From positions 124,001-188,000 of the forward strand of contig NZ_JAPDPD010000007.1 of assembly GCF_026283965.1 (NCBI RefSeq): a stretch of 64,000 nucleotides of DNA. Reading direction: 5' to 3'. Under the pieces are notes generated by a model. It saw nothing but the letters and a program-made list of their open reading frames with translations. It was not told the DNA's origin and ran no database searches. Positions within the stretch are counted from its first letter, which is position 1. The number at the start of each line of letters is the position of its first letter. Shown piece after piece: positions 1-64,000 of the stretch. The translations under genes and the position numbers were made by a program. The DNA is from Dyella subtropica. GTDB taxonomy: Bacteria > Pseudomonadota > Gammaproteobacteria > Xanthomonadales > Rhodanobacteraceae.

Positions 1-1896
1 CTTGGCATCCTTGAGCATGCGCTGCATGCCGGTGGATTCGAGCTGGAACACCGCCACCGTCTGCGCTTTCTTCAGCAGGTCGTACGGCGCTGGGTCGTCC
101 AGTGGCAGCGTCTCGATGTTCAGCGGTTCTTCGCCGGACGTCGCGCGACGCGCGTTGATGGCTTTTACCGCCCAGTCGATGATGGTCAGCGTACGCAGGC
201 CGAGAAAGTCGAACTTCACCAGGCCGACCGCTTCGACGTCGTCCTTGTCGTACTGAGTGACTACGCCGCCGCCGCCCGCTTCACAGTACAGCGGGGCGAA
301 ATCGGTGAGCGGTGTCGGCGCGATCACCACACCACCGGCGTGCTTGCCGGCGTTGCGGGTAAGGTTTTCCAGCTTCAGCGCAAGATCGATGAGCGACTTG
401 GCTTCTTCGTCCTGCTCGTAAAGCTCGCAGAATTCCTTGACGACGCGATCGGTCTCTTTCTTCGACTTCTCCGAACGGCCGAGCGCGTCCGATAGCGTGA
501 GATCGAGCGGACGCGGCGGAATCAGCTTCGCGATGCGATCGACCTGGTTGTAACCCATGCCGAGTACGCGGCCGGAGTCGCGCAGCACAGCCTTCGCGGC
601 CATCGAACCATAGGTGATGATCTGGCTGACGTGGTCGCGGCCGTATTTGCGCGCGACATAGTCGATCACCTCGTCACGGCGATCCATGCAGAAGTCGATG
701 TCGAAGTCGGGCATCGACACGCGTTCGGGGTTGAGGAAGCGCTCGAACAGCAGGTTGAACTGCAGCGGATCGAGGTCGGTGATCTTCAACACCCAGGCCA
801 CCAGCGAGCCCGCGCCTGAACCACGTCCCGGACCCACCGGAATACCGTTCTGCTTACCCCAGTTGATGAAGTCCGCCACGATCAGGAAGTAGCCGGGGAA
901 GCCCATCTCGATGATGACGTCCAGCTCGCGTTCGAGACGCGCTTCGTAGTCGGCCAGCGTGTGTCCTGCCGCCAACGGCGCGTCGGCAAGGCGCTCCTTC
1001 AAGCCTTCGCGGGAAATCTCGCGGATATAGCTGGCCAGGTCGTGGCCTTCCGGTACCGGGAAGTCGGGCAAGTAGTAGGTGCCGAACGACAGTTCCAGCG
1101 TGCAGCGCTTCGCCAGCTCGACGGTGTTCTCGATCGCTTCGGGAAGGTCCGCGAAGAGCGCGGCCATGTCGTCGGGCGTTTTCAGGTATTGCTGGTTGCT
1201 GTAGTCGCGCGGGCGCTTCGGGTCGGCCAGCACGCGACCCTGGTTGATACACACGCGCGCTTCATGCGCCTCGAAGTCGTCCTGCTTGATGAAGCGCACG
1301 TCGTTGCTGGCGATGACCGGCAGATCCAGCTCGGCGGCCAGCGCGAGCGCGGCGGCGTTCCAGTTTTCCTCGCCTTCGCGACCGCAGCGGGTGAGTTCGA
1401 GATAGAGACGGTCGGTGAATTGCCGGGCGAACGAACGCAATCGCACAGCCGCCGCACCTGCGCCCTGGTTCACCGCCACACGGCCGGCTTCGCTGTCGCG
1501 GCCAAGCAAGGCGATCAAGCCATTCGTCGCATCGGGCGTGAGCCAGCTGGCATCGACCAAGGGGCGGCCGCTGTGCTGGCCATCGCGCCAGGCACGGGAG
1601 ACCAAGCGCGAGAGATTGAGGTAGCCCTCGCGGTTCTGGCACAGCAAGGTCAGGCGCGAGGGGCGCGGATCGTCCGGCAGGCTCACCCACAGGTCGCAGC
1701 CGCCGATCGGCTTGATGCCGGCGGCGCTGCAGGCCTTGTAGAACTTCACCAGCGCAAACATGTTCGTTTCGTCGGTGAGCGCGACCGCTGGTATGCCATC
1801 GCGCACGCAGGCTTCGACCAGCGCCTTGATGCGGATGGTCGAATCGACCAGCGAGTATTCGCTGTGCAGATGGAGGTGGGCGAAGCGGACGGTCAT
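1..1896 (-). CDS. dnaE: DNA polymerase III subunit alpha (N-terminal part, cut by window edge)
   Basis: This is the catalytic subunit of the replicative DNA polymerase. The start ATG is at 1896 and the reading frame stays open to base 1, so 632 codons are visible out of roughly 1,170-1,190 usual for the family. The N-terminus (MTVRFAHLHLHSEYSLVDST) is the PHP domain with its HLHLHSEYS motif. The palm domain follows, with PDFDIDF around residues 396-402 (D397/D399/D401), matching the catalytic aspartates of E. coli DnaE. A third acidic residue, D563, lies in GLVKFDFLGL. The gene is at the downstream end of the rnhB/lpx block, as is usual in gammaproteobacteria, but here an APC permease and a small gene lie between rnhB and dnaE. 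Confidence 0.97.
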   Translation of the reverse strand, partial: MTVRFAHLHLHSEYSLVDSTIRIKALVEACVRDGIPAVALTDETNMFALVKFYKACSAAGIKPIGGCDLWVSLPDDPRPSRLTLLCQNREGYLNLSRLVSRAWRDGQHSGRPLVDASWLTPDATNGLIALLGRDSEAGRVAVNQGAGAAAVRLRSFARQFTDRLYLELTRCGREGEENWNAAALALAAELDLPVIASNDVRFIKQDDFEAHEARVCINQGRVLADPKRPRDYSNQQYLKTPDDMAALFADLPEAIENTVELAKRCTLELSFGTYYLPDFPVPEGHDLASYIREISREGLKERLADAPLAAGHTLADYEARLERELDVIIEMGFPGYFLIVADFINWGKQNGIPVGPGRGSGAGSLVAWVLKITDLDPLQFNLLFERFLNPERVSMPDFDIDFCMDRRDEVIDYVARKYGRDHVSQIITYGSMAAKAVLRDSGRVLGMGYNQVDRIAKLIPPRPLDLTLSDALGRSEKSKKETDRVVKEFCELYEQDEEAKSLIDLALKLENLTRNAGKHAGGVVIAPTPLTDFAPLYCEAGGGGVVTQYDKDDVEAVGLVKFDFLGLRTLTIIDWAVKAINARRATSGEEPLNIETLPLDDPAPYDLLKKAQTVAVFQLESTGMQRMLKDAK

Positions 1897-2064
1897 GCAG
1901 ACTCACGCGGTGAGTAGGAGAAGGCTAACCGCCGCCTCTGTGGCCGGCAAGATTGACATAAGTGGCTTTTGACGGTTGCGGGCATCCACGCGGGCTGGCA
2001 TGGTTCGACGCTTTGCGCCGCGCTCCTGCGGCATGGCCCTTCCACGCCGCTAGGTTGCTGTCCA

Positions 2065-3504
2065 ATGTCGTTGATCCGCTCGTTGTTCGCCGTCAAGCCC
2101 GTCGAGGCTTCCCTTTCCAGTGACGATTCATTACGGCGAACGCTCGGCCTGAAGGAACTGATTGTGCTGGGCGTGGGAGCGGTGATTGGCGCCGGCATTT
2201 TCGTCATCACCGGACAGGCGGCGGCCGAGCATGCCGGCCCGGCGCTGACTCTGTCCTTCGTGCTCGCCGGCCTGGCTGCGGCTTTGGCAGCGCTGAGTTA
2301 CGCCGAGTTCGCCGCGATGCTGCCGGTCTCGGGCAGCGCCTATGTCTATGCCTACGCGACGTTCGGTGAGCTGCTCGCCTGGTTCATCGGCTGGAACGTG
2401 GTGGCGGAATACCTGCTGGCGGTGTCCTCGGTGGCGGTTGGCTGGTCTGGCTATGGCGTGGGCCTGTTGCACAGCTTGGGCATCCAAGTGCCGGACGCAC
2501 TGGTGCATGCGCCACTGAGCTTTAAGGACGGCCGGCTGGAAGCCACCGGAGCGTTGCTCAATCTGCCGGCCTTGCTGGTCGTCGCCGCGCTGACGGCGCT
2601 GCTCTACCGAGGCACCAAACAGTCCACTGCATTCGCCACCATCGTGGTAGCGCTCAAAGTGGTTGTGGTGGTGCTGTTCGTGGTGATGGGCGTGCAATAC
2701 GTCGATCCGTCCTTGTGGCACCCCTTCGTGCCGGCGAATCAGGGCGGCGACCACTACGGTTGGAGCGGCGTGTTCCGCGCAGCTACCAGCGTGTTCTATG
2801 CCTATATCGGTTTCGACGCCGTGGCTACAGCGGCGCAGGAGACCCGCAATCCGCAACGCAACGTGCCGGCGGGCATCCTGATTTCGCTGGCGATCTGCAC
2901 GGTGCTGTACATCATCGTGGCGGCCGTGCTGACCGGTTTGGTGCCCTATGCGCAATTGGGCACAGCGGAACCGGTAGCGACGGCGTTGGCCGCCCATCCG
3001 TCTCTTGCGTGGCTGAAACTGTTGACCCAGGTGGGCGCGGTGGCGGGGCTGACGTCGGTGATCCTGGTAATGCACCTGGGCCTGTCGCGCATCCTCTACA
3101 GCATGGCGGGTGACGGCCTGTTGCCGAGCTTCTTCGGCGTCGTGCACGACAAGCATCGCACACCGCATCGCACCACTTTGCTGGTGGGCGTTATTGGCGG
3201 CCTGCTGGCGGCGGTGTTCCCCCTCAGCCTGCTGGGCGATTTGTTGTCGATGGGCACCTTGCTTGCCTTCGCTACGGTATGCATCGGCGTGCTGGTACTG
3301 CGGCGCACTCATCCCAACTTGCCGCGCGGGTTCCGTGTGCCGGCGGCACCGGCGGTATGCAGCCTTGGCGTGCTGGTCTGCCTGTTCCTGCTGGCGCAGA
3401 TGAACACCGCCAACTGGCTGCTGCTAGCTGGCTGGACGACGCTCGGCATGCTTATCTACATCGGCTACGGGTATCGTCACAGCCGCTTGCGCGGGCGCGG
3501 CTGA
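2065..3504 (+). CDS. APC-family amino acid permease (YfnA / cationic amino acid transporter type)
   Basis: A 479-residue integral membrane transporter with about 12 or more hydrophobic helices. Near the N-terminus, LGVGAVIGAGIFVITG (about residues 32-48) is the glycine-rich first-helix signature of the amino acid-polyamine-organocation superfamily. FYAYIGFDAVATAAQETRNP (mid-protein) is the helix-6 signature found in bacterial CAT/YfnA permeases. The ATG at 2065 is preferred because upstream in-frame codons encode no membrane-like sequence and the protein then begins directly with the cytoplasmic leader MSLIRSLFAVKPVE. Substrate cannot be read from sequence; cationic or small neutral amino acids are likely from family knowledge. 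It diverges from dnaE and appears monocistronic. Confidence 0.9.
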   Translation: MSLIRSLFAVKPVEASLSSDDSLRRTLGLKELIVLGVGAVIGAGIFVITGQAAAEHAGPALTLSFVLAGLAAALAALSYAEFAAMLPVSGSAYVYAYATFGELLAWFIGWNVVAEYLLAVSSVAVGWSGYGVGLLHSLGIQVPDALVHAPLSFKDGRLEATGALLNLPALLVVAALTALLYRGTKQSTAFATIVVALKVVVVVLFVVMGVQYVDPSLWHPFVPANQGGDHYGWSGVFRAATSVFYAYIGFDAVATAAQETRNPQRNVPAGILISLAICTVLYIIVAAVLTGLVPYAQLGTAEPVATALAAHPSLAWLKLLTQVGAVAGLTSVILVMHLGLSRILYSMAGDGLLPSFFGVVHDKHRTPHRTTLLVGVIGGLLAAVFPLSLLGDLLSMGTLLAFATVCIGVLVLRRTHPNLPRGFRVPAAPAVCSLGVLVCLFLLAQMNTANWLLLAGWTTLGMLIYIGYGYRHSRLRGRG

Positions 3505-3533
3505 CCGCGCCGCCACATAGCGCCCGCAGCTCA

Positions 3534-3556
3534 TCAACGCGGGCTACGTGGAGATC
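3534..3556 (+). repeat. Fragment of dispersed inverted-repeat family (right-arm motif)
   Basis: The bases around 3536-3556 carry CAACGCGGGCTACGTGGAGA. The same 20-mer with one change ends the large inverted-repeat element at 30009-30028, and a more diverged form is at 34878-34898. No partner arm is adjacent, so this looks like a decayed fragment. A possible left-half relic lies at 3831-3890 on the other side of the small gene at 3569-3787. Confidence 0.5.
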
Positions 3557-3568
3557 GTCAACCGGCGC

Positions 3569-3787
3569 TCAGGTGACGTGGAACCGTTCGTCGCCGACCA
3601 GTTGCTCGATGTAGTGCTCAAGGCCGTCGACCTTCAGTGGATGAAGGTTGTAGTCAACGTGCGGATTCTCTCCCGGTTTGACCGTGGCAACGGCCTCCGT
3701 GGCTGTGGGTTGCGGCATGGCCTGATCGGCCGGCGTCACGTTCGTGCCGTCAGGCGGGGGGGCGATGGGGCGGTTGGGAAGCATCAT
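3569..3787 (-). CDS. Small hypothetical protein (72 aa)
   Basis: A 72-residue soluble protein with no membrane segment, signal peptide or domain I can name. The N-terminal half is proline- and alanine-rich (NRPIAPPPDGTNVTPADQAM), and the C-terminal half is acidic and more structured (LHPLKVDGLEHYIEQLVGDE). It is believable as a gene because a good AGGAG ribosome-binding site (complement of 3797-3801) sits nine bases before the ATG at 3787 (a second ATG follows directly). It stands alone between the permease and the rnhB block. Function unknown. Confidence 0.6.
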   Translation of the reverse strand: MMLPNRPIAPPPDGTNVTPADQAMPQPTATEAVATVKPGENPHVDYNLHPLKVDGLEHYIEQLVGDERFHVT

Positions 3788-4268
3788 GGCTGTGAACTCC
3801 TGCGGATCGTCTGGATGCGCCGCTGAGGATGTTCCGCGTGGTTTCGAAAGCCGGGACGCGCGCGGAGGGTTGCACCATGCGTCCTTGCCTCTACGAAGTA
3901 GCGGCCGCGCCGTTGGGTCTGGATGGGGGGCGTGGCGGTCGATGACGCAGTCAGTCCACTTCGTCCTGCTCTAACCGGTTGGATGCAGTCCGTACCGAAA
4001 ACGTTGATTCAGCGCGAAGCATCCGAAGGGATAGAGGCTGAATGACCGAGCTAAGTTCCTCATGAAAACCGGCCCCTGCCGGAGGTCATGCTGTTCGGCC
4101 GACGTGCGTATTTTATGCCTTTCGGTGCGTACTGACACATGTCGAAAGGCATGAAGAAATGCGCGTGTGGACCAGGGTGTTTGGCCTTGTCGATGCTTCG
4201 TTCGGGCTTCGTTCCGATGAGCGGTAAATAAACGTTTGGACGTCCGGATGCGAGTCGACGAGTCAGGA
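3788..4268. other. Intergenic stretch with no recognised gene
   Basis: About 480 bases between the small protein gene and the rnhB stop codon. The open frames here lack family resemblance and ribosome-binding sites. Bases 3831-3890 share a series of short words in order (TCCGCGTGG, GCCGGGA, CGGAGGGTTGC, ACCATGCG) with the left half of the repeat at 29790-29932, suggesting a decayed copy. Nothing else is recognised. Confidence 0.5.
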
Positions 4269-4868
4269 TCAGAACAGCGTGCCCTGATCCAGCAGGAGCT
4301 TCACGGGCGCGAAGCTGCGCCGATGTTCGATACACGGGCCAAGGCGCTTGAGCGCCTCGAAATGAGCCGGTGTGGGGTAGCCCTTGTGCGTGGCAAAGCC
4401 ATACCCGGGATGCATGTCTTCGAGGGCGACCATCATGCGGTCGCGGGTGACTTTGGCCAGGATAGAAGCGGCGCTGATGGCCGGTTCCAGCGCGTCGCCG
4501 CCGACGATGGCGCGTCCGGGGCAGGGCAGGTCTTTGGGCAATTGATTGCCGTCGACCAGAGCTTCGTGGGCACCAGGTGAGAGACCGGCGACGGCCCGGC
4601 TCATGCCCGCCATGGTCGCCTGGAAAATATTCAGCTGATCGATCTCGGTGACGCTCACGGCGATCACGCAATGCGCGAGCGCCTGCGACAGGATCAGTGG
4701 GTAAAGCGCTTCGCGTTTTGCTTCGCTCAGCTTCTTGGAGTCGTTGAGGTCAGCGATCGGGCGCGACGGATCCAGAATGACGGCGGCGACCACCACCGGG
4801 CCGGCTAGCGGACCGCGTCCCGCCTCGTCGACGCCGGCCACATACCGCTTAGCCACGGGGACGCTCAA
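4269..4868 (-). CDS. rnhB: Ribonuclease HII
   Basis: Cleaves RNA in RNA-DNA hybrids, including single ribonucleotides in DNA. The protein opens with the diagnostic [20 protein letters not shown] (catalytic Asp-Glu of the DEAGRG motif), then [11 protein letters not shown], and [13 protein letters not shown] with the conserved Lys/Thr. At 199 residues the length is normal. There is no ATG at the 5' end: the frame begins TTG at 4868 or GTG at 4856, both inside the 3' end of lpxB, so the two genes overlap by up to 20 bases and are probably translationally coupled. It is the last gene of the lpx operon on this strand. Confidence 0.96.
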
Positions 4869-6051
4869 TCAAATCGGCGATCGCGGCGGCGGCATGATCG
4901 CCGGCCTGGCCTTCCAGCTCGCCGCGCAGCGCGCGGTGCAGCTGTTCGAATGCAGCGACGATCTCTCCGCGCCGCTGGCTGTCGTGGAACAGCGCCAGGG
5001 TGGCCGCGGCAAGCTTGTCCGGCGTGCAATCGTCCTGCATCAGCTCCGGTACCAGCATGGCGTGCTCACCCAGGCCGCAGGCGCGCGCGAGGATGTTGGG
5101 CAGGGCATAGACGTCGGTCTTGAGCATCTTCAGTGCGCGCGCGATGCGATAGCTCACCGGTGACACGCGATAGCCCACCACCATCGGGCGCTTGGCCAGC
5201 ATGGCTTCCAGCGTGGCCGTGCCCGAAGCCAGCATCACCACGTCGGCGGCGAGCATCACTTCGTGGGCACGACCTTCCAGCAGCAACGGTGTGTCGTCGT
5301 TCTGTGGGGCGTCGCCAAGCAGGGCTTTCAGGCTGGCGTACACCTGGGCATTGGCGGCCGGGATAACGATGCGCAGGCCCGGTAGCTGCGCGGCGACCTG
5401 GCGCGCGGCGTCGAGGAAGATGCGGCCCAGGCGCGCCACTTCGGAAGCACGGCTGCCTGGAAGCACGGCGAGTACCGGTGCGTTTTGCGGCAGCTGCAGG
5501 AAATCGCGCGCACCGACGCGATCGGAGACCAATGCGAAGCGATCAGCCAGAGGATGCCCCACAAAGCGCGCGTCGACGCCGTGCCGCGCATAGATGTCGG
5601 GTTCCATCGGAAACAGGCACAACACGCGGTCTGCGCTGTGGCCGATTTTCTCCGCGCGCTTCTCGCGCCAGGCCCATACGGACGGACTGACGTAATGCAC
5701 GGTGCGAATGCCGGCGGTGCGCACGCGTTGCTCCACGCCCAGATTGAAGTCGGGAGCATCGATACCGATCACGACGGCGGGTTTCGCCGCAATGAGACGG
5801 GCCACCAGTGCCTTGCGCAGACGCAACAGACGCGGCAGGTGGCTGACCACCTCGGCAAAACCGAATAGCGACAGTTCGCGGATGTCGTACCAGGACTCGA
5901 AACCCTGCGCTTGCATGCGCGCGCCGCCGATGCCGACGAAGCGCGCCTGCGGATAGCGCTGGCGCAGAGCGTGGATCAGATCGGCGCCGAGTTGGTCGCC
6001 GGAGTCTTCGCCTGCAAGGATGGCGATGAGTTGAGTCTTGTCATTGGACAT
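4849..6051 (-). CDS. lpxB: Lipid-A-disaccharide synthase
   Basis: Condenses UDP-2,3-diacylglucosamine with lipid X (2,3-diacylglucosamine 1-phosphate) to form the tetraacyl disaccharide of lipid A, at the inner face of the inner membrane. The 400-residue protein shows the family start [19 protein letters not shown], the [19 protein letters not shown] segment and [10 protein letters not shown], plus the GT-B C-terminal half with PGSRASEV. The length is slightly above the E. coli enzyme. ATG at 6051. It follows lpxA after 58 bases that contain a hairpin, and overlaps rnhB. Confidence 0.97.
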
Positions 6052-6088
6052 GACTTAACCGCCAGAGCCAGGGCGCATACTTGATTTG

Positions 6089-6113
6089 TTGATATGCGCG
6101 AAGCGCATATCAA
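6089..6113 (-). other. Intercistronic hairpin between lpxA and lpxB
   Basis: Perfect 11-bp inverted repeat TTGATATGCGC / GCGCATATCAA with a GAA loop, overlapping the lpxA stop codon. No U-tract follows on the minus strand, so it is not a classical terminator; an mRNA-stability or partial-attenuation role is possible. Confidence 0.5.
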
Positions 6114-6883
6114 CGGGCCAACGCGCGTTCGCTGCGGTCGAGGAAGTCCAGCATGGCGCGCACGTCGTCGCTCCCCTGGGCCTGTGTCACCAACTGCTCG
6201 CGGGCATCGGCCTGAGTCAGGCCGGCCATGTACAGCGTGCGGTAGGCGCGCTTGATGGCGGCGATGCGGGGTGCTTCGAAACCGCGGCGCTTCAGGCCTT
6301 CGCTGTTGATGCCGCGCGGGCGGCCACGCTGCTCGTTCGCCATCATCACGAACGGCGGCACGTCGGAGCCCACCAGGCAACCCATGCCGATGAAGGCATG
6401 CGCACCCACTTTGCAGAATTGATGCACGCCGGAGAAGCCGGACATGATCACGAAATCGCCGATCTCCACGTGCCCGGCCAACGCCGAGTAGTTGGAGAAC
6501 ACGGTGTTGTTGCCGATCTGGCAGTCGTGGGCGACGTGCACGTAGGCAAGCAGCCAGTTGTCGTTGCCGATGCGGGTCATGCCGCCGCCGTCGCCGGTAC
6601 CGCGATTGATGGTGACGAACTCGCGGATCAGGTTGCGATCGCCGATCACCAGCTCGGTGTGTTCGCCGGCAAACTTCTTGTCTTGCGGGGCGCCACCGAG
6701 CGAAGCGAACTGGCTGATGCGGTTGTCGCGGCCGATGCGGGTCGGCCCCTCGATCACCACATGGGGACCGATCACGGTGCCCTCGCCGATCTCCACCTCG
6801 GCGCCGATCACGCTATACGCGCCGACGCTGACGTTGGCGCCGAGCTTCGCAGTGGGATCGATCTGCGCGGTGGGATGGATCAT
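6110..6883 (-). CDS. lpxA: Acyl-ACP--UDP-N-acetylglucosamine O-acyltransferase
   Basis: First step of lipid A synthesis: transfers a hydroxyacyl chain from ACP to the 3-position of UDP-GlcNAc. The protein is a left-handed beta-helix of hexapeptide repeats ([20 protein letters not shown] onward) and contains [10 protein letters not shown], where the catalytic histidine of the family lies, and [20 protein letters not shown] choose the ATG at 6883 because it overlaps the fabZ stop as ATGA. An upstream in-frame codon at 6904 would add seven residues not typical of the family. With this start it has 257 residues. Confidence 0.97.
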
Positions 6884-7353
6884 TTTTCGGACCTCGCTGC
6901 GCACATCAGCTCGCAGGAGGCGACCTCCTTGCCATCCACCGTGGCGCGCGCCTCGAACAGGCCCATGCTGCGCAGCAGGCGCTTGAGGGTGACTTCCATG
7001 CGCAATTGGTCGCCCGGCGACACGATCGCGCTGAAACGGGCGTTGTCCACCTTGGCCAGGTAGAACAGCGGATTGCCGGTATTGCCCTTGAGGCGGTTGC
7101 TGATCTGGGTCAGCAAGCCGGCGCTCTGTGCCATGGCTTCCACGATCAGCACGCCCGGCATCACCGGGTGACCGGGGAAATGACCTTGAAAGAACGGCTC
7201 ATTGATGGTCACGTTCTTCAGTGTGACCACGCGTTTGTCCGGATCGAGCTCGATCACGCGGTCCACTAACAGGAAGGGATAGCGATGCGGCAACAGATGC
7301 TGGATCTGCTCCACGTTTACCGGCAGATGGAAGGGCGTGGTCTGCTCATTCAT
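6880..7353 (-). CDS. fabZ: 3-hydroxyacyl-[acyl-carrier-protein] dehydratase FabZ
   Basis: Dehydrates 3-hydroxyacyl-ACP in fatty acid elongation and so competes with LpxA and LpxD for hydroxyacyl-ACP. The hot-dog fold signature [20 protein letters not shown] contains the catalytic His, and the Glu lies in [24 protein letters not shown] near the N-terminus is also typical. The ATG at 7353 is preferred over an upstream frame extension to 7398 because it gives the normal N-terminus [18 protein letters not shown] and a translationally coupled 8-base overlap with lpxD. 157 residues. Confidence 0.97.
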
Positions 7354-8389
7354 TGTTACTGTCCTTCTCCAGCGCCGAGAGTCGGCGCACGTACTCATCG
7401 AGATGCTTGAAACGGGCCGCGTTGCGCCGCCACTGGCGGTTGTCCTGCAACGGGACCCCCGAAGAATATTCGCCGGGCTCGCGTATCGAATGCGTGACCA
7501 GGCTCTTGGCCGTAATGGTAACCCGGTCGGCCAGTTCGAGATGACCCAGCACGCCGGCGTTGCCGCCGATCATGCAGTAGCGGCCGATTTTCGCACTGCC
7601 GGCCACAGCAGCGCAGCCGGCCATGGCCGTATGCGCGCCGATATGGACGTTGTGGGCGATCTGGATTTGATTGTCCAACCGCACGTCCTCTTCCAGCACC
7701 GTGTCGTCGAGCGCGCCGCGGTCGATGGTGGTGTTGGCGCCGATCTCGCAGTCGTCGCCAATGCGCACGCCGCCGAGCTGAGGCAGTTTGATCCAACTGC
7801 CTTGATTGGATGCGCTGCGATCGAAGGCAAGGCCGAAGCCATCAGAACCGATTACCGCGCCGGGATGGACGATCACGCGCTTGCCCAGCGTGACGCGGAT
7901 GACCAGGGTGACCCGCGCAACCAGACGCGATTGCGCGCCGACCACGCAACCGGCGCCGACGATGCAATGCGGACCGAGAATGGCGCCGTCCTCAATGACG
8001 GCATCTTCTTCCACCACGCAGCCAGGGCCGATGCTGGCGGTGGGAGACACGCTGGCGCTGGGAGCAATCACGGCGGTGGCGTGGATACCGATCGGGGAGG
8101 CCGCCACGCGTTCGAACAGCGCTGCGATCTTGGCGTAGGTCACATAAGGGTCGTTTGCGAGCAGGGCGGAGGTAGGGCAGTCGCCGAGGTTCTCTTCGCG
8201 CAGCACCACGACACCGGCGTGGCTATTCGCCAGCTGTGCGCTGTATTTGCTGTTGGAGAGAAAGCTGAGTTGGCTGGAACCTGCACCGGCCAGGGTGCCG
8301 ACGCCATCGATGACGCGCGCGCCATCGCCCTTGAAAGCAAGACCGAATCGCTCGGCCAGGTCGGCCACGGTGTATTGGATCGTACTCAT
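7346..8389 (-). CDS. lpxD: UDP-3-O-acylglucosamine N-acyltransferase
   Basis: Third step of lipid A synthesis: N-acylates UDP-3-O-acylglucosamine using hydroxyacyl-ACP. The 347-residue protein has the N-terminal nucleotide-binding domain ([17 protein letters not shown]...) followed by a long hexapeptide-repeat helix. [16 protein letters not shown] is the family motif, and [20 protein letters not shown] contains the catalytic-site histidines. It is first in the lpxD-fabZ-lpxA-lpxB-rnhB run and is separated from bamA by a terminator. No skp/ompH gene lies between bamA and lpxD. Confidence 0.97.
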
Positions 8390-8456
8390 GCGGGCTCCCT
8401 GACGTTGCGCGCATTGTAGGACGCCAAGCGCAATAACGTCTGTGCAGCGATACAGG

Positions 8457-8487
8457 CAAAAGAAAGCGCGGCATGGCCGCGCTTTCT
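8457..8487 (-). terminator. Rho-independent terminator after bamA
   Basis: A 12-bp perfect stem (AGAAAGCGCGGC at 8461-8472, partner at 8476-8487) with a 3-base loop. Read on the minus strand, it is followed by a short T-tract. It lies 22 bases after the bamA stop and 68 bases before lpxD, so lpxD probably needs its own promoter or read-through. Confidence 0.8.
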
Positions 8488-8509
8488 CAGGTACAACCTG
8501 GGCACAGGT

Positions 8510-10960
8510 TTAGAACTGGCTGCCGAAGGTGAACTGGATGCGCTCTTCGTAGTGACGGTCTTCTTTCTTGGAGCGAATCGGCACGGCGAAGTTGATGATC
8601 AGCGGGCCGATCGGCGCCTGCCACTGCAGGGAGAGACCGGTGGATGCGCGCAGTTCGCTAGCCTTGAAGCTCGAGTAATCCTTGTAGGCATTACCCATGT
8701 CGACGAACCAGGATACGCGTGCCGTGTTCACGTCCTTGAGGAACGGTAGCGGCAGGAACACCTGGGCCGTACCCAGCACCTTGAACGCACCGCCGATCGG
8801 CTGTGCGTAGCTGTACACGCTGCCGTTGCATCGGCCGTTGGCGTCCGGCCGGATGGGGATTTGCTTGGTGGGATCATTCGGATCGGGGATGGTGCCCACG
8901 CATAGACGCGGACCCAGCGTGTTGTCCTGGAAGCCACGTACGTCGCGCACACCGCCGGAGTAGTAGTTCTCCCAGAACGGGAAGTCGATGCTCTCGCCCT
9001 TCTTGTAGGTGCTGCCGCCGTCGTAGCTATAGCTCTGGCCATAGGTCTTGCCGTAGCCGAACTGGCCATCCAGGTACAGCACGAAGCCGCGGCCGATCGG
9101 CCAGTAGTGGTTGGCTTCACCAAAGATCTTGAAGTACTGCACGGTGGAGCCGGGCAGGGCGATGTCGGTGGAGAGCGACATCACGCCACCGCGAGTCGGT
9201 GCCCAATAGCCGTTACGTGTGTCGTGGGTCCAGCCGAGCGTGCCGGTCCACGAGTGGATCGTTTCATGGCCGATCGCGTTCTGGTAATCCACCAGAATCT
9301 GCGGCGAGTAGGACACCGAGCTGCCATCGAGATAGCGGTAAGTCAGCAAGATCTTGTTGCTGCTGATGCCCAGGCCTGCACGGATGTTGTCGAAGTCCGT
9401 GATGGGGATGCTCAGGAAGCTGGAGAACGACTTGGCACTGCTGCTGTAGTTGACGAAGTCGCTGTTGGTGTTGCCGAAGTCGCTCTTGGTATAGCTGGCG
9501 TTGTAACCGATACCCACACCGCTATCGGTCAGGTAGGGGTTGAAGTAGTTCGCACTGATGCTGGTGGTGTAGTCGCTTTTCTGCGCGGCCACCGAGAAGC
9601 TGTCGCCCGTGCCGAGGAAGTTGTTCTGCGACACCGAGGCGGACAGGATGATGCCGGAGTACTGCGAATAGCCCACGCCGAACATCAGGCTGCCGGCGGA
9701 CTGTTCTTCCACCTTCACCGTCAGGTCGACCTTGTCCTCGGTGCCCGGCACCAGCTTCTTGTCGATGTCGACCTTCTTGAAGTAGCCCAGCTGCTGCAGG
9801 CGGATCTTGGAGCGGTCGATGGCCGGCTGCGAGTACCAGCTGCCTTCCAGCTGGCGCATCTGGCGGCGCATCACATCGTCTTCGGTGCGGGTGTTGCCCT
9901 GGAACACCACGCGGCGCACGTATACGCGCTTGCCCGGCTCAATAAAGAGCGTGAGGTCGACGGTGCGCTTGTCCTTGTCCAGCTTCGGCACCGGCGTCAC
10001 CTTGGCGAACGCATAGCCGATGCTGGCCAGGATGCCCTTGATGGCGTCGCTGCTGGCCTCGATGGCTTTGCGGTTGAAGGTGTCGCCCTTCTTCTGGAAC
10101 ACCAGCTGGCGCAGGGTGTCTTCCGGCAGTATCAGCTCACCGAGCAGATGAATGTCCGAGACGGTGTAGATATCGCCTTCCTTCACGCTTGCGGCGATGT
10201 ACATCGCGCGTTTGTCGGGGGCGATAGTGACCTGGGTGGAATCGACGCCGAAGTCGGCGTAGCCGCGGTCCATGTAGTACGACTGCAGCTTCTCCAGGTC
10301 GCCGGAGAGCTTTTCGCGCGAGTACTGGTCGTCCTTGGAGTACCAGGACATCCAGTTGGTGGTGTCGGATTCGAAGCCCTTGCGGATCTCCTTGTCGGTA
10401 AACGCGGTGTTGCCGACGATGTTGATCTCTTTGATCTTGGCGACCTTGCCTTCGCGGATTTCGATATCGATCGACACGCGGTTGCGATCAAGGTTGGTCA
10501 CGTGCGGATCGACCGACACGTTGTATTTGCCGCGGTTGTAGTACTGGCGGATCAGTTCCTGCTGCACGCGGTCCAGCGAGAGACGGTCGAAGGTTTCGCC
10601 CTCGGACAGGCCGATCTCCTTCAGGCCTTTGCGCAGATCATCTTCTTTGATGTCCTTGTTGCCGCGCAGGGCCAGCTTGGCGATCGAGGGACGCTCGGTC
10701 ACCTTGATCACCATGATGTCGCCTTCGCGATCGATCTCGACATCGCTGAAGAACTTGGTCTGGTACAGGGCCCGAATGGCGCGCTGGGCGGCATCGTTGG
10801 TGAGGCGGTCGCCCTTGTTCACCGGCAGATAGTTGAGCACCGTGCCGGCCGAAATACGGCTGAGGCCGTCGATACGGATGTCGGAAATGATGAAGGGCTC
10901 AAACGCAAGCACGTTGGCTGAGAGGGAGGCGAGCAGGATCAGGGCGGCGATACGCTTCAT
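8510..10960 (-). CDS. bamA: Outer membrane protein assembly factor BamA
   Basis: Core of the BAM complex, which folds and inserts beta-barrels into the outer membrane. The 816-residue precursor has a signal peptide (MKRIAALILLASLSANVLA), five POTRA domains over about residues 20-425 (beginning FIISDIRIDGLSRISAGTVL), and a C-terminal 16-strand barrel ending in the aromatic signature FTFGSQF. The barrel carries the conserved VRGF motif in GVRDVRGFQDNTLGPR. It lies downstream of rseP, as usual, and is followed by a strong terminator. Confidence 0.97.
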   Translation of the reverse strand: MKRIAALILLASLSANVLAFEPFIISDIRIDGLSRISAGTVLNYLPVNKGDRLTNDAAQRAIRALYQTKFFSDVEIDREGDIMVIKVTERPSIAKLALRGNKDIKEDDLRKGLKEIGLSEGETFDRLSLDRVQQELIRQYYNRGKYNVSVDPHVTNLDRNRVSIDIEIREGKVAKIKEINIVGNTAFTDKEIRKGFESDTTNWMSWYSKDDQYSREKLSGDLEKLQSYYMDRGYADFGVDSTQVTIAPDKRAMYIAASVKEGDIYTVSDIHLLGELILPEDTLRQLVFQKKGDTFNRKAIEASSDAIKGILASIGYAFAKVTPVPKLDKDKRTVDLTLFIEPGKRVYVRRVVFQGNTRTEDDVMRRQMRQLEGSWYSQPAIDRSKIRLQQLGYFKKVDIDKKLVPGTEDKVDLTVKVEEQSAGSLMFGVGYSQYSGIILSASVSQNNFLGTGDSFSVAAQKSDYTTSISANYFNPYLTDSGVGIGYNASYTKSDFGNTNSDFVNYSSSAKSFSSFLSIPITDFDNIRAGLGISSNKILLTYRYLDGSSVSYSPQILVDYQNAIGHETIHSWTGTLGWTHDTRNGYWAPTRGGVMSLSTDIALPGSTVQYFKIFGEANHYWPIGRGFVLYLDGQFGYGKTYGQSYSYDGGSTYKKGESIDFPFWENYYSGGVRDVRGFQDNTLGPRLCVGTIPDPNDPTKQIPIRPDANGRCNGSVYSYAQPIGGAFKVLGTAQVFLPLPFLKDVNTARVSWFVDMGNAYKDYSSFKASELRASTGLSLQWQAPIGPLIINFAVPIRSKKEDRHYEERIQFTFGSQF

Positions 10961-11178
10961 CGTCGATTCCGTTGGTTATTCCGACGAGGCAGCCGTCATG
11001 GCCACCCCAATCAAAGAGTGAAGCTGGGAGATTCCCTGCCTCGAAGGAGAAACCGCACCCGCGAGGGATACGGCAGAAGACACCTCAACGCATGGCGCCG
11101 TGGCTATGGCGGCAGCATGCGCTGCCACCTCGCCACGGCAGGCCCATCGTCCCCGGACGCTGGCGTTGACCGCGCACG

Positions 11179-12525
11179 TCACAAAGGCAGGCTGCGATGG
11201 ATATCGTTGTAAAACGCCAGCCCCATCAGGGTGAACAGCAGGGCGAGACCGATGTACTGCCCGGCCATCATCGCGCGCTCACTCAACGGGCTGCCTTTGA
11301 CCAACTCGATAAGGTAATACAGCAGGTGACCCCCGTCCAAGACGGGAATCGGCAGCAGATTGAGAATCGCCAGGCTGAGCGAGACCATGGCCAGGAAATT
11401 GAGGAACCAGCCCACCCCCATGCTTGCCGATGCGTTGGCGACCTGGGCGATGCCGATCACACCGGAAAGATTCTTGGTCGAGGCCTGCCCGCTAAGCATC
11501 TTGCCGATCATGTTGAAGGTCTGGGTCGTGCCATTCCAGGTGGTCTGCAAGGAAGCACCCATGGCCTTCAGGGGCCCGTAGCGCAAGATGGCCGGCTCGC
11601 GCTCCAACGAGGACACACCGATCACCCAATTGGTGGGTTGGCCTTCCAGCGATTCCATTCGCGCAGTGACTGGCAGCTGCAGCGTCTTGCCGTTACGTTC
11701 GATGGCCAGGTTCAGCGTCGGGGACTTGGCCGCCTCAAGCGGTATCAGCCGCTGAAAGTCGGGATAGTCGGCGACGTTTTGCCCATTGATGCTGAGAATG
11801 CGATCCCCGCTCTTCATGCCGGCCTGCGAAGCTGGTTTGCCAGGCAGGACGGTGGCGGCAATCGCCGGCATCGGCGCGAGTTTCAGGCCCAGTTTGTCCA
11901 GGTACTGGCCGACATCCTGTCCGGCCGGCAGCTGATTGAGTGGAAGCACTACATGGCGTTCGACACCGTCGGCGCCGCGCACCTGCAGGGGCAGCGGCTC
12001 ACGGCCGAGCGTGGCATTGGCCACGGCGTCCATCGAGTCGCTCCACGTGGCCATGGGTCGGCCATCGATGCTGAGCAGGCGGTCGCCCGTGCGAATGCCG
12101 GCTTCCGCGGCCATGCTTTGCGGTGCGGCCGCGACCACCGGGGCCACGTCGGGCCTGCCCAGCACGAACATCAGCCAGAACGCAGCGATGGTGAAGATGA
12201 AATTGAAGCCCGGGCCGGCGGCAACGATGGCGATACGCTGCCAGACCGGCTTGCCGGTGAACTCCTGGCCACGATCAGCTGGATCCACCTCGCCTTCGCG
12301 CGCGTCCAGCATTTTTACGTAGCCGCCGAGCGGAATCGCGGCGACCTGGTACTCCGTGCCGTCACGGCCTACGCGTTTCCAGATCGCCTTGCCGAAGCCC
12401 ACGGAAAAGCGCAGCACCTTCACGCCGCAGCGGCGGGCGACCCAGTAGTGGCCGAATTCGTGAAAGGTCACCAGCACGCCAAGCGTGACAAGTAACCAGA
12501 ACACTGAGCCGAGGAAAGGATTCAT
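11179..12525 (-). CDS. rseP: RIP metalloprotease RseP (site-2 protease)
   Basis: Inner-membrane zinc protease that cuts RseA during the sigma-E envelope stress response and clears signal-peptide remnants. The first helix carries the HExxH zinc motif (TFHEFGHYW, H22/E23/H26). Two PDZ domains follow (about residues 110-290, e.g. GIRTGDRLLSIDGRPM and GMKSGDRILSINGQNV). The C-terminal NLLPIPVLDGGH supplies the third ligand (LDG motif). I use the ATG at 12525; the frame also opens two codons earlier with TTG. No clear Shine-Dalgarno is visible. 448 residues, normal length. Confidence 0.97.
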   Translation of the reverse strand: MNPFLGSVFWLLVTLGVLVTFHEFGHYWVARRCGVKVLRFSVGFGKAIWKRVGRDGTEYQVAAIPLGGYVKMLDAREGEVDPADRGQEFTGKPVWQRIAIVAAGPGFNFIFTIAAFWLMFVLGRPDVAPVVAAAPQSMAAEAGIRTGDRLLSIDGRPMATWSDSMDAVANATLGREPLPLQVRGADGVERHVVLPLNQLPAGQDVGQYLDKLGLKLAPMPAIAATVLPGKPASQAGMKSGDRILSINGQNVADYPDFQRLIPLEAAKSPTLNLAIERNGKTLQLPVTARMESLEGQPTNWVIGVSSLEREPAILRYGPLKAMGASLQTTWNGTTQTFNMIGKMLSGQASTKNLSGVIGIAQVANASASMGVGWFLNFLAMVSLSLAILNLLPIPVLDGGHLLYYLIELVKGSPLSERAMMAGQYIGLALLFTLMGLAFYNDIHRSLPL

Positions 12526-12538
12526 CTGCAAGAGCTTA

Positions 12539-13729
12539 TCAGCATGCGTTGCGAAGGATGCGCCGGGCGGCCTCGCGGGCTGCCCGATCGCGTTCAGTCA
12601 GGGACTGCACATCGACCACGGCTTGCGGCGTCAGTTCCACAAGCACGCTTTCGACGACGTCGGCAATCGAGAGGAAGGGAAGGGCGCCGGCCAGGAAGGC
12701 TTCCACCGCTACCTCGTTCGCCGCATTCAGGATCGCTGGTGCGTCGCCGCCTGCGCGCAGTGCCTGGAAAGCCAGCGCGAGGCAGCGGAAGGTGGCGAGA
12801 TCCGGTGCCTCGAAATTCAGCGCCGCATGAGTCGCCAGGTCTAGCGGCGGAACGCCTGCGGTGACGCGCTCTGGCCATGCCAGCGCGTGCGCGATGGCAG
12901 TGCGCATATCGGGGTTGCCTAACTGGGCCAGGACCGAGCCGTCCACGTATTCAACCAGCGAATGCACCAGGCTCTGGGGGTGCACCAGCACGTCGATCAT
13001 CTCGGCGGAGGTGTTGAACAAGTGGTGTGCCTCGATGACTTCGAGGCCCTTGTTCATCAGCGTGGCCGAATCGACCGAAATTTTGCGGCCCATCACCCAG
13101 TTCGGATGCTTGCAGGCCTGCTCGGGCGTGATGGCCGCCAGTTCGGCGCGCGTACGGCCGCGGAACGGGCCGCCGGAGGCGGTGAGGATAAGTCGGCGTA
13201 CACCACTACGACCCAGGTCCGGGCGGCCGCCTGGCAGGCACTGAAAGATGGCGTTGTGTTCCGAATCGACCGGTATCAGTTCGCCGCCACCTTCGTTCAA
13301 AGCAGCCAGCAGCAAGGGGCCGGCCATCACGATGGATTCTTTGTTCGCCAGCAGCAGGCGCTTGCCGCTGCGGGCGGCGGCAAGGGTGGAATCCAGTCCA
13401 GCGGCGCCGACGATCGCCGCGACAACGATGTCGCATTGCGTGCTTCCGGCGGCAGCCGTGATGGCGTCATGCCCGGCAGCTACGTCGCATGGCACGCCTG
13501 CGGCGGCAAGCCGACGCGCGAGTTCGCCTTCCAGGGCCGCGTCACCGATCACGGCCAGCGATGGGCGATACCGGACGCAAAGCTCGACCAGTGCTTCGAC
13601 CTGGCGATGCGCTGTCAGCACGTTGGCGCGAAAGCGCTCTGGGTGCTGTGCGATGACATCGAGCGTGCTGCCACCAATGGAGCCGGTGGCGCCCAGAACG
13701 GCAACGTTCTTGATTGAGCTTGAACTCAT
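12539..13729 (-). CDS. dxr: 1-deoxy-D-xylulose 5-phosphate reductoisomerase
   Basis: Converts DXP to 2-C-methyl-D-erythritol 4-phosphate, the committed step of the MEP isoprenoid pathway, and so supplies precursors for UppS nearby. The NADPH-binding loop [16 protein letters not shown] is at residues 11-26, [10 protein letters not shown] lies in the catalytic region, and [20 protein letters not shown] contains the Mn-binding/active-site motif. 396 residues. The ATG at 13729 overlaps the cdsA stop as ATGA. Confidence 0.97.
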
Positions 13730-14544
13730 AGGCCCAGCAGCAATTTACCGGCCGCGAAGACCGGTATGGCGGCGAACACGCTATCCAGCCGATCCATTAG
13801 TCCACCGTGTCCAGGGAACAGGCTGCCGGAATCCTTCACGGCAGCATGGCGCTTCATCAGGCTTTCCAGCAGGTCACCGATGATCGAGGCTACGACGGTG
13901 ACCATCGATAGCAGCAGCAAACCAACTAGTTGGATGCCCTGCACGCCAAGCAGCCAGCCACCCACGCCAGCCACCAGCGCGCCGACCACGAAAGCGCCAT
14001 ACACACCCGCCCAGGTTTTGCCGGGGCTGATGGTGGGGGCCAGTTTGCGCTTGCCAAACAAACGCCCGCTGAAATAGGCGCCGATATCGGCCGCCCAGAC
14101 GATGACCAGGGCCAGGACGGTCCACCAATGTCCATGCGGTTCGCTGCGATGGATGGTCATGGCGGCGACCCAGGTGGGGATGATCACGAAGGCGCCGGCA
14201 CCGAGCTTGATCAGGAGGTTTTCGCGCGTGGGCGCGGCACCGAAAGCGAAATGACGCAACCACAGGCAGACGATCGCCCACCACGCGACGCCCACGCCGA
14301 TCAGCATCGGCCACAGCGCGGTATCGCGTGCCCGCCAAAGCAGGGCGAAGAGGATGGCGGCAGCTAGCAATAGCGCGCCGCGCACGCGGTCGTCCTTGAG
14401 GCCGGCCAAGCGCGTCCACTCCCAGAGCGCGGCAAGAAAGGCGGCGGCAATGGCCGCCGCGAAGAGCCAGGTCGGCGGCCACAGGATCAGCAGGATCGCG
14501 AGCGGCGCGAGCAGCAGTGCGGTAAGGGTGCGCTGGAGCAGCAT
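13726..14544 (-). CDS. cdsA: Phosphatidate cytidylyltransferase
   Basis: Makes CDP-diacylglycerol from phosphatidate and CTP in the inner membrane. This 272-residue polytopic protein has several hydrophobic helices from the N-terminus ([19 protein letters not shown]). It carries the family signature spread over [33 protein letters not shown], and [17 protein letters not shown]...[10 protein letters not shown]. The ATG at 14544 is chosen because upstream in-frame sequence is low-complexity and overlaps uppS. It overlaps dxr by four bases. Confidence 0.95.
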
Positions 14545-14557
14545 GCGATTCCTTGGG

Positions 14558-15301
14558 TTACGCCTTGGCCTGGGTGACCTGTTCGCCGGTGCGCCCGAAG
14601 CGGCGCTCGCGGCGGGCGTATTCTTCGATGGCCTGTTGCAGGCAGGTCTGGTCGAAGTCGGGCCACAGGGTGTCGGTGAAATACAACTCGGCATACGCCG
14701 CCTGCCACAGCAGGAAGTTGCTGATGCGCAAGTCGCCGCCGGTGCGGATGAATAGATCCAGTGGCGGTAGCTCGGCCAGGCTCATCCAGTGGCCGAGCAG
14801 TTTTTCGTCGATCTCGTCGGCGCGAAACTCGCCGCGCGCCACCGACTCGGCCGCCTTGCGTGTGGCCTGCACGATGTCCCAGCGCCCGCCGTAGTTCACG
14901 GCCACGTTCAGCTGCAGCTTGTCATTGCCGGCGGTATGCGCCATGGCATGGGTCATGCGCTGACGCAGCGAGGTGTCGAACGCGCCGAGATCGCCGATAA
15001 AGCGGATGCGCACGCCGTGGCCGTGCAGTTCGCCGACTTCCTTGTCCAGCGCACGGAGGAATAATTCCATCAGCGCGCCGACCTCATCCTGCGGGCGCTG
15101 CCAGTTCTCGCTGGAGAAGGCGAATACGGTCAGCGCTTCCACACCCTGGCGTAGGCAGCCTTCCACCACTTCGCGCACAGCTTTGCGGCCGGCGTTATGG
15201 CCGAAACTGCGTGGGCGATGGCGCGCCTTGGCCCAGCGGCCGTTGCCATCCATCACGATGGCGATGTGGCGCGGAACCCGTGGAGCCTCGGCGCCGTTCA
15301 T
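14558..15301 (-). CDS. uppS: Undecaprenyl diphosphate synthase (cis-prenyltransferase)
   Basis: Elongates farnesyl diphosphate with isopentenyl diphosphate to make the C55 carrier for peptidoglycan and O-antigen. The N-terminal HIAIVMDGNGRWAKARHRPR contains the catalytic Asp and substrate-binding motif. FAFSSENWQRP and the C-terminal DLFIRTGGDLRISNFLLWQ (Arg/Ser diphosphate-binding residues) complete the family signature. 247 residues. Start ATG at 15301; 13 bases separate it from cdsA. Confidence 0.97.
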   Translation of the reverse strand: MNGAEAPRVPRHIAIVMDGNGRWAKARHRPRSFGHNAGRKAVREVVEGCLRQGVEALTVFAFSSENWQRPQDEVGALMELFLRALDKEVGELHGHGVRIRFIGDLGAFDTSLRQRMTHAMAHTAGNDKLQLNVAVNYGGRWDIVQATRKAAESVARGEFRADEIDEKLLGHWMSLAELPPLDLFIRTGGDLRISNFLLWQAAYAELYFTDTLWPDFDQTCLQQAIEEYARRERRFGRTGEQVTQAKA

Positions 15302-15321
15302 TCGGCTAAACGTGATGGCGC

Positions 15322-15879
15322 TCAGAGCGCCATCAGCTCCTCTTCCTTGGTCTTGACGACAGCGTCGACGTCCTTGACGAAACGATCGGTCAGCTTTTGG
15401 ATTTCGTCCTCAGCCTTGCGCTCGTCGTCTTCGGTAATCAGCTTTTCCTTGAGCAGATCCTTGACCTGCTGCATGGCGTCGCGGCGCACGTTGCGGATGG
15501 CAACCTTGGCGTCCTCGCCCTCGTGCGCCACGTGCTTGGCCAGCTCCTTGCGACGCTCTTCGGTGAGCGGCGGCATGTTCAGGCGGATCACGGTGCCGGC
15601 AGTGGTCGGGGTGATGCCGATATCGGAAGCCAGCAAAGCCTTCTCCGTAGGACCTACCAGACTCTTGTCGAACGGAGTGATGATGATCGAACGCGAGTCG
15701 CCCAGGGACACCGAGGCGACCTGATTGAGCGGCATATCCGACCCATAGGCAGGCACCTTGATGCCGTCCACCAGCGCCGTGCTGGCGCGACCGGTACGCA
15801 GGCGGGTCAGGCTGTGCTTGAGCGAGTCGATGCTCTTGCCCATGCGGGTCTGGGCATCGTTCTTGATGTCGTTGAGCAT
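15322..15879 (-). CDS. frr: Ribosome recycling factor
   Basis: Splits post-termination ribosomes together with EF-G. The ATG at 15879 gives 185 residues, identical in length to the E. coli protein, starting MLNDIKNDAQTRMGKSIDSL. An earlier in-frame codon at 15903 would add eight non-conserved residues. The family segments RTGRASTALVDGIKVPAYGS, LNQVASVSLGDSRSIIITPFD and the C-terminal KDLLKEKLITEDDERKAEDE are present. It follows pyrH in the standard order. Confidence 0.97.
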   Translation of the reverse strand: MLNDIKNDAQTRMGKSIDSLKHSLTRLRTGRASTALVDGIKVPAYGSDMPLNQVASVSLGDSRSIIITPFDKSLVGPTEKALLASDIGITPTTAGTVIRLNMPPLTEERRKELAKHVAHEGEDAKVAIRNVRRDAMQQVKDLLKEKLITEDDERKAEDEIQKLTDRFVKDVDAVVKTKEEELMAL

Positions 15880-15996
15880 GGGTAGTACCCCTTGAGCGTG
15901 CAAGCCTGTGAGTATATCAGGCGGGGCTTGTTGTTAGCCTCCGGTGAAAGGCCGCCCATTGGCGCGAGTGGCTGGAGGGCGGTCGCGGTTCGGAGG

Positions 15997-16719
15997 TTAG
16001 TTGTCCGAGACGAGAGTGCCGATCTGTTCACCGCGCATGATGCGCATAAGGTTGCCCGGCACGGTCATATCGTAAATACGCAGCGGCATGCCATGGTCGC
16101 GGCATAGCGCGATGGCGGCCGTGTCCATGACGGCCAGTTTGCGCTCGATCACCTGGTCGTAGGTGAGCCGTTCGTAGCGGGTGGCATCCTGGTGCTTGGC
16201 CGGGTCGGCGGTGTACACACCGTCCACCTTGGTGGCCTTCAGCAACAGGTCGGCGCCGGCTTCCACGGCGCGCAGGGCGGCTGCGGAGTCGGTGGTGAAG
16301 AACGGGTTGCCGGTGCCGGCGGCGAACAGCACGATGCGGCCCTTCTCGATGTGGCGGATGGCGCGACGGCGGATGTAATCCTCGGCGACATCGTGGATCT
16401 GGATGGCGCTCATCACGCGGGCGTAGCCGCCGCGGCGTTCGATGGCGTCCTGCATCGCCAGTGCGTTCATCACGGTGGCCAGCATGCCCATGTGGTCGCC
16501 GGTGACGCGGTCCATGCCCGCGGCGGCGAGGCCGGCGCCGCGGAAGATGTTGCCCCCACCAATGACTACGCCGATTTGTATGCCGGCCTTCTGTATCTCG
16601 ATGATCTCGTCGGCCAGGCGGCCGATGACTTTCGGGTCGATGCCGTAGTCGGCTTCGCCCATCAGTGCTTCGCCGGAGAGTTTGAGCAGGATGCGGCGGT
16701 AATTAAGCGGGTTGCTCAT
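15997..16719 (-). CDS. pyrH: Uridylate kinase
   Basis: Phosphorylates UMP to UDP. The 240-residue protein starts [20 protein letters not shown], where the Lys/Ser/Gly loop binds phosphate. It continues with [14 protein letters not shown] and the C-terminal [12 protein letters not shown] and [21 protein letters not shown] place the start at the ATG 16719, preceded by a GGAG five bases upstream; the frame is open well beyond but without family sequence. A terminator after tsf separates it from the rpsB-tsf unit. Confidence 0.97.
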
Positions 16720-16866
16720 GAGATCTCCGGATTGTGTGTGGCAAAACGCACGTATTGTAGCGGCTGGTCGACAAGCGTGCAGCGCGCAGAACGTCCGTAG
16801 GACGGCCACGAAGGGGCGATGCGAGCCGTCCAGGTAGGCGGCCGCGTTCTTGTTGGCAGGACGCAA

Positions 16867-16894
16867 AAAAAAGCCGCGGTTTCCCGCGGCTTTT
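16867..16894 (-). terminator. Rho-independent terminator after tsf
   Basis: GCCGCGG (16873-16879) pairs with CCGCGGC (16884-16890) around a four-base loop. It is flanked by A and T tracts, giving a run of eight T on the minus strand. It ends the rpsB-tsf transcript about 25 bases after the tsf stop. Confidence 0.85.
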
Positions 16895-16918
16895 CGTGGG
16901 TTCGAGAGTGAGAGGCGC

Positions 16919-17797
16919 TTAGACCTGCATCGCCTTCTGCACTTCGGCCAGATAGTCTTCCTGCACCTTCTCGATGCCTTCGCCCACGGCCAGACGGACC
17001 ACGGCGACAACGTCGGCGCCTTCCTTCTTGAGCGCGTCGCCGACGGTGACATTGGTGTCCAGCACGTACGGCTGACCGACCAGGGTCACTTCCGAGACGA
17101 TCTTGTTGATCTTGCCGGCGATGATCTTCTCGAGGATTTCGGCCGGCTTGGCCTTGTCCTTCTCGGTCATCTGGCTCAGCGCGATCTCTTTTTCCTTCGC
17201 GACGAAATCGGCCGGAACGTCTTCAGCCTTGACGTACGGCGGGTTCATTGCCGCCACGTGCATGGCGATGCCCTTGGCGAGTTCTTCCGAGCCGCCCTTG
17301 AGTGCCACGATCACGCCGATCTTGCCGCCGTGCGAGTAAGTGGCGATCGGGCCGTCGTTCTCGACCTGCGCCATGCGACGCACCTGGATGTTCTCGCCGA
17401 TGGTGGCGATCTTGGCCTTGGCGGCTTCCTCGACGTTGGCGGCGATCGGATGGGCGGCGGCCTTGAGCGCGTCGATGTCCTTGGCAGCGGCCTTCAGGCC
17501 AGCCTCGGCCACGGAGTCGGCGAAGGCGACGAATTCCGAGTTCTTGGCGGCGAAGTCGGTTTCGCTGTTGACTTCGACCAGGATCGCCTTGCCATTGGCC
17601 TGTGCCGTGGCAACGCGACCCTCGGCGGTGACGCGGTCGGACTTCTTGTCGGCCTTGGCCAGGCCGGTCTTGCGCAGGTGCTCGATGGCGGCGTCGATGT
17701 CACCGTTGTTCTCGACCAGCGCCTTCTTGCAATCCATCATGCCGGCGCCCGAACGCTCACGCAGTTCGCTAACCAGTTTTGCGGTAATGGCAGTCAT
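16919..17797 (-). CDS. tsf: Translation elongation factor Ts
   Basis: Nucleotide-exchange factor that regenerates EF-Tu-GTP. The N-terminal UBA-like domain and the signature [20 protein letters not shown] are followed by [18 protein letters not shown], the EF-Tu-contacting core. 292 residues, normal. ATG at 17797 with GAGG upstream. It is co-transcribed with rpsB as in most bacteria; a 12-bp hairpin lies between them. Confidence 0.97.
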
Positions 17798-17821
17798 CTG
17801 GGTTCCTCAAAATCTTTGGTG

Positions 17822-17849
17822 CGTCCCGGCATCGAAGGATGCCGGGACG
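17822..17849 (-). other. Hairpin between rpsB and tsf
   Basis: Perfect 12-bp inverted repeat CGTCCCGGCATC / GATGCCGGGACG with a four-base loop in the rpsB-tsf gap. No U-run follows, so it is more likely a partial attenuator or mRNA-processing/stability element than a full terminator. Confidence 0.55.
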
Positions 17850-17857
17850 GGAAGTGC

Positions 17858-18733
17858 TTACTCGGCGTCCGAAGACTCTTCGCCACGGCCGCCGCGACCG
17901 CGGCCACCGTCACGACGCGGGGCGCCAGCGCCCTTCTTGGCCGGAGCCGGGCGACGCGGGGCGGCAGCCTTGCGCTCGTCCTTGGCGACCGGGTTGCCTT
18001 CCTCGTCGAGCTCGACGAATTCGTTGGCGTCACCCTGGGCGGCGGCCGGGGCGGCAGCCTTGCCTTCGAGGATCGAGTCGGCGGCAGCACGGGCGTACAA
18101 CTGGATCGCGCGGATGGCGTCGTCATTGCCCGGGATGGCGTAGTCCACCAGTTCCGGGTTGTAGTTGGTGTCGACCACGGCGATCACCGGGATGCCGAGC
18201 TTCTTGGCTTCCTGCACGGCGATGTCTTCGTGGCCGATGTCGATGATGAACAGCGCGTCCGGCAGACGGTTCATGTCCTTGATGCCGCCCAGCGAGTTCT
18301 CGAGCTTGTCGCGCTCGCGGCGACGGGCCAGCACTTCGTGCTTGACCAGCTTGTCGAAGCTGCCATCGGTCTCGGCGGCTTCCAGCTCCTTGAGGCGGGC
18401 CACGGACTGCTTGACGGTGCGGAAGTTGGTCAGCATGCCGCCGAGCCAGCGGGCAGTGACGAACGGCATGCCGGCGCGTGCGGCTTCCTCGGCCAGGGCC
18501 TCACGGGCGGAGCGCTTGGTGCCGACGAACAGCACGGTGCCGCGCTTCTGGGCCAGGCCCGACAGGAAGTTCATCGCGTCGGTGAAAAGGGGGAGGGTCT
18601 TTTCCAGATTGATGATGTGGATCTTGCCGCGGGCGCCAAAGATGTACGGAGCCATCTTCGGGTTCCAGTAGCGGGTCTGGTGACCGAAATGCACGCCAGC
18701 TTCGAGCATTTGGCGCATGGTGACTTGAGCCAT
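17858..18733 (-). CDS. rpsB: 30S ribosomal protein S2, with C-terminal extension
   Basis: Small-subunit ribosomal protein. The first roughly 225 residues are canonical S2 ([60 protein letters not shown]). The protein is 291 residues against about 240 in E. coli. The extra tail begins near residue 225 and is low-complexity: alanine-rich, then Pro/Arg/Lys, then Gly-Arg ([19 protein letters not shown]). Start ATG at 18733 with an AAGGAG seven bases upstream. It is transcribed from a promoter about 280 bases upstream, leaving a long structured leader. Confidence 0.97.
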
Positions 18734-19008
18734 GGTGTTACTCCTTCATTGGGCCTTGTGTAGGTGGCCCGGGGGTTGGGACCTCCACGCATCCCCGGCT
18801 TCGACCGCGGGCTTCCCGTGCCCATAGGGCGTGGTGGGAATGACCGCGGCACCCCGAAGACGGTGCCGACGCGTGTGTGGCGTTGGTTTGTCCGATTGGC
18901 ATGTCCAATCAGAGACTTGGGCGATCATGCCGCGTCGCGGTTACAATCGCTTTTCGCTTTGCGACTGCTCGTTCAGGCTGTAAAAACAGTCTCGTGCAGT
19001 CAGCAAAA
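18734..19008 (-). promoter_or_regulatory. Long structured leader of rpsB (candidate S2 autoregulation site)
   Basis: About 275 nt lie between the predicted transcription start and the rpsB ATG. Hairpins are visible: GATTGG/CCAATC at 18894-18910, GGCACC/GGTGCC at about 18848-18867, and a small CTGT/ACAG stem near 18977. In E. coli S2 represses its own operon through the leader. A similar role here is inferred from position and structure; I did not align it to the known leader family. Confidence 0.45.
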
Positions 19009-19015
19009 CTCCGAA

Positions 19016-19045
19016 ATTATAGCCGGCACCCCGGCGAAGCGGCAA
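19016..19045 (-). promoter_or_regulatory. Sigma-70-type promoter for rpsB-tsf
   Basis: On the minus strand there is a perfect TATAAT (complement of 19016-19021). TTGCCG (complement of 19040-19045) precedes it by 18 bases, matching the -35 consensus at four of six positions. It lies between the divergent rpsB and map genes and would start transcription near 19008. Confidence 0.6.
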
Positions 19046-19099
19046 GCAACGGCGGATTCCGTTGAACCGTGGGGCTTGCGGCGCCATTTGAGTGGAACT

Positions 19100-19864
19100 A
19101 TGGCCGTTACCCTGAAATCCCCCGCAGACATCCAAGGTATGCGCGAGGCCGGTAAGTTGGCCGCCGAAGTGCTGGCCATGCTCAAAGAGCATGTGAAGCC
19201 CGGCGTGACCACCGAGGACCTGGACCGCCTCGCCTACGAGCACATCGTGAACGTGCAGAAGGCCACGCCGGCCAACGTCGGCTACAACGGCTTTCCCAAG
19301 ACCCTGTGCACTTCGGTCAACCACGTGATTTGCCATGGCATTCCCAGCCCGGGCAAGGTGCTGAAGGACGGCGACATCATCAACCTCGATGTCACCGTCA
19401 TCAAGGACGGCTGGCACGGCGACACCAGTCGCATGTACTTCGTTGGCACTCCCAACGTACTGGCGAAGCGCCTGGTGGAGGCCACCTTCGAGGCCATGAT
19501 GCGTGGCATCGAAGCGGTGCGTCCCGGCGCCACTCTGGGCGACGTCGGCCACGCCATTCAGAAGCATGCCGAGGCAGCCGGCTTCTCGGTGGTGCGCGAG
19601 TACTGTGGGCATGGCATCGGCAAGGTCTATCACGACGAGCCTCAGGTCCTGCACTACGGCAAGCCGGGCACCGGTCTGGAGCTGAAAAAGGGTATGACCT
19701 TTACCGTCGAGCCCATGATCAATGCCGGCAAGCCGCAGACCCGCCAATTGCCGGACGGCTGGACCGTAGTGACCAAGGACCACTCGTTGTCGGCGCAGTG
19801 GGAGCACACCATCGCGGTCACCGACGACGGTTTCGAGATCCTCACACCGTGGCCGGATGCCTGA
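19100..19864 (+). CDS. map: Type I methionine aminopeptidase
   Basis: Removes the initiator methionine from nascent proteins. The ATG at 19100 gives 254 residues. Metal ligands lie in DGDIINLDVTVIKDGWHGDTSR (two Asp), the histidine in YCGHGIGKVYHDEP, and glutamates in MTFTVEPMINAG and SAQWEHTIAV. TSVNHVICHGIP is the substrate-side histidine loop. The frame is open upstream to 18764, but that sequence overlaps the rpsB leader and has no family similarity. It diverges from rpsB, as in E. coli. Confidence 0.97.
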   Translation: MAVTLKSPADIQGMREAGKLAAEVLAMLKEHVKPGVTTEDLDRLAYEHIVNVQKATPANVGYNGFPKTLCTSVNHVICHGIPSPGKVLKDGDIINLDVTVIKDGWHGDTSRMYFVGTPNVLAKRLVEATFEAMMRGIEAVRPGATLGDVGHAIQKHAEAAGFSVVREYCGHGIGKVYHDEPQVLHYGKPGTGLELKKGMTFTVEPMINAGKPQTRQLPDGWTVVTKDHSLSAQWEHTIAVTDDGFEILTPWPDA

Positions 19865-19865
19865 C

Positions 19866-19958
19866 AGCGAGAAGTGAGTGAATAGGAGTAAGAAGTGAGT
19901 AAAAGCGAAGAGCCGCTCTCTCCACTTCTCACTTCCATCCACTCACTTCTCATTCGCT
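19866..19958. repeat. Purine/pyrimidine inverted-repeat element between map and glnD
   Basis: GAGAAGTGAGTG (19869-19880) is the exact complement of CACTCACTTCTC (19940-19951). Further AGAAGTGAGT and CACTTCTCACTT words are nested inside. The whole map-glnD gap is made of this element, so a transcript would fold into one long hairpin. A sister element built from the same words lies after glnD (22614-22693). Confidence 0.7.
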
Positions 19959-22607
19959 ATGTCTGCGTTCTACGCCCCTCTGCCACCCTTGCCTCGCCTG
20001 CCCACGGCGGTGCCACGCTCGGGTGTGTCGACGGAGGCGCGCCGTGCGCTGCGGCAGTTGCTGGGCGACGTCGATCGCGCGCTGGCCACGGCCTTCCGCC
20101 ACGGCGCCGATGCCAGCGCGCTGGCACGTCGGCGTGGCGATTCGGTGGCCCGCATCGTGGTGCACGTGTGGACAGCCTGCCTGGGTGAAGTAAACGGCGC
20201 GGCATTGTTTGCCGTAGGCGGCTTCGGCCGCGGCCTGCTGTTTCCCTATTCGGATGTGGATTTGCTGGCGCTGGTCGAACAGGCCGAGCCCGCGCGTCTG
20301 CGCGCGCTGGAGCAATGCTTCGCCACACTATGGGACATCGGTCTAAAGGTTGGGCATGCCGTGCGCGAGCCGTCGCAATGCCGCGCCCTGGCCGTGCAGG
20401 AAGCCAGCGTCTTCACCAGCCTGCTCGATGCGCAGCGACTGGCTGGCGATCCGTCGATGGAAGAAAGCCTGAAAGCGATCGTCGACGATTCCGCACTCTG
20501 GCCGCCAGCGACCTATCTGGCCGCACGCCTTGCCGAGCGCGACGTCCGCCACAGCCGCTACAACGACACGGCCTACAACCTCGAGCCGAATCTGAAAGAT
20601 GGCCCCGGCGGCCTACGCACGCTCGATGCACTGCGTTGGCTGGGGCGTCGCCTGGCGCACGCGGACGACTTCGACGACATGGTCGACGAAGGGCTGCTCG
20701 ATCCGGCCGAACGCGCCACCCTGGAGGAAGCCGAAACCACGTTGCGCCGTTACCGCTTCGCCCTGCACCTGGAAGCGGGGCGTGCCGAGGAGCGCCTGTT
20801 GTTTGACTACCAGCGTGCCCTGGCGGCACGGCTGGGCTTCGAAGATGAGCACGAAAAGAACCTCGGCGTCGAACAGTTCATGCAGGGCTATTACCGCGCG
20901 GCCAGCCAGGTGGAGCGCCTGGGTGTGCAGATCGCCGAGCGCTTCGAAGAAATGCTGGAGCCGCCCAGCGAACCCAAACCCATAGGCGAGGATTTCTTGC
21001 GCTACGGATCGCGCATCGCCGTGCGCGATCCAGACCTGTTCGTGCGCCGTCCCGCCGCGCTGGTGGAAGTGTTCACCCTGCGCCTGGGCGAGGCGGGCAT
21101 CGTCGGCTTCACGGCCGAGACCATGCGACGTATTCACCAGGCCACGGCGCTCTTCGGTGTCTCGCTGGCTGACCATCCCGACGTGATGGCCGCCTTCCTG
21201 CGACTGCTGCGCATGGGTGCTCCGGCCGAGGAGGCACTGTGGCGGATGAACCGGCACGGCCTGCTGGCGGCGATCCTGCCGGCGTTCGGCAAGGTGTTCG
21301 GCCGCATGCAGTACGACCTGTTCCACGTCTACACGGTGGACGAGCACACGCTGCGCGTGCTGCGCAACGTGGCGCGCTTTGCCGATCCGGCCGCGCGCGG
21401 CGATTTTCCCATCGCGTGCGGCATCTGGCCGACGCTGGAGAAGCCGGAGCTGCTGCTGCTCGCTGCGCTGTTCCACGACATTGCCAAGGGCCGCGGTGGC
21501 GACCATTCGGTCTTGGGTGAAGAGGAGGCGCGCTCGTTCTGCGCCAAGCTAGGGTTGCCGGCCGAAGACGTGGAACTGGTGGCGTGGCTGGTGCGCTGGC
21601 ACCTGCTGATGAGTGTGACCGCGCAGCGTCAGGACATCACCGACCCGGACGTGGTGCAGCGCCTTGCGGAGGCCGTGGGCGATCGGCTGCGGCTGGATCT
21701 GCTCTATCTGTTGACTATCGCCGACATCATCGGCACCAGTCCCAAACTATGGAACGCCTGGAAGGATCGTCTGCTATCGGACCTCTATACGGCTACACGC
21801 TACGCGCTGGCTAGCGAAGATGAGCTGCCGCGCGATGCGGCTGCCCGCGTAGGCGAGTGTCGCGAGGCCGCACTCGCGCTGCTGTTGGCGGAGGGCTTCT
21901 CCGAAGCGGCCAGCCTGCGTGTCTGGACGGATTTTCCAGAGCAGAGCTTCCTGCGTCACCGACCCGAACAGATCGCCTGGCAGACCGCGGCCATCCTGTG
22001 CTCGCACGGCGCCATGCCGCTGATTGAAGTGCATCCGCTATCCGTGCGAGGCACCACCGAGCTGTTCGTCTACACCCCCGATCGCGACGGCCTGTTCGCT
22101 GCGGTCACCGCAATGCTGGATCGCCTGCATTTTTCGGTGATGGAGGCACGCATCCTCAACAGCCGCAACGGTATGGCGCTGGATACGTTTCTGTTGCTGG
22201 AGGCGGACAGCCAGCAGCCGGCCAGCGCCGATCGCGCTGAGGAATTGAAGCAACGGCTGCATCGTGCGCTCTCGCAGCCTGGCCATACGCACCAGCCTTC
22301 CCGGCGCAATATGTCCCGCCACCTGAAGCACTTCCAGGCGGTACCCAAGATCGCTTTCAGTGCCGCCGGCGATCGCACGCGCCTCTCGCTGGTCTGCAGC
22401 GATCGCCCGGGACTGCTCGCAGCGGTGACCCAGGCCATGATGGAAGCTGAAGTGCGCGTCCACGACGCTCGCATCGCTACCTTTGGCGAACGCGTGGAGG
22501 ATTTCTTCCTGATCACCGACCGCCGCAACGCGCCGCTAGGTATCCAGCAGCAGGATCGTCTGTTGCAAGCGCTGCTTGGGCGACTTGGGACGGCCAAGAG
22601 GGCTTAA
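19959..22607 (+). CDS. glnD: [Protein-PII] uridylyltransferase / uridylyl-removing enzyme
   Basis: Bifunctional nitrogen sensor that adds or removes UMP on PII according to glutamine level. The 882-residue protein has the nucleotidyltransferase motif GGFGRGLLFPYSDVDLLAL (about residues 87-105, with the DVD metal site) and then LEPNLKDGPGGLRTLDALRW. The HD hydrolase domain has LFHDIAKGRGGDHS (about residue 505). Two C-terminal ACT domains follow, beginning TELFVYTPDRDGLFAAVTAM and RLSLVCSDRPGLLAAVTQAM. It is complete and of normal length. The upstream gap is an inverted-repeat element, so the native ribosome-binding site is obscure. Confidence 0.97.
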   Translation: MSAFYAPLPPLPRLPTAVPRSGVSTEARRALRQLLGDVDRALATAFRHGADASALARRRGDSVARIVVHVWTACLGEVNGAALFAVGGFGRGLLFPYSDVDLLALVEQAEPARLRALEQCFATLWDIGLKVGHAVREPSQCRALAVQEASVFTSLLDAQRLAGDPSMEESLKAIVDDSALWPPATYLAARLAERDVRHSRYNDTAYNLEPNLKDGPGGLRTLDALRWLGRRLAHADDFDDMVDEGLLDPAERATLEEAETTLRRYRFALHLEAGRAEERLLFDYQRALAARLGFEDEHEKNLGVEQFMQGYYRAASQVERLGVQIAERFEEMLEPPSEPKPIGEDFLRYGSRIAVRDPDLFVRRPAALVEVFTLRLGEAGIVGFTAETMRRIHQATALFGVSLADHPDVMAAFLRLLRMGAPAEEALWRMNRHGLLAAILPAFGKVFGRMQYDLFHVYTVDEHTLRVLRNVARFADPAARGDFPIACGIWPTLEKPELLLLAALFHDIAKGRGGDHSVLGEEEARSFCAKLGLPAEDVELVAWLVRWHLLMSVTAQRQDITDPDVVQRLAEAVGDRLRLDLLYLLTIADIIGTSPKLWNAWKDRLLSDLYTATRYALASEDELPRDAAARVGECREAALALLLAEGFSEAASLRVWTDFPEQSFLRHRPEQIAWQTAAILCSHGAMPLIEVHPLSVRGTTELFVYTPDRDGLFAAVTAMLDRLHFSVMEARILNSRNGMALDTFLLLEADSQQPASADRAEELKQRLHRALSQPGHTHQPSRRNMSRHLKHFQAVPKIAFSAAGDRTRLSLVCSDRPGLLAAVTQAMMEAEVRVHDARIATFGERVEDFFLITDRRNAPLGIQQQDRLLQALLGRLGTAKRA

Positions 22608-22613
22608 GAACAG

Positions 22614-22693
22614 GAGCGAGTGGGGAGGAGTGAGAAACGACAGAGAGCAGCGTGTGCCGTGACTCGCTTCTCACTCCTCTCCACTCGTTTCTC
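22614..22693. repeat. Purine/pyrimidine inverted-repeat element between glnD and dapD
   Basis: A 24-base arm ending at 22640 (CGAGTGGGGAGGAGTGAGAA plus four bases) matches the complement of the pyrimidine-rich arm at 22664-22687 at 22 of 24 positions. The words GAGTGAGAA and GTGAGAAG are shared with the element at 19866-19958 on the other side of glnD. Confidence 0.7.
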
Positions 22694-22748
22694 CATCTCC
22701 CTTAGTCGGTTAGCATGCGTGGGTATCCTCAAGCCTCGCGAACACGCC

Positions 22749-23572
<824 letters not shown>

Positions 23573-23576
<4 letters not shown>

Positions 23577-23929
23577 GCCTGACGCTTTATGGCCTGTCGA
23601 ATTGCGATACCTGCAAGAAAGCGCGCAACTGGCTCGACCGTTTCGAGGTCGAGCATGTCTTTGTCGACTATCGCGCCAACCCCGTGCCGGCGACCACGCT
23701 GAAGGACTGGGCGCAGCAGCTCGGCGGCTGGGAAAAGCTGGTCAACAAGGCAGGCACCACCTGGCGCAACCTGCTTCCCCAGCGCAAAAGCCCCGGCAGC
23801 GATCCGGAGTGGACCCTGCTGCTGAAGGAGTATCCGGCGTTGGTTCGCCGTCCGGTCGTGGTGCAGGCCGACGGTTCGGTCAGCGTGGGATTCAGCGATA
23901 ACGGCTTCAAGAAGCTGTTCGCTCGCTGA
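23573..23929 (+). CDS. ArsC/Spx-family thioredoxin-fold protein (YffB-like)
   Basis: A 118-residue member of the ArsC/Spx/YffB family. The N-terminal [18 protein letters not shown] carries a CxxC pair, as in YffB-type proteins. The C-terminal [20 protein letters not shown] contains the conserved RPhV segment near the arsenate-site arginine of ArsC. No ars regulator or efflux gene is nearby, so a role in arsenate reduction is not supported; family members of this type have no settled function. Its start overlaps dapD by four bases. Confidence 0.85.
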
Positions 23930-23930
23930 C

Positions 23931-24425
23931 ATGCCGCTGCGTCTGTCGAAAATCCTGGTGGTCGCGGCGCTGGCCTTGCTGATCAGCCTGGTCGCTTTCG
24001 GCAACGTTACCGACTACCGCACCAACTTCGCCTTCGTGCAGCACGTACTGGCGATGGATACGATTTTCCCGGACGCAAGCATCCACTATCGCGCGATCAC
24101 CTCACCGCCACTGCAGCATGCTGCCTATGTGCTGATCATCGCGGTGCAGACGATCACCGCCGTGCTGTGCTGGGCCGGTGTGTGGCGCATGTGGCGCCGC
24201 CGCCGCGCTTCGGCAGCCTTGTTTCAGCGAGCGAAGGGTTTGGCGGTGATGGGGCTGAGCGTAGGCGTGGCGTTGTGGCTGGTGGGGTTCATGGCTATCG
24301 GTGGCGAGTGGTTCGGCATGTGGATGTCTCCGCAGTGGAACGGCGTTGCTACGTCATTCCGCCTGGTGGCGCTGCTGTTGGGCGCCTTGGTCTATCTGGG
24401 GCAGCGCGAAGTCGACATGGATTGA
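23931..24425 (+). CDS. DUF2165-family small integral membrane protein
   Basis: A 164-residue protein with four hydrophobic helices: roughly residues 7-24, 66-84, 106-125 and 141-156. Conserved features of the family include FGNVTDYRTNFAFVQHVLAM and DTIFPDASIHYRAITSPPLQH in the first periplasmic loop and WFGMWMSPQWNG late in the protein. The domain assignment is from recognition of these motifs. Function unknown. It begins one base after the stop of the ArsC-like gene and precedes dapE by 75 bases. Confidence 0.8.
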   Translation: MPLRLSKILVVAALALLISLVAFGNVTDYRTNFAFVQHVLAMDTIFPDASIHYRAITSPPLQHAAYVLIIAVQTITAVLCWAGVWRMWRRRRASAALFQRAKGLAVMGLSVGVALWLVGFMAIGGEWFGMWMSPQWNGVATSFRLVALLLGALVYLGQREVDMD

Positions 24426-24500
24426 AACCGCCTTGGCGACTTGCCGGTCGTGACCGCGCTAGCCTATGTGACTGCTTACGTTTCACCTTCAAGGATTGCC

Positions 24501-25634
24501 ATGTCTGCCGTGTTCGATCTCACCGCCGAGCTGATCCGCCGCCGTTCGGTCACGCCGGAAGATGCTGGCTGCCAGGCGCTGTTGGCCGAACGACTCGCCC
24601 GTGCAGGGTTCATCATCGAGCATCTGCGCTACGGCGAGGTCGACAACCTGTGGGCTACGCACGGTGAAGGCGGGCCGTTGCTGGTCTTTCTCGGTCATAC
24701 CGACGTGGTGCCTACAGGGCCGGCGGACAGCTGGCAGAGCGACCCATTCCATCCGGTGGTGCGGGACGGCCTTCTATACGGCCGTGGTGCCGCCGATATG
24801 AAGGGCTCGGTGGCAGCGATGGCGGTCGCGCTGGAGCAGTTCGTGACAGCGCATCCGAACCATCCTGGTCGAGTGGGATTCCTGATGACCAGCGATGAGG
24901 AAGGGCCGACCAATCTCGATGGTGTACGCCGGGTCGCTGAACACTTTCGCCGCATCGGCGAACGCATCGACTGGTGCGTGGTGGGCGAGCCTTCGTCCAA
25001 GCAAAGGCTGGGTGATTTGATTCGCGTGGGACGTCGCGGTTCGCTCTCTGGCACTTTGACGGTACGAGGCGTACAGGGTCATGTGGCCTACCCGGAGAAA
25101 GCGAAGAACCCCATCCATGCTTTTGCGCCCGCGTTGGCCGAACTGGCCGCGGAGCGCTGGGACGAGGGCAATGCGGATTTCCCGCCGACCTCGTTCCAGG
25201 TATCCAACCTCAACGCAGGCACCGGCGCGAGCAATGTGATACCCGGTTCACTCACGGCTCTGATCAATTTCCGCTACAGCACGGCCAGCCGCGCCGAAGA
25301 CCTGCGTACCCGGGCGGAAGCGATCCTGCATAAGCACGGTCTGGACTATCAGCTGGACTGGAACCTTTCCGGAGAGCCGTTCCTGAGCCCCGCAGGTGGT
25401 GCGCTGCGCGATGCCGTGGTTGGCGTTTGTCGCGATCTCTGCGGTATCGAGCCGGAGCAGAGCACCGGGGGCGGCACGTCGGATGGCCGGTTCATCGCGC
25501 CACTCGGCGCCGAGGTGGTCGAGCTTGGTCCGGTCAACGCGACGATCCACAAGGTGGATGAATGCGTTTCTGTCGATGATTTGCAGAAGCTTCCTGCGCT
25601 GTATCAGACGATCTGCGAGCGTTTGCTTGTTTGA
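24501..25634 (+). CDS. dapE: Succinyl-diaminopimelate desuccinylase
   Basis: Di-zinc M20 peptidase-family enzyme that releases LL-diaminopimelate and succinate in lysine and peptidoglycan precursor synthesis. The 377-residue protein has [12 protein letters not shown] (metal-binding His/Asp), [15 protein letters not shown] (bridging Asp), [12 protein letters not shown] (catalytic/metal Glu pair), and a C-terminal metal His in [14 protein letters not shown]. The ATG at 24501 is preceded by AAGGA; upstream in-frame codons to 24441 lack family sequence. It ends in a 16-bp hairpin shared with the convergent gene. Confidence 0.96.
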
Positions 25635-25641
25635 GTTTTGA

Positions 25642-25680
25642 TGCAACGACACGCCAACCGGTGATTGGCGTGTCGTTGCA
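25642..25680. terminator. Convergent terminator hairpin after dapE
   Basis: A 16-bp perfect stem (TGCAACGACACGCCAA at 25642-25657 with its complement at 25665-25680) and a seven-base loop, placed between dapE (+) and the convergent DUF4019 gene (-). There is no strong T-tract on either side, so termination efficiency is uncertain. Confidence 0.6.
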
Positions 25681-25691
25681 GAAAGTCCGCT

Positions 25692-26207
25692 TTATTTGGC
25701 GGATTTGGTGGCGGCAGGCGCGCTCGCGGAAGGTTTGGCCTCAGCCTGGATCGGCCGGACAACGTAACCCACCGGAGACCAGCCACTCGACGTCTGCGCC
25801 AGCGAGACGGTTTCCAGCGCAGGCGCATTGGCGTGCTTGGCGGCAAAGATCACATTGATGTACTCGCCGGGCGGCAGGCCGTTGGGGTTTTCCACGCGGC
25901 CCACCTGCAGCCAGTTGCGGCTTTGCGTGGCGCCCAGCTGCTTCTTTAGATCGCCGAGATACTTGTTCCAATCAGCCTTGTTCACGCTCTTCTGCATGAT
26001 GGGGCTGCTTCCTTGCCACATGGCATCGGCCTGGTTGTTATCGGCTTGCGCAGCCCAGCGCGTGGCGGCGGCGACAGCGCTGTCCAATGAGGTGCTTTGC
26101 TGTGCATGTGCCTGGCCCATGGTCAGCAGTGCTATGAGTGCGCCAGCTGATGCCAGCCGCTTGCTCGCGATGCGGGTCGTACGATGCCGACTCTTGTTGG
26201 GTTCCAT
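25692..26207 (-). CDS. Secreted DUF4019-family protein
   Basis: A 171-residue exported protein. After a basic N-terminus (MEPNKSRHRTTRIASKRLAS), a hydrophobic segment and the cleavage-like AHAQ form a signal peptide. The mature part has the DUF4019 character (AATRWAAQADNNQADAMWQG, YINVIFAAKHANAPALETVS) and a tail rich in Ala/Ser/Lys. The ATG at 26207 is preferred over an upstream codon at 26321 because an AGGAG lies seven bases before it and the signal peptide then starts properly. Function unknown. Confidence 0.75.
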   Translation of the reverse strand: MEPNKSRHRTTRIASKRLASAGALIALLTMGQAHAQQSTSLDSAVAAATRWAAQADNNQADAMWQGSSPIMQKSVNKADWNKYLGDLKKQLGATQSRNWLQVGRVENPNGLPPGEYINVIFAAKHANAPALETVSLAQTSSGWSPVGYVVRPIQAEAKPSASAPAATKSAK

Positions 26208-26468
26208 GTCGTATCTCCTGTCAGGTAGTTGAGACAACGCTATTGGATGAACTCTCCGATGCGCTGCCTTCGTATCCCACCATTGAAGAGATGTTTTGAA
26301 CACCCCTTTTTGGACGTCCAAATGGATTATTTGTCCAGCGGAGGTCTGTGGATTCGCTGAGTCTTCGGGATAAATCTGAGTTGAGCGATGCCGCGGCTGA
26401 AGAGCGCTACGCGAAAGCCCTTCGAGCCTTGCGATATTTCACGGTAGATACGATATCGCCCGCGATGG

Positions 26469-28892
26469 TTAATGCTTGCTGGTCGGCTCCAGCGTCAACA
26501 CGTGCTGGTCGGGCCCGGGTAGTAATGGCGTGGGACGACCGTTGACCCAATCCTCGTGACCGGCACCGTAGTAAGGCGATAGCGGGTTGCCGCTTTGGCC
26601 GCCCGGCATGTGCAGAATGCTTTGTGCCTCGTGCCCTGGCATAGCATCGATGCGCTCGGAAGCGCCGAAACCGGGTTTGGCGACGCGCGGCATGTTTTCG
26701 TCGCCCGGCAGCGGTTCGTCCGGCATGTCGAGCAAGCGGTCGACGTAATCAGGCAATGCGCGTGACAACGGATGCCGAATGGCCGTGCGATTCACTTCAC
26801 CCCAGCTGCGCGCGGCCAGTCCACCGGGTTGCTGGCCGAGTTCATCGGCGACTTGATGGGCGGCGTTGAGCAACAAAGCGCTCCAATCCGCGTAGCGTGG
26901 GTCCAGCAAGTGCATAGGGCGATCGCGGATCAGTGTCCACACGGCAGCTTCTGCACTGCTCGAGCGGGGCCAGCTGAAGTCGCCATGCTGCTGCTTCACC
27001 TCCGCCACGAAGGGGGCCAGCACGGCTTCGTGCACCTTGCTGCGGAAGGCACGCACCAAGCGGTAATCCACGCTGTCCGTGGCCGCGCGTCCGCGCCACT
27101 GCGCAGTGAGTTGACGCAATTCATCCAGGGCCGGATCGCGGGCGCCGGCCAGCGTGTCCTGCAGTAGACGCTGCCAGCGGGTCAGCAGGAGGGCGCGATG
27201 GTCGAGCTGGATGTCGAGCAAGTTGCCCGGCGCGAAGTTATTGCGTGCGCGAAGATCGTCGCGGATCTGTTGTGCGCGTGCGCCGAGGTCATGGCCGCCT
27301 TGGCCGAGCAAATCCAGGTCGGCACTGTCGACGGTGCGGTTGTTGGCTGTCCACAGACGGCCATCGGCTGGGTTCTCGATGCGCGGATACTGCGCTGGCG
27401 TTGCCCAGCCCTGCCAGCCGGTATCGGGCTGCGACCAGTCGGCAGGCAGTAACGGATCGAAACCGACACGCAGCGGAATGCTGTTGCCGGTGATGGTCCA
27501 GCCGATGTTGCCGGCACTGTCGGCCGCCAGCAGATTTTGCGGCGGCATACCCATCTGAGGCGCGAGATCGAGTGCGGCAGTGACGCTGGTGGCGTGCTCC
27601 AATTGCATCAAGCCCAGGTTGTAGGCGCGCGGCAGGTCGGCGATCCACGCCAGTGCAAGCGGGGTGCCATCGACGTCCTTGGCGAGGATGGGCCCCCAGC
27701 GCGTGATTTCGACTTTCAGTGTGCTCGCCGGTTCGCCCTTGATGCGGATCGTTTCGTCGCGCGTCTCGATGTGGGCCCAGCCTTCAGGCACTTTGTAGCG
27801 CGTCGCGTCGTTGGGATCGCGCAATACACGTACCCAATCCAGCCAGTCGCCGTAGCTGTTGGTGAAGCCCCACGCGACCTGTCCGTTGGAACCCACGACC
27901 AGCGCTGGGGTGCCGGGCAGGGTGACTCCACTGGCATCGCGCTGTCCGTTGGGTGCGGTCGGATCGGCATAACGCAAACGCGCGCGAAACCAGATATTGG
28001 GCACGCGCAGGCTCAAATGCATGTCGTTGGCGAGGATGGCCGCGCCGTTTTCAGTGAGGCTGCCCGCGACAGCGAAGTTGTTGCTGCCTGGGCGCGCCTG
28101 ATCCAGGGCTGGCGCTAGCGCGGCCGCCAGGGCGCTGGCGTTCGCCCGCGATGCGGTGGGACGATCGCGGAGGTTGAAAACGTCTTCGCCAGGGATCACC
28201 GGTGGACGCGACAAATCACCCTTGAGCGGCGCCTCCCAGTCGGGATCCGGCGAGAGCAGGAAATCGACCAGCAACTTGGGCAGCACCGAGCGCATCTGCG
28301 CGAAGCTGAGCTCGCGTTCGTTGACGCCATCCCCGTTCAAGTCCAGATAGATAGACGCGATGACCAGGAAACTATCTTCCGGACGCCATGGCTGCGGCTG
28401 TGTACCGAGCAGAAAATATTCCCAGGGCTTCACATGCAGGTCGGACAATCCCTGGTTGACACCTTCGGCATAGCGCTCCAGTTCGCGTTTCTGTTCCAGC
28501 GGGAGTTGCGCATAGGCTGCCTCGACGGTGGCGCGCAGACGGTGGCGGCGATGATTGAGGTCGGTGTCCCGTGCGGCAGGGCCGATCAACTCGGCCAGTT
28601 CGCCGGCGGGCAAGCGGCGCATCAGATCCATCGCGAAGTAGCGTTCCTGCGCGTGCACATAACCCAGCGCGAAGCCGACATCGTCGCGGTTCTTGCCTTG
28701 TATGGTCGCCGTGCCGAGCGCATCGCGGCTGATGCTTACGCTGTCCTGGAGTCCAGCGGCGGCTATGTCGCCATCCAGCTTCGCTCGGCTGCCGGCAAGC
28801 AGATACCAGCCCGTAGCGACAACACCGATGACCAGCATCAGCAGCGTCAGCAGCAGAAAGCGCAACCAGCGGAAGCGTCGTTGGGTCGTCAT
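26469..28892 (-). CDS. Penicillin acylase family protein (Ntn hydrolase)
   Basis: A periplasmic amidohydrolase of the penicillin G acylase / acyl-homoserine-lactone acylase superfamily, made as one precursor that self-cleaves before the nucleophilic Ser. That serine is visible as S270 in RPGSNNFAVAGSLTENGAA, followed by ANDMHLSLRVPNIWF. The N-terminus is a membrane anchor or signal (RWLRFLLLTLLMLVIGVVAT). The alpha chain carries RDALGTATIQGKNRDD and ALGYVHAQERYFAMDLMRR. With the start at 28892 the length is 807 residues, typical for the family. The substrate cannot be read from sequence; family members act on beta-lactams, AHLs and related N-acyl amides. Confidence 0.85.
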   Translation of the reverse strand: MTTQRRFRWLRFLLLTLLMLVIGVVATGWYLLAGSRAKLDGDIAAAGLQDSVSISRDALGTATIQGKNRDDVGFALGYVHAQERYFAMDLMRRLPAGELAELIGPAARDTDLNHRRHRLRATVEAAYAQLPLEQKRELERYAEGVNQGLSDLHVKPWEYFLLGTQPQPWRPEDSFLVIASIYLDLNGDGVNERELSFAQMRSVLPKLLVDFLLSPDPDWEAPLKGDLSRPPVIPGEDVFNLRDRPTASRANASALAAALAPALDQARPGSNNFAVAGSLTENGAAILANDMHLSLRVPNIWFRARLRYADPTAPNGQRDASGVTLPGTPALVVGSNGQVAWGFTNSYGDWLDWVRVLRDPNDATRYKVPEGWAHIETRDETIRIKGEPASTLKVEITRWGPILAKDVDGTPLALAWIADLPRAYNLGLMQLEHATSVTAALDLAPQMGMPPQNLLAADSAGNIGWTITGNSIPLRVGFDPLLPADWSQPDTGWQGWATPAQYPRIENPADGRLWTANNRTVDSADLDLLGQGGHDLGARAQQIRDDLRARNNFAPGNLLDIQLDHRALLLTRWQRLLQDTLAGARDPALDELRQLTAQWRGRAATDSVDYRLVRAFRSKVHEAVLAPFVAEVKQQHGDFSWPRSSSAEAAVWTLIRDRPMHLLDPRYADWSALLLNAAHQVADELGQQPGGLAARSWGEVNRTAIRHPLSRALPDYVDRLLDMPDEPLPGDENMPRVAKPGFGASERIDAMPGHEAQSILHMPGGQSGNPLSPYYGAGHEDWVNGRPTPLLPGPDQHVLTLEPTSKH

Positions 28893-28983
28893 CGATCCGG
28901 CGGCCTCTGGAAGGAGAGTCGCGAGTGTACCCGTGCCGCGTGGTCGGTCCATGACGCGGGGCAGCGTGATGTCTGTAGGAGCG

Positions 28984-29745
28984 TTACGGTTTGTCGCTGG
29001 TGAAGACCGCGAAGATGCCCGCGTAGGGCTTCACCATAAAGGTCGGCGCACCCGCATAGCCGTCGCCGTCCACGTAGAACTGCGAGATGGTGCCGTCCAG
29101 GTACAGCGCGTCGCGGCAGCCGAGTTCGTCGCGGAACAGGCGGGCGAAGGTGTGGAAATTCACGGGCGCTTCGCTCACCGCGAACACTACTTTTTTCGGT
29201 GCCTTGGCGCAGACGCCGCTGCGCCATTTGAGGCTGGCGGAGTCGTCGACGAATTGATCGTTGATCTGGCCGTCGATCAGCAGCATCGGGCCGGATTGCG
29301 TCGCCCATTGCGCGCCTTTGCCATCTACCTTGAAAGTACTACTGGGGCGCACGGCGGCATGGCCGTCCGGATAGATCGCGAAGACGCCATTCGGCTGGAT
29401 TGAAAAATTGCCCGCCGCCGGATTTCCGCGCACCAGGTTCAACGGCACCAGCGTCTTGCCGTTTTCTACATAAAGACCCAACGGAGCGAGCTGGCGGTCG
29501 TAGATGCCGGCATTGGCGGCGAACAGCAGACGCCGGTCGTGCGCCAGGCCCCATTGGCGAAGGGTCTCGATATCGCCGTACGCTTGGCCGTTCTCCGGGT
29601 CCTTCCAGTGCAGGCTCAGCGACTCGCGCTCCAAGTCCACACTCACCACGCGGAAGGTTTGGCTGTCGAACACCACTTCGTCGCTATCCACCGCCTGCGC
29701 CTGGCGAGAGCAGCCGGCGAGGCTGCCCATCAGGGCCAGGATCAT
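28984..29745 (-). CDS. Phosphodiester glycosidase family (DUF2233/NAGPA-like) lipoprotein
   Basis: A probable lipoprotein: the short N-terminus MILALMGSLAGCSRQ is a lipobox with cysteine 12. The body shows the NAGPA/DUF2233 pattern: LFAANAGIYDRQLAPLGLYV, NGVFAIYPDGHAAV, ATQSGPMLLIDGQIND, and the conserved core CRDALYLDGTISQFYVDG. I place the start at the ATG 29745 (253 residues); further upstream the frame runs into the large inverted-repeat element and gives non-family sequence. Family members hydrolyse sugar-phosphate diester bonds or modify cell-wall glycans; the substrate here is unknown. Confidence 0.75.
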   Translation of the reverse strand: MILALMGSLAGCSRQAQAVDSDEVVFDSQTFRVVSVDLERESLSLHWKDPENGQAYGDIETLRQWGLAHDRRLLFAANAGIYDRQLAPLGLYVENGKTLVPLNLVRGNPAAGNFSIQPNGVFAIYPDGHAAVRPSSTFKVDGKGAQWATQSGPMLLIDGQINDQFVDDSASLKWRSGVCAKAPKKVVFAVSEAPVNFHTFARLFRDELGCRDALYLDGTISQFYVDGDGYAGAPTFMVKPYAGIFAVFTSDKP

Positions 29746-29771
29746 GAGCCAGCACGGGAGCGATCCGCGGT

Positions 29772-30043
29772 TAAGAGCCTGTTCCCGCTCTCCGCGTGGC
29801 CCGCGCCGGGATCGGTTTGCGCGCAGGATGAAGGCACTGACGAGGGGCGACGTCCGTACTCTACTGAGTGACGCCGCCGCCATGCGGGCAAACAGACCCG
29901 GCCCGGAGGGTTGCTTGTCCGTGGGCACCATGCGGCAGCGCGCGGCTGGGCCTGGCAGCCAGCCAGGCGCTGCGCCACGCACTACCACCTGGCACCCACG
30001 GACAAGCAACGCGGGCTACGCGGAGAGCGGGAACAGACTCTTA
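29772..30043. repeat. Complex nested inverted-repeat element
   Basis: Outer arms at 29772-29805 and 30010-30043 (34 bases, two mismatches) start TAAGAGCCTGTTCCCGCTCT. The right arm is directly preceded by GGCACCCACGGACAAGCAAC (29991-30010), which pairs at 18 of 20 positions with 29910-29929. The roughly 100 bases between the two left-hand segments have their own imperfect inverted repeat (29801-29823 with 29884-29907). The folded form is therefore a branched, three-way structure. It separates the divergent glycosidase-like and Nudix genes. Related pieces occur at 3534-3556 and 34811-34906. No transposase is present; a MITE or REP-type origin is an inference. Confidence 0.75.
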
Positions 30044-30172
30044 GCGGGCGGTAGGTGGCGGGGGCTGACATATGCCGATGGTCGCCGGGTCAGTGTGATC
30101 GGTGCAAGCCCGGACGGCTGCGTCATTCAGGCGCAATGCGTAAACTGCCGCTTTTCCGCAGTGCGCCAAGCT

Positions 30173-30661
30173 ATGCCCTACACCCCCATTGTTGCCACGC
30201 TCGGTTACGTTCTCTCGCCGGACCGTCGCCAGGTCCTGATGATTCATCGCAATGCGCGCCAGGACGACCAACACCTGGGTAAGTACAACGGCCTCGGCGG
30301 CAAGATGGAGCCGGGCGAGGATATCGCCGCCTGCATGCGCCGCGAGATCTATGAAGAAGCTGGCATCCACTGCGAGTCCATGCAGCTGCGCGGCACCCTC
30401 AACTGGCCTGGTTTTGGCAAGCACGGCGAAGACTGGCTGGGCTTCATCTTCGTCATCGAGCGTTACAGCGGCGAACCACACGCCGGCAACCACGAGGGCA
30501 CGCTGGAGTGGGTGGCGGTGGATCGCTTGATGGAGCTGCCCATGTGGGAGGGCGATCGTCATTTCCTGCCGCTGGTGTTCGATGGCGACCCTCGTCCGTT
30601 CCACGGTGTGATGCCGTACAAGGATGGCCGCATGCAGTCGTGGTCGTACTCGCGGCTATGA
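30173..30661 (+). CDS. Nudix hydrolase (8-oxo-dGTP diphosphatase type)
   Basis: A 162-residue Nudix protein with a perfect Nudix box, GGKMEPGEDIAACMRREIYEEAGI (about residues 42-65), within the pattern GX5EX7REUXEEXGU. The N-terminus MPYTPIVATLGYVLSPDRRQ and the aromatic LNWPGFGKHGEDWLGF resemble MTH1/MutX-type sanitising enzymes, so an 8-oxo-dGTPase role is plausible but not proven. The ATG at 30173 starts at the family's usual point. Its stop overlaps the next Nudix gene as ATGA, so the pair is co-translated. Confidence 0.85.
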   Translation: MPYTPIVATLGYVLSPDRRQVLMIHRNARQDDQHLGKYNGLGGKMEPGEDIAACMRREIYEEAGIHCESMQLRGTLNWPGFGKHGEDWLGFIFVIERYSGEPHAGNHEGTLEWVAVDRLMELPMWEGDRHFLPLVFDGDPRPFHGVMPYKDGRMQSWSYSRL

Positions 30662-31068
30662 GTGACGGACTGGCAACGCGAACGATCGAGATCGTCGCTG
30701 CCGTCATTCGCGATCCGGAAGGTCGCGTGCTACTGGTACGCAAACGCGGAGCACAGGTGTTCCAGCAACCCGGCGGCAAGCGCGACGATGATGATCTCGA
30801 CGATTTGCACACGCTGGCGAGGGAGCTGCACGAGGAACTGGGGTGCACCATGCAGCGCGAAGGCGCGCGGCTGCTTGGACACTTCAGTGCGCCAGCAGCG
30901 AATGAGCCTGGATGCGTAGTCGAGGCTGTGGTTTACGAAGTGAGCGCCAGCGGGCCGTTCGAGGCGCGGGCGGAGATCGAATCGTTGTGTTGGATCGATC
31001 CGGCGCACATGGGCGAGCTACCTGTGGCGCAGCTCAGCCGGGAACAATTGCTGCCCTTGCTGACTTGA
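30658..31068 (+). CDS. Nudix hydrolase, second of a tandem pair
   Basis: A 136-residue Nudix-fold protein (EIVAAVIRDPEGRVLLVRKR, then FQQPGGKRDDDD). The second half of the Nudix box, RELHEELGC, is intact. The first half is altered: an acidic DDDDLDDL stretch replaces the usual GX5E spacing, with an apparent one-residue insertion and no glutamate in register. The substrate is unknown. The ATG at 30658 overlaps the upstream Nudix stop by four bases, with no close sequence similarity between the two beyond the box. A 19-bp hairpin follows. Confidence 0.8.
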   Translation: MSDGLATRTIEIVAAVIRDPEGRVLLVRKRGAQVFQQPGGKRDDDDLDDLHTLARELHEELGCTMQREGARLLGHFSAPAANEPGCVVEAVVYEVSASGPFEARAEIESLCWIDPAHMGELPVAQLSREQLLPLLT

Positions 31069-31075
31069 GGGGGGG

Positions 31076-31117
31076 GCGGCAGCCCCATACGCAAGCTTTT
31101 GCGTATGGGGCTGCCGC
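31076..31117. terminator. Convergent terminator hairpin
   Basis: A 19-bp perfect stem (GCGGCAGCCCCATACGCAA at 31076-31094, complement at 31099-31117) with a GCTT loop, between the Nudix pair (+) and the ketosynthase gene (-). It probably stops transcription from both sides; no marked T-tract follows. Confidence 0.7.
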
Positions 31118-31127
31118 TATATCCCTA

Positions 31128-32342
31128 TCAGGGAGCGCGGCGTAGCGCGATCACTGCATTGAGCCCGCCGAAGGCGAACGAATTGCTGATGGCGGCACGC
31201 ACGGGCATCTGCCGGGCCTGGTTGGGAACGTAGTCCAGGTCGCAGGCCGGATCGGGGCCAAGGTAGCCGAGGGTCGGCGGCACGATCCCATCGCGCAGCG
31301 CGCCGATGACGGCAATCAGTTCCAGCGCGCCGGCAGCGCCAAGCGCGTGGCCGTGCATTGGTTTGGTGGAGGAGATCGCCAGCGCCCGCGCATGTTTGCC
31401 GAATACGCGATGGATCGCCCGCGTCTCGGTACTGTCGTTGGCGATGGTGCCAGTGCCGTGCGCGTTGATGTAGTCGACCTCGGAGGGCGACATCTCGCTG
31501 TCGCGCAGCGCATAGGCGATAGCGTTGGCTGCACCCACTTCGGAAGGCGCGGCGATGTCGCCCGCATCCGAGCTCATGCCGGTGCCGGTCAGCTCGGCCA
31601 GGATGGTGGCGCCGCGCGCCTGTGCCTGTTCCAGTGTTTCGAGCACGAACATGCCGGCGCCTTCGCCAAGCACGATGCCGCGGCGGCCACTGCTGAATGG
31701 GCGGCAGGTGTCCGGCGCCAACACGCGCATGGCTTCCCAGGCACGCAGCGTGCCAAGCGTGACGCAGGCCTCGGTGCCGCCGACCACGGCGGTATCCACC
31801 AGGCCGGCGCGAATCATCATCGCGGCCTGGGCAAAGGCGTGATTGGACGAGGAACACGCGCTGGCCAGGGCGAAGGCTGGGCCGGTAATGCCGTGCACCA
31901 TGCTGATCTGGCTCGCCGGCGCATTCATCATCATGCGGATAATGCCGAGCGGATGGAAACGGCCGGCATGCTCGCCATACAGCTTTTCGTACTGGTCGTC
32001 GCGGGTCGTCTCGCCACCCACACCGGTACCCACCACCACCGCCGTACGCGCTGCGTACTCGCCCTCGAAGCTCAAGCCGGACTGGCGAATGGCTTCGCCA
32101 GCCGCGACCAGCGCGTACTGGCTCACCGGATCGAGCTGGTTGAGCCGCGACTCGTCGAAATAGTGGGTGGGGTCGAAGTCGCTGACCTCAGCCGCGACTC
32201 CGCCGTTGCGGAGCTGGCCGGGCAGGATGTGGTGGATCGGGCCGATGCCGCTGCGGCCCTCGGTCATGGCCTTCCAGGTGGAAGGCGCGTCGTGTCCGAG
32301 CGCGCAAATGGCGCCCATACCGGTGATGACGATGCGGCGCAT
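31128..32342 (-). CDS. Beta-ketoacyl-[ACP] synthase (FabF/KAS II family)
   Basis: Condenses acyl chains with malonyl-ACP. The 404-residue thiolase-fold protein has the catalytic Cys163 in ALASACSSSNHAF, His295 in YINAHGTGT and His332 in KPMHGHALGAAGA, so it should be active. The N-terminus RRIVITGMGAICALGH is typical of elongating ketosynthases. It lies five bases after its own dedicated ACP gene and not with fabD/fabG/fabH, so it is more likely part of a specialised acyl pathway than the housekeeping FabF. It diverges from an acyltransferase/ureohydrolase-like pair. Confidence 0.88.
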   Translation of the reverse strand: MRRIVITGMGAICALGHDAPSTWKAMTEGRSGIGPIHHILPGQLRNGGVAAEVSDFDPTHYFDESRLNQLDPVSQYALVAAGEAIRQSGLSFEGEYAARTAVVVGTGVGGETTRDDQYEKLYGEHAGRFHPLGIIRMMMNAPASQISMVHGITGPAFALASACSSSNHAFAQAAMMIRAGLVDTAVVGGTEACVTLGTLRAWEAMRVLAPDTCRPFSSGRRGIVLGEGAGMFVLETLEQAQARGATILAELTGTGMSSDAGDIAAPSEVGAANAIAYALRDSEMSPSEVDYINAHGTGTIANDSTETRAIHRVFGKHARALAISSTKPMHGHALGAAGALELIAVIGALRDGIVPPTLGYLGPDPACDLDYVPNQARQMPVRAAISNSFAFGGLNAVIALRRAP

Positions 32343-32347
32343 GGATT

Positions 32348-32602
32348 TCAGCTATCGGCTTTCTTGGTGGCGATCTGGCGTTCGACGGCGGCAACCAGCT
32401 GGCCCACGGTGCCGTTGTCGAAGTCGGCGTCTTCATTGGGCAGCTGCACGTCGAAATGCTCTTCGAGATCGAAGATCACTTCGATGGCGTCCAGCGAGGC
32501 GACGCCAAGCTCTTTCAGGGTGGACTCGGGCGTGATGGTGGCGATGTCGATCTTCGCCTGCTTGGCGATGATTTCAAAAGTTTCCTGTTGTACGTTGCTC
32601 AT
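32348..32602 (-). CDS. Acyl carrier protein
   Basis: An 84-residue acidic carrier. The phosphopantetheine attachment serine is S36 in TLKELGVASLDAIEVIFDLE; the usual Asp before it is replaced by Ala (ASLD instead of DSLD). The C-terminus has a short basic tail (ATKKADS). ATG at 32602 with AGGA a few bases upstream. It is paired with the ketosynthase in one operon, which suggests it delivers a special acyl chain and is not the main fatty acid ACP. Confidence 0.9.
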   Translation of the reverse strand: MSNVQQETFEIIAKQAKIDIATITPESTLKELGVASLDAIEVIFDLEEHFDVQLPNEDADFDNGTVGQLVAAVERQIATKKADS

Positions 32603-32831
32603 GATCGCTTCCTGGATTCCATGGCGCCAAGGGTTAGGGCATCGGAGAGGGGCATAGGCCCGGGCCGATTGTTTAAAGCCTGACGAAGTGCCGTCGTATT
32701 GTCCAGATTGCCAGCGTTCTCATGGCGACGGGCGGCATCCTGCACGTGCAGCCTTTCGTGAATCTTATGAATGATCCCGTCGGTACGGTGGCATATGGCC
32801 GGAGGCCCTGACTGCGGGCGCTCGGGGTCGT

Positions 32832-33929
32832 ATGCTATCCGCTGACGCTTCGTGGAAATGCCTTGTGCGGTACCTCAATCAGCTCGAACCGGACGCCCTG
32901 GTCGCCCGCTTTGTCGAGCATCCCCCCATCGATTTCCGCGTGCTGGAAGCGGCTGGCACGCCGGCCTTTGTCGCGCCGTTCGACCTGCTCACCACGGCCG
33001 ACGCGGAGGTGCGCAAGCGGATCGCCCGCGTTCCCGGCTATCGCTGGTGGGGGCGCTTGTTGCGCTGGCGCACGGCTTTTGTCGGTACCACGGTGTCCGA
33101 GTACGCCTTGTTTCCGCGTACAGCGGACCCGGCCAGGCTGCCGGGCGAACTCCGCGCACAGCTCGGCCGCGGGCAGCGGCTGATGATCGTGAAGGACATT
33201 CCGCAGGACTCGCCGCTATGCGATGCCGCCAGCCGCGACTGGTGCACACGCTTCGCCGAGGCCTGCCAGAGCGGGGGCTTCGTGCTGCTCGAAGGCCAGG
33301 CGCTGGCCTATGTGCCAATCGACTTTGCCAGTGAAGACGAGTATCTCGCGCGCCTGTCCTCCAGCCGGCGCAAAGACATCCGCCGCAAACTGCGCAAGCG
33401 CGATGAGGTGACGGTAGAGGCCGTGGCCTGTGGTGATGCACGCTTTGTCGACGACGCCGTTGTCGACGCGTACTACCGTCTCTACGAGAACGTCTATGCG
33501 CAGAGCGAAATCCATTTCGACAAACTCAGCCGCGATTTCTTCGCCGCCGTATTGCGCGACGCCAGCCACGGTGGTGTCGCGTTCGTCTACCGGCATCAGG
33601 ACGAGACGATCGGCTGGAACCTGTGCTTCGCCATCGACGGCAAGCTGATCGACAAATACGTGGGCTTTGCCTACCCGCAGGCGCGCGAGCAGAACCTGTA
33701 CTTCACCAGCTGGTTCCACAATCTGGCCTGGGCACGCGAGCAGGGGCTGACACACTATGTGGCAGGCTGGACCGATCCCGAGATCAAATCCTATCTTGGT
33801 GCGAAGTTCACGCTGACCCGCCACGCCATCTACCTGCGCAATCCGCTGTTGCGTGCGCTGGCCCGGCGCCTGGGCCGTTTCTTCGAAAGCGATAGTCAAT
33901 GGGCAAAGCAGGCCGATGCGCAAACGTGA
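32832..33929 (+). CDS. FemAB/GNAT-fold acyltransferase-like protein (peptidogalycan biosynthesis family)
   Basis: A 365-residue soluble protein of the FemAB-like/GNAT_6 type. The C-terminal half holds the recognisable part: EYLARLSSSRRKDIRRKLRK, a basic helix typical of the family, then YYRLYENVYAQSEIHF, GVAFVYRHQDETIGWNLCFA, KYVGFAYPQAREQNLYF and GLTHYVAGWTDPEIKSYLGA. Family relatives transfer acyl or aminoacyl groups onto amines, so it could act on acyl-ACP from the divergent genes; that is inference. It overlaps the next gene by 14 bases, so the two are coupled. Confidence 0.7.
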   Translation: MLSADASWKCLVRYLNQLEPDALVARFVEHPPIDFRVLEAAGTPAFVAPFDLLTTADAEVRKRIARVPGYRWWGRLLRWRTAFVGTTVSEYALFPRTADPARLPGELRAQLGRGQRLMIVKDIPQDSPLCDAASRDWCTRFAEACQSGGFVLLEGQALAYVPIDFASEDEYLARLSSSRRKDIRRKLRKRDEVTVEAVACGDARFVDDAVVDAYYRLYENVYAQSEIHFDKLSRDFFAAVLRDASHGGVAFVYRHQDETIGWNLCFAIDGKLIDKYVGFAYPQAREQNLYFTSWFHNLAWAREQGLTHYVAGWTDPEIKSYLGAKFTLTRHAIYLRNPLLRALARRLGRFFESDSQWAKQADAQT

Positions 33930-34791
33930 TCCGCTGATCCTGGACTTCGATGGCTCGGTCGGTGAGATCCCGGGCGCCACCACGATTCCACTGGCTGACT
34001 GGCAGGAAGCAATTCGCTTCGGTTGCGCGCTGCGTACATTCGATCGCCTGCGCCGTCATCTCGATGCCACCGTTCCCGACGATTACGGCACGGTGCTGAT
34101 GGGTTCGGGCGATTATCACCACCTGACCTGGCCGCTGGTCGAGCGGCAGCGCGCGCGCGGGCCATTCCAGTTGGTGGTGTTCGACAACCATCCCGACAAT
34201 ATGCGTTTTCCGTGGGGCATCCACTGCGGCTCGTGGGTGCGCAAGGTCGCCATGCTGCCGTACGTCAACCACGTACACGTCATCGGTATCACCTCCGGGG
34301 ACATCGGCGCCAAGCATGCGTGGGAGAACTACCTGCAGCCGTTGCGCGCGGGCAAGCTGAGCTACTGGTGTATGGATGTGGATGTGTCCTGGGCGAAGCG
34401 CTTTGGACTGGCCGACGCCTTCCAGCGTTTCGAGAATCCCGACGCACTCACGGGTGCCTTCATTCAACAATTGCGTCGCGCCCCGCAAGCCACGTATCTA
34501 TCGATCGACAAGGACGCCTTCAGCATCGATACCGCGCGCACCAACTGGGACCAGGGGCGCATCGAGGAACACCACGCGATGGCGATCATCGAGGCCTTGC
34601 GTGGACGCATCATCGCCAGCGACATCAATGGCGAAGTCTCCGCGTTCGCCTACGCTACGTGGTGGAAGCGCATGCTCAGCGGCATGGACGGCCAGGCACC
34701 GATTCCGCAAAGCGAGCTGGATGCATGGCAGATGCAGCAGCGCGCGTTGAATGCGCGGCTGCTGGCTGCGATTGCGGAGTGCAGTGTTTGA
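33916..34791 (+). CDS. Arginase/ureohydrolase-fold protein
   Basis: A 291-residue protein with arginase-family layout: VLMGSGDYHHLTWPL (first metal-site region), LVVFDNHPDNMRFPWG (counterpart of the DAHxD motif), YWCMDVDVSW, and ATYLSIDKDAFSID (counterpart of the SxDxDxxDP motif). The metal-binding aspartates and histidine appear present, although the motifs differ from true arginases and agmatinases, so the substrate may not be a guanidine. The ATG at 33916 lies inside the 3' end of the FemAB-like gene. The pairing suggests the two act on the same small molecule. Confidence 0.7.
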   Translation: MRKRDPLILDFDGSVGEIPGATTIPLADWQEAIRFGCALRTFDRLRRHLDATVPDDYGTVLMGSGDYHHLTWPLVERQRARGPFQLVVFDNHPDNMRFPWGIHCGSWVRKVAMLPYVNHVHVIGITSGDIGAKHAWENYLQPLRAGKLSYWCMDVDVSWAKRFGLADAFQRFENPDALTGAFIQQLRRAPQATYLSIDKDAFSIDTARTNWDQGRIEEHHAMAIIEALRGRIIASDINGEVSAFAYATWWKRMLSGMDGQAPIPQSELDAWQMQQRALNARLLAAIAECSV

Positions 34792-34810
34792 CGATGCGTT
34801 AGGTTGGAAT

Positions 34811-34906
34811 GAGGGACAACAAACCCCAGCGGATGGCAGAGCCTCCCAGGCGCTGCGCCACCTGATCCCTCTGCGAAGCAACTCGGGCCACGCGGAGATA
34901 TTGAAC
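34811..34906. repeat. Diverged copy of the dispersed inverted-repeat family
   Basis: CCAGGCGCTGCGCCAC (34847-34862) and AGCAACTCGGGCCACGCGGA (34878-34897), then GAACAG, match the right half of the element at 29963-30035 in order and spacing. GAGGGA near 34811 and TCCCTC at about 34866-34871 form the equivalent of the inner arms. The element fills most of the gap before the GGDEF gene. Confidence 0.55.
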
Positions 34907-34999
34907 AGCCTGCAGCTGCGGGCTCGCTAAAGATTTGCCACCTGCAGCCGCTGTATACGAAAGAAGTAGAACCCAAGAGGGGTCGGCTCAGACGTCCGC

Positions 35000-36277
35000 A
35001 TGAATTTCTCAGTGCTGCCGGATTTTCTCGCCATTGGCGGCCTGATCGCGGTGTTCTGGTCGCTGCTGCGCCGCACACAGCAGACGCGACTGCACTTCTG
35101 GCTGGTTGGCTGGGCGATGCTGCTCATCCACATCATGGCCCAGTTCGTCAGCCAGAACATGAGTGAGGAGGAATCTGGCGCCACCGCTATCTCGTTGTCG
35201 ATGCTGGTGCTGGCCAGCCACGCCTTCATCTGGGCCAGCAACGGTCGCTTCCAACGTAGCTGGCGCAATCTGCTGCAGACGCTACTCAGCGCGCTGCCCG
35301 ATGTCGCTCTGATCTGCTGCGCTGAATACAGCCTCGCATCGGATGCGCCGTATGTGATCCTGACCTTAGCGGGGCTGGGCACGTCGTTGTGGATGCTCCA
35401 CGGCGGACGGCGCTCATCGGGTCGCCCCGCCGGCGTGTGGCATCCCAGCATGACGGTTGTCGTCTACACGATGCAGGCTGCGTTGCTGGTTACCGGTTAT
35501 CGCGAGCAAGCGATAACCTGGATGCTGTGCTGGCACTATCTGGCGGTGGCGGCGTCTTATCGGCAGAGCGCGCCGCGCGCCTCGGCGGGCACGATGTTTA
35601 CTACGCTCAGCTTTATCGCCTGGGCGTTCGTGTTCCCGGTCGGCGATCTGCTGGATCTACTGCTGCCGAATGTCCACGTCGACGCCGAGGTCTGGAATCT
35701 GCCCAAGTTCCTGGTCGCCACTGGCATGATCTTCACCCTGCTTGAGGAGCAGTTGTCGAGCGCAGAGCATGCCTCGCTGCACGACGCTCTGACCGACCTG
35801 CCCAATCGGCGCATGTTCGTCAACCGTCTGCAGCAGGCGTTGGAAGCTCTGCCATCGGGTTCGTCGAAGCTGGCGCTGCTGGTGATCGATCTGGACAACT
35901 TCAAATTGATCAACGACACCATGGGCCATGCCATCGGCGATGAACTGCTACGGTGGGTGGCCTTGCAGTTTCGCAGCACGGTTCGTCAGGACGACGTCCT
36001 GGCCCGACTCGGCGGCGACGAATTCGCGGTGATCCTGAACCCGGTGGCAGACCGCGAGGCGGCGGACGCCGTTGCCCGCAAGTTGCTGTCCTCGCTGCAT
36101 GAGGGCACCGAAATTCAGAGCTGCACGTTGAGCGTCCGCGCCAGTATCGGCGTGTCGCTGTATCCCGATGACGCGCTTGACGCCACCCATCTGTTCGCGG
36201 TCGCCGATCGCGCGATGTACGAGCGCAAACCGTTTCGTCGAGAGCCTGTTCTGGGAGCGGCTAGCGGGGTTAGTTGA
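35000..36277 (+). CDS. Membrane-bound diguanylate cyclase (GGDEF)
   Basis: A 425-residue protein. The first roughly 250 residues form about seven to eight hydrophobic helices (MNFSVLPDFLAIGGLIAVFW onward), a membrane sensor region of unassigned type. From about residue 265 a GGDEF domain follows: LHDALTDLPNRRMF, LLVIDLDNFKLINDTMGHAI and the intact active site ARLGGDEFAVIL. An inhibitory RxxD site (RQDD) lies exactly five residues before GGDEF. It should make cyclic di-GMP. A type IV pilus operon further downstream is a possible output of such signalling, but no direct link is seen. Confidence 0.92.
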   Translation: MNFSVLPDFLAIGGLIAVFWSLLRRTQQTRLHFWLVGWAMLLIHIMAQFVSQNMSEEESGATAISLSMLVLASHAFIWASNGRFQRSWRNLLQTLLSALPDVALICCAEYSLASDAPYVILTLAGLGTSLWMLHGGRRSSGRPAGVWHPSMTVVVYTMQAALLVTGYREQAITWMLCWHYLAVAASYRQSAPRASAGTMFTTLSFIAWAFVFPVGDLLDLLLPNVHVDAEVWNLPKFLVATGMIFTLLEEQLSSAEHASLHDALTDLPNRRMFVNRLQQALEALPSGSSKLALLVIDLDNFKLINDTMGHAIGDELLRWVALQFRSTVRQDDVLARLGGDEFAVILNPVADREAADAVARKLLSSLHEGTEIQSCTLSVRASIGVSLYPDDALDATHLFAVADRAMYERKPFRREPVLGAASGVS

Positions 36278-36800
36278 ACCTCGTCACGTCATATGCAGAT
36301 ATGTCGGGGCTTACTGCCGCTCCACTCCCCCGCGAAGCTATCAAGCGTCACAGGGTGTGCCGGAGATAAGTCGCCTCTCTTCCGTCGACCTACGTGCCAT
36401 GGAGCAGCTCCTGCCCCTGTGTGCGGCGAATTTTTTTCTTGCGTTCGCAGCATAGTCATCACTGACAGCGTCCTGATTGAAATTTTTTTCACGGAGATCA
36501 GCTTCATCAGTGCTGCTGATTGAGGGTGTTTCGAAAGCTAGGTGCAAGCTTTGACGTGCTGAAACGAGACGTGGCGCGCAGACCGCGAAAACACCTCGCA
36601 TCACGGGCCAGAACAAGTTCTGCTCAGCGCTGAATGGCTTTGCGTCAGCGTCTTTCCAGAGTGACTGTCCATCGGTCAGCATTTGCGTGGAGGCCATCGG
36701 ACGGGGGGTACCGATGGCAGGTGCGGAGTTCATCTGATGACCCTTGATGGGTGCCTCGACGGGAGCGGGTTCCTTCCATCAGCAGTTTCAAGGGCGAATC
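36278..36800. other. Long intergenic stretch
   Basis: About 520 bases between the GGDEF gene and a secreted-protein gene. It is less GC-rich than its surroundings around 36425-36495, with two T-runs (36431-36437 and 36483-36489) that could mark promoters or UP-type elements. I see no coding frame with a ribosome-binding site and no recognised riboswitch. Confidence 0.4.
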
Positions 36801-37589
36801 ATGAAAAGACATTTACTCGCATTCTCTGTGCTGAGTGCCGCCATCGGCCTCGGCATCACCGGCCAGGTCGCATTCGCCGCCGACACGCCGTCGACCACTG
36901 CTTCGACACAGGAAAGCGGCAAGCTGGTCACTTCCTATACGTCGCTTGCGGGCTCCACCAATAACGCGCAGGCGCTAGTGGATGGCCTGCACAATGGCAC
37001 GGCCATCGTGTTGGTGACGCCGGCTACCGCCACCAGCCCGGCGGTGCAGACCACGTTTACGCCGGACACCGGCAAGCTCAGCTACGGCAACCTGAATATC
37101 GCGCTGGCACTGGCCCAGGCTGAGCTCACCAAGGCGGGAATCACCCAGCCGTCGGCTGCCCAACTCCAGGCGGCGTTGAACGGCGGTGCGATCACCACAT
37201 CGGCGGGCCCGGTGCAGCTTTCTGGCGTGCTGGCACTGCGTGCGCAGGGGCAGGGCTGGGGGCAGATTGCCCATACGCTCGGCTTCAAAGTCGGCGAGAT
37301 AGTGAGCGCCGCCAAGGCCAAGGGGCCCGTGCCGGATCGCGACGACATCGCTCGCGGCGGCAAGGGCGACAAGGACGCGAAAGCGGACAAGGCCGAGAAG
37401 CAGGCAGACAAGGCAGAGGACAAGGCCGAAAAGGCGGCAGATAAGGCTGAGCGGGCCGCTGACAAGGCGGAGAGGGCCGATAAGCCGGCCAAGGTCGATC
37501 GCCCTGACAAGCCGGAGCGCCCGGCCAAGGCCGATCGTCCTGACAAGCCCGAACGTCCCGACAAGCCGGAACATAGCGGCGGTCGCTGA
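36801..37589 (+). CDS. Secreted protein with Lys/Asp/Glu repeat tail
   Basis: A 262-residue exported protein. The signal peptide is MKRHLLAFSVLSAAIGLGIT...AFAAD. The middle (about residues 40-180) is a small Ala/Thr/Gly-rich domain with no family I can name (GLHNGTAIVLVTPATATSPA; LRAQGQGWGQIAHTLGFKVG). From about residue 190 to the end it is low-complexity: ADKAEKQADKAEDKAEKAAD units, probably a charged helix or coiled coil, then RPDKPERPAKADRPDKPE units ending HSGGR. The ATG at 36801 has AGGG upstream. It precedes an outer-membrane protein gene, separated by a terminator. Confidence 0.75.
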   Translation: MKRHLLAFSVLSAAIGLGITGQVAFAADTPSTTASTQESGKLVTSYTSLAGSTNNAQALVDGLHNGTAIVLVTPATATSPAVQTTFTPDTGKLSYGNLNIALALAQAELTKAGITQPSAAQLQAALNGGAITTSAGPVQLSGVLALRAQGQGWGQIAHTLGFKVGEIVSAAKAKGPVPDRDDIARGGKGDKDAKADKAEKQADKAEDKAEKAADKAERAADKAERADKPAKVDRPDKPERPAKADRPDKPERPDKPEHSGGR

Positions 37590-37615
37590 TCCATCTACAC
37601 AAAAACAATGAATCC

Positions 37616-37642
37616 AAGGGAGACCTCGCGGAGGTCTCCCTT
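37616..37642 (+). terminator. Terminator after the Lys/Asp-repeat protein gene
   Basis: AAGGGAGACCTC (37616-37627) pairs perfectly with GAGGTCTCCCTT (37631-37642) around a GCG loop, with only a short T-tract. It lies 27 bases after the stop and 25 bases before the next start. Confidence 0.7.
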
Positions 37643-37666
37643 GCTGCTGTTCCAGAGGAAACCCGA

Positions 37667-38494
37667 ATGAATTTCAAGAACGCGAGCACGCTTTGCGCCC
37701 TCGGTGTACTAGGCCTCGTGGCTCAAACTGCCCATGCGGATGACGTCGTCAAGGTGGGGGCAGGTGTCGACTACACCTCCGGCAAGTACGGCACTTCCAC
37801 CACCACCGACATCACCCAGGTGCCTTTCACCCTGGGCTACGACACCGGCGATTGGTCATTCAAGCTGACGGTGCCGTACATCCATGTGACCGGTCCCAGC
37901 GATGTGATCCCGGGCATCGGTCCGGTGAAGAACGGCAACCCCAAGGGGCGTGGCAAGGGCCGGGCGGTGGTAGTGACCCCGACCCCGACGCTCGTGACCA
38001 GCAACGGCTCGGCTTCCGGCTTGGGCGATGTGATTGCCGCCGCGACCTACGAGGCTTACAGCAACAAGGCGGCGAATTTCGGCATCGATCTCACCGGCAA
38101 GGTGAAGTTCGGCACTGCCGATGCCGACAAGGCGCTGGGCACCGGCAAGAACGACTACACCGCCGCCGTCGATCTGTACAAGGGCTTCGGTGCATGGACG
38201 GTGTTTGGCGGCGTGAGCTACACCTGGCTCGGCAGCTCGCAATTCATCCGCCTCAACAACGTGTTTGGCGCCAACGTGGGTGCGAGCTACAAGCTCGATC
38301 AGCAGAGCAGCGTCGGCGCCTACTACGACTACCGCGAGAAAGCGTCGAGCACGGGCTTCTCGCGCAGCGAATTGACGGGCTACTACTCGTACAAGTTCGC
38401 CAGTGCGTGGAAGGCTCAGGCCTATGCCAGCAAGGGCCTCAGCGACGGCAGCCCGGACTGGGGCGTGGGCGCTTCGGTGGTCTATTCGTTCTGA
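37667..38494 (+). CDS. Outer-membrane beta-barrel protein (MetA-pathway/transporter-like)
   Basis: A 275-residue precursor. The signal peptide is MNFKNASTLCALGVLGLVAQ...AHADD. The mature part consists of alternating amphipathic strands (GAGVDYTSGKYGTSTTTDIT, WSFKLTVPYIHVTGPSDVIP, GAYYDYREKASSTGF) and ends in the outer-membrane signature SVVYSF with terminal Phe. It resembles the family annotated as transporter or phenol-pathway MetA-like outer-membrane proteins; the transported substrate is not known. A basic loop (NPKGRGKGRAV) is present in the first half. AGAGGA lies 8 bases before the ATG. Confidence 0.75.
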   Translation: MNFKNASTLCALGVLGLVAQTAHADDVVKVGAGVDYTSGKYGTSTTTDITQVPFTLGYDTGDWSFKLTVPYIHVTGPSDVIPGIGPVKNGNPKGRGKGRAVVVTPTPTLVTSNGSASGLGDVIAAATYEAYSNKAANFGIDLTGKVKFGTADADKALGTGKNDYTAAVDLYKGFGAWTVFGGVSYTWLGSSQFIRLNNVFGANVGASYKLDQQSSVGAYYDYREKASSTGFSRSELTGYYSYKFASAWKAQAYASKGLSDGSPDWGVGASVVYSF

Positions 38495-38876
38495 TGCAAC
38501 GTGCAGGCGCCGCCGGTCTGACCAACTGTCGGCGCCCTGCCTGCGTGTAGGAGCTGGACGAAAGGCATAGGCCTGCGCATGCAGGCACAAGCCATGCATG
38601 CGTATGCACTAACGGAAAGCGTTACTGGCTTTGTTGTTCGATGAGGTAACGCTTGTTTGCACAGGGCTTGTTTGCACCGGTCCGCTCGCATAACTACTCG
38701 TCACGCTAAATACACCAATCTGAATATTGACTGCATCGCTCCAGGTGACACACTGCGTCACACTAGGTGGCACGCCGCGTCACTCCTGGTAGCACACTGG
38801 AAGCACTCCTCTCTGCCATGGAGATCATGGAGGATCGTTAGGCCCGACCAGTTTTGAAGCCCTATGGGGGCTGCAA
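38495..38876. other. Intergenic region upstream of the pilin operon
   Basis: About 380 bases with no convincing gene. It includes a duplicated word near 38649-38675 (GCTTGTTTGCAC occurs twice) and a 22-base tandem repeat at 38741-38806 about 70 bases before the first pilin start. It most likely holds the promoter and control sites of the pilus operon. Confidence 0.5.
38741..38806. repeat. Three imperfect 22-bp tandem repeats before the pilin operon
   Basis: Units start at 38741, 38763 and 38785 with consensus CCaGGTGrCACrCyGCGTCAC. The first two contain an inverted repeat GTGAC/GGCAC-N7-GTCAC; the third is more diverged. The period of about two DNA turns and the position suggest binding sites for a regulator, by inference only. 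Confidence 0.5.
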
Positions 38877-39344
38877 ATGGGCAAATACGGTTCTGCTAAC
38901 CAGGTGGTGCTGACCGCAGCACCGGTGTCTGCGCGCAAGACGCGACCCTCCGGCTTTACCTTGATCGAGCTGATGATCGTGGTCGCGATCGTCGCGATCC
39001 TTGCCGCCATCGCCCTCCCCAGCTATCGCAAGTACGTGCTGCATGGCAATCGCTCCGCGGCGGAGCAGGTCATGCTGGACATGTCAGCTGCGCAAGAACG
39101 CTACATGATCGACAACCGCTCGTATGCGGCCAGCGCGTCCAGCCTTGGCTACGCCGTGATGCCGGATACGGTCTCGCCGAACTACACGATGGCGGTGGCC
39201 ACAAACAGCGGTCCGCCGCCCAGTTTCAACATCACCGCCACCCCGATCAACAGCCAGACCGGCGATACCGATTGCAATGTACTCACGCTCACCAGCTCCG
39301 GCAGCAAGTCGGCGAGCGGCTCTTCCACCAAGTGTTGGAAATAG
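38877..39344 (+). CDS. pilE: Type IV pilin-like protein (PilE family)
   Basis: A 155-residue prepilin. A 25-residue basic leader ends in Gly and is followed by the class III signal [20 protein letters not shown], with Glu at position 5 of the mature protein as required for PilD processing and methylation. The N-terminal helix is followed by [20 protein letters not shown] and a C-terminal pair of cysteines (CNVLTL...KCWK) that could form the D-loop disulfide. It resembles the minor pilin PilE of the fimT-pilY1 clusters but stands first in the operon here. Confidence 0.85.
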
Positions 39345-39347
39345 GCC

Positions 39348-39836
39348 ATGGGTATGCGACCGCAGCATGGATATACCGCAGTCGAGCTGATGGTCACCCT
39401 CGGGGTGTTAGCCATCATCCTGATGATCGCCGCGCCGCAGATGGGGCCGTTCCTGCGCAAGCAGCAGGTCAAAAACGCCTCGATGGACATCACCTCGGCG
39501 GTGGCGCTCGCGCGCAGCGAGGCGGTCAAGCGCAACGCGCCGGTGTATGTGGTGGCCAGCAACGCCGGTTGGACCGGCGGCTGGACGGTCAATACCACCG
39601 GTACCGTGCTGCCGGCGAGTTCCAGCAGCACCCTTCGTGCGCAGGCCTCCATGGACGGCATCAATATCACCGAGTCCAACAGCCATACGCAGTTCAACTT
39701 CGGCGGCGACGGCCGGCTGCAGTCCACCGGCATGTCATTCACCGTCAACACCAGCATAGCGACCACCGGCGTGACTCCGCTGTGCGTCAACGTGGGCGCG
39801 ACGGGTCGCGTGCAGACCACCAATGGAGGCTGCTAA
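39348..39836 (+). CDS. fimT: Minor pseudopilin FimT/GspH-like
   Basis: A 162-residue prepilin. A short leader MGMRPQHG is followed by YTAVELMVTLGVLAIILMIA, with Glu5. ASMDITSAVALARSEAVKRN is the FimT/GspH family helix, and the beta-rich C-terminus has one cysteine near the end. It starts three bases after the pilE-like stop, and its own stop overlaps the pilV start by one base (TAATG). Confidence 0.88.
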   Translation: MGMRPQHGYTAVELMVTLGVLAIILMIAAPQMGPFLRKQQVKNASMDITSAVALARSEAVKRNAPVYVVASNAGWTGGWTVNTTGTVLPASSSSTLRAQASMDGINITESNSHTQFNFGGDGRLQSTGMSFTVNTSIATTGVTPLCVNVGATGRVQTTNGGC

Positions 39837-40402
39837 TGAAGCGCCAGTGCGGCATGTTGTTGATCGAAGTGTTGGTCTCGCTGTTCATCGCGGCGATTGC
39901 CTTGTTGGGCGCGGTCGGGATGATGGCCCGCTCGTCGCGCAACGAGATGGAATCCTACGAACGCGTACAAGCGCTTACCCTGATGCAGGACATGGTGTCG
40001 CGCATCAATGCCAACCGCCAAGTGGCTACGTGCTATTCCGCGGGCGCCACTGGCGTTGTTCTAGGCACAGGGGCAGCCGCCGCGCCGGTCTGTGCCGCCG
40101 GTACGCCGTCGCCAACAGCTGCTCAGGCGGCCACCGCGAACGCGGATCTTGCTGCCTGGAACAATGCGTTGCTCGGCGCAGCCGAGACCTCCGGCGGCAA
40201 TAGGGTGGGCGCGATGATCGGCGCGATCGGGTGCGTCGATCAGATCGACGCCACCAACAACATCTATCGCGTCACCGTCGCCTGGCAGGGCTTGATGTCC
40301 ACCGCGACACCTGGCCTGACGTGCGGGCAGGGCAAATTCGGCAACGAAACCTTGCGTCGCACCGTCAGCGTCCAAATCCAGATAGCCAATCTCTCCTCAT
40401 GA
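39836..40402 (+). CDS. pilV: Type IV pilus modification/minor pilin PilV
   Basis: A 188-residue minor pilin. The leader MKRQCG is followed by MLLIEVLVSLFIAAIALLGA, with Glu5. ESYERVQALTLMQDMVSRIN is typical of PilV helices. Cysteines in ATCYSAG, APVCAAG, IGCVDQ and LTCGQG could pair in the periplasmic domain. The ATG at 39836 shares a base with the fimT stop, and its own stop overlaps pilW as ATGA. Confidence 0.88.
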   Translation: MKRQCGMLLIEVLVSLFIAAIALLGAVGMMARSSRNEMESYERVQALTLMQDMVSRINANRQVATCYSAGATGVVLGTGAAAAPVCAAGTPSPTAAQAATANADLAAWNNALLGAAETSGGNRVGAMIGAIGCVDQIDATNNIYRVTVAWQGLMSTATPGLTCGQGKFGNETLRRTVSVQIQIANLSS

Positions 40403-41460
40403 ACATGATCTCGTCCAGCGCTTGTGCGATCACTCCGCGAGCCCGCCAGGCCGGCATGAGCCTCATTGAGCTGATGGTCGGCATGGCCATCGGCCTGGTG
40501 ATGCTGGCCGCGCTCGGATCGTTCTACGTGTCCACCTCCAAGACTCGGACGGAATTCAGCAAGACCGGAGACCAAGTGGAGAATGGCCGCTATGCGATCG
40601 AGTTGATGGTGCGCGATATCGAGATGTCCGGCTTCTACGGACGTCCAGGCGTGCCGATCTCGGTGACGCACAACCTGCCGACGGCGTGCGCGACGGCCAA
40701 GGCGTCGATGGGTTTCAGCACCACCAGTGGTCTGGTGGTCCCGGTCGGGTTGTCCGGGTTGCCTGTCGGTGCCGCCGCACCCACCTGCTTGCCGAATATT
40801 GCCGCGGGCTCGGAAGTGCTGACGGTGCGCTACGCGTCCAGTGTCGTCACCGCCACGCCGGTGGCCGGCGAGTACTACGTCCAGTTGTCCGCATGCCCCA
40901 CCGATACGGTTTCGCTGGTGTACGACACGAGTGCATCTGCCTTCACCTTGCAGACCAAACTGTGCGTGGCGACCAGTCCGGCCGAGCTGCGCAAATTCGT
41001 CGTGCGCAGCTATTACATCGCCACCTGCGACACCTGTACGGGCGCCAATGCAGATACCACGCCTACGCTGAAGGTCGCCGAATTCGTCGGTGGCGCGATC
41101 ACCGTCACGTCCTTGGTCGACGGCATCCAGGACATGCATTTCAGTTACGGCGTGGACACCGACAACAACGGCTCACCCGATTGCTACGTCAGCGATCCTT
41201 CAGTGGACAATTCGGCGGCCTGCACGACGAATACTGGATACGTGTGGACCAACGCCACCACCAACTGGGCGAACGTCACCGGTGTGCGCGTCACGGTGCT
41301 GTCGCGGAATATCGCATCAACCGTCGGTTGGAGCGATACGCGCAGCTATAACCTCGGCCGCCCCACCGCGAGCGGTCCGTTCAACGACGCGTACAAGCGC
41401 CATGTCTACGGAGCGCTGGCACGCGTGTGGAATACAGGCGGTTTGCGGGAGAGTCAGTGA
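40399..41460 (+). CDS. pilW: Type IV pilus assembly protein PilW
   Basis: A 353-residue minor pilin that helps initiate pilus assembly at the tip. A 19-residue leader ends in AG, then MSLIELMVGMAIGLVMLAAL with Glu5, then NGRYAIELMVRDIEMSGFYG, the classic PilW motif. The beta-rich C-terminal domain includes the PilW segment LVDGIQDMHFSYGVDTDNNG. Overlaps pilV by four bases; the last base is the first of the pilX ATG. Confidence 0.9.
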   Translation: MNMISSSACAITPRARQAGMSLIELMVGMAIGLVMLAALGSFYVSTSKTRTEFSKTGDQVENGRYAIELMVRDIEMSGFYGRPGVPISVTHNLPTACATAKASMGFSTTSGLVVPVGLSGLPVGAAAPTCLPNIAAGSEVLTVRYASSVVTATPVAGEYYVQLSACPTDTVSLVYDTSASAFTLQTKLCVATSPAELRKFVVRSYYIATCDTCTGANADTTPTLKVAEFVGGAITVTSLVDGIQDMHFSYGVDTDNNGSPDCYVSDPSVDNSAACTTNTGYVWTNATTNWANVTGVRVTVLSRNIASTVGWSDTRSYNLGRPTASGPFNDAYKRHVYGALARVWNTGGLRESQ

Positions 41461-42011
41461 TGAAGACACGATCTTTCGGCGCGCAGCGCCGCCAAAGTGG
41501 TTTCACTTTGATGATGACGCTGATTTTTCTGGTCATCTTCATGCTCTTTGCCATCTCCATGGTGAGTTCCAGCGTGGTCAGCACCAGGGTGGCTTCCAAC
41601 CAGCAATACCGAATGGAGGCGAAGTCCGTTGCGCAGGAGGGGGCTGAGACCATTCTCAATCAACCGTTTACGCTGAATCCGATCACTACCGTCACCAGCG
41701 TGCCGATCGATGTCACCGGCAGCGGTAAACCGGCTTTCACGGCGCAAGTGGCCGTGCCCGTGTGTTTGAGTACCAAGCCGGTGCTCAATCAGGATCTGGA
41801 CTTGAGCAACGCCAGCGATCGCACTTGCATGATCAGCGGCGCCAGTCAGAACACCGGTCTTCTGACCTCTCCGCCGACGCCCAATTACCTGTGCGTGAGC
41901 ACCAACTGGGAAGTGCAATCCAGCGTCACCGATCCAAATAACACCGCCACTTCCGTCGTCGTGCACCAAGGTGTTTCCGTACGTGTGCCGATCGGAACCG
42001 CCTGTCCATGA
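41460..42011 (+). CDS. pilX: Type IV pilus assembly protein PilX
   Basis: A 183-residue minor pilin. The N-terminus MKTRSFGAQRRQSGFTLMMT has a G-F cleavage site, but methionine stands where other pilins have Glu5, as is common in the PilX family. The helix LIFLVIFMLFAISMVSSSVV is followed by EAKSVAQEGAETILNQ, a PilX motif. Two or more cysteines lie in the C-terminal domain. Start at 41460 overlaps the pilW stop by one base. Confidence 0.87.
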   Translation: MKTRSFGAQRRQSGFTLMMTLIFLVIFMLFAISMVSSSVVSTRVASNQQYRMEAKSVAQEGAETILNQPFTLNPITTVTSVPIDVTGSGKPAFTAQVAVPVCLSTKPVLNQDLDLSNASDRTCMISGASQNTGLLTSPPTPNYLCVSTNWEVQSSVTDPNNTATSVVVHQGVSVRVPIGTACP

Positions 42012-42045
42012 ACTTCGATTTTCCGAGTTCCATAGGATCGCCGTC

Positions 42046-45000
42046 ATGTCCCATACCAATCTGTCGCTGAGTCGCCTTTTGCGCAGCATGGCTCTTGTCT
42101 CCGCGGTGGCGGTGTTGCCGAGGTTCGCACTGGCCGACGATGTCGACCTGTTCACCGGCATTTCGCCCACCAACGTCGGTCGAGCCAATGTGCTGTTTAT
42201 CCTTGATGACGCCTCCGCCGCTCATGCGAACGTTACGTTCACTTGTCCAGCGCCGGGCAGTTCGATTTCCGGCAATCAGATGATTCAATTCGATCAGTGT
42301 GCGCTCTACAACGCGGTCGCTGCGATCGGCGGCAACCCGTCACTGGTCGGAAAGCTCAACATGGGACTGATGGCGTTTGGTTCCCCCAGCCCGGGCGGTG
42401 GTCAGTTCTATTATCCGAACGCGAATCCGTCGTCGTTGCCGATGATGGATGCAGCCGGGGTCAGTAACTTCGAAAGCTTTATTTTGGGGACGGTTGGGTC
42501 CCTCACGGCACCAAAATCGCAGGTGGCGGGCAGCATGCAGGAGGCGTGGGCGTTCTACACCAGTAACGTGGGCGTCTCTGGTACCAGCTACCACACCATC
42601 TTTGGGCCATGCCAGAAGAACTTCGTCATTTATATCGCCGACGCCAGGGTAAGCGGTAAGCCTCAGGACAACTCAAACGGGCAGGCCACTCTGGCTGCTG
42701 CCGGTGCGAGTGCGGCGCAGCAGACGCAGATCGCAATCAACTCCAAGTACGCCAGCAACTGGGGCGATGAGTGGGCTCGGTTCATGTACCAGGGGCCGGT
42801 AGGAAATAACAACCCGCAGAACATCATCACGTACACCATTGCGGTGGATGACCAGGCTCATCCGAACGTCGACTACGACAATTTTGTGAAAAGCATGGCC
42901 GATCACGGTGGCGGTAAGTTTTTTTCCGTCCAGGTGGGTGATACATCTGCTTTGACGGCGGCCTTGACCCAGATCTTCAACGAAGTGCAGGCGGTCAACA
43001 GCGTATTCGCCTCGGTCAGCCTGCCAGTGAACGTCAATGCGCAGGGCACCTACAGTGACCAGATCTATGCAGGCATGTTTCGTCCCGACGCTCAAGGCAA
43101 TCCACGCTGGGTGGGCAACCTCAAGCAATACAAGATGGGTTTCGACAGCAGCAACAACGTTGTCCTCGAGGATGCCACTGGCGCCGCGGCGATCAGCAAT
43201 TCCGGCACCGGCTTCATCTCGCCGAATGCGCTGAGCTATTGGACCGCCGATCACTACACCGGGACGCCTAACGATGGTCCCTTCACCGTTCCTTCGGGTA
43301 CGTCGGTCGTTGCCAACTGGCCTTCGGGCGGATTCTGGGTCAATAGCCCGAGCGGCACCGGATGGACCTATGACGCCCCGGACGGCGAGATTGTTGAAAA
43401 AGGCGGTGCAGCGGAAATGGCGCGCGCGGATTACCTCACGACAGCCACACAGGCAAACCGCACCGTCTACACCTGCAATGGCGTCGGCAGCTGCCCGACG
43501 AGCCAGGCCATGCCGACGTTCGACACCAACAATAATTGGCTGACAGGGGCTAGCGGTCAGAGCGCGTTCTTCGGCTCGAACACGCCCAGTGTGAGCGTTA
43601 CGAGCCTGATTGCGTGGATCAGGGGCAACGACAACATTCCATTGGACACGCAGGGGGCGGAGACGGAGCAAGGTCCAGGGGCGCCGGTTGCCGTGCGCGC
43701 TTCGATTCATGGCGACGTGCTGCATTCCCGTCCGGCCATCGTCAACTACTACAACACCACGACGCAGACCAACAATATCGTGGCGTATTACGGCTCCAAC
43801 GACGGCTTCTTCCGTGCCGTCAACGGCAATCGCACGGGTGTCTTCAACGGAGTCCGGCCGGGTGGTGAACTCTGGTCGTTTATCGCGCCGGAGTTCCTGT
43901 CGAAATTCCCGCGGCAGCACGACAACAGCCCGCAGCTCAAGCTCGCCAATACACCGAGCGGCATCACGCCGCTGCCGATGCCGAAGGATTATTTCTTCGA
44001 CGGCACGACGACCGTCTACCAGGACCTGCGCGTCCCTGCGAGTCCCAAGGTCTATATCTACCTGACGGCGCGTCGCGGTGGGCGCTTGATCTATGCGATG
44101 AACGTCACCGATCCGGCGAATCCGCGATTCCTGTGGAAGCGTTCCAATAGTGATATCGCGGAGCTTGGTCAAACCTGGTCGCAGCCCAAGGTGGCGCTGG
44201 TCAAGGGCTATACGGATAGCAATGGCGTAGGTATCCCCGTACTGATCATGGGTGCCGGCTACGACACCGCCGAGGACAATGATCCGTACTCGACATCGAC
44301 CCCGGACAGCCAGGGGCGCGGCATCATCATGCTGGATGCGATCACCGGCCAGCTGGTGTGGGCGGCGCTGCCTTCCTGCACCGGCGTGGCGGCCCCGGCG
44401 AAGTGCATTGTGGTGTCGGGTATGACCCGGTCTATCCCAGCCGACATCACCTTGCTTGACCGCAACGCCGACGGCTATATCGACCGTCTTTATGCGGCGG
44501 ACCTGGGCGGCAATATCTGGCGTGTGGATCTGGAGCCGACCGCCGGCACGGCACCGGCGAACTGGGTGGTGACCAAGTTGGCTAGTCTGGCCAGCAGCGG
44601 AGGCAACAACGAGCGCAAGTTCTTCTATCCACCGGACGTGGTGCCTACCAGTACCTACGACGCGGTGACAGCTGCGAGCGGCGACCGCGAGAAGCCGTTG
44701 TATTCGAGTCCTTCCGTGGAAGGCACGGCTTACAACGTGACCAACCGTTTCTACATGCTCAAGGACACCAATACTGGCAACAACGTTGCCAATGGATGGA
44801 CGGCGATAACCGAGAACAATCTTTTTGACGCCAGCGCTGCGGTGTATTCCGCCACCAGCCCGTCGCCGGCAAGCACCAGCACCAACTCGGGCTTCTTCGT
44901 TACGCTGACGAACAAGGGCGAAAAGGCAGTCAATGCGCCGCTGACGGTGGCGGGCTATACCTATTTTGGTACCAATCAGCCGTTTGACCCGACGGCCAAC

Positions 45001-45312
45001 CCGAACGTTTGCTATCCCAACCTCGGCATCGCACGAGGCTATGCGATCAGTTTCACAGATGCCACGGGCCTCAATTCGAATCGCAACATCGTGTTCGCCG
45101 GTGGCGGTCTGCCGCCCTCGCCGGTGTTCGGGCTCGTGCAGATTCCATCGATCAACGGCGGTATGGTCTTGACGCCGGTGTTGATTGGCGGCGGCAATCA
45201 GACCAGCGGAGCAGGCGGTAACGACACATCAACGTTGGGTTCTCAAAAGATCACCCCGCCGGGTACCGGCCACCGCAAGCGCACCTATTGGTATATCGAT
45301 GGCGTGAAGTAA
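42046..45312 (+). CDS. pilY1: Type IV pilus tip adhesin/assembly protein PilY1
   Basis: A 1,088-residue secreted protein that sits at the pilus tip and controls extension and adhesion. A signal peptide ends at RFALADD. The N-terminal part (about residues 40-340) has a von Willebrand-like layout (ANVLFILDDASAAHANVTFT), although a full MIDAS motif is not clear. The C-terminal part (about residues 530-1000) is the beta-propeller, with RRGGRLIYAMNVTDPANPRF and the calcium-binding loop DRNADGYIDRLYAADLGGNI, matching the Ca site needed for retraction in Pseudomonas PilY1. The ATG at 42046 has AGGA upstream; an earlier codon at 41971 lies within pilX. Confidence 0.92.
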   Translation: MSHTNLSLSRLLRSMALVSAVAVLPRFALADDVDLFTGISPTNVGRANVLFILDDASAAHANVTFTCPAPGSSISGNQMIQFDQCALYNAVAAIGGNPSLVGKLNMGLMAFGSPSPGGGQFYYPNANPSSLPMMDAAGVSNFESFILGTVGSLTAPKSQVAGSMQEAWAFYTSNVGVSGTSYHTIFGPCQKNFVIYIADARVSGKPQDNSNGQATLAAAGASAAQQTQIAINSKYASNWGDEWARFMYQGPVGNNNPQNIITYTIAVDDQAHPNVDYDNFVKSMADHGGGKFFSVQVGDTSALTAALTQIFNEVQAVNSVFASVSLPVNVNAQGTYSDQIYAGMFRPDAQGNPRWVGNLKQYKMGFDSSNNVVLEDATGAAAISNSGTGFISPNALSYWTADHYTGTPNDGPFTVPSGTSVVANWPSGGFWVNSPSGTGWTYDAPDGEIVEKGGAAEMARADYLTTATQANRTVYTCNGVGSCPTSQAMPTFDTNNNWLTGASGQSAFFGSNTPSVSVTSLIAWIRGNDNIPLDTQGAETEQGPGAPVAVRASIHGDVLHSRPAIVNYYNTTTQTNNIVAYYGSNDGFFRAVNGNRTGVFNGVRPGGELWSFIAPEFLSKFPRQHDNSPQLKLANTPSGITPLPMPKDYFFDGTTTVYQDLRVPASPKVYIYLTARRGGRLIYAMNVTDPANPRFLWKRSNSDIAELGQTWSQPKVALVKGYTDSNGVGIPVLIMGAGYDTAEDNDPYSTSTPDSQGRGIIMLDAITGQLVWAALPSCTGVAAPAKCIVVSGMTRSIPADITLLDRNADGYIDRLYAADLGGNIWRVDLEPTAGTAPANWVVTKLASLASSGGNNERKFFYPPDVVPTSTYDAVTAASGDREKPLYSSPSVEGTAYNVTNRFYMLKDTNTGNNVANGWTAITENNLFDASAAVYSATSPSPASTSTNSGFFVTLTNKGEKAVNAPLTVAGYTYFGTNQPFDPTANPNVCYPNLGIARGYAISFTDATGLNSNRNIVFAGGGLPPSPVFGLVQIPSINGGMVLTPVLIGGGNQTSGAGGNDTSTLGSQKITPPGTGHRKRTYWYIDGVK

Positions 45313-45320
45313 GTGCGGCG

Positions 45321-45400
45321 CAGGCATGCCGGATTTACCCGACATGCCTGGTTAAATGCAGCGCGGCCCCGAGTCCTCTGGACGCGGGGCCGATTTGTTG
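45321..45400 (+). terminator. Tandem hairpins ending the pilus operon
   Basis: The first hairpin (45321-45350) pairs CAGGCATG with CATGCCTG plus inner GC pairs. The second (45364-45392) pairs CGGCCCCG-(A)-GTCC with GGAC-(G)-CGGGGCCG and is followed by ATTTGTTG, fitting a Rho-independent terminator right after pilY1. Confidence 0.7.
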
Positions 45401-45529
45401 ATGACGGTCGATCCCACCGATGACTGCACGTTCTGATACACGAACGAGTACTTGAAGGCCGCCGGCACGTTCAATTGGAGCAGGCGTCTGGAATCGTTCA
45501 AGTGCTCCATTTGTCAGTAAGTTGGTGAA

Positions 45530-45557
45530 AACCCTCGCTCCTGCTGGAGCGAGGGTT
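45530..45557 (-). terminator. Terminator after the DegT-family gene
   Basis: AACCCTCGCTCC (45530-45541) pairs perfectly with GGAGCGAGGGTT (45546-45557). On the minus strand the stem is followed by a run of T. It lies 23 bases after the stop of the aminotransferase gene. Confidence 0.8.
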
Positions 45558-45580
45558 CTTCATGCGAAGCAGCGAGCGCC

Positions 45581-46783
45581 TCAAGAGGTGAGTGCGCGTC
45601 CCAGTGCGGCAAAGATTTGCGCGAACTCTTCGTCGCGCAACCAGGGGCTGTTGGTGATCGTCAGAGAGCGCGCGGCGAAGTCGCGCGCGTTGGGCAGGTC
45701 GGCCGTGGGAAGCATGCCTCGCAGATAGCCGTAGTCGGGCAGGGCATGAATGAAAAGGCGGCTTACCCCGAGGCCGGAAGTCCACAGCGTTTGCAGCGCG
45801 GCGTCACGGATAGCCTCGGTGGGCAGTGTGAGCAGCAGGAAGGGCCATACGCCCCGCGTGCCTATGGCGTCGTCGAAGACAGTGACGCCAGGTAGGTGAC
45901 GAAGCTGCTCCACTCGGCGCGTGGCTTGCTGTCGTGTGGTGTCGATGAAGTTGGGCAGCCGCGTCATGGCACGTGCGCCCACGGTCTGGCGCCAGCGCCC
46001 CAGCGGATGCAGTGGAATATCCGGTCCGAAATCGTCGCCAACGGCGGCCACGGGGTCGCCTTTCGCCAGCGCTTTGCGCAGTGGCGCGCCATAGGCCCAC
46101 GAAAGCAGGGAGGGGCGATAGGCCACGGCGTAGCCGATGAGTTCCAGTGCGCGCTGCAAGCCCATGCGCAGGTCGGGATGGATCACGTCGTTGCGGCTCT
46201 TTGCAAAGGCTTCGCGCAGCGATGCATCGCGCGTGATGAGTACGCCGCCTTCATACAAGGTCAATCCCTTACCGACGGCGAGACTGAAGAAGCCGGCATC
46301 GCCGAGCAGGCCCACGCTGCGACCATCCTGCTGTGCACCCAGGGCCTGAGCGGCGTCTTCGAGCACATAGGCGCCACAAGTGCGGGCGATCTGAAGTGCT
46401 TGCTGTACATCGGCGACGCGGCCGGCCATATGTGTCGGCACGATGGCGAGTGTGTTGCTACCGCACACCGCCGCCAGTTGCGCTGCGTCCATATCGAAGT
46501 GGTTCGGTGCGAGATCGCACAATCGAAGCGTGAGCCCGGCGCGATGGATGGCCAGGGCTACCAGCGGGCAGGTCCACGCGGGCACCACGACTTCATGGCG
46601 ATCCGGTCGCAAGCGATGCATGGCCTGCAACGCGACTACCATCGCGGCGGTGCCGGAACACTCCAATTGAACTTCATCGATACCCAGCCACGCCGCCATG
46701 CGTTCGGCGAACGGGGCACGGCCAGGCAGCAGATCGCTAAAGCGCAGCGGCAGGCCGGCGGTGGGCGGCAGCTCGCGGCGCAT
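45581..46783 (-). CDS. DegT/DnrJ/EryC1/StrS-family aminotransferase-like protein
   Basis: A 400-residue fold-type I PLP protein. ECSGTAAMVVALQAM (phosphate-binding loop), LEDAAQALGAQQDGRSVG (Asp143 contacting PLP nitrogen) and SLAVGKGLTLYEGGVLIT (Lys172, Schiff-base lysine) are in the usual order, so it should bind PLP. Family members transfer an amino group to keto-sugar nucleotides, e.g. ArnB for L-Ara4N. The ATG at 46783 follows the upstream membrane-protein stop by four bases and has a GGGAG ribosome-binding site. It is last in a four-gene unit. Confidence 0.85.
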   Translation of the reverse strand: MRRELPPTAGLPLRFSDLLPGRAPFAERMAAWLGIDEVQLECSGTAAMVVALQAMHRLRPDRHEVVVPAWTCPLVALAIHRAGLTLRLCDLAPNHFDMDAAQLAAVCGSNTLAIVPTHMAGRVADVQQALQIARTCGAYVLEDAAQALGAQQDGRSVGLLGDAGFFSLAVGKGLTLYEGGVLITRDASLREAFAKSRNDVIHPDLRMGLQRALELIGYAVAYRPSLLSWAYGAPLRKALAKGDPVAAVGDDFGPDIPLHPLGRWRQTVGARAMTRLPNFIDTTRQQATRRVEQLRHLPGVTVFDDAIGTRGVWPFLLLTLPTEAIRDAALQTLWTSGLGVSRLFIHALPDYGYLRGMLPTADLPNARDFAARSLTITNSPWLRDEEFAQIFAALGRALTS

Positions 46784-46787
46784 GCGC

Positions 46788-47249
46788 TCAGTCTCCCGCA
46801 GCGACGCCTAATGCGCCCTTGGCTTCCGTAGGCGCGTCGTTTTCCGGATGCGCGCCCGTTTCGGCAAAAGCGAGGCAGACGATGCCGGCGACGATCACCA
46901 GCGCGCCGAGCACGCGTGGCCAGGTCAGCGGCTCGTTGAACAGCCAGATGGAAAACAGCATCACGCTGACCACTTCAAGATGCGTCACCGCAAAGGCGGG
47001 ACCGATCGGCGCATGCTTGAGCAAGGTCATCCAGGTGAAGAAGTTGCCGACGTAGCCGATCACCGCGAGATAGATCCACGGATGCCCGAACACACGCACG
47101 ATCCAGGCCCAATTGGCTTCCGGCGGAAACGCATGATTGCCCGCGTATTTGAAAGCGAGCTGCACCACGGTGTCGAATGCCACCAGGATCAGGAAGCCGA
47201 AGAAATAGAAACGCTTCATACGAGCAGGCCCCATACGATCAGGCTCCAT
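46788..47249 (-). CDS. Small EamA/EmrE-type membrane protein (second of pair)
   Basis: A roughly 153-residue four-helix membrane protein of the SMR/EamA type: FYFFGFLILVAFDTVVQLAF (helix 1), then GHPWIYLAVIGYVGNFFTWM, TLLKHAPIGPAFAVTHLEVV and LGALVIVAGIVCLAFAETGA. The start region has three 15-base in-frame repeats, giving possible starts at 47264 (GTG), 47249, 47234 and 47219 (ATG). I choose 47249 because a GGAGG lies eight bases upstream. Such half-size proteins often work in pairs (ArnE/ArnF, EmrE-type); its partner is the gene just upstream. Confidence 0.78.
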   Translation of the reverse strand: MEPDRMGPARMKRFYFFGFLILVAFDTVVQLAFKYAGNHAFPPEANWAWIVRVFGHPWIYLAVIGYVGNFFTWMTLLKHAPIGPAFAVTHLEVVSVMLFSIWLFNEPLTWPRVLGALVIVAGIVCLAFAETGAHPENDAPTEAKGALGVAAGD

Positions 47250-47253
47250 GCGA

Positions 47254-47619
47254 TCAGCCTCCACCGGCGATACCTACGATGCATACACCGGCGGTCACCA
47301 GCAAAATGCCGGTGACGCGGAGAGGGGTAAGCTTTTCGCGGAACAGAATGCGTCCCGCGATCATGATCACCACGATGTTGATCGAGCCGAGCAACACACC
47401 TTCCGAAAGATCGACCAGCGACAGAAAGGCGATCCACACCAGGAACTCGGCGACATAGGACACGATGCCCACCCATAGCCACGGGCGCACGGCCATATAG
47501 CGCCAGCGCGCCAGGCCATCGCCGGCCTTGGGATCACTCGCGGCGGCCTTGAAGGCAAGCTGGCCGACAGTGTCGAGCGTGACGTTGAGCAGCCACAGGA
47601 AAACCGCCAGCGGAGCCAC
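47254..47619 (-). CDS. Small EamA/EmrE-type membrane protein (first of pair)
   Basis: A 121-residue four-helix protein: FLWLLNVTLDTVGQLAFKAA, MAVRPWLWVGIVSYVAEFLV, LGSINIVVIMIAGRILFREK and VTGILLVTAGVCIVGIAGGG. The start is GTG at 47619 with an AAGGAG six bases upstream. It begins nine bases after the alpha/beta hydrolase stop. Like ArnE or ArnF it is half the size of a full EamA transporter, so a heterodimer with the next gene product is likely by analogy. Confidence 0.8.
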   Translation of the reverse strand: MAPLAVFLWLLNVTLDTVGQLAFKAAASDPKAGDGLARWRYMAVRPWLWVGIVSYVAEFLVWIAFLSLVDLSEGVLLGSINIVVIMIAGRILFREKLTPLRVTGILLVTAGVCIVGIAGGG

Positions 47620-47628
47620 TGAAACTCC

Positions 47629-48468
47629 TTAGGCCGCGGCGCGCGCGACGGGCTCGTAGGTGTCGGCGATCTTGCCGAAGAACTCGGCGGAACGATCCAC
47701 CAGCACGCGGCGTTCCCGGTCGATCGTGATCATGTGGTAGCTGTCTTCGAGCAGCAGCATTTCCACTGGGCCGGACACCGCGCGTTCGACCAGCCAGGCG
47801 TTGTCGACGCTGGCGATATCGTCCTCGGTGGCATGCGCAACCAGGCAGGGCGCCGTCACCTTGGGCAGGTCGCGGCGAACCACCGCGGCCATCTTGTACA
47901 TCTCCGCCAGCGACGGCCAAGGATTGCCGGGCAGGCCGGCGGCGGCGCTATCGCCGCCTAGCATCAGCGAGCTGATCTGGGCGCGGATGCGCTCGTCGCG
48001 CAGGCCATAGGGTTCGTTTTCGTGAACCATCCACTTCTTGCCGATGCCCAGCTTCTGAAACAGCGGCAGCATGAAAGAGAACTTGCCGTACCACGGCGTG
48101 GCCCAGCCGTCGTAGCGGAACGTGGCGCCATACACGCCCACGCCCTTGACCCATTCCGGGTGATCGGCGGCGAGCTTGAGCGCAAGTACGGCGCCCATCG
48201 ACAGGCCGGCCACGAACAGGTGGTCCACCTCTTTGCGGTACAGCTCGGCGGCGGCTTTGACGCTGGCATACCAGTCGAGCCAGTCGGTCTTGAGCAAGTC
48301 GTCGGCATCGCCACAGTGGCCAGCCAGCTGCATGCCGTACACGCTGAAGCCAGCGCGGTTCAGGCCTTTGCCGACCAGGCGCATTTCGGCCGGAGTACCG
48401 GTCAGGCCGTGGATCAACAGCACGCCGCTGCGGCCGCCTTCGAAGCGGAACTCGACATTCTGGATCAC
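47629..48468 (-). CDS. Alpha/beta hydrolase (carboxylesterase Est30-like)
   Basis: A 279-residue cytoplasmic alpha/beta hydrolase. GVLLIHGLTGTPAEMRLVGK holds the oxyanion loop, LFVAGLSMGAVLALKLAADH the nucleophile elbow serine, HATEDDIASVDNAWLV the acid and LLLEDSYHMITIDRER the histidine, so the triad is complete. The pattern (HG-LTG-TP, GLSMG, SYHMIT-D) is that of Est30/monoacylglycerol-lipase-like carboxylesterases. The start is GTG at 48468 with no strong ribosome-binding site. It is the first gene of the hydrolase-SMR-SMR-aminotransferase unit. Confidence 0.85.
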   Translation of the reverse strand: MIQNVEFRFEGGRSGVLLIHGLTGTPAEMRLVGKGLNRAGFSVYGMQLAGHCGDADDLLKTDWLDWYASVKAAAELYRKEVDHLFVAGLSMGAVLALKLAADHPEWVKGVGVYGATFRYDGWATPWYGKFSFMLPLFQKLGIGKKWMVHENEPYGLRDERIRAQISSLMLGGDSAAAGLPGNPWPSLAEMYKMAAVVRRDLPKVTAPCLVAHATEDDIASVDNAWLVERAVSGPVEMLLLEDSYHMITIDRERRVLVDRSAEFFGKIADTYEPVARAAA

Positions 48469-48628
48469 GGGCGGAGACTCGTCGGGGCGGCGTCAGACCG
48501 CAGTGGGGCAAGATGGCTTATCAGCATGGGCGGCAGTCTGCCGGGCCACTCTTTCTAATAACTTTCGAGAGTTACATGCGGGGCCGCCGTACTCGCTCGA
48601 TATCGAGGAATATCGCGCTGGTAGGCGC

Positions 48629-49150
48629 TTAGCGCCCGTTGAAGCGGCTCACGCCGATGGAGACGCCGATGCTGCCCGTGCGGTGCGCGCAGCTGCCCAT
48701 GTTCTGTGTGATGTTCACCGCGCCGGAGTTATAGGTGCCCGACCCCCAGTGGTTGCCGGTGACCACACCCATGCCCACGCTGCCGTGCACCTGTGGCTGG
48801 TTGTAGGTGGCGTCGTCGCAACGCGGCCGCGCATCGGCTTCATCGTCGGCGGCGGTTCGTCCGCTGGTGTCGCCGTAGTAAACACCTGGTGCAGGGTGGG
48901 TGGGGTGGGAGCTGTTGTTGGCGGTCTCACGCACGGCTGGATTCACCTGACTGCTGCTTGCTGGGCGGGTGGCCGTGTTGTCGTTCTTGCCTACGTCAGC
49001 CGCTGTGGCGCTGGTCGCGGCGCTGCTGCTTTCGGCCGGTACGCTGCCGGGTGGCAATTTGAGATTCAATGGCGAACCGGCCGTCTGCGCCTGAGCGGCG
49101 GCCATCAGCAAGCCGATGGCGAGCGCGGCGAGGACTTGCTTGGTATTCAT
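48629..49150 (-). CDS. Exported hypothetical protein
   Basis: A 173-residue periplasmic protein. The signal peptide is MNTKQVLAALAIGLLMAAAQAQ. The middle is Ser/Ala/Thr-rich and likely disordered (residues 35-90). The C-terminal part is a small domain with two cysteines (RPRCDDATYNQPQVHGSVGM; ITQNMGSCAHRTGSIGVSIG). I have a general impression of similar proteins in Xanthomonadaceae but cannot name a family. ATG at 49150 with GGAG upstream. Confidence 0.7.
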   Translation of the reverse strand: MNTKQVLAALAIGLLMAAAQAQTAGSPLNLKLPPGSVPAESSSAATSATAADVGKNDNTATRPASSSQVNPAVRETANNSSHPTHPAPGVYYGDTSGRTAADDEADARPRCDDATYNQPQVHGSVGMGVVTGNHWGSGTYNSGAVNITQNMGSCAHRTGSIGVSIGVSRFNGR

Positions 49151-49267
49151 ACGAGCTCCAGGGACGCCAACGATAACGAATGAGCCCGCTTGGCGTGCAC
49201 ATCGCTACTTCGATGACGAGTGGCGATGGGAAGTTCCCGTCGCCACTCCGGACGTTATGAGCTCACC

Positions 49268-50686
49268 TCAGGGCTTGAACGGCTTGAACTCGCCGTAGGG
49301 CTTGAGCTGGCCATCGATGGCCTTGGGATCACCGACCACGATGATGCTCTGGTCTTTGGCCGCGAAGTACTTGCGCCCGATCGCCTGCACTTGGTCGGCC
49401 GTGACGGCCTGTGCCTTGGCCACATAGGTGCCGAGATAGGAGGCCGGCAAGCCCTCCACCCAGAAGCGCGCCAGAGATCCAGCTTGGGTGCTCTGAATCT
49501 GATTGCTGAGCAGATAGCCGCCGATGGCCAGGCGTTTGGCGCCGTTGAGCTCTTCGTCGCTGGGCGCCTGCGTGCCCATGCTGTCGTAGAGCTTGGTCAG
49601 CTCGGACAGAGTGGCACCGGTGACCTCGTTGCGCACGTCCACCTGGGCCAGCGCGTTACCGCCTTCGCGGAAGCTGGCAACGCGCGATCGCGGACTGTAG
49701 GAGTAACCCTTGTCCTCGCGGATATCTTGGACGAGCCGACTGCTGAACGAGCCGCCCAGGATCACGTTGGTCACGGCCAGGGGGATGTAATCCGGATGAT
49801 TGGTGGCCACGGTCGGCCGGCCATAGCGGATGTTGGATTGCACCGCGCCCTCGCGTGTAACCAGCAGGCGCTGTGGCGCCACCTGCGAAGGCGCGGCCGG
49901 CACAACGGCTGGTTTGGGGCCTTCGCCCTTCCAGCCGCCAAACTGCTGCTCGGCCAGCGTCATCGCCTCGTCCGCGCTGATGCGGCCGGCGATGACCAGC
50001 ACAGTGCGATCGGGGCGGAAGCGCTTGGCGTGCAGGGCCTTCATGGAAGCCGGTGTGGTGGCTTCAATGCTGGCTGTGGTGATGGAACTGCGCGCGTAAG
50101 GATGGTCGCCGAAGGCTGCTGTGGAGAAGGCGCGCTGTGCTTGCCAGTTGGGATTGGCATCGCGCGCTTTCAGGGATTGCAGGGCGTTGGCCTTGGTCAG
50201 GATCACCTCTTTTTCGGGGAAGCTGGGATGCAGCACGGTGTCGGCCACCAACTGCACCAACTCTGGAGCATGCGCGGAAAGCGCGTCGGCCGTGATGGTG
50301 ATGGCGTCATCGCTGGCTTCGGCGCCGTAGTCGCCACCGATGGTCTGAAGGTGCTCGGCGATCTGCTGCGAGCTAAGCGTGTCGGTGCCCTCGTTGAGCA
50401 AGCCGGCGAGCAGGCTGGAGATGGCCGGGGTGCTGGCGTCGTCCGATGCTGTACCGCCAAGCACGGCGAGCGACAGGCTTACCTTGGGCAGGCCTTCCGT
50501 GCGTGGTACTACCCATACGGTAAGGCCATTGGGCAGCGTGCGCTGGGTGATTTGCGGCACCGGCAGCGGTTTGTCGGGCGCGTAGGCCGGTAGGTCCTTG
50601 GGCAACGGTGCGGTGGAGGCCTGTGTTATGCCGGCCAGGCTCAGGCCGAGCGCCAGCGCGAGCGTCTTGAACGTCATGTTCGTCAT
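49268..50686 (-). CDS. M16-family peptidase-like protein lacking the zinc motif
   Basis: A 472-residue periplasmic protein with signal peptide (FKTLALALGLSLAGITQAS). The fold is that of M16 (pitrilysin) peptidases: TLPNGLTVWVVPRTEGLPKV, then LIDxGT-like GLLNEGTDTLSSQQIAEHL, and the C-terminal KGYSYSPRSRVASF (R/Y substrate-binding pair). The HxxEH motif is missing: the equivalent helix reads ISSLLAGLLNEGT. It is therefore the non-catalytic partner of the active M16 protein 12 bases upstream, as in other two-subunit M16 pairs. ATG at 50686 with GAGGA upstream. Confidence 0.88.
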   Translation of the reverse strand: MTNMTFKTLALALGLSLAGITQASTAPLPKDLPAYAPDKPLPVPQITQRTLPNGLTVWVVPRTEGLPKVSLSLAVLGGTASDDASTPAISSLLAGLLNEGTDTLSSQQIAEHLQTIGGDYGAEASDDAITITADALSAHAPELVQLVADTVLHPSFPEKEVILTKANALQSLKARDANPNWQAQRAFSTAAFGDHPYARSSITTASIEATTPASMKALHAKRFRPDRTVLVIAGRISADEAMTLAEQQFGGWKGEGPKPAVVPAAPSQVAPQRLLVTREGAVQSNIRYGRPTVATNHPDYIPLAVTNVILGGSFSSRLVQDIREDKGYSYSPRSRVASFREGGNALAQVDVRNEVTGATLSELTKLYDSMGTQAPSDEELNGAKRLAIGGYLLSNQIQSTQAGSLARFWVEGLPASYLGTYVAKAQAVTADQVQAIGRKYFAAKDQSIIVVGDPKAIDGQLKPYGEFKPFKP

Positions 50687-50697
50687 GGTGGCGATCC

Positions 50698-52095
50698 TCA
50701 GAGGGCCTTGGTGGCAGTGGCGGGTGCTTTGGCAGGGGTGGGCGCCGCGGGCACGCGCACGATCACACTGCGGTTGGCGTCGGTGAGATAGGTGTGCGCC
50801 ACCCGCTTGAGATCATCGGAGCTCACGTGCTGGATCCAGTCCGGCACCTGGTTGACCACATCGGCACTGCCCCACAGCGTCTGAAGCTTCGCTAGCGTAT
50901 TGGCGCGGTTGAGGAAGGACTCCAGTCCGCCGTACCACTCGGACAGCATCTTGGTCTTGACGCGCGCCAGCGTGGCATCGTCGACACCGTCCTTGTTGAT
51001 CTTCGCGATCTCCTCGTTGATCGAGGCGAGTACTTGATCCGGCGTGGCATTGGGTTTGTACATCGCATGCAGCACCAGCTGGGACGGACCGGCGTAGTCC
51101 ATGCTGGAACCGAGCGGGTAGTTGACGCCGCCGCCGATACGCAACAACTGCTCGCGCCCCTTCACCATGCCTTGGTAGAGGCGTGAGGCGTCATCGCCTA
51201 CCAGTAGCTGCGACAGCACCATCATGGGGATCTGATCCTTGCTGCCGCGCTCGGGCACTTTCCAACCCACGGCCAGCGCTGGCACCTTGGCCAGGGCGTC
51301 GGTTTGCTCCGCGCGCCGCTCCTTGGTGTTCAGCGGCTCGCTCACATCGGGGCGCTCAGGCACAGCACGCGAAGGGATGCTGCCGAAATACTTCTGTGCC
51401 AGCTCGAAGGCCTGCGCTGGCGTCACGTCACCGGCGATACCGATGACGGCGTTGGCCGGCTGGTAGAAGGTGTCGTGAAAGGTTTTCACGTCCTCGATGC
51501 TGGCGTGGTCCAGATCCTTGAACGAGCCGTAGCCGTCGTGCTTGTTGGCCCACTTGTCGAAGGCCAGGTTGTTGAGGTCCGTCCAGAAGAACAGCCCATA
51601 GGGCTGGTTCTTCACGTTGACGCGGATTTCTTCCTTCACCACGTTCTGCTGGTTGGCGAGGTTCTTCTCGCTGAAATCCAGCGTCTTCATGCGGTCCGCT
51701 TCCAGCCACAGGATCGGCTCCAGCGCACCTGCCGGCGCCGAAGCGATGTAGTTGGTGTAGTCGGCGCGGGTGGAGCCGTTGAAGGTGCCGCCGCCACCCT
51801 GGATCACGCGATCGAACGTGCCTTTGGGTGCGGTGGGCGTGCCTTCGAACATCAGGTGTTCGAACAGATGCGCAAAGCCGGTGCGATTCTGCGGTTCCAG
51901 TCGCATACCAACGTGGTAGACCACGCTGACGCCGACGGTGGGCGAACTGTGGTCTTCCGAGACTACGACGGTAAGACCGTTGTCGAGTTTCTTGACGGCG
52001 ACTGGCACCTTCCAGGTATCTGTGGAGGCGGCGTGGGCCGAGCCGAAGGTGAGGAGGAGCCCGGCAGCAAGTGCGGACAAGCGGGTCATTCGCAT
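50698..52095 (-). CDS. M16-family zinc metallopeptidase (catalytic subunit)
   Basis: A 465-residue exported peptidase. A signal peptide (SALAAGLLLTFGSAHAAS) precedes the M16 domain. The inverted zinc motif HLFEH (H76, E79, H80) stands in RTGFAHLFEHLMFEGTPTAP, and the third ligand Glu lies in QQNVVKEEIRVNVKNQPYGL. It degrades peptides in the periplasm by family knowledge; the natural substrate is unknown. It is co-transcribed with the inactive homolog downstream. Confidence 0.92.
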   Translation of the reverse strand: MRMTRLSALAAGLLLTFGSAHAASTDTWKVPVAVKKLDNGLTVVVSEDHSSPTVGVSVVYHVGMRLEPQNRTGFAHLFEHLMFEGTPTAPKGTFDRVIQGGGGTFNGSTRADYTNYIASAPAGALEPILWLEADRMKTLDFSEKNLANQQNVVKEEIRVNVKNQPYGLFFWTDLNNLAFDKWANKHDGYGSFKDLDHASIEDVKTFHDTFYQPANAVIGIAGDVTPAQAFELAQKYFGSIPSRAVPERPDVSEPLNTKERRAEQTDALAKVPALAVGWKVPERGSKDQIPMMVLSQLLVGDDASRLYQGMVKGREQLLRIGGGVNYPLGSSMDYAGPSQLVLHAMYKPNATPDQVLASINEEIAKINKDGVDDATLARVKTKMLSEWYGGLESFLNRANTLAKLQTLWGSADVVNQVPDWIQHVSSDDLKRVAHTYLTDANRSVIVRVPAAPTPAKAPATATKAL

Positions 52096-52188
52096 GGACA
52101 GCTTCCTTGTGGAACAACGAAGCCGCCTTTCTAGCGATAGCTTTGCGAGTCCACAAGTGGCGATTGTCTGCCCGTGGTCGGGTGTGAC

Positions 52189-52965
52189 TTAGGGCACCTC
52201 GGCGGTCCAGGCGTCGCTCGCGAACTTGTTGTGCGCAAGTGTGCTGGCCTGCTCAAGTTCGTGAGGCCGGATGTGGTCGAAGTGCAAGCCGTGGCGCGCG
52301 TGAAAGGTGTCCATCATCCGCGCGATCACCGCCTCGCGCGGCAAGCCGGTCTGGCTGCGCAGGGGATCGACGCGTTTGGCCGCGCTGGCGGTGCCCTTGT
52401 CGGAAAGCTTTTCGCGGCCAATGCGCAGTACATCGAGCATCTTGGCAGCGTCGATGTCGTACGCCATGGTGACGTGATGGAGCACCGTGCTGCCGCGTCG
52501 AGCCTGCGCTGCACCGGCGATCTTGCCGGCTTCGGAGGTGATGTCGTTGAGCGGCTGGTACCAGGCCTTGATGCCCAGATCGCCGAGCGCCGCGATCACC
52601 CAGGCGTCCATCAGGGCATATGCCTCCTGGAACGACAGGCCCTCGACGAGGCTTAGTGGCGCGTAGATCGAATAGGTGATGGTGTTGCCCGGTTCGATGA
52701 ACATGGCGCCGCCGCCACTGATCCGTCGCACCACCTCAATGCCGTGGCGTTTCGCTGCCGCGCTGTCCACTTCGTTGCGCAGCGACTGGAAGCGGCCGAT
52801 CACCACGGCGGGCGAGGCCCATTCCCATACCCTCAGAGTAGGTGCGCGACGACCTGCGGCGACCTCTTCCGTCATCACCTCATCCAGCGCCATGTGCAAC
52901 GCCGGTGCCTGGGGAGCGGTGTGGATCAGCTGCCAGTCGTGCTCGTGCCACTGGCTGCGAGTCAC
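52189..52965 (-). CDS. lplA: Lipoate-protein ligase, catalytic domain subunit (LplA-like)
   Basis: A 258-residue member of the biotin/lipoate ligase family. VVRRISGGGAMFIEPGNTIT is the RRxSGGG ligand loop; AGKIAGAAQARRGSTVLHHV contains the catalytic lysine. There is no cysteine at all, which argues against the LipM/LipL transamidase branches that use a catalytic Cys. It lacks the C-terminal accessory domain of E. coli LplA; that domain appears to be encoded by the small gene immediately upstream, which it overlaps by four bases (GTGA, start GTG at 52965). Confidence 0.85.
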   Translation of the reverse strand: MTRSQWHEHDWQLIHTAPQAPALHMALDEVMTEEVAAGRRAPTLRVWEWASPAVVIGRFQSLRNEVDSAAAKRHGIEVVRRISGGGAMFIEPGNTITYSIYAPLSLVEGLSFQEAYALMDAWVIAALGDLGIKAWYQPLNDITSEAGKIAGAAQARRGSTVLHHVTMAYDIDAAKMLDVLRIGREKLSDKGTASAAKRVDPLRSQTGLPREAVIARMMDTFHARHGLHFDHIRPHELEQASTLAHNKFASDAWTAEVP

Positions 52966-53252
52966 GCTTCCGCTCCCTGATGCAGGGCACGGCGGACGGC
53001 GACGGCAATGGCCTCCGGCGAGATGCCGTACATCAGCACGTCGGCGGCCAGCGCTTGCTGGATAACGTTGGCGAGCGTGGCCTCGTCAGCCGTCGCCGGT
53101 TGCCCTTCCAAGGCGGCGTTGATCGAATGCAGCGCGCTGTCCGGTTCCAGGAAGAAGTCGCCGCTGACCTGCACTTGTCGGAGGTGGCCGACATGGACTT
53201 CGAGGTCGATGACTACCAGCTTGCCGCCGGGCATTTTGTATTCGCCGTGCAT
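52962..53252 (-). CDS. Lipoate-protein ligase accessory domain as separate protein (LplB-like)
   Basis: A 96-residue protein, MHGEYKMPGGKLVVIDLEVH..., with the character of the lipoate-ligase C-terminal domain (Lip_prot_lig_C): the short GEYK-PGGKLV start, a beta pair ending SGDFFLEP, then a helix rich in Ala (IQQALAADVLMYGISPEAIA). In Thermoplasma this domain is a separate polypeptide (LplB) required for the adenylation step. Start ATG at 53252 with GAGG upstream. It is co-translated with lplA. The assignment is from motif recognition and adjacency. Confidence 0.75.
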   Translation of the reverse strand: MHGEYKMPGGKLVVIDLEVHVGHLRQVQVSGDFFLEPDSALHSINAALEGQPATADEATLANVIQQALAADVLMYGISPEAIAVAVRRALHQGAEA

Positions 53253-53304
53253 AAGTCACCTCGTGGCTCGCGCCGGGAGACATGGAGCAGGCTCTAACAT
53301 GAGG

Positions 53305-53336
53305 CACGTTGTCCCGGCGTGAGCCGGGACAACGTG
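53305..53336 (-). terminator. Hairpin after parC
   Basis: A 14-bp perfect stem CACGTTGTCCCGGC / GCCGGGACAACGTG with a GTGA loop, eight bases after the parC stop. There is no T-tract, so termination may be partial. Confidence 0.55.
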
Positions 53337-53343
53337 ACGGGAT

Positions 53344-55584
53344 TTAACCCGTAGTTTCGATCCTCTCGACGCGGCGCAGGCCGCGTGGCAGCACATTGCC
53401 GCGGGTGGCGCGATTGCCGCCGAACTCCACCAGATCGGACCAGCGCAGGGTGAGTTTGCGCTGTCCCGCGTAAAGCGTGACCTCGCCCTTGCCCTCGGTC
53501 ACCACCGCCACGCCCGCGACGCGCTCGTCGCCGGATGCGAGCTTGGCTTTGGGAATCTCGATCAACTTGTTGCCCTTGCCCTTGTCCAGCTCGGGCAGTT
53601 CGGCCACCGAGAACATCAGCAGATGGCCTTCGGTCGTGACCACCACGATGCGGTCGCGCGCCGGGTCGGCACTGACTTGCGGTGCCAACACTTTGGCGCC
53701 GTCGGTGAGGCTGATGATCTGCTTGCCGGCCTTGTTGCGGCCGGTGAGCGCCTCGAAACGGGTGACGAAGCCGTAACCGAAATCGGTGGCGAGGATGAGG
53801 CGAGTGTCGTTGTCGCCCGCGGTCACGGCATCGAAGCTGGCGCCCGCCGGCGGACTGAAGCGGCCGGTGAGCGGCTCGCCGTTGCCGCGTGCGGAGGGCA
53901 GGGTGTGCGCTGCGACGGAATAGCTGCGGCCGGTGGAATCGATCACGGCCACTTGCTGCGTGGTACGTGCCTTGACTGCCGCGAGCAGGCTGTCGCCCTC
54001 GCGATAGTTCAGGCCCTCGGCATCGACGTCGTGCCCCTTGGCGGCTCGAATCCAGCCCTTCTGGCTGAGCACCACGGTGACCGGTTCGCTGGCCACCAGG
54101 GCGCTTTCGTCCAGTGCCTGCGCAGCGTCGCGCTGTACCAGGGGCGAGCGGCGGTTGTCGCCATACTTGGCGGCGTCGGCGCGCAATTCTTCCTTGATCA
54201 GGCCCTTGAGTTTGGCTGGCGATTTCAGCAAGACGTTGATGCGGGCGCGCTCTTCTTCCAACTGATCGCGCTCGGCATTGATCTTCATTTCCTCAAGGCG
54301 GGCCAGCTGGCGCAGCTTGGTCTCGAGGATGTAATCGGTCTGCTCGTCGCTCAGTTTGAAGCGCGCCATCAGCACCGGCTTGGGCTCGTCCTCGGTGCGG
54401 ACGATGCGGATCACCTCGTCCAGGTTGAGGTAGGCGATGCGCAAACCTTCCAACAGGTGCAGGCGGCGCTCGACCTTGGCCAGGCGATGCTCGAGACGGC
54501 GCGTGACCGTGGTGGTGCGGAAGCTCAGCCATTCCGTAAGGATGCGCTTGAGGTCCTTCACCTGCGGACGGCCATCCAGGCCGATCATATTGAGATTGAC
54601 GCGGAAGCTCTTCTCAAGATCGGTGGTGGCGAACAGGTGCTGCATCATCTCGTCCGCGTCGACGCGGTTGGAGCGCGGCACGATGACGAGACGGATCGGG
54701 TTTTCGTGATCGGATTCGTCGCGCAGGTCTTCGATCATCGGCAGCTTCTTCGCACGCATCTGCGCGGCGATCTGCTCGAGGATCTTGGATGGGCTGACCT
54801 GATGCGGCAGCGCGGTGATGACAATGTTGCCGTCTTCGCGCTGGTACACCGCGCGGGCGCGCAACGAACCAACGCCGGTCTTGTAGAGCGAGAGCAACTC
54901 GCTGCGCGGTGTGATGATCTCCGCCTCGGTCGGATAGTCCGGGCCGAGAACGTGCTCGCAAAGGTCGGCGACGGTGGCGTCCGGATCGTCAAGCAGGCGG
55001 ATGCACGCGCTGGTCACTTCGCGCAGGTTGTGTGGCGGAATGTCGGTGGCCATACCCACGGCGATGCCCATGGAGCCGTTCAACAACACGTGCGGCACGC
55101 GTGCCGGCAGCCAGCTGGGTTCTTCCAGCGTGCCGTCGAAGTTCGGCACCCAGTCCACCGTACCTTGGCCCAATTCGCCGAGCAGCGCTTCGGCGATGGG
55201 GCTGAGCTTGGATTCGGTGTAACGCATCGCCGCGAAGCTCTTCGGATCGTCCGGCGAACCGAAGTTGCCCTGGCCGTCGACCAGCGGGTAGCGATACGAG
55301 AACGGCTGCGCCATCAGCACCATCGCTTCGTAGCACGAAGAGTCGCCGTGCGGATGGAACTTGCCGATGACGTCACCGATGGTGCGTGCGGATTTCTTGG
55401 GCTTGGCGGTGGCGGCCAGACTCAGCTCGCTCATCGCGTAGATGATGCGGCGCTGTACCGGTTTGAGGCCGTCGCCGACAAAGGGCAGGGCGCGGTCCAG
55501 CACCACGTACATGGAGTAGTCGAGGTAGGCGCGCTCGGCGTATTCCTTGAGCGGGATCTGTTCGTAATTGGCTTGCAGATTCAT
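53344..55584 (-). CDS. parC: DNA topoisomerase IV subunit A
   Basis: Decatenates daughter chromosomes together with ParE. The 746-residue protein starts with [20 protein letters not shown], then [12 protein letters not shown]. The catalytic tyrosine is Y122 in [13 protein letters not shown]. The quinolone-resistance region [16 protein letters not shown] has the sensitive residues Ser82 and Glu86 (E. coli S80/E84), so no resistance substitution is seen there. The C-terminal beta-pinwheel is complete. Start ATG at 55584. Confidence 0.97.
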
Positions 55585-55721
55585 GCGGTTACGTCGGGGG
55601 AGGTCGCGCGGGTCGCGCGGTTAGCCGGGGGATGGTGCCAGATCGAGGCGGTTGGGGACAGCTTGCTTTTGTGGGTTGGCGCTGGTGGTGAGTGGTCGCT
55701 CACGTCTTGGCTCGCCGTGCT

Positions 55722-55760
55722 CCCTCTCCCCGTCGGGGAGAGGGTTGGGGTGAGGGGGCG
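55722..55760. repeat. CCCTCTCCCC/GGGGAGAGGG hairpin repeat
   Basis: Ten-base perfect arms at 55722-55731 and 55735-55744 followed by TTGGGGTGAGGG. This word combination is a very common intergenic repeat in Xanthomonadaceae and other proteobacteria; role unknown, probably a REP-like element. Confidence 0.7.
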
Positions 55761-55890
55761 GGTGCTCGCGACACTGCTTCTACTTCGTCATCCCTTCTAG
55801 GCAGGGATCCAGTGCGTTATCGCTCGGTTGTCGCGTCTGCGCGCCCTGGTTCGCCTGCCGCTGGCCTCCGAACCGCTGCCGCGGTCCGAG

Positions 55891-55994
55891 TCACTTTCTC
55901 TTTGCTGGCCCACGCACCCGCAGGAGCGGGTGCGAACAGCGCAGCTGGCCCGAAGGGCGGAGGGCATGGATGCCCGGAGTAAAGAGAAAGTAAC
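55891..55994. repeat. Inverted-repeat element with ACTTTCTCTTT arms
   Basis: ACTTTCTCTTT (55893-55903) is the exact complement of AAAGAGAAAGT (55981-55991). Inside are two further hairpins, GCACCCGC/GCGGGTGC (55914-55933) and GGGCAT/ATGCCC (55963-55974). The overall form, a long interrupted palindrome with GC-rich internal hairpins, fits a non-autonomous dispersed repeat of this lineage. Confidence 0.65.
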
Positions 55995-56161
55995 CAAAGA
56001 GAAATGGCCTGGGAGCAAGTGGCGTGCTCTGTAGCTACGTCCTTTCCAGGGTCAGGCGTCCGGGATGGGCGGGGCCTGATCGTCCAGCCATCACCGCTGC
56101 ACAAGGGATCCGAGATCAAGAGCGGAAAAGCCAAGAGCGCGGTGTGTAGCCTCGTACCTGG

Positions 56162-57031
56162 TCATTCCCTTTTTACGGAAATGCCAAGTTGCTCAAGCTG
56201 TTTTTGCACGCTGTCAGGACCAGCCAAATGCCCGGCGCCTACTGCAACGAAGCTCACGCCAGTTTGCTGCATGCGTTCGGCGATGGTTTTTGCCCAGGCT
56301 TTGTTGCGTTTGACGATCATGCGTTCGTAGAGCTCGGGGCTTTCTTGTCGCAGGTCTTCGTCTTCGATGCGGGCGATGGTGTCGACGTCGCCGTTGCGCC
56401 AGGCGTCGATGAGGTTGCGCAGTTTGGCGGGGCCTTCGGCGATGTCGCTGAAGGTTTGGCGCAGGAAGTCGATCTGCATGGGTTCGGGCATGTCGGCCAG
56501 CAGGCGGAGTTGCTGTTCGGCGGTTTCCAGGCCGTCGACCGGTTTGCCGGCTTTTTGCATGCGGGCTCTGAGCAGTTTGTCGACGCCGAGTGCGGGATCC
56601 ATGCCGGCTTGTACCAGCGGTGCGACGGCCAGGGTGACGGCGGCGAGCCAGGGGCGCATGGGTTGCAGGGTGGCGATGCCGCCGGGGAGCTTGGCGGCAG
56701 CGGCGGCGCGTTCGAGGCGGGTGCGGTCGTGCAGGGTGAGTTTGTCGGAGAGCGGATGCGAGAGGTCGAGACCGTATTTGAGCACCTGGGCTTGCATGTT
56801 GGCGGCATCGTCGTCGATCAGTTCGACGCTCAGGCGCTGGCTGGCCTCCAAGGCCTTGTCCAACTCAGGCGAGGACCAGTGGGTGTCGGTAGGCAGCAGG
56901 TGGACGGTGCCGAACAGGTAGACCGTGGCGTGGTCGTTTTTGGCAACCCACAAGCCGGGGTGCGCGACGACGGGGGCGGCCAATAGCAAGCTCAGCGCCA
57001 GCAGCGCGCAGATACGACGGAACAGCTTCAA
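56162..57031 (-). CDS. TraB/GumN family protein
   Basis: About 289 residues, exported (KLFRRICALLALSLLLAAPV...AHPG). The TraB/GumN pattern is clear: LWVAKNDHATVYLFGTVHLL at the start of the domain, WSSPELDKALEASQRLSVEL, GVDKLLRARMQKAGKPVDGL, and the C-terminal SFVAVGAGHLAGPDSVQKQL. The conserved GTVH and GAGHL histidines suggest a metal-dependent hydrolase of the Tiki/TraB superfamily, by family knowledge. I place the start at TTG 57031 because GGGAG lies seven bases upstream; an ATG at 57064 has a weaker site. Last gene of the fluoride-riboswitch operon. Confidence 0.83.
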   Translation of the reverse strand: MKLFRRICALLALSLLLAAPVVAHPGLWVAKNDHATVYLFGTVHLLPTDTHWSSPELDKALEASQRLSVELIDDDAANMQAQVLKYGLDLSHPLSDKLTLHDRTRLERAAAAAKLPGGIATLQPMRPWLAAVTLAVAPLVQAGMDPALGVDKLLRARMQKAGKPVDGLETAEQQLRLLADMPEPMQIDFLRQTFSDIAEGPAKLRNLIDAWRNGDVDTIARIEDEDLRQESPELYERMIVKRNKAWAKTIAERMQQTGVSFVAVGAGHLAGPDSVQKQLEQLGISVKRE

Positions 57032-57087
57032 CGTGGTACTCCCTGGAGCGGGTGCGCAGGCCATGCGGCGCCTGCGGATGGAATGGA

Positions 57088-58143
57088 TCAGTGGGCGGCG
57101 GCGCGCCCGGCTTCGACATCGAGCAGGAAGCGCGTGAGGCCGTCGAAGTATGTGCGCTGATCATCGTACATCGCCATGTGGCTGCCTTTGGGGCAGAGCA
57201 GGAAGCGGCCTTGCGGCAGTTTCTTTGCCATGGCCGCCATATAGGCCGGATCCATGGTGTCGTACTGCGCGCCGATGACCAGGGTGGGCACGGCGATGCG
57301 ATGCAGGTCTTGGCTGCGGTCCCAGTGTTCGAGGCGGCCGCTGGCACCCAGTTCACTGGGGCCCTGCATCAAGGTGTAGACCTGCTCGTTCAGATGCCCG
57401 AACGAGCGCTGCACTGGTTCAGGCCACTGCGCCTGGGGTATGCGCAGCACATGTTTCTCGTAGTGTATGGACGTGAGGATTTGCATGTAGCGCGGGTCGC
57501 TGGTGCGACCGCTGGCTTCGAGTTGCTGCACTTCGGCGAGCAGCTTAGGGTCCATGGTAGGCATCAGCACGTTGCGTGCGTACGCGTTATAGGCCGGGAT
57601 GGAATCCACCATATTGGAGATCACCAGGCACTTCAGGTGCTTCTGGTACTTCAGTGCGTACTCCATCGCGAGGATGCCGCCCCAGGAGTGGCCGAGCAGA
57701 CAAAAGTTGTCCTTGTCCAGGTGTAGCGCCTGGCGCACCTGTTCCACTTCCTCCACGAAGCGTTCGGTGGTCCATAGCGACTCGTCCTTGGGCTGGTCGC
57801 TGTAGGCCGAGCCAAGCTGGTCGTAGTAGTAATACTCGACGCCGGCGGCGGGCATGTAACTGTCGAAGGCTTCGAAGTACTCGTGCGTGTCGCCGGGGCC
57901 ACCGTGCAGCAACAGTAGTTTGAGTTTGGGGTTGTTGCCGATGCGCTTGGTCCAGACGCGAAATTTACCCTTGGGCGTGTCGATGTCGATCATCTTCACG
58001 CCACCGCTGAGCACGTCGTCGCGACCCTGGTGATCGAAATAGGACGAGGCGGCAGCCGGACCACGCACAGCGTTTTCGCCATGAACGGACAGGGCCCCGC
58101 AGAGTCCAAGCGTGGCGAGCAAGACAGCAAGTTGGCGTTTCAT
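57088..58143 (-). CDS. Proline iminopeptidase-like alpha/beta hydrolase (S33), exported
   Basis: A 351-residue alpha/beta hydrolase. The N-terminus KRQLAVLLATLGLCGALSVHG is a signal peptide. LKLLLLHGGPGDTHEYFEAF has the HGGPG oxyanion motif of proline iminopeptidases, YYYDQLGSAYSDQP follows, the nucleophile is in NFCLLGHSWGGILAMEYALK, the acid in GAQYDTMDP and the histidine in CPKGSHMAMYDDQ. ATG at 58143 with GGAGG six bases upstream. The substrate is unknown; N-terminal proline peptides or an amide/ester are possible. 24 bases after cfa in the same operon. Confidence 0.85.
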   Translation of the reverse strand: MKRQLAVLLATLGLCGALSVHGENAVRGPAAASSYFDHQGRDDVLSGGVKMIDIDTPKGKFRVWTKRIGNNPKLKLLLLHGGPGDTHEYFEAFDSYMPAAGVEYYYYDQLGSAYSDQPKDESLWTTERFVEEVEQVRQALHLDKDNFCLLGHSWGGILAMEYALKYQKHLKCLVISNMVDSIPAYNAYARNVLMPTMDPKLLAEVQQLEASGRTSDPRYMQILTSIHYEKHVLRIPQAQWPEPVQRSFGHLNEQVYTLMQGPSELGASGRLEHWDRSQDLHRIAVPTLVIGAQYDTMDPAYMAAMAKKLPQGRFLLCPKGSHMAMYDDQRTYFDGLTRFLLDVEAGRAAAH

Positions 58144-58170
58144 CACGACCCTCCATCGAATGACCCAGCC

Positions 58171-59289
58171 CTAGCGCGGTACGCGATAGCCGCCAGGCAC
58201 GCCGTGCGGACTCAGTGTGATCTGCCAAAGTTGGTCGCGCCGGCTGCGGAACACGGCGGCGGACACGGCGAGATAGAAGTTCCACATACGATGGAAACGG
58301 CCGTCGTAGCACTCCGAGAGCGTTGGCCAGGCCGCGTCGACATTGGCCCGCCACGCCATTAGCGTGCGGTCGTAATCCGCCCCGAAGTTGTGCCAGTCCT
58401 CCACCACAAACAGGCCCTGCAGCGCTTCGGCCACTTGGTGTGCAGAGGGGATCATCGAATTGGGGAAGATGTATTTCTCGATCCAAGGGTCGGGTCGCGA
58501 GGGTGAGCTGTTGCTGCCGATGCTGTGCAGCACGAACAGGCCCTCCTCTTTCAGGCAGCGTCGCGCCGTTTCGAAATAGGTGCGGTAGTTGAGCGCGCCG
58601 ACGTGTTCGAACATGCCGATGGAAAAGATGGCATCGAACGGTTCGTCGAGCTCGCGGTAGTCCTGGAGACGAATGTCCACCGGCAGGTCGACGCAAAGTT
58701 CGCGTGCGAATTCGGCCTGTTCCTGCGATACGGTGACGCCGACGCCCTCGATGCCATAGCGCTCGGCAGCGTACTTCAGTGCCTCGCCCCAGCCGCAGCC
58801 GATGTCCAGCACGCGCTGCCCCGGCCGCAAGCGCAGCTTGCGGCAGATCAGATCGAGCTTGGCGACCTGGGCGTCATCGAGGTTGCCGGCCTCGGCCCAG
58901 TAGCCGCAGGAATACACCAGGCGCTTGCCCAGCATGGCCTGGAACAGGTCGTTACCCAGGTCGTAGTGGGTGCGGCCGATCTCGAACGCGTGTTCACCGC
59001 GCTGCAGGTTGACGAAGCGCGCCTTGAGGTGGGCCAGCAAGGTGTCGAGGGTCTTTAGTTCCTGGTCGATATGCGCGGAGAGCAGGTGGCTGAACATGCC
59101 GGGCAGATCATCCGCATCCCACCAGCCGTCCATGTACGCTTCTCCGAGGCCGAGCGAGCCATGGGCGAAAACGCGGGCGTAGAGGCGGTCATCGTGGACT
59201 CGCATGTCGGTAGGCGCATCACCGTCGATATGGATGCCGGCGAGTTCAAGCAGGGTGGTGGCGCGTTGTTTCAGCGAATCCCGACTCAT
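58171..59289 (-). CDS. cfa: Cyclopropane-fatty-acyl-phospholipid synthase
   Basis: Adds a methylene group from S-adenosylmethionine to unsaturated acyl chains of membrane phospholipids. The 372-residue protein has THYDLGNDLFQAMLGKRLVY followed by SCGYW (catalytic-region Cys), the SAM-binding VLDIGCGWGEALKYAAERYG, FDAIFSIGMFEHVGALNYRT, and the C-terminal HNFGADYDRTLMAWRANVDA. The ATG at 59289 has AGAGG upstream and gives near-E. coli length (382). It lies 17 bases after DUF190, inside the fluoride-riboswitch transcription unit. Confidence 0.94.
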   Translation of the reverse strand: MSRDSLKQRATTLLELAGIHIDGDAPTDMRVHDDRLYARVFAHGSLGLGEAYMDGWWDADDLPGMFSHLLSAHIDQELKTLDTLLAHLKARFVNLQRGEHAFEIGRTHYDLGNDLFQAMLGKRLVYSCGYWAEAGNLDDAQVAKLDLICRKLRLRPGQRVLDIGCGWGEALKYAAERYGIEGVGVTVSQEQAEFARELCVDLPVDIRLQDYRELDEPFDAIFSIGMFEHVGALNYRTYFETARRCLKEEGLFVLHSIGSNSSPSRPDPWIEKYIFPNSMIPSAHQVAEALQGLFVVEDWHNFGADYDRTLMAWRANVDAAWPTLSECYDGRFHRMWNFYLAVSAAVFRSRRDQLWQITLSPHGVPGGYRVPR

Positions 59290-59306
59290 GCATGCCTCTT
59301 GCGTGA

Positions 59307-59636
59307 TCAGCGTTTGCCAAGTACCTCGAAGCTTGCCGTGGCAGATGCATAGACGACGTCGACGTCGGCGGCACGTACCGCAGCGAGCATCGTTTCGGCT
59401 TGTGCCTCGCTCAGTAGGAACTCGACCTTCACGGGTAGATCGTCGGCGAGTTCGAAGAACTGTTCCTCGTGCAGCACGCCGTGACGTCCGTAGCCACCCA
59501 AGGCGCGGAACGCCGAGCCGCCGCTGATGCCCTGGCGCTTGGCCTCTTCCAGCAACCATTCGTACACGAGCAAATCATGGTGCCGGGCGCGCAGGTGGCA
59601 GTAGAAGCTCAGCAGCCGGCCTTGTCGGATGGTCAT
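59307..59636 (-). CDS. DUF190 family protein
   Basis: A 109-residue PII-like small protein. HDLLVYEWLLEEAKRQGISG, then GSAFRALGGYGRHGVLHEEQ and LPVKVEFLLSEAQAETMLAA are typical of DUF190, which folds like a PII signal protein and is often encoded beside crcB. Its role in fluoride tolerance is not established. ATG at 59636, 13 bases after crcB. Confidence 0.9.
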   Translation of the reverse strand: MTIRQGRLLSFYCHLRARHHDLLVYEWLLEEAKRQGISGGSAFRALGGYGRHGVLHEEQFFELADDLPVKVEFLLSEAQAETMLAAVRAADVDVVYASATASFEVLGKR

Positions 59637-59649
59637 GACGCCTCCTCGT

Positions 59650-60036
59650 TCAACTGCGCAGCAGGGTGCGGGTGAGCGCGATGCCCGCCACGGTCATGGC
59701 GATGGAGCCGACCAGGTGCATCGCCACATGGCCGGCGAACCAAAGATACTGCTGACGCAGCAGCAGGGTGGTCGACTCAGCCGAGAAGGTGGAGAAGGTG
59801 GTCAGTCCACCCAGGAAACCAGTGGCGACAAACAGGCGCAGTTCGGGCGGCAGTGTCTGGAAATGGTCGAACACGCCCAGTACACCCCCCATCAGAAAGC
59901 CGCCCAGCAGGTTCGCGGCGAGCGTGCCCAGGGGAAGAGTAGGGAGCAGGGGGTTGAGCAGCACGCCGAGTATCCAGCGCAGCCAGCAACCGAGCGCGCC
60001 GCCTATGCCGACAACCAGGAATCCGGTGTAACCCAC
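59650..60036 (-). CDS. crcB: Fluoride-specific ion channel CrcB/Fluc
   Basis: A dual-topology four-helix fluoride exporter channel. The 128-residue protein has GYTGFLVVGIGGALGCWLRW (with the conserved G-x-GxxxR), PLGTLAANLLGGFLMGGVLG (conserved N) and the pore motif VATGFLGGLTTFSTFSAEST (GxxGGxTTFSTF, Na+ and Phe-box). The start is GTG at 60036 with an AAGGAG nine bases upstream. It is the first gene under the fluoride riboswitch. Confidence 0.95.
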   Translation of the reverse strand: MGYTGFLVVGIGGALGCWLRWILGVLLNPLLPTLPLGTLAANLLGGFLMGGVLGVFDHFQTLPPELRLFVATGFLGGLTTFSTFSAESTTLLLRQQYLWFAGHVAMHLVGSIAMTVAGIALTRTLLRS

Positions 60037-60075
60037 GAGTGGTGTCTCCTTTAAAGGCGCTTGGCCCTTCGTGGG
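60032..60075 (-). promoter_or_regulatory. Possible translation-control hairpin of the crcB leader
   Basis: On the minus strand CCCACGA (complement of 60069-60075) is the exact complement of TCGTGGG (complement of 60032-60038), which includes the crcB GTG start. The hairpin would enclose the AAGGAG and hide the start codon. Whether fluoride binding relieves this pairing is inference. Confidence 0.45.
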
Positions 60076-60113
60076 AAGCAGGCACATGCCTGCGCCCCGG
60101 CGAGGCCGGTGGT

Positions 60114-60183
60114 GCAGGCATCATCAACCCGAAGGTGGTTTGTTCCGTTGTTGTTGGGCGGAACGGGAGGCATGCCATCTCCC
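60114..60183 (-). ncRNA. Fluoride riboswitch (crcB motif) aptamer
   Basis: The minus strand carries the crcB-motif landmarks in order. GGGAGATGGCATGCCTCCC gives the first stem and the pseudoknot strand. An optional extra hairpin follows (GTTCCG...CGGAAC). Then comes AACAAACC-ACCTTCG-GGTT, and finally TTGATGATGCCTGC, whose ATGCC closes the pseudoknot with GGCAT. It lies directly upstream of crcB in the same orientation, about 77 bases before the GTG. Its ligand, fluoride, is established for the family. It should switch on the downstream operon when fluoride enters the cell. Confidence 0.93.
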
Positions 60184-60319
60184 TGCGCCGTGCATGCTAG
60201 CCGATGGATGCCGCGGATCGCCAACTGGCACGGGGCGACGGGACAGAGCGCGGCTTATACTCCCGGCCTACGTGCCACCCGCCTTGGGATGCGCAGAATA
60301 GATCAGAGCATCCCTTGCC

Positions 60320-61588
60320 ATGACTCCTTCCTCACGCCCCGTGCGGCGTAGCCTGCCGTGGCTGCTCGCCGGTCTGTCGATGATCGGCCCGTTTTCGATC
60401 GACGCGGTGTTTCCCGCGTTTCCGCTGATCGGTGGCGACTTTGGTGTAGGCAGCGCGGAGTTGCAGCAGTTGATCAGCGTGTATCTGCTCACCTATGCCG
60501 CGATGAGCCTGTTTCACGGCGCCATCTCAGACGCGATTGGGCGCAAGCCGGTGATTGTCGCCGGCATTCTGGTGTATGCGCTGGCTTCGGCAGGGGCGGC
60601 GCTGGCTCCTTCTTACAGCATGCTGCTGGCCTGTCGCGCCTTGCAGGGCGCATGTGCCGGCGCGGGCCTGGTGGTGGGGCGTGCGATCGTACGCGACAGC
60701 CTGGAGGGTGCTGCGGCGCAACAGCTGATGTCGAGAGTAATGATGATCTTTGGCATTGCGCCGGCGATCGCGCCGATGGTGGGAGCGCAGCTGTTGTCCC
60801 TCGATGGCTGGCACGGCATTTTCTGGGTGTTGATGGGGTTCACCTTGTTGCTTGGGTTGGCGCTGATCCAGTTCCTCGACGAAACCCATCCGCCGGCGCA
60901 CCGCAGCGCTTTTGCGCCCGGCGCCTTGCTGGCTGGGTACCTCGGCTTCGGGCGCGATCGCCCGTTCTGGCCGTTGCTGATTTCCTGCTCGGTGAATTTC
61001 GCCGGTCTGTTCCTCTACATATCGTCGGCGCCGCGTATCGTTCGCGAATTGCTGCATTTGTCGAAGCAGGGGTTTCCCTGGTTGTTCTTGCCGGTGGTGA
61101 TCGGTTTGATCAGTGGTGCATGGCTATCCGGTCGCCTGGCGACTCGGCGCAGCGTAGCGTTCACGGTAAACCTCGGCTACGCCTCGATGCTGTCGGCGTG
61201 TGCGCTTCACTTGTTGCTGGCGATCGTTCTGCCGCAGCCGGTGTTGCCATGGTCGATGCTGCCGTTGGTATTGCATGGCGTGGGTGTGCAGCTGGCCTTC
61301 CCGACGCTGACCCTGTTGCTGCTGGATCGCTTTCCGCATCACCGCGGTGGCGCTTCATCGGTGCAGGCTTTTTCCAGCCTGATGCTGTGCAGTGTGGTGG
61401 CTGGCGTGCTGTCGCCGTTGCTGTCCGACCGTATGCTCTTTCTGGCGTTGGGTGCGAGCACGTTGACCGTGATCGGCTGGTTGGCGTGGCGCTGGTACCA
61501 GCGCATGACGCCCAGGTTGCTGCAAAGCGAGCGGGCCGTGCCTGGTGTGGAAGAGGATTTCGAGACGGAGCTGGCGGAGCCGCGCTAG
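60320..61588 (+). CDS. Bcr/CflA-family multidrug efflux MFS transporter
   Basis: A 422-residue major facilitator with 12 hydrophobic helices. SIDAVFPAFPLIGGDFGVGS (the D in helix 1 region typical of Bcr/CflA), then GAISDAIGRKPVIVAGILVY (motif A), and ACRALQGACAGAGLVVGRAI with RDSLEG (Bcr/CflA signature) are present. The C-terminus is a soluble acidic tail (VPGVEEDFETELAEPR). ATG at 60320. It is divergent from the fluoride operon with about 135 bases between it and the aptamer; drug substrate unknown. Confidence 0.9.
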   Translation: MTPSSRPVRRSLPWLLAGLSMIGPFSIDAVFPAFPLIGGDFGVGSAELQQLISVYLLTYAAMSLFHGAISDAIGRKPVIVAGILVYALASAGAALAPSYSMLLACRALQGACAGAGLVVGRAIVRDSLEGAAAQQLMSRVMMIFGIAPAIAPMVGAQLLSLDGWHGIFWVLMGFTLLLGLALIQFLDETHPPAHRSAFAPGALLAGYLGFGRDRPFWPLLISCSVNFAGLFLYISSAPRIVRELLHLSKQGFPWLFLPVVIGLISGAWLSGRLATRRSVAFTVNLGYASMLSACALHLLLAIVLPQPVLPWSMLPLVLHGVGVQLAFPTLTLLLLDRFPHHRGGASSVQAFSSLMLCSVVAGVLSPLLSDRMLFLALGASTLTVIGWLAWRWYQRMTPRLLQSERAVPGVEEDFETELAEPR

Positions 61589-61619
61589 CTGACCCGCTAC
61601 TCGATGGACGTTGGGGGCG

Positions 61620-62132
61620 TCAGCGGTGAATCAGTTGGCCTTGTCCGTCCAGCAGTTGCCGCTCGACCAGCCAGCGCCGCGCATTCTCCGCATCTTCGCC
61701 GAACCATGCGCGCGTGGAGCCGAGGCGGAAGGAGTAACCCCAGGCGTCCATATCAGCCATGAGGCGCTCACGACCCACGCCCGGTAATTCGTCGGCGAGC
61801 ACGATTTGCAGATAACAGGTGGCGTCTTCTTCCTCGATGGAATCGGTAGCGTTGGTGTGGACGTTGGTACGACGCTCGGCCGGCAACACGATCAGATGAC
61901 CGGCTTCATGCAGCAATGAATGCACCGGCGTGTCGCCGCGCGCGTACACCGTGGTGCCGATGATGCCGGCTTCTTCGTCACCCCAGAAGCTGCCTGGAAT
62001 GGGCTTGCCGGCGGCGACGCGCTGCAAACCCAGCCCATAGCGTGCAAGCAGGTCGCGTGCGATGTCTTCGTCGATGTCTTCCAGCCGCAGGACGTGCGCA
62101 CCGTCGGCGGTGTCGTGGTTTTGCGCTTGCAT
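61620..62132 (-). CDS. HExxH-containing hypothetical protein (putative metallopeptidase)
   Basis: A 170-residue soluble protein with a zinc-binding-type motif: TPVHSLLHEAGHLIVLPAER (HEAGH at about residue 75). It also has LQRVAAGKPIPGSFWGDEEA before it and a possible third-ligand region TNATDSIEEEDATCYLQIVL. No signal peptide. It resembles small cytosolic zinc-dependent peptidase-like proteins (ImmA/IrrE-type layout), but I cannot name the family with certainty. The ATG at 62132 is preferred; the frame extends upstream without conserved sequence. It lies 92 bases downstream of minE. Confidence 0.7.
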   Translation of the reverse strand: MQAQNHDTADGAHVLRLEDIDEDIARDLLARYGLGLQRVAAGKPIPGSFWGDEEAGIIGTTVYARGDTPVHSLLHEAGHLIVLPAERRTNVHTNATDSIEEEDATCYLQIVLADELPGVGRERLMADMDAWGYSFRLGSTRAWFGEDAENARRWLVERQLLDGQGQLIHR

Positions 62133-62224
62133 GCAAATCTCGCTTCCGGTGGTCGCGTGGCGGGTGCGCCGGAAGGTGATGAGCTGACAAAAGGCGGCGG
62201 GCACGAGGCCCGCCGCGATCGTTG

Positions 62225-62512
62225 TCAGCTGGTGGCGGGAGCCGCCGCGCCGGGCTTGTTGTTGCCCTCGGGCAACGCTACCGAGAGCTCCAGCACTTCG
62301 TGCCCGCTATCGCGCTCCAGATTGATGCTGATGGCATCGAGATCGACGTGGACGTATTTCTTGATCACTTCGAGTAGCTCGTTGCGCAACAGTGGCAAGT
62401 AGTCTGGCGCACCACGGGTGGAGCGTTCCTGCGCCACGATGATGCGCAGGCGTTCCTTGGCGACCGTGGCGGTGGGTTCCGGCCTGCGCTTCAGGAAATC
62501 AAGAATACCCAT
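62225..62512 (-). CDS. minE: Cell division topological specificity factor MinE
   Basis: Drives MinCD oscillation by stimulating MinD ATPase. The 95-residue protein starts [20 protein letters not shown], with the membrane-targeting amphipathic start, the MinD-binding [12 protein letters not shown] segment and the dimerisation part with [20 protein letters not shown]. The ATG at 62512 has a GGAGG nine bases upstream, located in the last codons of minD. The C-terminal tail is Ala/Pro-rich. Confidence 0.96.
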
Positions 62513-62517
62513 CGCGA

Positions 62518-63333
62518 TCAACCTCCGAATACGCGCTGGAAGAAGCCCTTCTTCTGCACATCAAGGAAGCGCAGGGCACGTTCTTCACCGAGGATACGGG
62601 CCACGGTATCGCTATAGGCCTGGCCGGCGAAGGAGTTCTCGTCGAGGATCACCGGTACGCCGGAGTTGGATGCGGCCAGCACGTTCTCCGACTCCGGGAT
62701 GACGCCGACCACATTGATGCCGAGGATGTCTTCCACGTCTTTCACGCTGAGCATTTCGCCGACGGCGACTCGTGCCGGGTTGTAGCGGGTCAGCAGCAAG
62801 TGCTGCTTGATCGCGCTGTCGCCGCGCTCGGCGCGGCGGGTCTTGCTGGCGAGCAGGCCGAGGATGCGGTCGGAGTCGCGCACGGAGGAGACCTCCGGGT
62901 TGACCACCACCACAGCGTGATCGGCGAAGTACATGGCCAAGTGCGCACCCTTCTCGATGCCGGCGGGCGAGTCGCACACGACGTAGTCGAAGCCTTCTTC
63001 CGACAGGCCGTCGAGCACTTTCTCCACGCCTTCCTGGGTCAGTGCGTCCTTGTCGCGGGTCTGGCTGGCGGCCAGTACGTACAGGGTTTCGTAGCGCTTG
63101 TCCTTGATCAGCGCCTGCTTGAGTGTGGCCTCACCGTGCACGACGTTGACGAAGTCGTACACCACGCGGCGTTCGCAACCCATGATCAGGTCGAGGTTGC
63201 GCAGGCCGACGTCGAAGTCGATCACAGCGACTTTCTTGCCGGCGATGGCAAGGCCGGTGGCGAGGGAGGCGCTGGTCGTGGTCTTGCCCACGCCACCTTT
63301 GCCCGAGGTGACAACGATGATCTCAGCAGTCAA
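62518..63333 (-). CDS. minD: Septum site-determining ATPase MinD
   Basis: A 271-residue ParA/MinD ATPase that recruits MinC to the membrane. The deviant Walker A is [20 protein letters not shown] (residues 8-27), then [20 protein letters not shown] and [20 protein letters not shown]. The C-terminal amphipathic membrane-targeting sequence is [11 protein letters not shown]. The start is TTG at 63333 with a GGAG eight bases upstream; there is no ATG nearby. Confidence 0.96.
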
Positions 63334-63389
63334 GGGCTCATCTCCGCGTAGTTCTTGTAGTAGTAGTGGTCGTTCATAGCTCTAAATGA

Positions 63390-64000
63390 TCAGAGCTTGG
63401 CAATAAGCAATTTCTCACCTTCGAGCCAGCATTGCACAGACTGGCCCTCAAGGTCCTTTGGGATTTGTTCAAACACGCGGTAGTGGCCGGCGATGGCCAC
63501 CAGCTCCGCGCGAAAATCGGACACGTAGATGCGGGCCTTGGTATCGCCCTGTGCACCAGCCATGGCGCGCCCGCGTAGGCCGCCGTAGATATGGATGCTG
63601 CCGTCGGCGATCACTTCGGCGCCGTTGGCGACGGCACCGGTGATGACCAGGTCGCGGTCGCGTGCGTAGATCTGCTGGCCCGAACGCACCGTGCCGTCGT
63701 GGTACTGCGCGCCCAGCGAGTTGCCCGGGGCGGCGTCGAAGAGGATCGGCTCGCTCCTCGGAGCCGGTGCAGGTGCCGGCTCGGCGGGCGCTGGCGGGGC
63801 GATGCTGCCGCCGCTGGCCGGCTCATACGCCGCGCGGAACTTGGCGATCAGCGGCAAGCCCATGCGGCGCGACAGTGCTTCGGTCTCGCTGGTGCCATAG
63901 GCCAGGCCTACCGGCAGCATGCCCGCACTGCGCACAGCTTCCAGCAAGGCATCGACCGTGCCGTCGTCGGGCAGATCGAGCAAGTGGCTCAGGTCCAGCA
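63390..64000 (-). CDS. minC: Septum site-determining protein MinC (C-terminal part, cut by window edge)
   Basis: FtsZ-assembly inhibitor of the Min system. About 203 codons are visible and the frame is still open at base 64000 (no start seen). An N-terminal domain remnant (RRMGLPLIAKFRAAYEPASG) and a Pro/Ala-rich linker precede the beta-helical C-terminal domain: VRSGQQIYARDRDLVITGAV, then NGAEVIADGSIHIYGGLRGR and AMAGAQGDTKARIYVSDFRA. Gene order minC-minD-minE is standard. Confidence 0.95.
   Translation of the reverse strand, partial: LDLSHLLDLPDDGTVDALLEAVRSAGMLPVGLAYGTSETEALSRRMGLPLIAKFRAAYEPASGGSIAPPAPAEPAPAPAPRSEPILFDAAPGNSLGAQYHDGTVRSGQQIYARDRDLVITGAVANGAEVIADGSIHIYGGLRGRAMAGAQGDTKARIYVSDFRAELVAIAGHYRVFEQIPKDLEGQSVQCWLEGEKLLIAKL

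Follow-up and report, generated by a model that had tools for sequence, protein, structure and literature searches.

A fluoride-riboswitch locus of Rhodanobacteraceae that joins crcB, DUF190 and cfa

In the window analysed here (the whole stretch of 64,000 nucleotides from Dyella subtropica), a fluoride riboswitch is followed on the minus strand by crcB, a DUF190 gene, cfa, an S33-type hydrolase gene and a TraB/GumN gene. We read the first part of this arrangement as a fluoride-riboswitch operon of the family Rhodanobacteraceae with a conserved core of aptamer, crcB, DUF190 and cfa, in which Cfa would make the membrane less leaky to HF or protons, and we give this reading a probability of roughly 0.6.

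Genes of the window locus

The features are given in the direction of transcription.

60224..60194, minus strand: promoter-like site upstream of the aptamer, TTGGCG (60224..60219) and TAGCAT (60199..60194) with a spacer of 19, found by eye
60191..60108, minus strand: fluoride riboswitch aptamer (RF01734, 36.7 bits against a gathering score of 34; E 1.6e-6 for the 64-kb window)
60121..60086, minus strand: putative OFF hairpin whose 5' arm is the 3' strand of the aptamer (fold -27.6 kcal/mol)
60050..60045, minus strand: AGGAGA, ribosome-binding-site (RBS)-like motif of crcB
60036..59650, minus strand: crcB, Fluc fluoride channel, start GTG (NF010792, 148.8 bits, cut-off 125; PDB 5a40, E 6.6e-27)
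59636..59307, minus strand: DUF190 protein, COG1993 (PF02641, 64.2 bits; PDB 1o51, E 6.3e-9)
59289..58171, minus strand: cfa, cyclopropane-fatty-acyl-phospholipid synthase, start ATG (NF008686, 573.8 bits, cut-off 400; PDB 6bqc, E 5.3e-124)
58143..57088, minus strand: S33 / proline-iminopeptidase-like hydrolase (TIGR01250, 321.9 bits, cut-off 167.65)
57031 (TTG) or 57064 (ATG)..56162, minus strand: TraB/PrgY/GumN family gene (PF01963, 247.2 bits)

The original prediction had described five minus-strand genes behind the aptamer, separated by gaps of 13, 17, 27 and 56 bases. This arrangement was confirmed with ATG 58143 as the start of the hydrolase and TTG 57031 as that of traB; with the alternative starts GTG 58146 and ATG 57064, the last two gaps become 24 and 23. 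The gene order is more than chance, as judged from the family survey with its synteny control. An export signal of the hydrolase is likely (judged by eye). A pattern scan returned six terminator-like sites, where shuffles give 3.6 ± 1.8. Two of the six are on the minus strand; these overlap one another and lie within crcB, and after crcB no minus-strand site was present in the gaps, which agrees with the earlier statement that no internal terminator was seen between crcB and the traB-like gene.

The residues aligned with E. coli Cfa C139, E239, H266 and Y317, which we take to be active-site positions with their known roles, are all kept in the window protein. The alignment with the E. coli enzyme (PDB 6bqc; NF008686, PRK11705 family) covers residues 8-372, and the shared active-site residues, together with a score above the equivalog cut-off, assign the window gene to Cfa. 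Own-genome searches found it to be the only full-length cfa. The TFSTFS stretch, presumably the phenylalanine/threonine stretch of the Fluc pore, is likewise kept in the window CrcB, which with its NF010792 score above cut-off identifies it as a Fluc/CrcB exporter; like known Fluc/CrcB channels (PDB 5a40) it is a single-gene Fluc, and no notable difference was seen. Elsewhere in the family, three of six genomes of genus g22 carry two crcB genes in tandem.

Linkage of cfa in the family and beyond

The survey set comprised 94 full-type cfa loci from 91 genomes and 25 genera of Rhodanobacteraceae. On the same strand and at most 3 kb upstream of cfa, crcB was found at 77/94 loci (77/91 genomes, 23/25 genera), and it is present in 72 of the 80 named loci; DUF190 was found in 63 and an aptamer in 58 of the same 94, with both crcB and aptamer upstream in 56. 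Viewed from the riboswitch, crcB is the first gene behind 62 of the 103 aptamers of the family. Aptamer letters that Rfam leaves unscored at gathering also lie upstream of crcB in G081 (by eye) and G052 (by pattern), and these two were left out of the 58. Judged by neighbourhood, cfa is thus recurrently linked to fluoride genes and aptamers within Rhodanobacteraceae. Gene order downstream of crcB in relatives bears out one half of the earlier fluoride-operon reading, the regular pairing of cfa with the exporter behind the riboswitch, and fails to bear out the other, membership of the two hydrolases.

The S33 hydrolase directly follows cfa in 12/94 loci, confined to three genera (g1, g4 and g14), and traB does so in 20/94, with 46/94 having it within 6 kb. 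On conservation, both were ruled out as fluoride genes, neither having the recurrent linkage seen for cfa: the hydrolase is probably a lineage-specific neighbour outside the fluoride unit, and the TraB gene is, by its position across genomes, a frequent but variably placed neighbour of cfa. Both may be read through as local neighbours of the conserved unit. These counts make it very improbable that the whole five-gene set, hydrolase and TraB included, is the fluoride-response operon, although the gaps are short in the window genome and the same order occurs in five of six genomes of its genus (one without a detected DUF190).

Local synteny accounts for part of the crcB-cfa linkage. In the synteny control, parC lies near 53/94 cfa loci and a divergent MFS gene near 51/94, and crcB-cfa pairing persists where no aptamer was found, in Luteibacter and others. 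These observations weigh against the preferred reading and favour one in which crcB-DUF190 and cfa have long been adjacent, often beside parC, and in which cfa has a promoter of its own, active for example in stationary phase, and no role in the fluoride response. Three g25 genomes, in which cfa has neither crcB nor its own aptamer (two with a promoter-like stretch, by eye), fit such passenger status; against the preferred reading, cfa lacks crcB in G043, G056 and G084, and an Rfam scan at E 0.1 for overlooked aptamers upstream of these cfa genes found none. Mere neighbourhood nevertheless seems to us an unlikely explanation. The crcB-cfa pair is retained in 11 loci that showed neither of the flank markers (the contig or fetched stretch being cut short in some), cfa and the end of DUF190 share 4 nt in 9/70 loci (median gap 37.5 nt, under the start-choice rule used), and in two loci an aptamer stands directly before cfa, with no crcB between them.

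The latter two loci are G009:C40 and G025:C87, and both Cfa proteins score above the NF008686 cut-off. The cfa of G009:C40 is a second copy in its genome, 67% identical to that of the window, within a contig stretch that holds seven aptamers (one below cut-off), an enolase gene and a NuoH-family gene; in a quick tree with open forks, this island copy is not a recent duplicate of the operon copy of the same genome, and G025 and G071 are sisters. Against the preferred reading, the G025 aptamer is barely above cut-off (34.3 vs 34), and its leader pairs the aptamer strand in the 75-nt fold only. Multi-aptamer stretches of the family (G009:C40, G080:C35 and G007:C4) resemble the window in having genes behind RF01734, but are clusters with CLC, enolase, NuoH-like and MFS genes, whereas the window has a single operon.

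Outside Rhodanobacteraceae, cfa was present at 0/70 aptamer loci (one pair of which overlaps), examined with flanks of ~1.5 or 3 kb (less where a contig ended) and after exclusion of eight phylum-search and three class-search rows, all under cut-off; this, too, weighs against the preferred reading. In a one-per-family sample of the class, 22 further genomes encode such a Cfa; none had crcB beside cfa, and 16 had it elsewhere. Plasmid-borne cfa was represented by 48 records, all below 60% identity. Among the matches listed in full-text literature searches there was no earlier report of a fluoride riboswitch-cfa link, and the word 'cyclopropane' has no occurrence in the main text of PMC2864571. 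Partners of the fluoride riboswitch named in the consulted parts of PMC2864571 and PMC11139923 are mutS, K+/Cl- transport, formate hydrogen lyase, fluoride exporters and Na+/H+ antiporters. The RF01734 crcB operons in those parts (Weinberg 2010, PMC2864571; PMC11139923) likewise have the aptamer in the 5' leader, an overlapping hairpin and crcB as first gene, but cfa is not among the partners named there, in contrast to the window operon.

Leader hairpin and promoters

For the whole genome of the window organism a single RF01734 match was reported, and the conserved core letters and stems are present in its alignment, with a long insertion in the loop region. Transcription would start at a promoter just upstream of the aptamer. 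Without fluoride, the 3' strand of the aptamer would pair with a downstream arm and most transcripts would end; with fluoride present, the aptamer would keep its 3' strand and RNA polymerase would proceed through crcB, DUF190 and cfa.

A hairpin built on the 3' strand of the aptamer was found in 62/62 family leaders, the window's included. The figure is weaker than it sounds, because shuffled leaders of the same make-up fold in this way half the time: the pairing threshold was passed by 58/62 real leaders but also by 619/1240 shuffles. T-tract intrinsic terminators are common among fluoride riboswitches, though not universal. None follows the window hairpin, where GUGCCUGC comes after the stem, and by a crude rule at least four U occur within the next 8 nt in 9/62 leaders. 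Most genera, like the window, thus have a hairpin without a T-tract, and both this and the folding of shuffled leaders count against the preferred reading.

The missing T-tracts would also fit a riboswitch that controls crcB only, by translation or by attenuation too weak further downstream, with cfa carried in the transcript yet unresponsive to fluoride. We judge this improbable. The window RBS sits 35 nt past the hairpin, and T-tracts do occur at the same place in genera g2 and g4, the leader of G058 among them. Control of translation through RBS masking was rejected in 59 modelled leaders, in which the mean unpaired fraction of the RBS was 0.29 vs 0.27 in the two states and changed by more than 0.3 in four; such near-constant pairing speaks against translation control.

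The E. coli cfa gene has sigma-70 and sigma-S promoters of its own and is not known to lie near crcB. Within Rhodanobacteraceae, a -10-like motif was found upstream of the aptamer in 55/62 leaders (5.9 expected from shuffles) and a promoter-like -35/-10 pair in 27/62 (0.0 expected), the motif having been picked after inspection of these leaders and the shuffles preserving letters only. The same pair was found in 0/70 loci within 250 nt upstream of cfa (0.5 expected), where the motif is rarer than in shuffles, a depletion that coding constraint within DUF190 can also produce. The post hoc choice of motif and this coding constraint temper the support for the preferred reading; the counts nevertheless speak against cfa as a passenger with its own promoter, and the separate promoter before cfa, named in the original prediction as contrary to its reading, was not seen in the form of the aptamer-type pair. 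A general promoter scan also found no internal promoter before cfa, but the same scan misses the promoter of the aptamer.

Cyclopropane lipids and fluoride

In the proposed operon, CrcB would release fluoride from the cell and Cfa would turn the unsaturated acyl chains of membrane lipids into cyclopropane-containing ones. A membrane so modified would be less leaky to protons and to small weak acids, HF among them, a putative effect of cyclopropane lipids that is plausible, and would in turn reduce re-entry of exported fluoride and protect the membrane potential powering Fluc export. We put forward tentatively, and at somewhat less than even odds, the fuller proposal that the lipid bilayer is itself a component of fluoride defence, in which fluoride sensed by the riboswitch turns on cyclopropanation, the membrane is tighter to HF and protons during Fluc export, and cfa is largely silent otherwise.

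If cfa is off without fluoride, little cyclopropane acid is predicted, and this matches most Dyella strains in Table 4 of PMC12789092, where cyclo-17:0 is absent or below 1% in five of six strains with 16:1 present; the remaining strain has 3.3%, which counts against the preferred reading. So does the fatty-acid table of PMC9965599, with no cyclopropane acid listed in 5/5 Luteibacter strains: because the crcB-cfa pair of Luteibacter was found without an aptamer, silence of cfa does not in itself point to control by the riboswitch. As a test of fluoride-controlled cfa, the tables of these two papers are ambiguous and cut both ways.

A doubtful but possible variant of the preferred reading is that Cfa serves general acid tolerance, HF bringing in both protons and fluoride, so that the benefit would lie in pH balance rather than in HF permeability. 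In the consulted parts of the literature, the acid resistance of stationary E. coli is connected with cyclopropane acids (PMC7083825), and fluoride with acid-stress pathways as well as with Na+/H+ antiporters (PMC11139923). In G009 (by Pfam) and G025 (by eye), cfa and a NuoH-like gene led by an aptamer are divergently oriented. However, this variant differs from the HF-permeability version in the last step only, and the same evidence fits both.

If the preferred reading is true, the coupling of a fluoride sensor to an enzyme that modifies lipids adds a membrane barrier to the fluoride response, the effect of cyclopropane lipids on HF permeability becomes testable, and the low or absent cyclopropane acid of profiled Dyella strains in routine culture could in part be explained. 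Much of the family has kept crcB and cfa paired behind a fluoride sensor, which suggests that these soil bacteria may alter their membranes when fluoride enters.

The fluoride-riboswitch unit and its conservation in Rhodanobacteraceae

The original prediction placed five minus-strand genes of the window behind a fluoride aptamer (RF01734), and this order was confirmed, with a promoter-like site as the first element:

5' of the aptamer, minus strand: promoter-like site
60191..60108, minus strand: fluoride aptamer (36.7 bits)
60036..59650, minus strand: crcB (Fluc fluoride exporter)
59636..59307, minus strand: DUF190
59289..58171, minus strand: cfa (cyclopropane-fatty-acyl-phospholipid synthase)
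58143..57088, minus strand: S33 hydrolase
ending at 56162, minus strand: TraB/GumN gene, last in order

The aptamer was the sole one reported genome-wide and cfa the only full-length copy in the genome (one match in a protein scan), the remaining PF02353 matches spanning at most 130 of 273 positions. Residues 8–372 of the window Cfa could be aligned to E. coli Cfa of known structure, and the residues matching C139, E239, H266 and Y317 of the E. coli enzyme were all kept in the structure alignment. The window also carries a t44 RNA (RF00127; 18775–18897, minus strand, 60.7 bits).

A search of 97 family genomes produced an aptamer match in 67 and some Cfa match in 96. In fetched neighbourhoods, the five genes were mapped by iterated HMMs and aptamers were taken from the genome-wide search; full-type cfa (HMM score > 400) was present at 94 loci from 91 genomes and in none of the remaining six. 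At 77 of the 94 loci (23 of 25 genera) crcB had the same orientation as cfa and lay no more than 3 kb 5' of it, DUF190 lay upstream at 63 (18 genera) and an aptamer within 5 kb upstream at 58 (17 genera); two more loci, in genomes G081 and G052, had aptamer letters without an Rfam score. The proposed comparison of gene order in related genomes therefore upheld crcB before cfa but not the 3' end of the predicted operon, as the S33 hydrolase immediately followed cfa at only 12 of 94 loci (3 genera) and traB at 20 (8 genera). cfa overlapped the DUF190 stop by 4 nt at 9 of 70 measured loci, with a median gap of 37.5 nt, both values depending on our own rule for picking starts. Among 80 named loci of GTDB genomes, crcB was upstream of cfa in 72 and an aptamer-like pattern was found in 58; the nearest Cfa among them was that of Dyella jiangningensis (87%), the window genome's own records possibly being absent, which makes the source a Dyella-like member of Rhodanobacteraceae. 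Three named Stenotrophomonas cfa loci were all without crcB.

Variants of the arrangement were observed. Three of six genomes of genus g22 (stretches L072, L158, L166) have a tandem crcB pair before DUF190 and cfa, possibly a heterodimeric Fluc. Luteibacter loci such as L087 (genome G047) and L246 have a crcB-cfa pair with neither DUF190 nor aptamer detected, and in G047 an aptamer elsewhere heads a CLC-like gene (by eye); here the pairing either outlives the riboswitch or predates it.

The surrounding neighbourhood is conserved regardless of the fluoride unit: parC was near 53 of 94 cfa genes and a divergent Bcr/CflA-type MFS gene near 51, within marker limits of 8 and 6 kb, many fetched stretches extending just 5–6 kb from cfa. 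Compared with these, crcB (77 of 94) is kept more often, by a margin that is not huge, and crcB-cfa was kept at 11 loci where neither marker was found. Linkage by itself is no proof of function. The aptamer-crcB-DUF190-cfa arrangement is real as a conserved unit, and no prior report of it was found among the papers listed in full-text literature searches, Baker 2012 not being covered.

In a class sample of one genome per family (n = 134), 22 other genomes carried a Cfa of the window type (E up to 1e-100); crcB occurred somewhere in 16 of these and beside cfa in none. RF01734 matched 8 of the 134 genomes at class level and 67 of 398 at phylum level, family members counting in both. Outside Rhodanobacteraceae, 70 aptamer loci were fetched, of which 40 held crcB and none a cfa match; within this sampling, then, the cfa link is a trait of the one family.

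Control of the unit and other aptamer-led genes

In all 62 crcB-first family leaders, the 3' strand of the aptamer can serve as the 5' arm of a hairpin. The pairing threshold, which was our own, was reached by 58 of 62 real leaders versus 619 of 1240 shuffles (aptamer part fixed, remainder shuffled), so that the trend is real, though composition contributes. A T-tract follows the hairpin in genus g2 and in genus g4, to which genome G058 belongs; none was found behind it in the window leader. Modelled accessibility of the ribosome-binding site was nearly equal between the two states. Of the 62 leaders, 55 have a -10-like motif ahead of the aptamer (5.9 expected) and 27 have a -35/-10 pair there (0.0 expected), counts that are descriptive rather than a test because the motif was picked after viewing these leaders. 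A search for the same promoter kind in the 250 nt before cfa, mostly coding sequence, returned a -10-like motif at 8 of 70 loci (20.7 expected) and a -35/-10 pair at none (0.5 expected). We favour transcription attenuation, which would govern the whole unit.

An aptamer stood directly before cfa in two genomes. In G025 it lies 147 nt 5' of cfa with no crcB between, at 34.3 bits barely above the cut-off of 34; a second aptamer, with crcB, is ~9 kb off on the same contig, and the tree sister G071 has the aptamer-crcB-DUF190-cfa order. G009 combines the standard operon with a second cfa that shares 67% identity with that of the window and has its own aptamer 175 nt upstream (49.1 bits). The surrounding stretch holds seven aptamers (one sub-cut-off) together with genes for enolase, a Snf2-type helicase, an MFS protein and a NuoH-family protein; the island Cfa of G009 forms a long, deep branch in the tree. 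Both proteins score above the NF008686 cut-off. The aptamer's 3' strand enters a hairpin within 44 nt of fold in the G009 leader, and is paired only in the 75-nt fold in that of G025. Three further g25 genomes (G043, G056, G084), in which the adjoining aptamer points away from cfa and cfa has no aptamer of its own, weigh against these direct cases, which are few and may reflect shared history.

Aptamer-rich contig stretches were found in G080 (C35:39326-97077, L127–L130; nine matches), G007 (C4, L131–L132; eight) and G009 (C40, L110 and L121; seven), some matches being below cut-off. Genes led by aptamers there, named partly by Pfam and partly by eye, include CLC, DUF190, NuoH-like, MFS, Snf2-type helicase and PilT-like genes. 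An MFS kind with the motif FADMTYEG, alike by eye, occurs twice in fluoride contexts (L110:12787-14028, L099:6278-7474) and is possibly an unrecognised fluoride-response transporter; in G009 it adjoins the island cfa and an aptamer, and in genus g24 (read in G042) an MFS gene resembling it by eye lies between DUF190 and cfa. Behind an aptamer in G080 sits a gene (L129:210-1097) that matches PF00432 (prenyltransferase toroid), and proteins similar to it by eye are encoded behind aptamers in G007 and G009. A NuoH-family membrane subunit lies behind an aptamer facing away from cfa in G009 (L110:16533-17477, Pfam), with others likewise behind such aptamers, by eye, in G025, G084 and G056 (near the aptamers in L101, L096 and L105).

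Membrane lipids and fluoride

According to passages of PMC11139923, fluoride mostly enters as HF and dissociates inside the cell, its export needs the proton-motive force, and it often raises acid-stress genes; a passage of PMC7083825 links cyclopropane acids to acid resistance of stationary E. coli. Of the six Dyella strains in Table 4 of PMC12789092, four have no detected cyclo-17:0, one has 0.7% and one, with data from another study, has 3.3%, although 16:1 (1.2–7.4%) and iso-17:1 (13.3–18.0%) are present; five of the six were grown in R2A, and fluoride is unmentioned in the passages concerned. If the tabulated strains carry the operon, such low values would fit with cfa being off without fluoride (the surveyed D. 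ginsengisoli is a different strain from the tabulated one). Table 2 of PMC9965599 shows no cyclopropane acid in five of five Luteibacter strains, including L. flocculans EIF3, a dash meaning not detected or not reported and some values being compiled from other papers. As crcB-cfa in the Luteibacter genome G047 has no aptamer in front, silence in routine media is not riboswitch-specific. The explanation to which we commit for the conserved unit is a putative lipid barrier, in which cyclopropane chains would make the membrane less leaky to protons and HF, an idea that is open to direct test.
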